A stretch of 32,213 nucleotides of DNA, taken from positions 2,105 to 34,317 of the forward strand of contig PMDK01000330.1 in assembly GCA_003154425.1 (NCBI GenBank). Reading direction: 5' to 3'. The notes below the pieces were generated by a model. The model was not told the DNA's origin and made no database searches. It saw only the letters and a list, made by a program, of their open reading frames with translations. Source of the stretch: Ignavibacteriota bacterium (GTDB lineage Bacteria; Bacteroidota; Ignavibacteria; UBA10030; UBA6906). Shown here in pieces: positions 1 to 32,213 of the stretch. The position numbers and the translations under genes are program-made. Positions within the stretch are counted from its first letter, which is position 1. Each line of letters opens with the position of its first letter.

Positions 1-2
1 GC

Positions 3-554
3 CACTGGCGCTACGTCCTCGACAACCTGTTCGGAAACGTCACGTCGGTATCGTGTCTCGGCGCCACGCACATACCGGACCGGTGGGACGAACAGGGGGT
101 CCAGTACGAGGCGACCGCCGATGACGCCGCGTACGCGACGATGCTCCTGGCGAACGGCGTCGTGGCACAATTTAATTCTTCATGGACTGTCCGCGTGCGC
201 CGGGATGATCTCCTGACGCTCCAGGTGGACGGGACGAAAGGGTCAGCGGTCGCGGGACTCCGGGACTGCGTCATACAGCCGTACGAGGCGACCCCGAGGG
301 CGGTCTGGAACCCCGACATCCCGAGCCCGATCAACTACTTCGAAAACTGGACACAGGTCCCCGGTGGGGAGGAATACGACAACGCATTCAAGGTACAGTG
401 GGAGCTCTTCCTTCGCCACGTCGTGAAGAACGAGCCGTTCCGCTGGGGACTCCTCGAGGGGGCGAAGGGAGTTCAACTGGCGGAGAAGGGGATGGAGTCG
501 TGGCAGAAGCGGGCGTGGATAGACATCCCGCCGCTCGAAACCGGGGATGATTGA
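3..554 (+). CDS. Gfo/Idh/MocA-family oxidoreductase, C-terminal part (5' end outside window)
   Basis: This is the last 183 residues of a protein whose N-terminal NAD(P)-binding Rossmann domain lies before the window. What is visible is the alpha/beta C-terminal domain of the Gfo/Idh/MocA dehydrogenase family. It includes a stretch on induced gene expression-like sheet residues ([14 protein letters not shown]), a nucleotide-independent substrate-site region, and a C-terminal helix with the typical family ending ([18 protein letters not shown]). Family members oxidise or reduce sugars, inositols or sugar acids with NAD(P). The substrate cannot be read from this fragment. The stop overlaps the next start by 8 nt (ATGATTGA), so the two genes are probably co-transcribed and translationally coupled. 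The family call is fairly secure; the specificity is unknown. Confidence 0.8.
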
Positions 555-1323
555 CCCGGTGGCGGCCCCGGGAGTCATACTTGCAGAGGCGGCATACCGC
601 GATATCATGGGTGCGCAGTTCGAAGTGGCCGTGCTCCCCTGGGGGGCGACCGAACCTCACAACCTGCACCTGCCGTACGGCACGGACATCGTGGAAACAG
701 TGCAGATCGCGGCCGCCTCAGCCCGGCTGGCCGCGGAAGGGGGCGCGCGCGTCACAGTCCTCCCCATCATCCCGTTCGGAGTCAACACGGGACAGATGGA
801 CCTCCCTCTGACGATCAACATGAACCCGAGCACGCAACTGGCCCTCCTGGAAGATGTCGCATCATCGATCGATGCACACAGCGTGAGGAAACTCGTCGTG
901 CTCAACGGCCACGGCGGGAACGATTTCAAGCAGATGATCCGCGAGATCCAGACAAAGCACAGGACGTACCTCTGTGCGGTCGACTGGTACCGCTCGGTCG
1001 ACCGGTCCAGGTTCTTCGAAGAGCCCGGGGACCACGCCGACGAGATGGAGACGAGCCTGATGATGCACATCGCCCCCGGACTCGTTCTTCCGCTGGAGGA
1101 ATCGGGGAAGGGAATTGTGAAGCGGCACCGCATCCGCGCGTTCCGCGAAGGGTGGGCATGGGCGCCCCGCCCATGGACGAAGGTTTCCGCCGATACCGGC
1201 GCCGGAGACCCCCGCAAAGCCACTGCTGAAAAGGGGAGTGTGTATTTTGCCGCGGTCACGCGCTCGATAGCGGATTTCCTTATCGACCTTTCCGCGGCCG
1301 ACCCGAATGACATGTACGCCTGA
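547..1323 (+). CDS. Creatininase-family amidohydrolase
   Basis: A 258-residue protein of the creatininase/creatinine amidohydrolase family, metal-dependent hydrolases of cyclic or linear amides. The metal-site pattern is intact: Glu36 and His38 in GATEPHNLH, Asp47 in YGTD, His122 in NGHGGN, and Glu166/Glu168 in [10 protein letters not shown]. The spacing of Glu36, His38 and Asp47 equals that of the classical creatininase residues. The length (about 260) is normal for the family. It overlaps the preceding oxidoreductase by 8 nt and sits in a sugar-utilisation locus, where such proteins recur. That context argues against true creatinine turnover and for an amide or lactam bond in a sugar derivative, but this is inference. 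The protein has no signal peptide and should be cytoplasmic. Confidence 0.85.
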
Positions 1324-1327
1324 CACC

Positions 1328-1466
1328 GTGCTCGCGGCGGGAATCGACGGGGGGGCCGCTCGCACGCGCGCGGTGCTCGTCACGGCTGAAGGAACAGATC
1401 CCCCTCCCCCCTGCCGTCCCCGCAGGCAGCCCTCCTGCTGAGACCGGAGCGAAGGAACATCCATGA
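1328..1466 (+). pseudogene. Remnant of a BadF/BadG-type sugar (N-acetylglucosamine-like) kinase with internal deletion
   Basis: A GTG at 1328, 4 nt after the creatininase stop, starts VLAAGIDGGAARTRAVLV. This is the N-terminal phosphate-binding strand and loop (DGGxxRTRAV) of BadF/BadG/BcrA-type ATPases and N-acetylglucosamine kinases. After about 23 residues the similarity ends and this frame stops at 1441. In another frame the sequence just before 1463 reads [11 protein letters not shown] and ends at a TGA (1464-1466) that overlaps the next ATG as ATGA, the junction style used across this operon. The simplest reading is a kinase gene of normal size (about 300 residues) that lost its middle in an out-of-frame deletion while keeping both ends. 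The N-terminal match is clear; the assignment of the last residues is inferred from the junction. Confidence 0.6.
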
Positions 1467-2056
1467 TCTCTCTTTCAACACTGGTTGCGCGCATCGATCT
1501 TTCCGCAGGGACGATCGACGGTTGCCCCGTCACGCCCCGCACGCTCAGCCAGATGAAGGATACGTTCGCCGACAGGGAATCGTTGAACGTGATGCTCCGC
1601 TCGGGAGACCCGGTCCTTTACACCGTTTCGACATGCGAGTGCGCAGAGGGGGCGGGAGAACTCCACTGCGGACTCGGTGTGATCCAGCCGGGGCGCGTCG
1701 GGGACGAATACTTCATGACGCGGGGACACATGCACGCCCGGAGAGAAGCGCCGGAACTGTACGTCGGCATCCGGGGGAGAGGCATCATGCTGATGCAGAG
1801 CGAGGATGGGAGCGGAAGCTCTGCGGCTGAACTTGCCGGCGAGTGTCTCGTCTACGTCCCCGGGCATACCGCCCACAGGACGATCAACGTGGGGGGGGAG
1901 CCGCTTGTGTACCTCGGCATCTACGCCGCCGATGCCGGACACGACTACGAGTCGATCCGCGCAGGGAATTTCACCGACGCCGTCATCAGGCAGGGGAATC
2001 ACGCCGCCGTGGTCCCGCGCGCCGCATTTATCGCTTCACTGAAATCCTCCGGATAA
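1463..2056 (+). CDS. pgiA: Cupin-type glucose-6-phosphate isomerase
   Basis: A 197-residue cupin protein of the archaeal-type phosphoglucose isomerase family, which interconverts glucose 6-phosphate and fructose 6-phosphate with a bound divalent metal. The metal-binding cupin motif is complete: His89, His91 and Glu98 in [14 protein letters not shown], with a fourth ligand from His135 or His138 in PGHTAHR. These positions nearly match those of the Pyrococcus enzyme (88, 90, 97, 136). The length fits the family (about 190). A GAAGGA ribosome site lies 6 nt before the ATG. The gene overlaps the tail of the broken kinase upstream by 4 nt and is followed 2 nt later by a cupin gene. It is cytoplasmic and appears intact, unlike its neighbours on both sides. 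Confidence 0.85.
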
Positions 2057-2058
2057 CA

Positions 2059-2844
2059 ATGCCGCAGATCCCCGAATCCGTCCCACCCATCGGGTGTGTC
2101 ACGCGTCCCTGGGGTTCGTTCCGCCGGTTCGCGAACAACCGGGAAGTGACCGTCAGTCTCATGAGCGTGAACCCGGGAAAGCACCTGAGCCTGCAGTCAC
2201 ACCGGGGCCGCGTCGAACTCTGGATCGTCCTTGACCCGGGAGCGGTCGTCCAGGTGGATGACGACATCCTCCATCCCGAACCGGGCGCAGAGGTCTGGAT
2301 CCCGGCCGGAGCAAAGCACAGGCTCGGGAGCGCCGGAGGGACTGTGCGCGTGCTGGAAGTGGCGTTCGGCGACTGGCAGCAGGAGGACATCTCGCGGTAC
2401 GACGACGACTACCACCGCCCGCTTCCACTCCGCCGGGCACGCCCTGAAAAGCGAAGAGGAGATCATCCCTCTGGTCGGGCCGTTTCTCGGCGGGGACGAC
2501 CCCCTGTTCGGCAGGACGTGCACGCTCCCCCTCGAATCCTTTCACCGACTGGCGCCTCCTCCTGCCTGGGGGGGGACTGTCACGTCCCGCTCCAGCGGGA
2601 CTCTCTATTATATACGGAATGGGGGCGGCACTCGCGCCCGTCAAACGACCGGATGCTCGGCCGATTCGGCGAACGGTTCGGCTACGAGTTTCCGATCCGG
2701 TACGACTTCCCCGACACCTTCGGCGGAGGGAACCTCTCGCTGCAGTGCCATCCGCGCCCGGAGTACATACACCGCAATTTCGGCGAACCCTTTACGCAGG
2801 ATGAAGCCTACTACATCCTCGACTGCAGGCCGGAGGGGACATAA
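2059..2844 (+). CDS. Mannose-6-phosphate-isomerase-like cupin, fused by deletion to an MPI fragment
   Basis: The ATG lies 2 nt after the pgiA stop. The first 118 or so residues form a complete single cupin like the C-terminal domain of type II mannose-6-phosphate isomerases. It has a RPWGSF start, [14 protein letters not shown] with metal-ligand histidines, [10 protein letters not shown], and the typical ending DISRYDDDY. The family normally stops a few residues later. Here the frame runs on for about 80 unrelated residues (2420-2650) and then re-enters, by chance of frame, real sequence of another enzyme, [17 protein letters not shown] onward, ending at 2844. The fusion is therefore best explained by deletions in the following gene rather than a designed two-domain enzyme. 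The cupin part may still fold and act on a sugar phosphate; the tail is probably not functional. Confidence 0.6.
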
Positions 2845-2872
2845 TGAGAAAGGGGAACGACTGAGGCAATGA
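2421..2872 (+). pseudogene. Broken class I mannose-6-phosphate isomerase (long form)
   Basis: Three pieces of one long class I mannose-6-phosphate isomerase (normally near 590 residues) lie in three frames. Piece one (frame of 2423) reads [20 protein letters not shown] and continues to about 2567. A run of eight G at 2568-2575 then shifts the frame to [14 protein letters not shown] (to about 2635). A jump follows to [31 protein letters not shown] and [12 protein letters not shown] (2652-2833). The Zn-site segment QCHP is kept. Roughly the first 60 residues, some 170 in the middle and the C-terminal half are missing (estimated from memory of the family layout). A final TGA (2870-2872) overlaps the next ATG as ATGA, so the original 3' end seems preserved. 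The enzyme cannot be active. Confidence 0.65.
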
Positions 2873-5484
2873 CGAGCTCATGGAAACGACATCTCCCGCT
2901 CCTCCTCACGCTGACATTCCTCCCGCGGACAGACTTCGCGCAGACGGGACCTCCAAAGGTCGATTTCGGCTATTCCCCCGCCACGCATTTGAGCGCGATC
3001 TGTTTCCCGGCCGACTGGCAGAAAACGGTCATCACCGAGCGGGGTTCGCTCGGATATGATTTCGGCCCCGGCCCGTACACCCGGCCGCTCACGGAAATTT
3101 CCCTGGGAGCGAAGGAAACAGTCCTTTCCCCGGAAGGACCGTCGATCCGTGACCCGCGCGTCCCGATCGCAACGGTCCGACTGAAGGGGGAGGGAGCACG
3201 CGCGCTCCTGGAAGAGTTCGCACTCGGCGGAAGGAGAGTCACGCTCCCCTCTTCTTCATTCCTTGGCGGGAAGATCCGCCGGCTGGGGGGTCTCGCCGGC
3301 GCCCGGGGATGGGCCAGCCCGCCGGACTCCTGCGACCCTGCATTCCGCAACGTCGCCTGGGGGACGAACCGGCCGGTACTCTACAGGGTGCGTGTGCCGC
3401 GGGGGAGCTCCCGCCGTATTGCGCTCGGGTTCTGCGAATCCTACAAGGGGACGCAGGGACAGCGGGTGATGGACCTGCGCGTCGAGGGGGCCCCGCCGAT
3501 GACGATCGATGCACTCAAAGATAATGTGAGAAACAGACCGTATGTGTATTTCCTCGAGGGACGCGATCGGAACGGCGACGGAGAGATTGCCGTCGAAGTG
3601 CATGCCTCACAGAAGGGGGTCGATCCCAATGTGATACTCAACGCATTCTGGGTATTCCCGCAGGGAACGCCCATCACCGAAGAAGAAGTGATCCACGGAG
3701 AGGGGACACGCCGTGCAGAAATCGCCTGGACATGCGGGCTGGAGAACGAACTGGGGACGGCCGTCTCGCGCGTCGACGGCATACTCGCCCATTTTGAAGG
3801 AAAACGGCTCACTCCCGTTGTCAGCGTGCGGACCGGGCGCGCGCTGTCGTTCGACGGGACGACATGCGCACTCGGCTCACCCGGACGCCCGTTCGTCGTC
3901 GCCCGGCCACGCTTCACGAGGGCTTCGCGGGAGGGGAACACATGGAGCCTCGAACTTCCCGAGGGGACGACAGACGCACAGGTGTTCATTCTGAACGGCG
4001 GGAACGCGCGCCGGGCTGCGGCGCATCTCCCGGATCTGAAGGATGCCCGGAATGAGGCGGAGCTCTTCTGGAAGACCAAGGCCGGACTCCCGTTCGGACG
4101 CATCTCGGTTCCCGACAGCGCCATCCAATACGTCCTGGATGCGAGCATCCGGAATCTGTACCAGATCGCCGAGTGGGTGGACGGGCACTTCCAGTTCCAG
4201 CCGGGACCGAGCGTCTACCGGGGGCTCTGGATGCATGATGCAGCGTGGGACGTGTCGACAATGATGGCGCTCGGGGATACCGCTTCGGCGCGCATGTCGA
4301 TCGAGACAGCACTCCGCTACCAGGGGAGGGACGGCCGGATATTCCAGAGCGAACCGTACCCCATGCTGCGGGAGACTGGGCTCATTCTTTTTGCGCTCTG
4401 TAACTACGCGAAGGTCTCGGGGAATACTCCCTGGTTGAGGAGCCACTTCCCCGCCGTGGGCGCTGCAGTGGGATGGATTCGGAGGACGCGCGCACAGACG
4501 CTCACCGATCCCTCCTCCCCCAACTACGGCCTCTTCCCCCCGGGGTTCACCGACGGCGGGATCGGGGGACTTGCTGCGGAATACGGAACCACATTCTGGT
4601 CGTTGAACGCACTCCGGGCCGCCTCACGGAGTGCATCATCGCTGGGGATCGGAGACAGCGCCGGATCGTGGAATGCGCTCGCAGACGACCTGATGGGCTC
4701 CTTCAGGAAAGCATCAATGCGTGACGTCCGGCGCGACTCACACGGCAATATCTACCTCCCCATGAGAGTCGGCGACACATCTTCGGTCACGCTCCCGCAA
4801 CAGGCCAACTGGGGGCTGCTGGACGGGCAGGCGTTCGGACATCTCTTCCCCTATGCGGACCCGGTCCTGAACGGGACGCTTGCCATGCTCGATGCGAACA
4901 CCACCGAAGGAATTCACCAGGACGTCGGATGGCTGAGAAAGGGGGTGTGGCCGTTCTTTACCGCGCAGGAGGGGATCGTGCATATGTACCAGCGGAACTA
5001 TGCGCGGGCGAAGGAGATACTGTACGCTGTCGCCAACCATGCATCCCCTCTCGGCACATGGCTGGAGGAACAGCTTCCGAAGGAACTGGGGACTCGCACG
5101 GCAGGTGACGCCTCCGACGCGACGGCGGGATCACTTTTCATCCTCCTCCTCAGGGATATGATCGTCAATGAACGAACAGACACGGTTGAAGTCCTGGGGG
5201 GAGTCCCTGCCGGCTGGTACATGAGCGGAGCCCGGCTTCGCCTTGACAGGGTGCTGACGGACTTCGGGCCCATCTCGCTTGATCTCAGTGTCTCATCTGA
5301 CGGAGCTACGTGCACGCTTTCGGTGGGGAAGATCCCCCGTGCCACGCATTGCACACTCCGCATCGTGCTTGAAGGATTGCGGGAGGCGGGATTCACGTAT
5401 GCCGGCGGCGGCGGACTTCCCGCAGCACGGGAGTTTCCGGCACCCGAGGGAACAACGATCGCATTCACGGCACGACACCGGTGA
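2869..5484 (+). CDS. Secreted malectin-like / (alpha/alpha)-barrel glycosidase-like protein, copy 1
   Basis: An 871-residue exported protein with an N-terminal signal peptide (basic MTSSWKRH, hydrophobic LPLLLTLTFL, end near AQ). Residues about 140-270 look like a carbohydrate-binding beta domain of malectin type (AWGTNRPVLYRV, RDRNGDGEIAVEV, DPNVILNAFWVFP). From about residue 405 the sequence is helical and resembles six-hairpin glycosidases: VYRGLWMHDAAWD with Asp457, YGLFPPGFTDGG, and GTWLEEQ with Glu733/Glu734 followed by TAGDASDA. These acidic residues are candidates for catalysis, by analogy only. I cannot place it in a numbered GH family. It is the first of two tandem paralogues, overlapping the second by 4 nt (GTGA). 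Function: probably extracytoplasmic hydrolysis of a glycan, substrate unknown. Confidence 0.7.
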   Translation: MTSSWKRHLPLLLTLTFLPRTDFAQTGPPKVDFGYSPATHLSAICFPADWQKTVITERGSLGYDFGPGPYTRPLTEISLGAKETVLSPEGPSIRDPRVPIATVRLKGEGARALLEEFALGGRRVTLPSSSFLGGKIRRLGGLAGARGWASPPDSCDPAFRNVAWGTNRPVLYRVRVPRGSSRRIALGFCESYKGTQGQRVMDLRVEGAPPMTIDALKDNVRNRPYVYFLEGRDRNGDGEIAVEVHASQKGVDPNVILNAFWVFPQGTPITEEEVIHGEGTRRAEIAWTCGLENELGTAVSRVDGILAHFEGKRLTPVVSVRTGRALSFDGTTCALGSPGRPFVVARPRFTRASREGNTWSLELPEGTTDAQVFILNGGNARRAAAHLPDLKDARNEAELFWKTKAGLPFGRISVPDSAIQYVLDASIRNLYQIAEWVDGHFQFQPGPSVYRGLWMHDAAWDVSTMMALGDTASARMSIETALRYQGRDGRIFQSEPYPMLRETGLILFALCNYAKVSGNTPWLRSHFPAVGAAVGWIRRTRAQTLTDPSSPNYGLFPPGFTDGGIGGLAAEYGTTFWSLNALRAASRSASSLGIGDSAGSWNALADDLMGSFRKASMRDVRRDSHGNIYLPMRVGDTSSVTLPQQANWGLLDGQAFGHLFPYADPVLNGTLAMLDANTTEGIHQDVGWLRKGVWPFFTAQEGIVHMYQRNYARAKEILYAVANHASPLGTWLEEQLPKELGTRTAGDASDATAGSLFILLLRDMIVNERTDTVEVLGGVPAGWYMSGARLRLDRVLTDFGPISLDLSVSSDGATCTLSVGKIPRATHCTLRIVLEGLREAGFTYAGGGGLPAAREFPAPEGTTIAFTARHR

Positions 5485-8102
5485 GCAGGCGGCTCATCAT
5501 ATGGAGCGTTGTGTTTTCAGCGGGGAGCTCCATCGCGCGCCCCGGAGACCCGGCAGTGGACCACCGGTACGAGAGCGAACGACAGTACACGCTGCTGAAT
5601 TTCCCGTTTGACTACCACAAAACGATACTGCTCGGCAGCGGCGCTCTGGCATACGATTTCGGCCCCGGGCCATACCATGAGGCCGGGACGGAGATCGGGT
5701 TCGCCCTCCCGGGGGAACAGGACCCCGACATCCGGCAGTATTTCGCGGACCCTGCAATCCCCGTGGCGACGACGGTGCTCCGGAGCCGGTTCATACGGTG
5801 CACGGCAAATGCATTCTGCGTCGTCCCCCCGTCAACAGATTTTCCTTCATCATTCAGCTCGGGCGCCGTCAGGAGGCTGGGACATCTGGCCGGCGCCACC
5901 GAATGGGCCGACCCGGCCGGAATCGTCGATCCCGCATTCCGCGGCACGGCCTGGGGGACCAACCGTCCGATCGAATACCGTGTGAAAGTGAATCCAGGAA
6001 GCGACAAAGTGGTTCTCCTCGGAGTGTGCGAGGGATACAAATCCGGCCGGGGGCAGAGGGTCCTTGAGTGCCGTGTCGAGGGGGCTCCGCCGCAGACGAT
6101 CGACCCCGTCGGGGAGGGAGGAAAGAACGTGCCTCATGTCCTCGTGTTTACCGGACGCGACGTGAACGGCGACGGCGAGATATCGATCGAGGCACGATTC
6201 GCCCCCGAGAGCGGCGATCCCAACGTCATACTCAACGCATTCTGGGTATTCCCGGCCGGAACGACGATCGACACGGGTGCGGTCATACGGGGGGAAATGT
6301 CGGGGAAAGCGGAGGTGTACTGGGGATGCGGACATGAGCTCGAGCTCCTCTCCCCCGCTCCGCGCACAGACGCGCTCACCGCCTCGATCACGGGGGGAGG
6401 TGCGGCCCCCGTCCTTGTGGTCACGACACGCCGCCCTCTTGAGTACGACACACTGAGCGGAACCATACTGCTCCCCCCCGGCATGACGGTTCGCTGCACA
6501 CCCGCTCCACTGGCCGGAAATTCCGCGGGGGACGGCCCGAGGAAGCGCTGGACATTTCCGCTTCCCGGAGGGACGACCCGGGTGGAGCTCCGGGTGACGC
6601 AGGCGCCCGGAGAATTCCCGGGAGGGAAGGACCGCCCTTTCATTCTCAGGGAGGAACTGAACCGGGCCAGGAAGTACTGGAAATCCCAGCGTGTGATACC
6701 GCAGGGGAGAATCGTCATACCGGACAGCGCGCTGCAGGGGATACTCGACGTCAACGTACGTGCGATGTACCAGGCCGCCGAGAAAGTCGACGGAGCCCCC
6801 GTGTTCCAGCCGGGGCCGACTGTCTACAGGGGACTTTTCCTGTACGACCTCCTCCTCATGGGGGAAGCCCTCCTGGCTCTCGGGGACACGGCTTCGGTGC
6901 GTGGATTCATCGAAGGGACATTTCACTACCAGCAGAAGGACGGCCGTCTGCGCGTCCTGACGCCGGCCAATTCGTTCCTGGAGACCCCCATTTTCGTTCA
7001 CGCCATGGGGCATTATGCCCGTCTGTCGCAGAACAAACCGTGGATGGAGATCGAGTGGCCCCGCATGGTGAGCGCCGTGGACTGGATCCGGAACGCGCGC
7101 CGGGAGACGATGCACGACACGGCTGCACCTGGGTACGGACTTTTTCCCCCGGGGTTCGTCGACGGAGGCCTTACGGGTTCAGTGCCGGATTTCAGCACCG
7201 CGACGTTCGCGCTCATGGCGCTGGAAACAGCCGCCGGGACTGCGCGCTGGCTCGGTCATTCGATCCAGGAGAAGGAGTGGCGGTCCCTTTTCGATGAGCT
7301 CCTGGCGGATTATGTGCGCGCCGCCAGACGGAGCCTCAGGCATGACCGCTTCGGCACGGTGTACCTCCCCGTAACGGTCGGCGATACGTCGACGGGGGCA
7401 CCGCCGCAGCGGGGACAGTATGGATTCCTCGGCTCGCTCCGGTACGCGAGGTATTTCGGCTGCCACGACCCGTTCCTCGATTCAATCGCCGGCGGGAACC
7501 TGACGATGCTCGATTCCACGCTGAGTGAAGGGATGATACGGGACGCCGGATGGACGTCGGGCGCGGTCTGGTCATGGCTCGGCCTCGCACACGCCTCCGC
7601 ACTTTCCTGGCGGGGGGAAGGCCGACGGGCGGCAACGATGGTCTACGATGTGGCCAACCACTCCGGGCGGCTCGGCACATGGGTCGAAGAACAGCAGCTC
7701 CGGGGGAAGGGGACGCGATCGACGGGGGACGGTTCAGATGCGGAAACAAGCGCCTGTCTTGTCGGTGCAATCAGGGATCTCCTCTACTTTGAACGGGGGG
7801 ATACACTTGATATCTTCCCCGGAGTCCCTGCCGCGTGGTTCAGGGAAGGATCTCGCATTGCGATTCACGATGTGCCGACGGAGTGGGGGCGGCTCACACT
7901 GGATGCGGCCTCCTCGGCCGCCGGAGTGCTCATCCGGGTTGCGCTTGCGGGCCCCCCCGCCGGGGGGACGGATGCTCCCCTTGTATCGGTCCGGGCCGAG
8001 ACACTGCGGAACGCGGGGGAGCGGGGGGGGCGGATCCCGCCCGGTCCCATCCTCAGGCGCTATGACAGGATGAAGGCCATGGAGATCCGTCTGGCACGGT
8101 AG
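5481..8102 (+). CDS. Secreted malectin-like / (alpha/alpha)-barrel glycosidase-like protein, copy 2
   Basis: An 873-residue paralogue of the preceding gene with the same architecture: signal peptide (MSRRLIIWSVVFSAGSS), malectin-like region (AWGTNRPIEYRV, RDVNGDGEISIEA, DPNVILNAFWVFP) and an (alpha/alpha)-barrel-like half. Conserved with copy 1 are the loop YGLFPPGFVDGG, Asp456 in LFLYDLL, the pair Glu736/Glu737 in GTWVEEQ, and TGDGSDA. The aromatic surroundings of the first Asp differ: copy 1 has MHDAAWD and copy 2 has LYDLLLMG. This suggests altered specificity or loss of activity in one copy. The start is a GTG overlapping the previous TGA. After the stop there is a short GGCGCC hairpin before the next gene. 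No numbered glycosidase family is claimed. Confidence 0.7.
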   Translation: MSRRLIIWSVVFSAGSSIARPGDPAVDHRYESERQYTLLNFPFDYHKTILLGSGALAYDFGPGPYHEAGTEIGFALPGEQDPDIRQYFADPAIPVATTVLRSRFIRCTANAFCVVPPSTDFPSSFSSGAVRRLGHLAGATEWADPAGIVDPAFRGTAWGTNRPIEYRVKVNPGSDKVVLLGVCEGYKSGRGQRVLECRVEGAPPQTIDPVGEGGKNVPHVLVFTGRDVNGDGEISIEARFAPESGDPNVILNAFWVFPAGTTIDTGAVIRGEMSGKAEVYWGCGHELELLSPAPRTDALTASITGGGAAPVLVVTTRRPLEYDTLSGTILLPPGMTVRCTPAPLAGNSAGDGPRKRWTFPLPGGTTRVELRVTQAPGEFPGGKDRPFILREELNRARKYWKSQRVIPQGRIVIPDSALQGILDVNVRAMYQAAEKVDGAPVFQPGPTVYRGLFLYDLLLMGEALLALGDTASVRGFIEGTFHYQQKDGRLRVLTPANSFLETPIFVHAMGHYARLSQNKPWMEIEWPRMVSAVDWIRNARRETMHDTAAPGYGLFPPGFVDGGLTGSVPDFSTATFALMALETAAGTARWLGHSIQEKEWRSLFDELLADYVRAARRSLRHDRFGTVYLPVTVGDTSTGAPPQRGQYGFLGSLRYARYFGCHDPFLDSIAGGNLTMLDSTLSEGMIRDAGWTSGAVWSWLGLAHASALSWRGEGRRAATMVYDVANHSGRLGTWVEEQQLRGKGTRSTGDGSDAETSACLVGAIRDLLYFERGDTLDIFPGVPAAWFREGSRIAIHDVPTEWGRLTLDAASSAAGVLIRVALAGPPAGGTDAPLVSVRAETLRNAGERGGRIPPGPILRRYDRMKAMEIRLAR

Positions 8103-8140
8103 TGGAGTTTTCTTATTCAGGGGTAATCGCTATTTTTCAG

Positions 8141-8160
8141 TGGCGGCGCCTGCGGCGCCA
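8141..8160. repeat. GGCGCC hairpin, REP-like copy 1
   Basis: GGCGCC-TGC-GGCGCC starts at 8145, flanked by TGGC and A, and can fold as a compact GC-rich hairpin 39 nt after a stop codon. The same core, with TTT as the loop, occurs at 31757-31773, also just after a stop. No T-run follows, so it is not a standard intrinsic terminator; it may stabilise or attenuate the mRNA. Confidence 0.5.
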
Positions 8161-8191
8161 CCTTCGGAATACCAATCAAAAAGGAACCGCC

Positions 8192-9532
8192 ATGCGCATG
8201 ACTCTCTGCTCACTCCTCGTCTGCCTCTCCCTCACGACAGCAAGCGCGCAAATGGTCACCGCCGAGGACATGGCTGCGCGCGTGAAGATGGAGTTTCTTC
8301 ACGCCTGGAACGGGTATAAAACGTATGCATGGGGGCATGACGGGTTCAAGCCGGTCAGCAAGACGTACTACGACTGGTACGGCACACCGTTCTACCTGAC
8401 CGCGGTGGAGGCACTCGACACCATGACGCTCATGGGTCTGACGGAGGAAGCGGACAGCACGAGAGAGTTCATCGCCACGCACCTGTCGTTCGACAAGGAC
8501 GTGTACGTCAACGTGTTCGAATTCACGATCCGGGTTATGGGGAGCCTCCTCACCAACTACCAGCTTTCAAGGGATCACCGGCTCCTCGATCTCGCCGATG
8601 ACCTGGGGAGGCGAATGCTCCCCGCATTCGTCAGCGGGACGGGTCTTCCCTACATGGAGGTCAACCTGAAAACGGGAGCGGTGCGCGGGGAATTGAGCAA
8701 CCCGGGAGCGGCGGGGACACTTCTCGTCGAGTTCGGCTCGCTCACCGCGATGACCGGCAAAGGGGCATACTACAACAGCGCCAAGATCGCCCTTCTTTCG
8801 CTGTACCGGGCAAGGTCGGATATCGGACTTGTGGGAGAAGGGATCAATGTGACGACAGGAGAATGGACGAAAACCGACAGCCACCTGGGCGCAGGCATCG
8901 ATTCCTACTATGAATACGTGCTGAAATGCGGCTACCTGTTCGACGATTCCGATTGCAGGCAGATGTGGCTGACGCACTACGCAGCGATAAACAAATACCT
9001 TCTCGACTCGAGCGCGACGGGATACTGGTACGGCCACGCAGACATGAACACCGGGAAGAGGACGAAGACCTGGTTCGGAGCGCTGGAGGCATACTTCCCG
9101 GCCTGCCTCGCACTGTCCGGCGACATCGGCAGGGCCGACCGGCTCATGCAATCCTGTTTTGCAATGTGGTGCAAGTACGGCATAGAGCCCGAAGAGTACA
9201 ATTATGTCACCGGGAAGGCCGAGAAACCGCGCTATTATCTCAATCCCGAGGTCATGGAATCGGCGTACTACCTTTTCAGTGCGACGCATGACCCGGTCTA
9301 CCTGAACATAGGAAAAGTGTTCCTTGACAGCCTCGTCACGTACTGCCGGACGGAGGAAGGATTCACGGAACTGGATAACGTCGTAACGAAGGCGAAGCGG
9401 GACAGGATGGAACCGTATTTCATGGCCGAGACGATGAAGTACCTCTATCTCCTTTTCGCTCCTGCCGAAGTGCTCCCGTTCGACAAGGTCATATTCAACA
9501 CGGAGGGGCACCCCATACGAAAGGCATGGTGA
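8192..9532 (+). CDS. GH47-type class I alpha-1,2-mannosidase, secreted
   Basis: A 446-residue protein starting at the ATG after AAAGGA (8180-8185), with a clear signal peptide (MRMTLCSLLVCLSLTTASAQ). It matches glycoside hydrolase family 47 along its length: AWNGYKTYAWGHD near the start, VEALDTMTLMGL, the Glu110 motif VFEFTIRVMG, the Asp237 motif GAGIDSYYEY, the Glu356 motif PEVMESAYYL, then ETMKYLYLLF and FNTEGHP, whose Thr binds the essential calcium in this family. All three catalytic acids known from eukaryotic class I mannosidases are therefore present. GH47 enzymes are inverting, Ca-dependent exo-alpha-1,2-mannosidases acting on N-glycans. They are common in eukaryotes and uncommon in bacteria. 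The neighbours suggest extracytoplasmic trimming of mannose-rich glycans. Confidence 0.88.
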   Translation: MRMTLCSLLVCLSLTTASAQMVTAEDMAARVKMEFLHAWNGYKTYAWGHDGFKPVSKTYYDWYGTPFYLTAVEALDTMTLMGLTEEADSTREFIATHLSFDKDVYVNVFEFTIRVMGSLLTNYQLSRDHRLLDLADDLGRRMLPAFVSGTGLPYMEVNLKTGAVRGELSNPGAAGTLLVEFGSLTAMTGKGAYYNSAKIALLSLYRARSDIGLVGEGINVTTGEWTKTDSHLGAGIDSYYEYVLKCGYLFDDSDCRQMWLTHYAAINKYLLDSSATGYWYGHADMNTGKRTKTWFGALEAYFPACLALSGDIGRADRLMQSCFAMWCKYGIEPEEYNYVTGKAEKPRYYLNPEVMESAYYLFSATHDPVYLNIGKVFLDSLVTYCRTEEGFTELDNVVTKAKRDRMEPYFMAETMKYLYLLFAPAEVLPFDKVIFNTEGHPIRKAW

Positions 9533-12174
9533 TGCCCGGACTGACACGACGCGATTTTTTCACATGGATGGCTCTCGGCGTCCCCGCCGCTCTCCTGGAC
9601 ACACCGCAGGGGGGTGCCAGGGGCATCCCGTTTCCGCACGAGAAACATCCGCAGACGATCGGCACACCCGTGACGCCCAAAGAGCTCGACCTTTCCCCCG
9701 CACAGTGGATCTGGTATCCTTCCGGGCGGACACTCCCGAACACGTTCGTGTTCTTCCGGAGACAGTTCAGACTGAACGCACCCGTGCGCCGTGCCGCAGG
9801 ATGGGTCTGTGCCGACAGCCGCTACCTGCTCCACGTCAACGGCTCACGCATCCAGTGGGGCCCGGCCCCCTCAGACCCGCGCTGGATGGAGGTCGATCCG
9901 CTTGACATCGCCCCCCGGCTCCGCCAGGGGGACAATGTGATCGCCGCGACAGTCCTCTTTTACGGGCACGGCGACGGGACGGCTCCTGCAGGAAAACCGG
10001 GGTTCATATGCCGCCTCGAGATAGAAACGACGGACGGCGCCGCCACACAGATCGTCTCGGACGGCTCATGGCTCTGTTCACTTGCAGGGTCATGGCAGGC
10101 CGGGCATTACAAGAGGTGGTACCTCCGCTCGCTGCAGGAGGAATTCGACGCGCGGCTGTACCCGTCCGGGTGGGATTCACCCGGGTTCCCCGGGGGCCCG
10201 CGCTGGCACGCCCCCATGGTCCTTCCCGATTCCTCAGCCGCCGCGACGCCGATCTCTTCCGCCTACAACGAGTACGCGCTCGACCTGCGGGGGAACCCGG
10301 TGCACTGCGGGCTCCGGCCGAGAAGCGTCCCCCTCATGCGGGAGTCGATGGTGCCGGCGGTGGGGCTCGCATCGTCCTTCTTCGTCACCTGGCACGTCCC
10401 GCCCGAAGAATATTTCGAATTCCTCACCCCCGAAGCGTTCACCGTCGATGACAGAGTGCCTGCCTCCGGCCGGGGGGAGCACGGGTGGGAGGTTACGCTC
10501 GAGGAAGGAAAGGGGTCGGTCCTGACGTTCGAGTTTGCAGAAGAAGGGATCGGGTGGCCCACGTTCGGCATCAACGCCCCCGCGGGGACAATCGTCGAGC
10601 TCATGGTGCAGGAGAGCCATGATCCTTCCCGGGCCACGCTCCTCAACACGCATTATCATTCGTGGGGACGGTTCACATGCGCTGAGGGGCCCAACAGGTT
10701 CGAGACATTCGACTACGAGGCGGTCAAGTGGGTGCAGCTCCACATCCGGGGAGGCCCCGGGACTGTGACGATCACCGACGTGGGGCTTCGTCGGCGGACA
10801 TACGCATGGTCACGCACTCCCGCGGTCACGACAAGCGACGAAACGATCAACCGGCTCCTCGCTGCGGCGATCAACACGGTCAACAATTCTGTCCATGAGC
10901 TCGCCGTGGACGGGATGGGGCGCGAACGGCAGCAGTACAGCGGCGACGGAAGCCACCAGCTCCACGCCGTGTATCTCGCATTCGGCGAGACGAAACAACC
11001 GGCGAGGTTCGTCAGGACGTTCAGCCAGGGAATCACCGAAGAGGGATTCTTCCTCGATTGCTGGCCCGCGTACGACCGTCTGGCCCGGCTGTGGGAGCGC
11101 CAGATCCAGGTCTCCTACTGGGGACCGCTTGTCGATCACGGCGTCGGATTCGTTTTTGACTGCATGCACCATTACCTCTACACGGGGGACCGGGGAGCCC
11201 TCGAGGAGCCCTTCCCCCGATTGCTGAAATTCCTCACGTACCTCCGCTCTCTCCGCAGGGAAGACGGGCTGCTCCCCGTCGAGGGACTGGGAGTCCCTTC
11301 GGTGTACATCGACCATCTCGCGTACAAGAAACAGAAGCACAAACAGTGCGCGTTCAATCTCTACGCGGTCGCGATGCTGAGGCATGCGCTGGCTCCGCTC
11401 TGCAGTGCATTCGGCGAACGAGGGTGGGAAAAGGAATCCCTCGCCTTCGCCGGGGAGCTCCTGCGGCGGACACAGGAAGTGTACTGGGACAGCGCCGAGG
11501 GGGTCTACGTGGCAAACCGTCCATGGGCAAAGGAGGAAGGGGAATCGCGGACATGCGACAGGTCGCTCGCTCTCGGGATCCTCTACGACCTCTGCCCGGC
11601 GTCGCGGACCGCCCCCGCGCTCTCCCGGCTTGCGGAGGTCCCCCCGTCGATGGGGTTCTCCTACCCGGCCAACTCCTGCTGGAGACTCTGGGCGCTCGCA
11701 AAAGGAGGCCGGCCGGATGTGATACTGAGTGATTTCCGGACGCGTTGGGCCGCAATGTATTCCGTGAAGCACAACAACACGCTGCAGGAATTCTGGGAGG
11801 AGCACCCGGACTCAGGCTCTGTCATGAGCCACTGCTGTCCCGTCCCCCTGTACCTCCTGTACATGGGGATAGCGGGGATACAACCGCTGGCCCCCGGGTT
11901 CACCCGCTGCATGGTGCGGCCTCAGCCGGGCGACCTGGAGCGCGTTGCCCTCACCGCGCTCACCGTGAAGGGGGAGATACTCTTCGCCACGGAGGGGCGC
12001 CCGGGAGACCGTCGCCTTTCGGTGACGATGCCGGCCGGATGCACGGGTGAGCTGACTGTGGACAGAAGGGAAACCCTCCCGCTGAAACCCTGGCCGTCCG
12101 GGCGCGAGCGGGGGCTTCGCCGCTACCTCCTCGCTCCGGGAAGCACCGCGGATCTCACGCTGAAATACACATGA
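9532..12174 (+). CDS. Alpha-L-rhamnosidase-type glycoside hydrolase (GH78), Tat-exported
   Basis: An 880-residue protein. I chose the ATG at 9532, which overlaps the GH47 stop as TGATG and has GAAAGG 7 nt upstream; an ATG two codons earlier is possible. The N-terminus LTRRDFFTWMALG is a twin-arginine signal. N-terminal beta domains (AQWIWYPSG, VCADSRYLLHVNG) resemble rhamnosidase N-terminal domains, followed by FEFAEEGIGWPTFGI and an (alpha/alpha)6 barrel. The motif DGMGRERQQYSGDG gives Asp460, Glu465 and Asp472, the same D-x4-E-x6-D spacing as the active site of Bacillus RhaB. Glu753 in TLQEFWEEH fits the general base. It should release terminal alpha-L-rhamnose from glycans in the periplasm or outside. 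The family call is strong; the exact linkage is unknown. Confidence 0.85.
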   Translation: MPGLTRRDFFTWMALGVPAALLDTPQGGARGIPFPHEKHPQTIGTPVTPKELDLSPAQWIWYPSGRTLPNTFVFFRRQFRLNAPVRRAAGWVCADSRYLLHVNGSRIQWGPAPSDPRWMEVDPLDIAPRLRQGDNVIAATVLFYGHGDGTAPAGKPGFICRLEIETTDGAATQIVSDGSWLCSLAGSWQAGHYKRWYLRSLQEEFDARLYPSGWDSPGFPGGPRWHAPMVLPDSSAAATPISSAYNEYALDLRGNPVHCGLRPRSVPLMRESMVPAVGLASSFFVTWHVPPEEYFEFLTPEAFTVDDRVPASGRGEHGWEVTLEEGKGSVLTFEFAEEGIGWPTFGINAPAGTIVELMVQESHDPSRATLLNTHYHSWGRFTCAEGPNRFETFDYEAVKWVQLHIRGGPGTVTITDVGLRRRTYAWSRTPAVTTSDETINRLLAAAINTVNNSVHELAVDGMGRERQQYSGDGSHQLHAVYLAFGETKQPARFVRTFSQGITEEGFFLDCWPAYDRLARLWERQIQVSYWGPLVDHGVGFVFDCMHHYLYTGDRGALEEPFPRLLKFLTYLRSLRREDGLLPVEGLGVPSVYIDHLAYKKQKHKQCAFNLYAVAMLRHALAPLCSAFGERGWEKESLAFAGELLRRTQEVYWDSAEGVYVANRPWAKEEGESRTCDRSLALGILYDLCPASRTAPALSRLAEVPPSMGFSYPANSCWRLWALAKGGRPDVILSDFRTRWAAMYSVKHNNTLQEFWEEHPDSGSVMSHCCPVPLYLLYMGIAGIQPLAPGFTRCMVRPQPGDLERVALTALTVKGEILFATEGRPGDRRLSVTMPAGCTGELTVDRRETLPLKPWPSGRERGLRRYLLAPGSTADLTLKYT

Positions 12175-12205
12175 TCGACACTCACGAGGCGGAAGGAACA
12201 TGATA

Positions 12206-15037
12206 ATGGTTCAACGGATGCGCGGACTGACGTTCATTCTCTCATTCCTTGCCGTGCACCTCTCCGCCGCGCAGACGGCAAAGAAGCCGCTCGGCCATGA
12301 CGCCTACGATTCGTGGACGAGGATCAGCGGAGAGTCGATCGCCAACGACGGCCGGCATGTGATGTACACACTTGAGCCGCAGGAGGGGGATGCCCGGCTC
12401 GTCGTCTCGGGCGCAGAGGGCGGGCCCGCCGACACCATAGCCCGCGGCACGGGAGGACGGTTCACCGAAGGCTCCGACTATGCGGTGTTCACGATCAGGC
12501 CCCTCTTCTCGGCAATCAAGAAAGCCCGGGATGACAAGAAGAAGGGGGACGACCAGCCGAAGGATTCGCTCGGCATACTCGATCTCCGGGCGCACACCGT
12601 GCAGAGAATCCCCCGCGTGAAATCGTTCAAACTGCCGGACAAAGGTTCCGGCTGGCTGGCCTACCAGCTCGAAAGAGCGGCGCCGGACACATCGAAGAAA
12701 GCGGTGCCCGACACGTCGAAGAAAAACCGGGGGCACAATGATGACGCTCCGGACGACAAGTCAAAGGAGACGAAAGAGGAAAAAGGGACGACGGTGATAT
12801 TCCGCGAGCTTGCGACGGCCCGGGAATATGCATTTCCCTATGCCCGGGACTACGCCCTGAGCAGGGACGGGAAGCGCCTGATCGTCACAACGACCGGAAA
12901 CGACAGCGCCGCGAGAGCGGGTGTGTTTGTCTTTTCCGCCGGGACACGGAAGACCGACACGATCGCCGCGGGGAAAGGATCGTTCAGGCAGCCGGCCTGG
13001 GACCGGGCGGGGACGCAGGCGGCGTTCGTCGCCGACAGGGACACGGTGAAGTCCAGGCAGCATTACTTTTCGCTGTATTACTGGAAGGCCGGGACCGACT
13101 CCGCGTCACGGGTCGCAGACACCCTCACAAAGGGAATGTACGCGCACTGGCTCGTCAGCGAAAACGGACGCATCTACTTTTCCAGGGACGGTGCGAGGCT
13201 CTTCTTCGGGACGGCCCCCGTGCCGCTTCCGGAAGACACGACGCTGCTCGACGAAGAGACGGCAAAACTCGACATCTGGAGCTGGCAGGACGGACACATT
13301 CAGTCGCAGCAGCTGAAGGATCTGGACGAAGAAAAGAAACGGTCGTATGCCGCGGTCGTGGATATAGCGGACAGGCACTTCACACAGCTCGGGGATACGT
13401 CGCTTTCCGTCATTGTGACCGGAGATGAGGGGAACGCTCCCTTCGCCCTCGGGCTGTCGAACGTCCCGTACATGCGCGAGGAGACCTGGGAAGGCACCCC
13501 CTCGTATGACGTCTATGCAGTCGACGTGAAGAGCGGCGCCCGCACACGGCTGCTCACGCGCATACGGGAAGGCGCGAGCCTCTCCCCCGGCGGACGGTTC
13601 GTCACCTGGTATGACGCGAAAAAGAAGAACTGGTTCGCGATCCCGGTCACGGGAGGAGCACCCGTGAACATGACCGCTGCAGTCAAGGTGCCCCTCTACG
13701 ACGAGCTGAGCGACGTCCCTGCGGACCCGCGGGCGTACGGCGCGCTCGGGTGGACGGAAGGGGACAGCCTGTTTCTGTTCTATGACAGGTACGATATCTG
13801 GGGAGGAGACCCCACCGGGGCAAAGAGCGCGCGCTGCATGACGGACGGGGAAGGACGCAGGTCGCACATGCGCTATCGGTACGTGCGTCTCGACCCGGAG
13901 GAGCGATTCCTCACGCCGGGTTCCATGATGATCCTCCGGGCATTCGATGAGAAGGACAAATCCGCCGGTTTCGCGCGCACAGAGGCGGGACGGGCGGCGG
14001 CTCCACGGCGCCTGGAAGTCACCCCGCACGGGTACCCGACAATCGCAAAAGCACTTAACGCCGGCGGTGTGATTTTCACCTGGGAATCATTCAGGGAGCC
14101 CACCGATCTTTACATGACGGACACAAGCTTCTCCTCACCGACGCGGTTAAGCGACAGCAACCCGCAGCAGAGAGAATATCGCTGGGGAACGGTCGAGCCG
14201 GTCCATTGGAAGGGAGGGGACGGAAAGCCCCTTGACGGGCTATTGTACAAGCCGGAAGCGTTCGATCCGGCGAAGAAGTACCCGATGATCGTCTACTACT
14301 ACGAGCGGAACTCCGACCTGCTCCACAGGTACATCCCCCCCGCTCCCAGCGCGTCGACAGTGAACATTTCGCTGTACGTGAGCAGAGGGTATATTGTCTT
14401 CATCCCGGACATACGCTACAGGATCGGATACCCGGGAAAAAGCGCCTATGACTGCATCATACCCGGCGTGAAATCTCTCATCGCCAGGGGATTCGTGGAC
14501 AAGGACAGGATGGGACTCCAGGGACAGAGCTGGGGCGGGTACCAGACAGCGTTCCTTGTGACACGAACGAAAATGTTCCGGGCGGCGATGGCGGGGGCGG
14601 CGGTCTCCAATATGACGAGCGCATACGGCGGCATACGCTGGGAATCGGGGATCGCGCGCATGCACCAGTACGAGAAGGAGCAGAGCCGGATCGGGGCGAC
14701 CCTGTGGCAGCGCCCGGACCTGTTTATCGAGAACTCTCCCCTCTTCCGCGCCGACAGTGTCAGGACTCCCCTCCTCCTGATGAACAACGATGCGGACGGC
14801 GCGGTACCGTGGTATCAGGGGATAGAATTCTTCAACGCGCTCCGGCGCCTCGACAGGCCGGTCTGGATGCTCGTGTACAACGGGGAGGCGCACAACCTGG
14901 TTCAGAGGAAGAACAGGAAGGACCTGTCGATCCGGATGCTGCAGTTCTTCGACCACTACCTGATGGGGGCGCCGGCGCCTCTGTGGATGACGGGCGGACT
15001 ACCGGCGATCGAAAAGGGGAAAATCCTTAATTACTGA
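12206..15037 (+). CDS. S9-family peptidase (prolyl-oligopeptidase / dipeptidyl-peptidase type), exported
   Basis: A 943-residue serine peptidase. GGAAGGA at 12191-12197 favours the ATG at 12206 (8 nt spacing) over that at 12200. A signal peptide (LTFILSFLAVHLSAAQ) precedes an N-terminal propeller-like region of repeated beta strands. This region contains a long charged insert (residues about 150-195, rich in Lys, Asp and Glu, with DTSKK twice). The C-terminal alpha/beta-hydrolase domain carries Ser775 in GQSWGG, Asp862/Asp864 in NNDADG and His896 in GEAHN. S9 enzymes cleave peptides, often after proline or as dipeptides. Its position between a rhamnosidase and an M1 aminopeptidase suggests breakdown of the protein part of a glycoprotein. 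The function as a peptidase is strongly supported; the cleavage preference is not visible. Confidence 0.88.
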   Translation: MVQRMRGLTFILSFLAVHLSAAQTAKKPLGHDAYDSWTRISGESIANDGRHVMYTLEPQEGDARLVVSGAEGGPADTIARGTGGRFTEGSDYAVFTIRPLFSAIKKARDDKKKGDDQPKDSLGILDLRAHTVQRIPRVKSFKLPDKGSGWLAYQLERAAPDTSKKAVPDTSKKNRGHNDDAPDDKSKETKEEKGTTVIFRELATAREYAFPYARDYALSRDGKRLIVTTTGNDSAARAGVFVFSAGTRKTDTIAAGKGSFRQPAWDRAGTQAAFVADRDTVKSRQHYFSLYYWKAGTDSASRVADTLTKGMYAHWLVSENGRIYFSRDGARLFFGTAPVPLPEDTTLLDEETAKLDIWSWQDGHIQSQQLKDLDEEKKRSYAAVVDIADRHFTQLGDTSLSVIVTGDEGNAPFALGLSNVPYMREETWEGTPSYDVYAVDVKSGARTRLLTRIREGASLSPGGRFVTWYDAKKKNWFAIPVTGGAPVNMTAAVKVPLYDELSDVPADPRAYGALGWTEGDSLFLFYDRYDIWGGDPTGAKSARCMTDGEGRRSHMRYRYVRLDPEERFLTPGSMMILRAFDEKDKSAGFARTEAGRAAAPRRLEVTPHGYPTIAKALNAGGVIFTWESFREPTDLYMTDTSFSSPTRLSDSNPQQREYRWGTVEPVHWKGGDGKPLDGLLYKPEAFDPAKKYPMIVYYYERNSDLLHRYIPPAPSASTVNISLYVSRGYIVFIPDIRYRIGYPGKSAYDCIIPGVKSLIARGFVDKDRMGLQGQSWGGYQTAFLVTRTKMFRAAMAGAAVSNMTSAYGGIRWESGIARMHQYEKEQSRIGATLWQRPDLFIENSPLFRADSVRTPLLLMNNDADGAVPWYQGIEFFNALRRLDRPVWMLVYNGEAHNLVQRKNRKDLSIRMLQFFDHYLMGAPAPLWMTGGLPAIEKGKILNY

Positions 15038-15074
15038 GAGCAACAATGGAAAACGGAAGATGGAGGATTGAGAG

Positions 15075-17516
15075 TTGAGGACGCTCATTGGGAAATCGAT
15101 GATTGCATTATCGATCATGGTGTCCGGGACGGCAAGGAGCAGAGGCCAGGAGACCACATACCCCACGGCGCGCGTGTACGTGCAGCCGGGGAGCGAGCCG
15201 GCCGAGCACCCGGTGGACATGAAGCACATGCGCGTGGAGCTCAGATTCGACACCGCGAGAAAGCTCGTGAAGGGGAATGTGACACATGTCTTCGCGCCGC
15301 TCCGTCCGGAAGTCGATTCGCTCTTTTTCAACGGGCCCGCGATCAGGATACTTGACGCCTCGTTGAACGGCGGGAAGCTCCCCTACAGGACGTCCCCGGA
15401 GGGAGTGACCGTGTTTCCGGACCCGCCGCTCGTGTGGGACACGCAGGACACCATCACGTTCACGTACGAAGCGAACCCGGACCGCGGGCTCTATTTCATC
15501 GGCTGGGACGACCCCCGGAACCTGAGCCGGAAGCAGATCTGGACGCAGGGACAGGGAATCGACAACAGGAACTGGATCCCCTGCTGCGACCAGCAGAACG
15601 ACAAGATGACAACCGAAACGATCGTCACATTCGACAGCGCGTACAGCGTGCTCTCCAATGGAACGAGCGTGGACGTTCGTGACAACGGCGACGGGACACG
15701 CACCTGGCATTACCGCATGACGCACCCTCATTCGACGTACCTCGTCATGCTCGCGATCGGCAGATACGGCGTGAGGACGCTTCACACGAAGGCCGGCGTC
15801 CCCGTCAACCTCTGGTACTATCCTGAAGAACCCGGGAGAATCGAGCCGACATACAGGTACTCCGCCGCAATCATCGATTTCGTCGCAGAGGAAACCGGGG
15901 TCCCCTACCCGTGGGAATCCTATTCGCAGGTCCCCGTCCAGGATTTCCTGTACGGGGGGATGGAGAACACGACCGCCACCGTGTTCGGCGACTTTCTCCT
16001 CGTGGACGGACGCTCGTTCCTCGACCGGAATTACGTCGCGGTAAATGCGCACGAGCTTTCCCACCAGTGGTTCGGCGACTTCATCACAGGCCGGAGCGGG
16101 ATCAGCGCGTGGCTGCAGGAGAGTTTTGCCACATTTTACGCGAAGCTATTCCAGAAATCGGCATACGGGGAAGAGTGGTACGAGTGGGCGCGGCGTGAAG
16201 AACAGACAGCCGCCCTGGGGGCATCGAAACTGAACCGGGTCCCCCTCCTCCACGGTGCGGCCGGAAGCGCGCGCGTGTACCAGAAGGGGTCGGCGGTACT
16301 CGACATGATGGTCTCGACGTTCGGCGCGGAGGAATTCCGCCGCGTGATAAAGCACTACCTCCTGAAGCACGCATACGGCAACGTCGAAACCAACGACCTG
16401 TACCAGGCGTTCCAGGACGTTCTCGGGCTCACACCGGACTGGTTCTTCAACGAGTGGATATACCGGGGAGGCGAACCGGGATACAGCGTCAGGTTTGAGG
16501 ACGTCGCCGCCCGGGGAACACCCGCTCGGCAATCGGTGTTCACTGTCGCTCAGACGCACGAGCTGGACGAGCTTGTCGGGCTTTTCCGCATGCCCCTGGT
16601 CTTCGAAGTCCACTATGCCGACGGGACATCGGACCGCCTCCGGCAGATGATTGCCGATGGAGCGACCAGAGTCACGATACCGAACCCGGGGGGGAGAGCT
16701 GTCGCGTTCGCTCTTTTTGACCCCGGGAGCCGGGTACTCAAGTCGGTTGACTTCGAGAAGCCTCTCCCGATGCTGAAAGCCCAGGCGCTCGGCGCGCCGC
16801 TGATGATCGACCGGTATGACGCGATCGCAGCCATGCGGGGCCTTGACGTCGCATCCAAACGGGATTTCCTGATCCAGGTCTACGGCCGGGAGCGGTTCCA
16901 CGCCCTCAGAGAGGAGATCCTGTCGCAGGTGACCGGGGACAGCGACGCGCGGACAATCGATCTCCTCGGGCAGGCACTCCGTGACACCGAGGCAACCGTG
17001 CGGGGGGCCGCACTCCGCGCCTGCACCGTCGTCCCCATTTCTCTGAAGGAGGATGCGGAGCGGCTTCTCCGCGATTCTTCCTACACCAACGTCGCGGCCG
17101 CCCTCGAACTCCTCTCGGCACGGTTCCCGGGGGACACGCCGCGCTACCTCGCCCTTACGAAAAACGATCGCGGAACGGGAAACCGGGTGCGGGTGCTCTG
17201 GCACGAGATCAGCGCAAGGCGCGGGGACACCGCGTCCGTGGCACGCCTTGTCGAATACACCGGGGTCTCCTACGAATTCATGACGAGGGTCAATGCCCTC
17301 GAAGCACTGAAGAGGCTCGGCTACTGCGACGAACCCTTGTTCAGCGGCCTCCTGAGCGCGATGGCGAACCCGAACGGGAGACTCCGTGCACCGGCTGAGG
17401 CCGTCGCCTCATATTTCATGGAGCAGACCTCCGTTGCCCGGAAATTGACAGGATATTACCGCTCCCATGCCTGGTCGCCGGCGGAGCGCAAACTCCTGGA
17501 TCCGTATTTCAAATGA
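15075..17516 (+). CDS. M1-family zinc aminopeptidase, exported
   Basis: An 813-residue metallopeptidase of the M1 (aminopeptidase N-like) family. The TTG start is supported by GGAGG about 8 nt upstream and by the signal-like N-terminus (MRTLIGKSMIALSIMVSG); an ATG at 15099 is an alternative. The exopeptidase motif GGMEN lies near residue 294. The zinc site is His326-Glu327-x-x-His330 in HELSHQWFGD, with Glu349 in LQESFATFY (HExxH-x18-E). The last 250 residues form an alpha-helical, HEAT-like region. It removes amino-terminal residues from peptides and would follow naturally after the S9 peptidase upstream. Its stop overlaps the start of a truncated kinase gene as ATGA. It appears intact. Confidence 0.9.
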   Translation: MRTLIGKSMIALSIMVSGTARSRGQETTYPTARVYVQPGSEPAEHPVDMKHMRVELRFDTARKLVKGNVTHVFAPLRPEVDSLFFNGPAIRILDASLNGGKLPYRTSPEGVTVFPDPPLVWDTQDTITFTYEANPDRGLYFIGWDDPRNLSRKQIWTQGQGIDNRNWIPCCDQQNDKMTTETIVTFDSAYSVLSNGTSVDVRDNGDGTRTWHYRMTHPHSTYLVMLAIGRYGVRTLHTKAGVPVNLWYYPEEPGRIEPTYRYSAAIIDFVAEETGVPYPWESYSQVPVQDFLYGGMENTTATVFGDFLLVDGRSFLDRNYVAVNAHELSHQWFGDFITGRSGISAWLQESFATFYAKLFQKSAYGEEWYEWARREEQTAALGASKLNRVPLLHGAAGSARVYQKGSAVLDMMVSTFGAEEFRRVIKHYLLKHAYGNVETNDLYQAFQDVLGLTPDWFFNEWIYRGGEPGYSVRFEDVAARGTPARQSVFTVAQTHELDELVGLFRMPLVFEVHYADGTSDRLRQMIADGATRVTIPNPGGRAVAFALFDPGSRVLKSVDFEKPLPMLKAQALGAPLMIDRYDAIAAMRGLDVASKRDFLIQVYGRERFHALREEILSQVTGDSDARTIDLLGQALRDTEATVRGAALRACTVVPISLKEDAERLLRDSSYTNVAAALELLSARFPGDTPRYLALTKNDRGTGNRVRVLWHEISARRGDTASVARLVEYTGVSYEFMTRVNALEALKRLGYCDEPLFSGLLSAMANPNGRLRAPAEAVASYFMEQTSVARKLTGYYRSHAWSPAERKLLDPYFK

Positions 17517-17824
17517 AGGCTCACGCATGGACCCGGGGCGCGGAAGGGATGCTCGTGTTCGACGGAAACGGCTTCGCCGACATCCCCGCAGTCCCTCTGT
17601 CGGGGCCGATCGATCCGGTCGGAGCGGGGGACACGGCGGTTTCCGCCGTCGCCGCAGCGCTCGCAGCGGGCGGGACGCTCGAGGAAGCCGGCGAGATGGG
17701 GAACCTGGCCGCGGCGGTGACAGTGAAAAAACTGAGAGAAACAGGGACGGCAACGGGCGCGGAGATACTTGACGTTGCACGGCTCATGACAGGCGAACAT
17801 GCAATCCACGATGACAAGCCGTGA
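17513..17824 (+). pseudogene. Truncated PfkB/HldE-type carbohydrate kinase (C-terminal part only)
   Basis: This 103-residue frame begins with an ATG overlapping the previous stop (ATGA). After four residues (MKAH) it enters the last third of a PfkB-family kinase: TRGAEGML, the anion-hole and base motif DPVGAGDT with catalytic Asp40, then AVTVKKLRETGT, as in D-glycero-D-manno-heptose-7-phosphate kinase (RfaE/HldE kinase domain). A full enzyme is near 320 residues. The substrate-binding N-terminal two thirds are absent, so the product cannot be a working kinase. Start codon and 3' end are both kept, which points to an internal deletion of roughly 600 nt. It overlaps the next gene by 26 nt. Confidence 0.7.
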
Positions 17825-18785
17825 GCTGGTTAAAAGGACGCTCCTCTTCCGTGGGGCGGACCGCCTGCCGTACGATCTTCCCGATCCGTACGGGACCGAT
17901 TTCTACTCCATCGAAATGGACCCCTCCCCGGATTCGCGCCCGGCAAGCGGTACGGACGAATGGGGAGCGGTCTGGGCGAATATCGGCGAGATGCAGCTCG
18001 GACAGGTCAGGGAAGTGCCGCTGAAGAGCTGGGACGATTTCGCGTCGCTCCGGGTGCCCGACATCCGGGACGAGCGCCGTTGGAGGAACGTGGCGGGGAT
18101 GCGGCACCGGGCGGGGGACAGGTTCATACTGGCCAAAGGAATCTCGTTGTACGAACGGATTCACTTCCTTCGGGGGATGGACGCGACCTGGATCGACATT
18201 CACGAATCGCCCGGTGAGCTCCGGAGGCTCATCAGTCTCCTGCTTGACATGAACCTCTACGCGGTTGAGAGGTTCGCAGGTGAAGGAGCGGATGGATACC
18301 TCATCCCGGACGATTGGGGCCTCCAGGACGCGTTGATGATCTCTCCGGGGGCCTGGCGGGAAATCTGGAAGCCCTTCTATGAGCGCCTCTTCGGGGCCGT
18401 TCATGAGAACGGCATGTTCATGTTCCTGCACAGCTGCGGCTACATCGTCGACATACTTGACGACCTGATCTCCATAGGGCTCGACGCCATCCACATGGAT
18501 CAGCAGGAAAACATGGGATTGGAGCTTCTCGGAACACGGTTCGGCGGCCGGCTGACATTCTTCTCCCCTGTCGACATTCAAAAGACAATGGTGACCGGGT
18601 CGATCGACGAGATCCGGGCCTACTGCCGGGCGATGGCACGGTTCCTCGGCCGCCCCCGGGGAGGATTCATCCCGCGGTGGTACACCGATCCTGCCGGGGC
18701 AGGGCACAGACCGGAGGCCCTTGCCGCAATGTGCGACGAATTCCTCACGCTCAGCCGGGCTCACCACCCGGTGATCGAGGCGTGA
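17799..18785 (+). CDS. Uroporphyrinogen-decarboxylase-family (UroD/MtaA-like) protein
   Basis: A 328-residue protein with the UroD TIM-barrel fold pattern, opening with SRELVKRTLLFRGADRLPYDLP and carrying His211-x-Cys213-Gly in FLHSCGYIVD. In the methyltransferase branch (MtaA, CmuA) the HxCG region supplies metal ligands, whereas true HemE proteins have a different N-terminal arginine-rich site, which is not seen here. It is therefore unlikely to serve haem synthesis. Paralogues of this branch are common in sugar-catabolic clusters of environmental bacteria, role undefined. The ATG at 17799 overlaps the kinase remnant; an ATG at 17811 is equally possible. Cytoplasmic. The family call is good; the reaction is unknown. 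Confidence 0.8.
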   Translation: MQSTMTSRELVKRTLLFRGADRLPYDLPDPYGTDFYSIEMDPSPDSRPASGTDEWGAVWANIGEMQLGQVREVPLKSWDDFASLRVPDIRDERRWRNVAGMRHRAGDRFILAKGISLYERIHFLRGMDATWIDIHESPGELRRLISLLLDMNLYAVERFAGEGADGYLIPDDWGLQDALMISPGAWREIWKPFYERLFGAVHENGMFMFLHSCGYIVDILDDLISIGLDAIHMDQQENMGLELLGTRFGGRLTFFSPVDIQKTMVTGSIDEIRAYCRAMARFLGRPRGGFIPRWYTDPAGAGHRPEALAAMCDEFLTLSRAHHPVIEA

Positions 18786-18795
18786 TCGCACGCCG

Positions 18796-19515
18796 ATGGC
18801 TCTCACCGGTTCACTCCTGTTCTGGACCTTCATGCTTCTCACATCGGCTGTTTTGTTTCCCGTTGCACTGCTCATACGGGGAGTGACGTTTTCTTTCGAC
18901 AGGCGGCTCCGGTTCCTCCACTTGTTCTCATGCTTCTGGGCCTCGCTCTACACGTGGTGCAACCCGCTCTGGAGCGTCCGGATCGAGGGAAAGGAGCATA
19001 TCGACAGGCATGCCGCGTACGTCATGGTCTGCAACCACCAGTCACTCGTCGACATACTTGTGCTGTTCCGGCTCTTCGTACACTTCAAGTGGGTCTCCAA
19101 GTCCGAGAATTTCCGGATCCCCTTCGTCGGCTGGAACATGACGCTCAACCGATACATAAGGATTGAGCGGGGGCGCCTCAGTGGGAATCTGAGCATGATG
19201 CGAGGAGCGGCAGCCGCCCTCGGGGAGGGGAGCTCTGTCATGATATTTCCCGAAGGGACCCGTTCCGCCCGCGGCGAGCCGGCGGAATTCAAAGCGGGGG
19301 CGTTTGAGCTTGCCATCAGATCGGGCCGTCCGGTCCTGCCGATCGCGCTCCACGGCACTTCCGCTGCGCTCCCCAGGCGGGGGTTCATACTGCGCGGGAA
19401 GCAGGCGATGCTCATTCGCGTCCTCGAACCGATCGCCCCCCCCTGGCCTCCCGGCACCGATGCAGAGACGCTCAGGACGATGGCGCACGGGAGGATTGCC
19501 GGAGATCTCGCCTGA
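18796..19515 (+). CDS. plsC: 1-acyl-sn-glycerol-3-phosphate acyltransferase (PlsC family)
   Basis: A 239-residue membrane-associated acyltransferase. An N-terminal hydrophobic segment (residues about 4-30) anchors it to the inner membrane. The catalytic H-x4-D motif is His81 to Asp86 in NHQSLVD, and the acyl-acceptor phosphate site FPEGTRS lies at about 151-157. These are the block I and block III signatures of lysophosphatidate acyltransferases that make phosphatidic acid from acyl-CoA or acyl-ACP. It lies 10 nt after the UroD-family gene, in a carbohydrate locus where a phospholipid enzyme is out of place. It may be the organism's housekeeping PlsC caught in the operon, or an accessory acyltransferase. 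Confidence 0.85.
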
Positions 19516-19519
19516 GAGC

Positions 19520-19533
19520 TCCCGGGCCCGGGA
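19520..19533. other. Perfect 14-bp GC palindrome after plsC
   Basis: TCCCGGGCCCGGGA lies 4 nt after the plsC stop, in the 89-nt gap before the isomerase-like gene. It has no loop and no T-run, so it would make a poor terminator. It could be a protein-binding site or a boundary element. No convincing -33/-7 promoter follows: TTG at 19548 is followed 20 nt later only by GACATTCA. Confidence 0.3.
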
Positions 19534-19604
19534 TCCCGTCCGGGGAGTTGACTGTTCTTCCGTATTTGCTGACATTCACGACAATCACACCAGCGAGGAA
19601 AGCC

Positions 19605-21206
19605 ATGCAACCCATCTACCTCATCGCCAGCGGCGACCTCCGCCTCTCCGCCAACCGGAACTGCGAAGCGGCGCAATCCGCCATGGAACAGCAGCTTGCG
19701 CGCGCAATCGAAGGACTCGGTGGTTCGGTCAAGAGGGCACATCCGTTCGACCCGGCGAAGCAGCACGGATTCATCGACAGCCAGCACTACGGGATGGAGG
19801 TGTTCCGCCGGATCCCTCCCCGCGCCCCGCTCATCGTCGCCGAAGCCGTGTGGCAGTACAGCCATCACGTCCTTGCCGGGCTCATAACACACCGGGGACC
19901 GATCCTGACGGTTGCGAACTGGAGCGGCATGTGGCCGGGGCTCGTCGGGATGCTGAACCTCAACGGATGCCTGACCAAGGCGGGTGTCCCCTACAGCACA
20001 CTCTGGAGCGAGGACTTCACGGATGCATTTGCGACCGGCGGGCTGAAGAAATGGATGAAGACCGGCGGGATCACGCACGACACGTCGCACGTGACCCCGT
20101 ACAACGCCGCACGCGTCCCGGCGGCGGCCGAGGAGGCCGGGAGGGCGTTCGCACGGACGTTCAGACAGAACAAAGCCATCATGGGGATATTCGATGAGGG
20201 ATGCATGGGGATGTATAACGCGATCATCCCCGACGAGCTGCTCCACGCGACAGGAGTGTTTAAGGAACGGCTGAGCCAGTCGACACTCTACGCCAGGATG
20301 CTCACCGTAAAGGAACATGAAGCGAGGGGGGTGCTCGAGTGGCTGAAAGAACGCGGGATGACATTCCGTTTCGGACGACACGAAGACACCGATCTGACCG
20401 AGGCGCAGGTGCTTGGGCAGTGCCGCATGTACATCGCCGCCCTCCGCCTTGCGCAGGAGTTCCGCTGTGATGCAATCGGAATCCAGTACCAGCAGGGTTT
20501 GAAAGATCTCACTCCCGCCTCGGATCTCGCGGAGGGGATGCTCAACAACGTCGAACGCCCCCCGGTGCTCGAGGACGCCGGGGGGGGAGAACTTTTCAAA
20601 GGGGAAGCCCTCCCCCACTTCAACGAGGTGGATGAGTGCGCGGGGTTCGACGCGCTCCTCACGTACAGACTCTGGAGGTCGCTTGGCCTCCCGCCGGAGA
20701 ATACGCTTCACGACATCCGCTGGGGCCGGCAGTTCAACGTCAACGGCACCGACAGGTTTGTCTGGCTCTTCGAAATTTCGGGCGCAGTCCCCCCGGCACA
20801 TTTCGCAGGCGGCTACCGCAGTGCCGTGGGGGAACGCCAACCCCCGATGTACTTCCGGCTGGGGGGGAGCTCGATCAAGGGAGTAAGCAAGCCGGGGCAC
20901 ATCGTGTGGAGCCGGGTGTTCCTCGCCGGCGGAGCCCTCCAGTACGACACGGGGCTCGCGGAGGCGGTCGCGCTCCCGGATCCGGAGACGCACGAGCGGT
21001 GGAGGCTGACGACGCCCCAGTGGCCGGTCATGCACGCGGTGATGGACGGCATCACGAGGGACCAGATGATGGCCCGGCACAAATCCAACCACATCCATGT
21101 CGTCTATGCGCCCGACAGGGCGACCGCACGGAAAGCAATGTTCATCCGTGCCGCCGCGATGAAAGAGCTCGGGCTGAAGGTCAGCTTCTGCGGGAAAACA
21201 CGGTGA
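19605..21206 (+). CDS. L-fucose/L-arabinose isomerase-like family protein
   Basis: A 533-residue protein starting at the ATG after GAGGAAA (19594-19600). It resembles the fucose/arabinose-isomerase fold family. Candidate Mn ligands in the expected order are Glu198 ([11 protein letters not shown]), Asp307 ([10 protein letters not shown]) and His496 ([11 protein letters not shown]), the layout of Glu, Asp and His in FucI. Most such homologues are annotated only as fucose-isomerase-like, and some may act on other deoxy sugars or rhamnose. With a GH78-type rhamnosidase upstream, a deoxyhexose substrate is plausible but unproven. It is cytoplasmic and is followed by an overlapping (GTGA) transporter permease gene, which suggests that uptake and isomerisation are coupled. 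Confidence 0.75.
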
Positions 21207-22183
21207 ACAGGCTCCGCTGTGCACTGCGCTCCCCTGCCGTGCGCGCGTGCCTCTCGCTGGCAATGGTGTTCGCGCTCGGCCTCGTGTTCAATGCCGACGG
21301 GACGTTTTTCTCCTGGGGCACGCACCGTGACATGCTGCGGCAGGTCTCGGTGATCGGCATACTTGCGTGCGGGATGACGGTCGTGATCATCTCTGGAGGG
21401 ATCGATCTCTCCGTCGGGAGCATCCTGGGCCTTTCCGCCGTCCTCTTCTCCCTCTTCACCATGCATGCGGGGTGGAACCCGTTCCTCGCCGCAGTGGCGA
21501 CGCTCGCGGCCGGCCTTTTCCTGGGGGGGCTCTCGGGCTTCCTGACAGGCCGATTCCGCATACAGCCGTTTATCTCCACGCTCGCCATGATGGTCTTTGC
21601 GCGGGGCCTGGCGAAGTGGGTCTCGGGGGGGCAGAAGATCTCGACGGCAGTGCAGGGCGCCGACGGGACGTACGTCTATGTCCCCGTCCCACCGGTTTTT
21701 GATACACTCAGCGCACGCATCGCGGGGGGACACGTCGCCGTCGTCACGCTCGTCCTCGCGGCCTCGCTCCTTCTCTGCGGCCTGTTCCTTTCGCGCATCC
21801 GGTGGGGGAGACACATGTACGCTCTGGGCGGTAACGAAGAGGCCGCACGCTATGCGGGGATTCCGGTGCGGGGGACCACGGTGCTCGCCTATGCTATCAG
21901 CGGGATCCTTTGCGGCGTCGCGGGGATCTGCCAGGCATCACAGGAGCTTCAGGGCGATCCGGAAGCGGGGAGCACGTACGAGCTGTCGGCGATCGCAATG
22001 GTGGTGATCGGGGGAACGAGCCTGCGGGGAGGAGCGGGGACGATCTGGCTCACCGCGCTCGGCATACTCATCATCGGGTACCTGGAGAAGATCCTCAGCA
22101 TCAACGCCGTCGGGGAAGAGACGCGCCTGATGCTGACCGGGGCGATCATCGTGGCGGCTGTGCTGTTTCAGAAGAACCGGTGA
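21203..22183 (+). CDS. Sugar ABC transporter permease (RbsC-like)
   Basis: A 326-residue inner-membrane protein of the BPD_transp_2 family (ribose/xylose/autoinducer-2 type), with about eight to ten hydrophobic segments. Family marks are [17 protein letters not shown] near residue 60, [15 protein letters not shown] near 115, the EAA-like loop [12 protein letters not shown] near 210 and [13 protein letters not shown] near 270. I take the GTG at 21203, overlapping the isomerase stop as GTGA; upstream extension of the frame is antisense-free noise. It should move a monosaccharide together with the binding protein encoded 19 nt downstream. The partner ATPase (RbsA-like) gene that normally accompanies this permease is not in the window. 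Confidence 0.88.
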
Positions 22184-22202
22184 ACACAAAGGAGACCACC
22201 AC

Positions 22203-23132
22203 ATGATACAACGAGCCGTGCTCGCACTCGCGACACTCGCGCTTTTCCTCACGGCGACGCCGCTCCCGGGACAAGCCCCGAGATGGACGATCGGCATGAG
22301 CCAGTGCAACCTGGGGGAACCCTGGCGCGTCCAGATGAACGCAGACATAAAGAAGGCCGCAGAGGGACACCCGGAGATCTCGGTCATCTTCAAGGATGCC
22401 CAGAACGACAATCTCCGCCAGGTCGCCCACCTCGAAGAATTCGTCCGGGCCGGCGTGAACCTGATCATCATCTCCCCTAAAGAGGCTGCGCCGCTGACCC
22501 GGCCCGTGGCCGACGCGTACGGCAAGGGGATCCCCGTGATCGTCCTCGACCGAAAGGTGCTCGGAGACAGGTATACGTGCTTCATCGGAGCAGACAACAA
22601 AAAGATCGGGAGAGCCGCCGGACGCTGGATTGCGACGCTGCTCGGGGGGAAGGGGAAAGTCGTCGAGCTCAAAGGCCTCATGACCTCGATCCCGGGACAG
22701 GACCGTCACTCAGGCTTCCGGGAAGGAATCAAGGGGACACAGATCGAGGTGGTGTTCGAAGCTGACATGAAGTGGCTGGAGCCAAACGCGAGGAAGGAGA
22801 TGGAATCGGCGCTTGCGCGATTTCCATCGATTGACCTTGTGTACGGCCAGAACGACCCCGCCGCTCACGGCGCCTACCTGGCAGCAAAGGCGGCGGGCCG
22901 GGCCGATGCCATGGCATTCGTCGGGATCGACGGTCTCCCGCAGGAGGGACAGATGTACGTCAGACAGGGGATCCTCTCGGCGTGTTTTGAATACCCGACC
23001 GGGGGGAGGGAGGCGATCGAAACGGCCCTGTCCATACTCCAGGGGAAGACCGTTCCCAGGGAGATCACGCTTCCATCCAGGGTCTATACCCGGGATAACA
23101 TCACCAAGGGAGGAGAGTGGCTACCAGAATGA
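22203..23132 (+). CDS. Periplasmic sugar-binding protein of an ABC transporter (RbsB-like)
   Basis: A 309-residue exported binding protein of the Peripla_BP_4 (RbsB) family. A strong ribosome site (AAAGGAG, 8 nt before the ATG) and a signal peptide (AVLALATLALFLTATPLPGQA) are clear. Typical features are the first strand WTIGMSQCNLGEPWR, LIIISPKEAAPLT, the hinge region PVIVLDRKV, KVVELKG, and YGQNDPAAHGAYLAAKAAG. The ligand is a sugar; its identity cannot be read, though the isomerase-like gene and rhamnosidase nearby suggest a deoxyhexose or pentose. It forms a unit with the permease upstream and lacks a neighbouring ATPase. Confidence 0.88.
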   Translation: MIQRAVLALATLALFLTATPLPGQAPRWTIGMSQCNLGEPWRVQMNADIKKAAEGHPEISVIFKDAQNDNLRQVAHLEEFVRAGVNLIIISPKEAAPLTRPVADAYGKGIPVIVLDRKVLGDRYTCFIGADNKKIGRAAGRWIATLLGGKGKVVELKGLMTSIPGQDRHSGFREGIKGTQIEVVFEADMKWLEPNARKEMESALARFPSIDLVYGQNDPAAHGAYLAAKAAGRADAMAFVGIDGLPQEGQMYVRQGILSACFEYPTGGREAIETALSILQGKTVPREITLPSRVYTRDNITKGGEWLPE

Positions 23133-23185
23133 TCACACCGAAGCTGAACACAAAGCGCCCATCCCCGCAGAGGAAGGAGAATTTT

Positions 23186-24337
23186 ATGGCCGTCATCGCC
23201 GGATTGTTCCTCATGCTCTTCTTCGCAGCAGTCGTCATACAGGATGCAGCAGCGCAGGGTTCCTTCAACGGTCTTTCGATGGGGATGGGGAATCTCTCCC
23301 GGCTCTCGAAGGCCAGGACCCGCTCGATCAGCCCGGAGAATTTCACGGGAGGGAAAGGGAAAGCGGGGATGGCGACAGAGGGGACGGGGGCCCAGGCGGC
23401 GCGTGATCTGGGACGGGGATGGAAGATCTCCCCGTCCGTCCGCATCAAGGCAGGGGAGACGTTCACGGCGGCGGAGATCAGCGGGTCTGGGGCGATACAG
23501 CACATCTGGATGACCCCGACGGGAAACTGGCGCCACCTGATACTGCGCATGTACTGGGACGGGGAGGAGACCCCGTCGGTGGAGGCACCCGCCGGCGATT
23601 TCTTCGCGTGCGGCTGGGGAGAGTACGGACAGATCTCATCCCCGGCAGTCTGCGTCAACCCCCACAGCGGCCTCAACTGCTACTGGGAGATGCCGTTCCG
23701 CAAGAGCTGCAAAATCACGCTCCAGGACATCGGGGCCGAAGACGTCACGGTCTATTACCAGATCGACTACACGCTGACGGACGTGCCGGCCGACGCAGCG
23801 TATTTTCACGCACAGTTCCGGAGGGTCAATCCCCTCCGCTCCAGGGACGTGGTGACGATACTCGACGGCGTGAAGGGTTGGGGGCACTACGTGGGGACCT
23901 ACCTCGCCTGGGGGGTCAACAACAACGGCTGGTGGGGCGAAGGGGAAATCAAATTCTACATCGACGGGGATCTGGAGTATCCGACGATCTGCGGGACCGG
24001 TACCGAGGATTATTTCTGCGGGTCGTACGATTTTGAAAACAGTGAAAGAAAGGGGTACCAGGAGTTCACAACCCCTTACACCGGGCTCGCCCAGGTGCTT
24101 CGGCCCGACGGATTCTACAAGTCGCAGCAGCGGTTCGGCCTCTATCGCTGGCACATCATGGACCCGGTCCGGTTCGAGAAAGACCTTCGGGTGACCATCC
24201 AGGCACTCGGGTGGCAGTCGGGAGGGCGGTACCTCCCTCTCCAGGATGATATCGCCTCGACCGCGTTCTGGTACCAGGCCGAGCCCCACGGAGGGTTCCC
24301 GCCGCTCCCGGGGAAGGACCAGCTGGAGATCCAGTAG
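23186..24337 (+). CDS. GH172 (DUF2961) glycosidase, exported
   Basis: A 383-residue protein. The ATG at 23186 has AGGAAGGAG upstream and begins a signal peptide (VIAGLFLMLFFAAVVIQDAAAQ), so it is preferred over the in-frame ATG at 23129. It matches the DUF2961 family, now GH172, throughout: GAIQHIWMT, YWDGEETPSVE, GLNCYWEMPF, VGTYLAWGVNN, WWGEGEIKFY (Glu252/Glu254), CGTGTEDYFCGSYDF (Glu274) and RFEKDLRVTIQ. Characterised members are retaining enzymes acting on furanosides: difructose dianhydride I, alpha-D-fructofuranosides or alpha-D-arabinofuranosides. The paired Glu residues are the likely catalytic pair. It closes the + strand block and faces the aldolase gene tail to tail 31 nt away. Confidence 0.88.
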   Translation: MAVIAGLFLMLFFAAVVIQDAAAQGSFNGLSMGMGNLSRLSKARTRSISPENFTGGKGKAGMATEGTGAQAARDLGRGWKISPSVRIKAGETFTAAEISGSGAIQHIWMTPTGNWRHLILRMYWDGEETPSVEAPAGDFFACGWGEYGQISSPAVCVNPHSGLNCYWEMPFRKSCKITLQDIGAEDVTVYYQIDYTLTDVPADAAYFHAQFRRVNPLRSRDVVTILDGVKGWGHYVGTYLAWGVNNNGWWGEGEIKFYIDGDLEYPTICGTGTEDYFCGSYDFENSERKGYQEFTTPYTGLAQVLRPDGFYKSQQRFGLYRWHIMDPVRFEKDLRVTIQALGWQSGGRYLPLQDDIASTAFWYQAEPHGGFPPLPGKDQLEIQ

Positions 24338-24368
24338 GTTCACGCCTGAGAGTGTGGCGCCGTGACTG

Positions 24369-25025
24369 TCAGCGTTTCAGGGTGCTTTTCGCTTCCACGA
24401 AATTGCGCACCATGCGGGCGGCTTTCTCCGTGAGCACCTCGTAGCGCCCCTCGTCTATCGCCTTCTTGTCGAGCAGGTCGCTGCCGATCCCGACAGCGAC
24501 CGCTCCGGCCTTCACCCATTCCCCCACGTTGTCGACCGTCACTCCTCCCGTAGGCATGAGCCGGATATGAGGGAAGGGGCCCGCCACGTCCCGGAAGTAT
24601 TTGGGTCCGAGTGACGTCGCGGGGAACACCTTGACGATATCCGCTCCCGCCTCCCACGCTGTGAGGATCTCCGTCGGCGTGTAGCAGCCCGGGATCGCCA
24701 CGGCCCCCGCCGCTTTTGTCACCGCCACGACATCAGGCCTGAAAACCGGGCTGACCACGAACTTCGCTCCCGCCGAGACCACGTCATCGGCGGTCCCCCT
24801 GTCCGTCACGGTTCCCGCTCCCACAAGGACGTCCGGCGGAGCGGTCTTCACCATGGCGGCAATGACCTCCACCGCGCCCGGGACGGTCATCGTGATCTCG
24901 ATACACTTCACCCCCCCCTCGCGAATCGCCATGACGACTTTCGTCAGTCGCTCGGGGTCTTTCATCCGGATAACGGCGACGACGCCGGAAGAGAGGAGAG
25001 ATTCAAGTGTTTCATCCTTTGTCAT
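24369..25025 (-). CDS. eda: 2-keto-3-deoxy-6-phosphogluconate (KDPG/KDPGal) aldolase
   Basis: A 218-residue class I aldolase of the KDPG/KHG family. The ATG at 25025 is set by AAGGAG 9 nt upstream; a TTG two codons earlier sits too close to that site. Catalytic residues are Glu43 in CIEITMT and the Schiff-base Lys132 in GADIVKVFPA, with TGGV phosphate-site residues near 160. It splits KDPG (or the galactonate isomer) to pyruvate and glyceraldehyde 3-phosphate, a lower step of Entner-Doudoroff and uronate/sugar-acid pathways. The oxidoreductase at the start of the window could supply sugar acids for such a path. No dehydratase or KDG kinase gene is visible here. Confidence 0.9.
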   Translation of the reverse strand: MTKDETLESLLSSGVVAVIRMKDPERLTKVVMAIREGGVKCIEITMTVPGAVEVIAAMVKTAPPDVLVGAGTVTDRGTADDVVSAGAKFVVSPVFRPDVVAVTKAAGAVAIPGCYTPTEILTAWEAGADIVKVFPATSLGPKYFRDVAGPFPHIRLMPTGGVTVDNVGEWVKAGAVAVGIGSDLLDKKAIDEGRYEVLTEKAARMVRNFVEAKSTLKR

Positions 25026-25063
25026 CGGCAAGCGCTCCTTAGTGAGTCAATACTGTGGCGCTT

Positions 25064-25070
25064 CAATATA
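25064..25070 (-). promoter_or_regulatory. Partial -7 element for the aldolase gene
   Basis: On the - strand TATATTG lies 38 nt before the eda start codon and matches the -7 box seen three more times in this window. The -33 position 20 nt further up reads GAC rather than TTG, so the promoter is only half matched. No clear promoter is seen for the divergent + strand gene at 25154. Confidence 0.4.
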
Positions 25071-25153
25071 CGGAATTTTGCCCTTGATTTGTCGCGATTC
25101 TCTCGCTTCCTTAAACGCGAGCTCAGAGAAATCACCCACTTCATACGACTTCC

Positions 25154-27667
25154 ATGATCACGCAACGCCGCCGCTGTATGCTTCCGGTCCTGCTGGCAGT
25201 CCTGACGCATGTCGGCCTCCCGGCCACGCCTCCTGATACTCTGGAAATCCGCAGCGCGCTTATCATCAAGGCGCCTCCGGGTTTCCCGGACAATATCGCC
25301 AGGCGGGATCCGATCGAAGCTGCGTTCGTCAACGGGGCATGGAAAGCGCCGGCGGCGGGGGAGACAGTGCGTTACAACGATACCGCGAGCGGGACCTGGG
25401 AGCGGATCACCGCCGGATCCGCCGGATGGTATCGTCACCCGGCGCTCGAAGGCGCCTATGTATTCGCCGCCGTCGAAAGCGAGGCGGAAGCCCCGATGCT
25501 CCTCGAGGCATTCGGGAATTCCATGGTCTACGTCAACGGCGCGTGCCGGAGCGGCAATCCGTACGCGACCAAGGACACGTACGAAAGCTGGGAACCGCGG
25601 TTCGATTACTCCCGGCTTCCGATCCTGCTCCGGAGGGGGAGGAACGAGTTTCTTTTCCATTGCAGCAGGGGCGTGTTCAAAGCGCGCCTGACACGCGTGC
25701 GCCGCCCCCTGTCCATCAACACGGCTGACGCGACGCTTCCCGACGTCGTGACCGGGTCGCATCTCGCTGCCCCTGGAGCCGTCGTCATCATCAACGCATC
25801 CCCTGAGCCGGCCGGCAATCTTACACTCACGTCGGCATGTCCCGGGGAGCCGCCCGAGCTCGCTCCCGTTCCGCTCATTCAACCATTCAGCATCCGGAAG
25901 GTCCGATTCATCATCGGCTGCCGGGCCGGACTCCGCGCTGGAGCGATCCCATTGCTTCTCACACTCGACGGGGGAACAACGACCTCACACAGGGACACGG
26001 CCACCGTGATACTCCGTGCGGTCGCTCCCGGCGGACCCCGGAAAGAAACGTTCATCTCCGCGATAGACAGCAGCGTCCAGTACTACGCCATCACCCCTTC
26101 AAGCGGGGGCGGAGAAACGAACGCGCTCTTCCTCTCGCTCCACGGCGCTTCGGTGGAGGCGATCAACCAGGCTGCGTCGTATGCGGCGAAGAGCTGGGGG
26201 CATATCGTCGCCCCGACCAACCGGCGGCCGTACGGTTTCAACTGGGAGGACTGGGGGCGTGATGACGCGATGGAGGTCCTCGCCCTCGTTAAGGAGCGAT
26301 ACCGGATTGACGAGAGCCGTGTCTACCTCACCGGCCATTCAATGGGGGGGCACGGGGTGTACCATCTGGGGTCGCTGTTCCCCGACCAGTTCGCGGCGAT
26401 CGGCCCGAGCGCCGGGTGGATAAGCTTCTGGACGTACCGCGTGCGGGAGAAGGTGGACCACCCGTCGCCAATCCGGCAGATGCTCATGAGGGCCAACCTC
26501 CCGAGTGAGACATTCACGATGGCACGGAACTTCCGGCAATTCGGTGTCTACATACTCCACGGGAGCGAGGATGACAACGTCCCCGCCGAACAGTCCCGGA
26601 TGATGGCGAAGCACCTTTCGACGTTCCACCACGACTTCATGTACCACGAGCAGAAGGGTGCGGGACACTGGTGGGACCTCTCGGACGCCCCCGGGGCGGA
26701 TTGCGTGGACTGGCCAGAGATGTTCGATTTCTTCGCGCGGCATGCCCGTCCCGGGCCGGGTATGGTCCGCCAGGTGGAATTCGCCACTGCAGGCCCGCAC
26801 ATCTCAGCGCGCGACCACTGGGTCACCATCGACGCGCAATCAACGCAGCTGGAGCTGAGCGCTGTTTCACTCAGCTTCGACCCGGGAATCAACCGGGTGA
26901 CGGGGACCACCACAAACGTCGCCCGCATGGCACTCGATCCGTCACGCATGGGGGCGAATCCCCCCCTCTCGATCGACATCGACAGCGTCACACTGGCGGG
27001 CCTGGCGCCATCGCCTCCCGACACGCTTCTCTGGCTCTATCATAACGGCGGGGTGTGGCGACAGGGGGGTGCACCCCCTTCAGATCTCAAAGGAATGCAC
27101 CGGTACGGCACGTTCAAGGACCTTTTCAGAAAGAACGTCGTGTTTGTCTACGGAACGGCGGGGGATGCGGAAGAACGGGCATGGGCGTTCACCAAGGCGC
27201 GGTTCGACGCGGAAAGGTTCTGGTACCAGGGGAACGGCTCTATTGAAGTAACGAGCGACGCCGAGTTCGAAGCGGGCGCGTACAGGGACCGGAATGTCGT
27301 CCTCTACGGCAACTCGGCGACAAACAGGGCCTGGAAGGCGCTCCTTGCGGGAAGCCCCCTCCAGGCAGAGGAAGGTGAGGTGACCCTCGGAGCCGCCGCC
27401 TTCGCAGGCACGGACGTCGGATACGTCTTCACACGCCCAAGACCCGGAAGCAGGACGGCGTCCGTAGGCGCGATCGGCGGCAGCGGGATCAGGGGGATGC
27501 GGCTGACGGACAGGATGCCATATCTCCTCCCGGGGGTGGCATTCCCGGACGTCATCATCGCACGGACATCGGTCCTCACGAAAGGAGAAGAGGGCGTGGC
27601 CGCGGCCGGTTTCTTCGGGCTGGACTGGTCAGTGGAACAGGGGGAGTTTGTTTTCGGATCTCATTAG
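25154..27667 (+). CDS. Large exported alpha/beta-hydrolase (prolyl-oligopeptidase/esterase-like)
   Basis: An 837-residue protein with a signal peptide (CMLPVLLAVLTHVGLPA). Residues about 80-190 form a beta-rich region with LLEAFGNSMVYVNG, like the sugar-binding beta domains of glycosidases. The central alpha/beta-hydrolase domain carries Ser396 in LTGHSMGGHG, Asp473/Asp474 in HGSEDDNVP and His505 in GAGHWWD. About 330 further residues follow, with a beta-rich region and a late segment (YGNSATNRAWKALL) that is repeatedly seen in multidomain esterases of glycan loci. The family covers acyl esterases and peptidases, and the context favours removal of acyl groups from a glycan. The start codon has no clear ribosome site. 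Hydrolase is sure, substrate open. Confidence 0.75.
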   Translation: MITQRRRCMLPVLLAVLTHVGLPATPPDTLEIRSALIIKAPPGFPDNIARRDPIEAAFVNGAWKAPAAGETVRYNDTASGTWERITAGSAGWYRHPALEGAYVFAAVESEAEAPMLLEAFGNSMVYVNGACRSGNPYATKDTYESWEPRFDYSRLPILLRRGRNEFLFHCSRGVFKARLTRVRRPLSINTADATLPDVVTGSHLAAPGAVVIINASPEPAGNLTLTSACPGEPPELAPVPLIQPFSIRKVRFIIGCRAGLRAGAIPLLLTLDGGTTTSHRDTATVILRAVAPGGPRKETFISAIDSSVQYYAITPSSGGGETNALFLSLHGASVEAINQAASYAAKSWGHIVAPTNRRPYGFNWEDWGRDDAMEVLALVKERYRIDESRVYLTGHSMGGHGVYHLGSLFPDQFAAIGPSAGWISFWTYRVREKVDHPSPIRQMLMRANLPSETFTMARNFRQFGVYILHGSEDDNVPAEQSRMMAKHLSTFHHDFMYHEQKGAGHWWDLSDAPGADCVDWPEMFDFFARHARPGPGMVRQVEFATAGPHISARDHWVTIDAQSTQLELSAVSLSFDPGINRVTGTTTNVARMALDPSRMGANPPLSIDIDSVTLAGLAPSPPDTLLWLYHNGGVWRQGGAPPSDLKGMHRYGTFKDLFRKNVVFVYGTAGDAEERAWAFTKARFDAERFWYQGNGSIEVTSDAEFEAGAYRDRNVVLYGNSATNRAWKALLAGSPLQAEEGEVTLGAAAFAGTDVGYVFTRPRPGSRTASVGAIGGSGIRGMRLTDRMPYLLPGVAFPDVIIARTSVLTKGEEGVAAAGFFGLDWSVEQGEFVFGSH

Positions 27668-27690
27668 AGGTCCCGCGCCGAATGGCCGAT

Positions 27691-27921
27691 TCAGACCTCC
27701 TGAGGCTCTCTCGCTTCGGCCAGCGACCTGAGCGTATCACTCAAGTCGTGAAGTTCCCCCTGGACATCTCTGAGTCCGCCTGCGATCATGTGCAGCTGTT
27801 CAGCAGTGAGCGCCGCCGAGTCCACAGCCAGGGCGGCAACCCCGAGTGATTCTGCAACGCGTTCAACATCCGCCCGCCTGGAGAGGAGTGCTTCGTGAAT
27901 CTCTTCTGCATCGTTCTTCAT
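27691..27921 (-). CDS. Small hypothetical protein, helical
   Basis: A 76-residue protein of no family I recognise. It is acidic and predicted to be almost all helix, with heptad-like leucines (LHMIAGGLRDVQGELHDLSDTLRSLAEA), so a short coiled coil is likely. It has no signal peptide or cysteine. GGAAAC lies 7 nt before the ATG. A full -33/-7 promoter sits about 100 nt upstream, so it is transcribed on its own. It ends tail to tail with the hydrolase gene, 23 nt apart. The own promoter and ribosome-site-like sequence support a real gene, but the function is unknown. Confidence 0.55.
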   Translation of the reverse strand: MKNDAEEIHEALLSRRADVERVAESLGVAALAVDSAALTAEQLHMIAGGLRDVQGELHDLSDTLRSLAEAREPQEV

Positions 27922-27962
27922 TTTCTGTTTCCTGTCGGAATGCCCGCATTGGGTGAGACACG

Positions 27963-28006
27963 AGAGGATCTGCCTTCAAAAAATCAGTGATTCTCATCTA
28001 TCCTCT
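27963..28006 (-). other. Inverted repeat in the leader of the 76-residue gene
   Basis: AGAGGAT (27963-27969) and ATCCTCT (28000-28006) can pair as a 7-bp stem, extended by CG pairs beyond one bulged base, with a 30-nt loop. It lies in the predicted 5' untranslated region between promoter and start codon, so it could affect translation or mRNA stability. It does not match any riboswitch I know. Confidence 0.3.
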
Positions 28007-28019
28007 TCGTTACTAAGAC

Positions 28020-28049
28020 CAATATAGCATTTGACCTAATAAAAGTCAA
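28020..28049 (-). promoter_or_regulatory. Bacteroidota-type promoter for the 76-residue gene
   Basis: On the - strand TTG (28049-28047) is followed by exactly 20 nt and then TATATTG (28026-28020). This is the -33/-7 layout of Bacteroidota housekeeping promoters. The expected start of transcription is near 28013, leaving a leader of about 90 nt. Confidence 0.6.
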
Positions 28050-28107
28050 GCCCCCGACCGGCGAAGGGCTTTCAGTTGTCTCACGCAGCGGCGGGACCCC
28101 ATCACGC

Positions 28108-28137
28108 GACCGGGGGAGGCCTGCGCCCCCCCCGGTC
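28108..28137 (-). terminator. GC-rich hairpin after the adaptor-repeat gene
   Basis: GACCGGGGG (28108-28116) pairs with CCCCCGGTC (28129-28137) around a 12-nt loop. It lies 35 nt past the stop of the - strand gene above it. The stem is strong but no T-run follows on the - strand, so it may be a weak or Rho-aided terminator, or an mRNA 3' end stabiliser. The rest of 27922-28171 holds the leader and promoter described separately. Confidence 0.4.
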
Positions 28138-28171
28138 ATACGACGGCTCTCTCAAGTGACGAGAGGGAGAG

Positions 28172-28537
28172 TTACTTACCCTTCACATAAACCTTGTCCC
28201 CTTTGGCCGAGTAGTAGAACTTCCCCCCCTTGGGACCCTCGTAGATGTTCAGCCCGTCCTTCGTCTTTCCCACGATCTTCGCACCGACGAAATCCTTCAC
28301 GTAGACCTTTCCCCCTTTGTCGCTGAGATAGTAGTACCCGCCCCGGGAGCCCTCAAATACGGTCTTCCCTTCGGTCGTCTTGCCGACCGCCGGATCATCA
28401 GTCTTCGGGACTTTCTTCTCGTCCACTCCCTTCGTTGTGGCGGTCTTCGTCATGGCGTCCTTCTTCTGCGCCAGTGCGCCCGACTGAACAGCGAGAAATG
28501 CTGCGATGAGAATGAGAAGCGCAAGGAGTCTCTTCAT
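28172..28537 (-). CDS. Small exported protein with two PBCV-type basic adaptor repeats
   Basis: A 121-residue protein. The ATG at 28537 is preceded by GAAGGTG and starts a clean signal peptide (MKRLLALLILIAAFLAVQSGALAQ); an ATG six codons earlier is less likely. After a Lys/Thr/Asp-rich linker there are two copies of a short repeat: VFEGSRGGYYYLSDKGGKVYV and, about 35 residues later, a copy beginning IYEGPKGGKFYY. Both match the PBCV-specific basic adaptor motif (YxGxRGGxYYxxxxGxKxYV), known from chlorovirus proteins and from small bacterial secreted proteins, role unclear. The mature protein is strongly basic and could bind polyanions or the cell surface. It lies 69 nt downstream of the barstar gene and may share its transcript. 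Confidence 0.7.
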   Translation of the reverse strand: MKRLLALLILIAAFLAVQSGALAQKKDAMTKTATTKGVDEKKVPKTDDPAVGKTTEGKTVFEGSRGGYYYLSDKGGKVYVKDFVGAKIVGKTKDGLNIYEGPKGGKFYYSAKGDKVYVKGK

Positions 28538-28606
28538 GTTGCACCTTCTGTGCATTGTGAGGTTTGATGTGGATTAGTGAAACGACATCTCCGCACACCA
28601 CCCGGC

Positions 28607-29089
28607 TCAGGAGGAAACGATCCCCCCTTCCGTGAGGCGGTGTTTCAGATCATCGGCGCTCCCCGGTTCACAGTGGAAGAGGCAATGGAATGATGCCGGC
28701 GGCTCCGAGGACGACCAGTGCGCGGCAGCCGCACTCAGTATGCCGGCGAATGTCTTCAACTCTCCCGGGCTGTTCTTCAGAACCTGATCGGCATTCGTTA
28801 TGATCAGGACGAATGCTTCGGCCGAAAGCCATTCCAGGTCGGTCAGGCAATCCTCGAGGGCATCCCAGTTCCGTCCGAAATAGCTCGGGAATTCCAGACC
28901 GCGCGCGAACTCACCAAGCAAGTCGTCCTTCGTGCCGCACTGATTCCCCCGGAGGACACGAACCGCGGCGTGTTTGCGCTGGGGGTGAGTGGCCGCAAAC
29001 TCCTCCACCAGCTTTCGCGGGACGGCGGCAATATGGGCCCAGTGCGGCCCGCGCTTCAACAGGGACGGCCATGAAAGAGGACCTGTCAT
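28607..29089 (-). CDS. Barstar-family ribonuclease inhibitor (immunity protein)
   Basis: A 160-residue protein whose ATG overlaps the barnase stop (ATGA), fixing the start. The barstar core is clear: a strand AAVRVLRG, then FPSYFGRNWDALEDCLTDLEWL, with Asp76 and Asp80 at the positions of the two barnase-binding acids (Asp35 and Asp39 in Bacillus barstar), and the strand AFVLIITNAD. It is longer than classical barstar (about 90) by an N-terminal extension of some 40 residues and a C-terminal tail. It should stay in the cytoplasm and block the RNase encoded just upstream before export. The pairing with the RNase makes this assignment strong. Confidence 0.88.
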   Translation of the reverse strand: MTGPLSWPSLLKRGPHWAHIAAVPRKLVEEFAATHPQRKHAAVRVLRGNQCGTKDDLLGEFARGLEFPSYFGRNWDALEDCLTDLEWLSAEAFVLIITNADQVLKNSPGELKTFAGILSAAAAHWSSSEPPASFHCLFHCEPGSADDLKHRLTEGGIVSS

Positions 29090-29490
29090 TTCGCACCGAT
29101 CCGGGTGAATGTGCGGTAGTGGTCCGCGGTATACCACCCTTTTCCCGCCGACCGGTCGACGATGATCCGTTCCGCCCCTCTGTTCATCCCCCGGACCCTG
29201 GGATGCACATCATACTCTCTGTAGTCTCCCCCCGCGGGGAGCCGGTGTTCCCTGTTCTGCCAGAGGCGGTCCCCCGCATATCCCCGGGGTGCCCGTCCGT
29301 TCCTGATGACATATGCAAACACCTCCCGCGCATAGGCCGGGATCTCCCCCCCTGACGTACGGTACCCTTCCACGGGGGAACGGGCGTTCTCCGCCGCACC
29401 CGGCAGAGCGAGAACGGGGTGAGAAAGAAAAAGGGGGAGAAGAAGAAGAACCGGCCACCACGTGCGGGGCCCTGCGTGAAACAACGACAT
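29086..29490 (-). CDS. Secreted barnase-type guanyl-specific ribonuclease
   Basis: A 134-residue protein with an N-terminal signal (WWPVLLLLPLFLSHPVLALPG) and a mature microbial RNase domain of about 100 residues. Catalytic residues are in order: Glu92 in YREYDV, Arg108 in GAERIIVD and His124 in TADHYRTF, equivalent to Glu73, Arg87 and His102 of barnase. WQNREHRLP and YAREVFAYVIRNG are typical of the N1/T1/barnase family. It cleaves RNA after guanosine. Exported, it may scavenge phosphate or nucleotides, or attack competitors. The barstar gene overlaps its 3' end by 4 nt. A promoter of the local consensus lies upstream; there is no strong ribosome site. Confidence 0.9.
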   Translation of the reverse strand: MSLFHAGPRTWWPVLLLLPLFLSHPVLALPGAAENARSPVEGYRTSGGEIPAYAREVFAYVIRNGRAPRGYAGDRLWQNREHRLPAGGDYREYDVHPRVRGMNRGAERIIVDRSAGKGWYTADHYRTFTRIGAK

Positions 29491-29523
29491 ATGTCGAATG
29501 CCCGGGGATCGTGAGAGGATTTC

Positions 29524-29554
29524 CGAATGTAATCGAACAACCCCGAATATGCAA
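29524..29554 (-). promoter_or_regulatory. Promoter for the barnase-barstar unit
   Basis: On the - strand TTG (29554-29552), 20 nt, then TACATTCG (29531-29524) gives seven of eight matches to TAnnTTTG at -7. The predicted leader is about 25 nt. It lies back to back with the histidine-kinase promoter, 17 nt apart, in a 128-nt divergent region. Confidence 0.5.
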
Positions 29555-29571
29555 CCCGCCCGCAGCTCACT

Positions 29572-29601
29572 TTGGTGTTTTCAGGCGGATTTGCTACCTT
29601 G
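29572..29601 (+). promoter_or_regulatory. Promoter for the histidine kinase-response regulator unit
   Basis: TTG (29572-29574), exactly 20 nt, then TACCTTG (29595-29601). The start codon follows only 17 nt after the -7 box, so the transcript is nearly leaderless, with GGAG just fitting before the ATG. Confidence 0.6.
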
Positions 29602-29618
29602 GTACACCTGGAGCAGGA

Positions 29619-31100
29619 ATGACGGAAATACATGAACTGACAAACGTGTTTGAGTATCTGCCGGACGCGGTCGTGCTGACGGACCGGCGGGGTGTGATCA
29701 GCGGTGCGAACGGACAGGCGGCTGCGCTCTTCGGGTATGATCCGGGGGAGCTTGAAGGGAGAGAGATCGATTGCCTGGTCCCTGAACGCCTGCGGGAATT
29801 GCACAGGGGGGACCGCTCGCGGTATTACGGGTCGATGTCTGTCCGTGCGATGGGGGGAGGCCGGGATTTCGCAGGGAGGCGCAAGGACGGTTCCGAGTTC
29901 CCTGCCGATATCAGCCTCAGCCCGTTCGAGACCCCGGGGGGGACGATCATCATCAGCGTCATACGGGACGTGACCGAGAGGGTGAATCTCGAGGAGGCGA
30001 GACGCGAAAGCGAGGAGCGATACCGAGCGCTCGTGGACCTCTCCCCCGAGGCGATCGTGGTCCACGCAAACGGCATCATCGTCTACGTCAACGAAGCGAC
30101 AGTGCAGCTTCTCCTCGCCCCTTCGCGCCCGGCCCTGATCGGGCGCTCATTCCTGGATTTCGTCCCCCCTGCCTACACGGAAGAGGTGATACGCCGGATG
30201 CAGGCCTCCCCTTCGGAAGTGCAGAAGGCCGGGCCGCTCCTCGTGAAAGCAACCCGGGGTGATGGCCAGGAGTTTTTTCTGGAAGCCATTGCATCGCGCA
30301 TAACATACGGCGGCCAGCCGGCGGCACAGGTAATCCTGCGGGACATAAGCGACCGCGTCAGGGCCTATGAAGAGCTCCGCGCTTCCCGGGAGCAGTTGCG
30401 CCGCCTCTCGACACACCTCCAGTCCGTGCGCGAATCGGAACGGGGGGCGATAGCCCGGGAGATACATGACGAACTCGGGGGAGCATTGACGGCGCTCAAG
30501 TTCGATATTGCGTCGTTCGAGGAGGTGTTGCCGCAGGGAGACGCCGGGGGGCTGCGCGACACCATCGTCGAAAAGCTCGAATCGATGTCCGCGCTGATCG
30601 ACAGCACAGTCCAGACCATGAGACGGATCATCACACAGCTGCGCCCGGTCCTGCTGGACAGCCTGGGGCTGAACGCTGCCATCGAATGGCTGGCGGAAGA
30701 TTTTCAGAACAGAACGGGCATCGCGTGTGAGACAAGGATTCAGGGGGAGGATATCCTGTCCGATCACGACCGGGCGACCGCAGTGTACAGAATAGTCCAG
30801 GAAACGCTCACGAATGTCGCCCGCCACGCCGGTGCAACGCGCGTTGAGATCGCCATGGGAATTCACGAGGGGACGCTCCGCCTTTCCGTGCACGACAACG
30901 GGAAGGGAGTGACGGACGAGCAGATCCGGGCCCCGGGATCCTTCGGGATCATGGGGATGAAGGAGCGGGCACTGATCTTTGGGGGGGAAGTCACGCTGGG
31001 GGGCTCCGGGGAGGGGGGGACGACCGTCTCCCTCACACTCCCGCTGGGGGGTCGCCGGGAATCCTCCGCCACAGAAACCACCGACCATCGACGCGCATGA
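29619..31100 (+). CDS. PAS-PAS sensor histidine kinase, NarL type
   Basis: A 493-residue soluble kinase, start chosen from the promoter and GGAG at 29610. Two PAS domains (about 8-120 and 135-245) each end in a conserved strand and linker (IISVIRDVTER, VILRDISDRVR). The HisKA_3 region carries the phosphoacceptor His283 in AIAREIHDELGG. The ATPase domain has the N box QETLTNVARHAGA near 385-397, the G box HDNGKGV near 423, and GSFGIMGMKERA. There is no transmembrane segment, so it senses a cytoplasmic signal such as redox state, gas or small ligands; no haem or flavin motif is obvious. It overlaps the response-regulator gene by 4 nt (ATGA), its evident partner. Confidence 0.9.
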   Translation: MTEIHELTNVFEYLPDAVVLTDRRGVISGANGQAAALFGYDPGELEGREIDCLVPERLRELHRGDRSRYYGSMSVRAMGGGRDFAGRRKDGSEFPADISLSPFETPGGTIIISVIRDVTERVNLEEARRESEERYRALVDLSPEAIVVHANGIIVYVNEATVQLLLAPSRPALIGRSFLDFVPPAYTEEVIRRMQASPSEVQKAGPLLVKATRGDGQEFFLEAIASRITYGGQPAAQVILRDISDRVRAYEELRASREQLRRLSTHLQSVRESERGAIAREIHDELGGALTALKFDIASFEEVLPQGDAGGLRDTIVEKLESMSALIDSTVQTMRRIITQLRPVLLDSLGLNAAIEWLAEDFQNRTGIACETRIQGEDILSDHDRATAVYRIVQETLTNVARHAGATRVEIAMGIHEGTLRLSVHDNGKGVTDEQIRAPGSFGIMGMKERALIFGGEVTLGGSGEGGTTVSLTLPLGGRRESSATETTDHRRA

Positions 31101-31732
31101 TCAAAGTCCTCATCGCCGACGATCACCCTATCGTCCGTGAAGGTCTCAAGCAGGTCATCGAGAGATCGCCCGACATGAAAGTCGCGGGGGAAGCCCTGAA
31201 CGGGCAGGAGGTCCTTGAGATGGTCTCCCGCGAAGGGTGGGACATCCTGATACTCGATTTCTCGATGCCCGGGAAGAGCGGGCTCGACGTCATCAAAGAG
31301 CTCCGCCGGCAGAGGCCGGATCTCCCCGTGCTGGTCCTGAGCATGCACCCCGAGGCCGAGCTTGCGCCCAGGCTCCTGAAGGCCGGCGTTTCCGGTTACC
31401 TCATGAAGGAGAGCGCGACGACGGAGCTTGTAAACGCGATCCGGAAGATACACTCCGGCGGACGCTACGTGAGCCCGGCACTGGCCGAAAAGCTCGCCGG
31501 CGACCTCGCATTCGAAAGGGGGAGACGGGGGCACGAGCTTCTCTCCGACAGGGAGTATCAGGTGCTCCTGTGCATCGCCGGGGGAAAGACCGCCCAGGAG
31601 ATTGCGCTCGAACTCTCCCTCAGCATCAAGACCGTCCGGACGTATCGTGACAGGGTGATGGAGAAACTCTCACTCAAGAACGACGTGGAACTTTCACATT
31701 ACGCGATCGAACACCGCCTCGTCGCACGTTGA
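31097..31732 (+). CDS. LuxR/NarL-family response regulator
   Basis: A 211-residue regulator that starts within the kinase stop (ATGA). The receiver domain (1-120) has the acidic pocket Asp8/Asp9, phosphoacceptor Asp54 in LILDFSMPG, and the Lys in YLMKES. The C-terminal LuxR-type helix-turn-helix (about 150-208) has LSDREYQVLLCIAGGKTAQEIA and LSIKTVRTYRDRVMEKL. It is the phosphorylation target of the upstream kinase and a DNA-binding activator or repressor. A perfect inverted repeat 110 nt downstream of it, before the next regulator gene, is a plausible target. Confidence 0.93.
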   Translation: MIKVLIADDHPIVREGLKQVIERSPDMKVAGEALNGQEVLEMVSREGWDILILDFSMPGKSGLDVIKELRRQRPDLPVLVLSMHPEAELAPRLLKAGVSGYLMKESATTELVNAIRKIHSGGRYVSPALAEKLAGDLAFERGRRGHELLSDREYQVLLCIAGGKTAQEIALELSLSIKTVRTYRDRVMEKLSLKNDVELSHYAIEHRLVAR

Positions 31733-31745
31733 TGGCCCTTCCTGT

Positions 31746-31779
31746 GCCATCGTTGGTGGCGCCTTTGGCGCCATCGTTG
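31746..31779. repeat. GGCGCC hairpin, REP-like copy 2, inside a direct repeat
   Basis: TGGCGCC-TTT-GGCGCCA (31757-31773) is a 7-bp perfect hairpin. It sits between two copies of GCCATCGTTG (31746-31755 and 31770-31779). The same core as at 8145 occurs here, again 14-40 nt after a stop codon. It could act as a 3' end stabiliser or weak terminator for the regulator transcript. Confidence 0.5.
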
Positions 31780-31841
31780 ATCCCCCCCTGCAATATCTTC
31801 CACCCCTGATCGTCTACGTAGTCGTATCCCGCACTCATTTT

Positions 31842-31861
31842 CTGTAGTCCGGGGACTACAG
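31842..31861. promoter_or_regulatory. Perfect inverted repeat, likely operator
   Basis: CTGTAGTCC, two G, then GGACTACAG is a flawless 9-bp inverted repeat. It ends 20 nt before the -33 TTG of the next promoter, the normal place for an activator site. NarL/LuxR-type regulators bind such dyads, and one is encoded just upstream, so it is a candidate target. A second related stretch (CTACGTAGTCG, 31814-31824) lies 18 nt further up. Confidence 0.5.
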
Positions 31862-31881
31862 GAGAAACCGCCTTTTACCAA

Positions 31882-31911
31882 TTGCCGGGGGGGCGTCGAA
31901 ACTCTATATTG
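31882..31911 (+). promoter_or_regulatory. Promoter for the second response regulator
   Basis: TTG (31882-31884), exactly 20 nt, then TATATTG (31905-31911). The start codon follows at 31940, giving a leader of about 20 nt. Confidence 0.6.
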
Positions 31912-31939
31912 CGCGGTACGTTAACAGACCGGGACACTC

Positions 31940-32213
31940 ATGGTGCGAGTACTGATTGTGGACGATTCCCTCCTGCTCCGGGAGCGGCTTTGCTGCCGCC
32001 TTGGAAGCATCGAGGGAATTGAGATCGCCGGCAAGGCGTGCGACGTCCCGGGAGGAATAGAGACATTCCGCCGGGTGGAACCGGACATCGTGGTCCTGGA
32101 TCTCCTGATGCCCGGAGGAAGCGGAATAGACGTGCTGGAAGCAATAAAGCGCGAGCGTCCTTCCACCATCGTCGTGATACTGACGAACCACCCTCTCCCG
32201 CAGCTCAGGAAGA
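31940..32213 (+). CDS. Response regulator receiver protein (3' end outside window)
   Basis: The first 91 residues of a receiver domain: LIVDDSLLLRERL with the acidic pocket Asp8/Asp9, phosphoacceptor Asp53 or near in IVVLDLLMPGGSG, and the beta-4 strand IVVILTNH with the switch Thr. The end lies beyond the window, so an output domain cannot be judged. It has its own promoter and an upstream inverted repeat, so it is probably controlled by the LuxR-type regulator encoded before it. Confidence 0.85.
   Translation, partial: MVRVLIVDDSLLLRERLCCRLGSIEGIEIAGKACDVPGGIETFRRVEPDIVVLDLLMPGGSGIDVLEAIKRERPSTIVVILTNHPLPQLRK

What the first reader, a model, noticed from the sequence alone, without database searches (positions are those of the whole stretch)
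2869..8102. Tandem paralogues that may define an unassigned glycosidase family
Two adjacent 870-residue exported proteins share a malectin-like region and a helical barrel-like half with a shared set of acids (Asp457/456, the Glu pair in GTWxEEQ, TGDxSDA). I cannot match them to a numbered GH family. Around the first Asp the two copies differ strongly (MHDAAWD against LYDLLLMG), which suggests split specificity or one inactive copy.
Basis: partly seen in the sequence, partly recalled or inferred. Interest (0 to 1): 0.65.

Follow-up and report, generated by a model that had tools for sequence, protein, structure and literature searches.

The report
Tandem unnumbered GH15-like sugar-cutting enzymes
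Two adjacent genes in an uncultured Ignavibacteria-type bacterium encode exported enzymes that probably trim sugars off a complex glycan, using a glucoamylase-like catalytic barrel that Pfam, NCBIfam and the PDB sequences do not assign to a family; a candidate new enzyme family on a known fold, worth assaying.

Summary
In detail: two intact genes (2869-5484, 871 aa; 5481-8102, 873 aa) overlap by 4 bp and are 39% identical. Neither matches Pfam, NCBIfam or PDB sequences alone. With relatives they form one family with a 12-helix (alpha/alpha)6 barrel, a super-beta-sandwich interrupted by a probable malectin-like insertion, and a C-terminal beta domain. Profile comparison places the barrel nearest GH15 (94.7%, 361 columns), with weaker, partial similarity to GH78/GH63. 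GH78 membership fails: its catalytic Glu636 is Tyr in all 12 close relatives. The two copies belong to two old, supported subfamilies; both keep the acids and the second type also occurs alone, so split specificity beats inactivity. GH47 alpha-mannosidase is beside the family in nine genomes of four genera. Substrate is inference. CAZy could not be searched. A candidate new family on a known fold; not categorically new.

The parts
2869..5484 (+). P1: 871-aa exported GH15-like (alpha/alpha)6 glycosidase, subfamily 1
   Evidence: ORF; family and tree; dN/dS
5481..8102 (+). P2: 873-aa tandem paralogue, subfamily 2
2869..2943 (+). P1 probable signal peptide (MTSSWKRHLPLLLTLTFLPRTDFAQ)
   Evidence: read by eye; no predictor available
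3256..3678 (+). P1 malectin-like insertion (about residues 130-270), absent from remote clades
   Evidence: alignment gap; fold hits to malectin-like ANX1/ANX2 E 4e-3; profile hits to malectin 2JWP/2K46 at E 0.6, suggestive only
4117..5163 (+). P1 twelve-helix (alpha/alpha)6 barrel (residues 417-765)
   Evidence: AlphaFold2 models, (pLDDT 57.6 and 68.3; pTM 0.56 and 0.75)
4216..4239 (+). P1 Y450-RGLW454-MH-D457, -1 subsite motif (GH15 Y326..W330-x-R332-D333)
   Evidence: hhalign; numbering; PMC9883506; PMC12446779
4552..4554 (+). P1 D562, proposed general acid in the alpha5-alpha6 loop
   Evidence: invariant in 12 close-family proteins, Asp in 9 and Glu in 1 of 10 of the TAT clade, Glu at the next position in two other clades; loop position
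5065..5070 (+). P1 E733-E734; E733 proposed general base in the alpha11-alpha12 loop
   Evidence: 29 of 30 in the broad alignment; aligned with GH15 base motif
6825..6848 (+). P2 Y449-RGLF453-LY-D456, altered -1 subsite motif
7161..7163 (+). P2 D561, proposed general acid
7686..7691 (+). P2 E736-E737; E736 proposed general base
8102..9532 (+). GH47 alpha-mannosidase family protein, likely start ATG near 8192, conserved neighbour
   Evidence: Pfam E 5.8e-112; adjacency
9526..12174 (+). GH78-like protein downstream in the same operon-like run
   Evidence: Pfam
23117..24337 (+). GH172 (DUF2961) protein, on the same contig as this family in five genomes
   Evidence: Pfam E 3.5e-95

Best explanation
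P1 and P2 are exported exo-acting glycosidases that belong to an unassigned family on the glucoamylase-type (alpha/alpha)6 barrel (GH15 / clan GH-L-like). A non-reducing-end sugar sits in a pocket lined by Y450, W454 and D457. D562, in the loop between barrel helices 5 and 6, protonates the glycosidic oxygen; E733, in the loop between helices 11 and 12, activates water, giving hydrolysis most likely with inversion. The position after the conserved Trp that is Arg in GH15 is His in most of subfamily 1 and Tyr/Gly/Gln/Cys in subfamily 2, so neither is a plain glucoamylase and the two probably remove different sugars or linkages from one glycan, together with the neighbouring GH47 alpha-mannosidase. 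The malectin-like insertion may bind the substrate. Shown: genes, paralogy, conservation, subfamilies, synteny. Inferred: fold (moderate-confidence model), catalytic roles (by homology), exo action, inversion, substrate.
For: Barrel model with 12 helices, and top fold matches nearly all (alpha/alpha)6 glycosidases and phosphorylases. Profile-profile: family barrel versus GH15 94.7%, E 5.7e-8, 361 columns over the whole barrel; a sister clade independently 95.4%; GH78 72%, GH63-like 88% over 164 columns, GH95 41%, GH116 27%, GH127 and GH125 under 1%. Broad profile finds glucodextranase 1UG9 at Y-x3-W-x-R-D. Y450, W454, D457, E733, D747 conserved in 27-30 of 30 proteins of four clades, two of which keep the exact GH15 WxRD. 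GH15 acid and base lie in the alpha5-alpha6 and alpha11-alpha12 loops (PMC12446779), where D562 and E733 lie. GH47 beside the family in nine genomes of four genera.
Against: No experimental data. AlphaFold2 models rest on five sequences and the loops with D562 and E733 have pLDDT under 50. The GH15 profile used had only four members. Fold search ranks GH78 above GH15. D562 is not aligned exactly with the GH15 catalytic Glu, and D636 (29 of 30) is an alternative acid. Inversion cannot be read from sequence: dextran dextrinase retains with GH15-type residues. The CAZy database was not available, so an existing number cannot be excluded.
Confidence: 0.6

Rival explanations
1. The two proteins are very divergent GH78 alpha-L-rhamnosidases, working like those enzymes on rhamnose.
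For: Relative L005 passes the Pfam Bac_rhamnosid6H cut-off (28.0 against 24.5 bits) and others come close; family profile finds fungal GH78 structures 8HMM and 8IWD at E 7e-7 and 4e-6 over about 95 residues; GH78 leads both fold searches; a GH78-like gene lies downstream.
Against: GH78 general acid Glu636 (DE636RLGW640TGD643 in SaRha78A, numbering checked; role in PMC7263609) is Tyr450 in all 12 close-family proteins and Tyr in 27 of 30 superfamily members. Against clean GH78 the profile match is 72% over half the barrel, weaker than GH15.
Confidence: 0.1
2. One copy (P2) is a non-catalytic or decaying paralogue.
For: P2 has one of the two longest branches of the close family (1.16; G150 1.17) and departs at 21 of 157 family-conserved columns, including W453F in the -1 subsite. 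Further copies in relatives G004, G010 and G016 carry frameshifts. Two same-genus relatives lack it.
Against: Open frame of 873 codons, all mapped acids kept, and its subfamily (100/99 support) is the only copy found in the loci of G006, G014 and G018, next to GH47 in the latter two.
Confidence: 0.13
3. Retaining transglycosylase or a phosphorylase rather than an inverting hydrolase.
For: Clan relatives include GH65 and GH94 phosphorylases, which also score in the fold searches, and the dextran dextrinase homologue of GH15 is a retaining transglucosylase with the same two Glu.
Against: A carboxylate (E733) is present at the general-base position in 29 of 30 members, whereas phosphorylases use phosphate there; the proteins appear exported and sit in a hydrolase locus, where phosphorolysis is unlikely (inference).
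Confidence: 0.12

Closest known systems
GH15 (glucodextranase 1ULV/1UG9, bacterial glucoamylase 1LF6)
   Same: (alpha/alpha)6 barrel; Y-x3-W-x2-D -1 motif; Glu base in the alpha11-alpha12 loop; acid in the alpha5-alpha6 loop; beta-sandwich in front
   Different: Arg332 replaced by His or other residues; proposed acid is Asp and shifted; malectin-like insertion; extra C-terminal beta domain; no Pfam GH15 hit
GH78 alpha-L-rhamnosidase (SaRha78A 3W5N, AoRhaA 8HMM, AnRha-2 8IWD)
   Same: barrel topology, W and D of W-x2-D, C-terminal beta domain; best fold-search scores
   Different: catalytic acid Glu636 is Tyr450; profile similarity covers only the first half of the barrel
GH125 exo-alpha-1,6-mannosidase and MmpH (7QSJ)
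   Same: barrel, W-x-R-D motif of GH125, Asp as catalytic acid in GH125, mannose theme of the locus
   Different: profile comparison 0.2%; no family match
GH63-like (MGH1-like, PF22422)
   Same: weak Pfam hits in several members and 88% profile match over 164 columns
   Different: match covers under half the barrel; all Pfam scores under the cut-off

Membership tests
GH15 | Match to the curated family model over its cut-off | tested here: not met
   no PF00723 hit for P1 or P2; one remote relative at E 0.018, below cut-off
GH15 | (alpha/alpha)6 barrel | tested here: met
   12 helices in the right order; moderate confidence
GH15 | Catalytic base Glu in the alpha11-alpha12 loop | tested here: met
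   E733 aligned with A/P-E motif, 29 of 30
GH15 | Catalytic acid Glu in the alpha5-alpha6 loop | tested here: inconclusive
   Asp562 in that loop in this family; Glu one residue on in two sister clades; not column-exact
GH15 | W-x-R-D at the -1 subsite | tested here: not met
   W (Phe in P2) and D kept, Arg replaced by His/Tyr/Gly/Gln/Cys
GH78 | Curated model over cut-off (PF17389) | tested here: not met
   no hit for P1 or P2 at E 0.1; among relatives L005 is over the cut-off, the others below it
GH78 | General acid Glu636 (DER-x-G-W-x-G-D) | tested here: not met
   Tyr in all 12 close-family proteins
GH95 | Profile similarity over the barrel | tested here: inconclusive
   41%, 261 columns
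GH127 | Profile similarity over the barrel | tested here: not met
   0.5%, 23 columns
GH125 | Profile similarity over the barrel | tested here: not met
   0.2%
Any numbered CAZy family | Listed in CAZy or matched by dbCAN | not testable with these tools
   CAZy and dbCAN are not held; Pfam and NCBIfam negative
Malectin domain | Significant match of the inserted domain | tested here: inconclusive
   malectin at E 0.6 by profile; malectin-like ANX1/2 at E 4e-3 by fold

The most novel reading that the evidence does not exclude
The family founds a new GH family whose members, with GH47, a GH51-like arabinofuranosidase and GH172, take apart a mannose- and arabinofuranose-bearing glycan such as mannose-capped D-arabinan of actinobacterial cell walls, with the two tandem subfamilies cutting different terminal linkages.
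Probability: 0.12. Interest if true: 0.65.

Novelty: new variant of a known kind. Interest (0 to 1): 0.42.

Why it matters
If active, these would be the first characterised members of an unassigned branch near GH15 with an altered -1 subsite, in a bacterial group whose glycan use is little studied. The branch is larger than the window: three further clades (TAT-signal, hypothetical, discoidin-bearing) in related genomes share the motifs and mostly lack a catalytic-family assignment, so one assay could annotate many genes. The naturally occurring subfamily pair makes the question of what sets specificity at the -1 subsite directly testable.

Tried and rejected
Viral-contig scans gave a single remote relative (L054); the plasmid collection gave none; one genome-contig scan gave only two same-genus orthologues. 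A first profile comparison gave GH78 99.9%, but that set contained a member of this very family (L079) and remote relatives (L067, L068, L074, L078); rebuilt without them it fell to 72%. Literature searches on Ignavibacteria, GH47 and new families found no description of these proteins. The idea that D457 is catalytic was dropped after mapping to GH15 Asp333. The beta-1,2-glucan cluster of Ignavibacterium album (PMC8861115) resembles the setting of the discoidin clade but not of this locus.

Full report
What is there. The two ORFs at 2869-5484 and 5481-8102 are intact, overlap by four bases and encode 871 and 873 residues. They align over 850 columns with 39% identity. Neither has a Pfam-A hit at E 0.1, an NCBIfam hit at E 1, or a meaningful PDB sequence match. 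The window lies on a 34.6-kb contig of a fragmented genome of 3.84 Mb, 85.5% complete, and these were the only two matches in it. Same-genus orthologues of P1 (about 83% and 71%) are in MAGs titled 'Ignavibacteriae bacterium' from a fen. P1 evolves under purifying selection, dN/dS about 0.15 and 0.17.

The family. In 60 relatives, full or partial close homologues (38-82%) occur in genomes of the same family and one of another family of the order. In a sample of 297 genomes of the phylum with a strict limit, close-family matches appeared only in the own genome, G014 and one distant genome, G150. So the close family looks rare, though the sample is limited. A wider superfamily was found around it: a TAT-signal clade (L014-L022, L024), a clade of about 800 residues (L023, L025, L026, L029, L031) and a discoidin-bearing clade (L027, L028, L030). 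Profile comparisons link them to the close family at 100, 100 and 99.7%.

Anatomy. AlphaFold2 on the whole protein gave mean pLDDT 57.6, pTM 0.56; residues 380-871 alone gave 68.3 and 0.75. Both show twelve barrel helices followed by a beta domain. The N-terminal half is beta-rich. Compared with the other clades, the close family has an extra block at about residues 130-270. Its profile finds malectin itself at E about 0.6 (two of three hits), and the model finds malectin-like plant ectodomains at E 4e-3.

Kinship of the barrel. Fold searches return (alpha/alpha)6 enzymes from many families, GH78 first, so fold alone does not choose. The profile of the close family finds fungal GH78 structures over about 95 residues; that of the superfamily finds glucodextranase first. 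Profile-profile alignment against sets drawn from related genomes gives GH15 94.7% (361 columns), GH63-like 87.6% (164 columns), GH78 72.2% (201 columns), GH95 41%, GH116 27%, GH127 0.5%, GH125 0.2%. The 800-residue clade reaches GH15 at 95.4% on its own. Clean GH78 and GH15 sets give only 0.5-0.7% against each other, so the GH15 signal is not a general property of such barrels. The GH15 set was small (four proteins).

Catalytic residues. The GH15 alignment puts Y450, W454 and D457 on the motif that is Y326, W330 and D333 of glucodextranase; numbering was checked. These residues line the -1 subsite or contact the base (PMC9883506; PMC12446779). E733 falls on the general base motif (E628). GH15 catalytic residues lie in the alpha5-alpha6 and alpha11-alpha12 loops; in the model these loops hold D562 and E733. 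D562 is invariant in the 12 close members and is Asp in nine of ten TAT-clade members; the two other clades have Glu at the next position. D636 (29 of 30) is a fallback candidate for the acid.

Why not GH78. In SaRha78A the general acid is Glu636 (PMC7263609), four residues before W640; one search confirms the numbering. The five GH78 proteins from these genomes in which the motif was found keep this Glu. In this family that position is Tyr450 in every close member, the residue found in GH15. The Pfam GH78 model passes its cut-off for L005 but not for the other relatives listed.

Two copies, two subfamilies. The tree splits most of the close family into a P1 clade (95/95) and a P2 clade (100/99). 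P1-clade members read W-x-H-D; P2-clade members read W-x-(G/C/Q/Y)-D followed by hydrophobic residues, and P2 itself has Phe for the Trp. Members of both types lie side by side in G000, G004, G010 and G016, in either order. P2-type genes are the only copy found in the loci of G006, G014 and G018, next to GH47 in the latter two. P2 keeps every mapped acid but departs at 21 of 157 conserved columns, and further copies in G004, G010 and G016 carry frameshifts. Divergent specificity is the better reading, with decay possible in single lineages.

Setting. GH47 lies next to the family (or within a few kb, G007) in nine genomes of four genera and is often the only GH47 of the genome. MFS sugar transporters and GH51-like arabinofuranosidases lie upstream in several. 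GH172 (DUF2961), known from D-arabinan breakdown (PMC10115798, PMC10509167), is on the same contig in G000, G003, G007, G014 and G046. The window also has a sugar ABC transporter, a weakly fucose-isomerase-like gene and a KDPG-type aldolase. This suggests a glycan with mannose and arabinose or a related sugar; which one is not known.

Verdict. A candidate unassigned glycosidase family, GH15-like in mechanism, not a member of GH15 or GH78 by the tests run. Whether CAZy already numbers it could not be tested.

Noticed in passing
window 1463-2841: Two cupin-type sugar-phosphate isomerase genes or fragments (PF06560 GPI and PF01050 MannoseP_isomer) lie between the creatininase gene and P1; the same interval is only about 180 bp in relative G003, so they are an insertion or were lost there.
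   Followed up: partly
window 19548-25031: Fucose-isomerase-like protein (weak), sugar ABC permease and binding protein, GH172 and KDPG-type aldolase form what looks like a pentose or deoxysugar catabolic set.
   Followed up: partly
L037, L041, L044: Further copies of the family in relatives G004, G010 and G016 are split by frameshifts; pseudogenes or assembly errors.
   Followed up: partly
L024:598-2883: TAT-clade member with the conserved residues altered (D457 to E, D562 to E, E733 to Q, Trp454 to Gly), a possible inactive paralogue.
   Followed up: no
L051:4436-13421: A discoidin-clade relative sits between GH144 endo-beta-1,2-glucanase-family genes and a GH2 gene, so that clade may act on beta-1,2-glucan fragments.
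   Followed up: partly
L054:206-6228: An IMG/VR contig carries a TAT-clade relative and an asparagine-synthase-like gene beside what read like phage terminase and portal genes; probably host DNA at a prophage edge.
   Followed up: no

Follow-up and report, generated by a model that had tools for sequence, protein, structure and literature searches.

Does a gene for a small, basic repeat protein that follows a ribonuclease (RNase) gene and a barstar gene belong to that pair as a third working part, or has it only come to lie there? The three genes are on the minus strand of the window, i.e., the 32,213-nt stretch of DNA analyzed here, which comes from contig C102 in a 3.84 Mb MAG (85.5% complete). 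The initial annotation envisaged a secreted toxin, its inhibitor and a polyanion- or surface-binding partner as one module for attack or nutrient capture. We consider it probable that the locus instead combines an RNase-barstar pair of known kind with a PBCV-repeat gene that is a passenger at the level of the genus.

The RNase and its inhibitor

The RNase gene (29086..29490, minus strand) encodes a 134-aa protein that matches PF00545 with 47.4 bits (cut-off 24) over positions 14-97 of the 98-position profile, and this is its sole Pfam match up to an E-value of 1. Its best solved relative is RNase Sa3 (E-value 7.8e-08), and Sa3 and Sa rank ahead of binase and barnase. In the alignment, Q78, N79, E81, E92, R104, R108 and H124 of the window protein correspond to Q38, N39, E41, E54, R65, R69 and H85 of RNase Sa, which we take to be, by the roles and numbering of Sa, the catalytic set (a Glu, two Arg and a His) together with guanine-site residues. 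All catalytic residues are thus present, as first annotated, and the protein is predicted from its sequence to be a guanyl-specific RNase of the barnase/RNase Sa family, with the corresponding enzyme activity presumed. It would be exported by an N-terminal hydrophobic signal; a hydrophobic N-terminus, which export would call for, was seen by eye in the RNases of G000, G003, G010 and G016. The mature RNase is basic.

The barstar gene (28607..29089, minus strand) encodes a 160-aa inhibitor of the barstar family with about 43 extra N-terminal residues, matching PF01337 with 94.3 bits (cut-off 23.4) at residues 44-132 of the 161-codon query. We take D35, D39, W38 and E76 to be the RNase-binding residues of Bacillus barstar. 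In the alignment with barstar, D35 and D39 are kept as D76 and D80, and the W38 position is occupied by Glu. The helix expected to bear E76 (FAGILSAAAAHW) has no acidic residue there, a placement made by eye and outside the aligned stretch. In the Bacillus complex, barstar E76 pairs with barnase R59, a counterpart of which is likewise not evident in the window RNase. The earlier statement that the barnase-binding acids are intact therefore applies to the two aspartates and, by this by-eye placement, not to E76; W38 is lost as well. Both W38 and E76 are features of Bacillus barstar and are not needed for membership of the fold family.

The RNase stop and the barstar start share four bases (ATGA, 29089-29086), so the annotated overlap of the two genes was found; overlaps of this kind usually point to translational coupling. 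The barstar frame of G010 and G016 opens with a GTG within a few bases after the RNase stop.

Like Bacillus barnase/barstar and balifase-YrdF of B. licheniformis, the window pair joins a predicted secreted guanyl RNase to a barstar; the available account of balifase-YrdF places RNase and barstar in one operon and has the RNase raised on low phosphate (PMC5021464). Unlike barnase and balifase, the window RNase is closer to RNase Sa; unlike Bacillus barstar, the window barstar has an N-terminal extension and is without W38 and (by-eye placement) E76; and unlike in Bacillus, a PBCV-repeat gene follows. The likeness to Streptomyces RNase Sa and Sa3 extends to the aligned catalytic and guanine-site residues, whereas the window RNase comes from a different phylum and has an overlapping barstar gene.

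The repeat-protein gene and the transcript boundaries

The third gene (28172..28537, minus strand) encodes a 121-aa protein with two PBCV_basic_adap repeats, matching PF08789 with 26.3 bits (cut-off 20.4) in two stretches. Export of this protein is inferred from a hydrophobic N-terminus seen by eye, and with an assumed cleavage site the mature 98 residues include 22 K+R versus 12 D+E (pI 9.65). Both the two chlorovirus-type repeats and the strongly basic character that were first annotated are thereby confirmed. Like the chlorovirus proteins A278L and A282L, described as basic members of this repeat family in the available account (PMC3281028), the window protein is basic and carries the same repeats; unlike them, it is bacterial, predicted to be exported, without a kinase domain and limited to two repeats.

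The barstar and PBCV genes are separated by 69 nt (28538..28606, minus strand). A scan of this gap on the minus strand gave no terminator-like or promoter-like site, and its fold is unremarkable (z -0.10). Immediately past the PBCV gene lies a strong G/C hairpin (28080..28171, minus strand), a probable transcript 3' end, with z -3.97 for 28070-28171, a stability that none of 200 shuffles reached; G001 and G003, the relatives that were folded, also have a predicted G-run hairpin much like it. The clean gap and the hairpin beyond the third gene make a joint transcript of barstar and the PBCV gene plausible from sequence. The two genes also lie near enough for the transcript sharing first suggested, and they are adjacent in all four genomes of the genus. 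Some conservation of the gap is seen in G000, G001 and G003, and a separate promoter might lie within it.

Upstream of the RNase gene, a 128-nt region (29491..29618, minus strand), delimited by the genus alignment and the kinase start, separates it from a divergent gene pair. From 29619, the opposite strand encodes a PAS-domain histidine kinase and then a LuxR-type response regulator. The 128-nt region contains a sigma70-like TTGCAT-17-TACATT site that was seen by eye, is absent from the scan list and is present in the four genus genomes. Another sigma70-like site, TTGACT-17-TATATT (28049-28021, minus strand), with TG ahead of the second hexamer, is conserved in G001 and G003 and precedes a 76-aa ORF (27921-27691) of no clear family.

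Distribution of the three genes and loss of the RNase

The PF00545 search detected the RNase family in at least 9 of 395 genomes of the phylum, the source genome included, and this is a lower bound because the search missed the RNase of G016, which was found by protein search. Direct protein search located the RNase in 4 of 21 genomes of the family (G000, G003, G010 and G016); all further matches were weak (E-value above 0.01). Ten other RNase-bearing genomes, i.e., eight others of the phylum plus G010 and G016 from a neighboring genus, were compared. Nine of them have a barstar near the RNase on the same contig, and in the exception, G357, the RNase is at a contig end. The distance between the two genes is about 0.5 to 1.1 kb in G189, G349 and G361, with other open frames there. 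Those frames include a metalloprotease-like one (by eye). At L094, L096 and L103, which belong to another family of the phylum, the metalloprotease-like gene between RNase and barstar is archaemetzincin-like by eye. None of the ten genomes has a PF08789 match near its RNase. The coherent unit is therefore the RNase plus barstar, and the annotated RNase-inhibitor pair is well founded, given this co-occurrence and the PF00545 and PF01337 matches.

For the repeat protein, the neighborhood survey proposed in the initial annotation gave a split result. The barstar gene adjoins the PBCV gene in every genus genome (G000-G003), and it is only outside the genus that co-occurrence with the RNase fails. 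Among 100 relatives, PF08789 was detected in 18 genomes at an E-value ≤ 0.1 and in 14 above the cut-off, compared with 3 for the RNase and 6 for barstar; the repeat protein is thus more frequent than the pair and usually found in its absence. Related PBCV-repeat proteins are also found in other genera without RNase or barstar, and the window protein is, as judged from these matches, a member of a wider family of predicted exported proteins in these bacteria. With such relatives lacking the pair, a longer paralogue at another site of the source genome, no PBCV gene near the RNase elsewhere and the RNase present in only two genus genomes (G000 and G003), a three-part module for attack or nutrient capture finds no support outside this genus.

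The two remaining genus genomes keep the barstar. In G001 (L052, about 5990-6300), the RNase upstream region leads straight into roughly the final 9-10 codons of the RNase and then the ATG of barstar, and the gene body is gone; from this 3' remnant, the RNase gene was once present there. In G002 (L053, about 5980-6096), the RNase is missing and about 112 bp separate the barstar start from the kinase gene. Profile and protein searches found no other RNase of the barnase/RNase Sa family in either genome. Both barstar proteins are full-length and retain the binding motif YF(G/S)RNWDALEDCLTDLEW. NG86 dN/dS for barstar was 0.11-0.17 in five pairs with G001 or G002 versus 0.22 for the RNase-bearing pair G000-G003, values that are rough because the pairs are short and those with G002, for which YN00 gave no value, have a dS above 1. 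By this rough measure, the barstar genes of G001 and G002 are taken to be intact and under purifying selection. A genus tree from the zwf-like protein has G002 most distant and leaves the branching order unsettled, so two RNase losses and one loss plus regain are inseparable (rpoB was unusable as a marker, with no match in G000, and a sugar-binding protein was left out, with only a distant match in G001). The stretch examined in G001 contains no kinase or response regulator gene; the other genus genomes carry both here.

With this pair, a textbook system of enzyme and inhibitor extends to Ignavibacteria-type bacteria, in which, by the above counts (3/100 relatives and 4/21 family genomes), it is rare. 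If anything here could surprise a specialist, it is the barstar kept without an RNase, a concrete and testable case for asking whether barstar protects its maker alone or also serves as immunity.

In our preferred reading, a known kind of pair with a passenger gene, the secreted guanyl-specific RNase and a cytoplasmic barstar would make up a unit of two genes with coupled translation. The RNase would leave via its signal peptide and cut extracytoplasmic RNA, either to scavenge phosphate/nucleotides or to act against competitors, and barstar, translated from the start codon in the overlap, would neutralize RNase that folds early or re-enters. The PBCV gene would encode an exported basic protein of the wider family that came to lie behind barstar and is probably transcribed behind it in this genus, with the RNase pair needing none of it. 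In the two sister genomes, the RNase gene would have been lost and barstar left behind the same upstream region. The adjacency of barstar and the PBCV gene in all four genus genomes, even in G002 with its different downstream region, speaks against the passenger status, as the link may be selected; coming from only four species of one genus, this conservation weighs little either way.

The retained barstar hints at use of the inhibitor against RNases of other makers. Its role might be immunity against RNases from other strains, the locus behaving as a producer/immune polymorphism in which some lineages lost the RNase and kept the inhibitor behind the RNase promoter region; we regard this as possible, though clearly less likely than the passenger reading. 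In its favor are the upstream region and terminal codons left without the gene body in G001, the similarly short gap in G002, the failure to find a second RNase of this family in either genome, and full-length barstars with the motif and a lower dN/dS. Set against these, dN/dS is crude on short pairs with dS > 1 in the G002 comparisons, genes can drop out of MAG assemblies, and barstar could have another job; the E. coli and B. subtilis controls match the barstar family and give no match to the barnase/RNase Sa family. Somewhat more speculative is a specific scenario for this peat-type genus, in which lineages of this polymorphism would have lost the RNase cleanly between its promoter region and the start codon of barstar that overlaps it, keeping barstar (with the PBCV protein) against the RNases secreted by relatives; the inhibitor would then act not only inside its own cell but also between cells.

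A three-part module, in which the basic PBCV protein would attach to RNA or cell surfaces and keep substrate or RNase close to the cell, seems improbable. The constant barstar-PBCV adjacency, the basic pI of 9.65 and the hairpin after the third gene, suggestive of one unit, would agree with it, and two PBCV-1 kinase proteins with the PBCV_basic_adap domain are listed among proteins recovered with virion DNA in the available account (PMC3281028), which fits a possible polyanion-binding role for the domain. However, the PBCV gene is kept in two of the four genus genomes without the RNase and is near the RNase in 0/10 genomes elsewhere, and the RNase, with a pI of 10.14 in its mature form, is basic too, which leaves no reason from charge alone for the two proteins to bind. 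Less likely still is delivery of the RNase by a polymorphic-toxin system, as a toxin for competition. A Pseudomonas CDI locus reportedly has an immunity protein with a barstar domain (PMC4725963), and RNase domains of this family seem to serve such systems elsewhere, as in G357, where one ends a larger open frame beside Rhs-like sequence (by eye), but the window RNase has only 134 aa with its own N-terminal signal, and the Pfam search up to an E-value of 1 revealed no large CDI, T6SS or Rhs delivery region fused to it.

Paralogues and relatives of the repeat protein

The source genome encodes a longer PBCV paralogue (C340; ~280 aa), in which a Lys-rich stretch is followed by two repeats and which adjoins a zwf-like gene. 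The long paralogue is also found in G001 and G002, where its contig carries a zwf-like gene as well, and in G003 the match sits in a frame of only 66 aa. An origin of the short gene as a duplicate of the long paralogue was considered and dropped, as the tree had only 2 of 11 inner branches starred and gave no resolution. AlphaFold2 on the single PBCV sequence produced a poor model (mean pLDDT 53, pTM 0.35). Neither the PBCV alignment nor barstar had a confirmed viral relative in viral_contigs. Searches of open-licence literature returned no barnase-barstar paper on Ignavibacteri, and none under PBCV-specific basic adaptor, PBCV_basic_adap, or PBCV basic adaptor with Bacteroidetes.

Lys-rich proteins, predicted to be exported, with two C-terminal PBCV repeats adjoin zwf-like genes at L059 (about 2468-3300) and L060 (4546-5463), an arrangement that is recurrent in these bacteria. 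In other genera, L023 and L026 encode single-repeat PBCV proteins with a Cys-containing segment (CSY...CxxC) ahead of the repeat.
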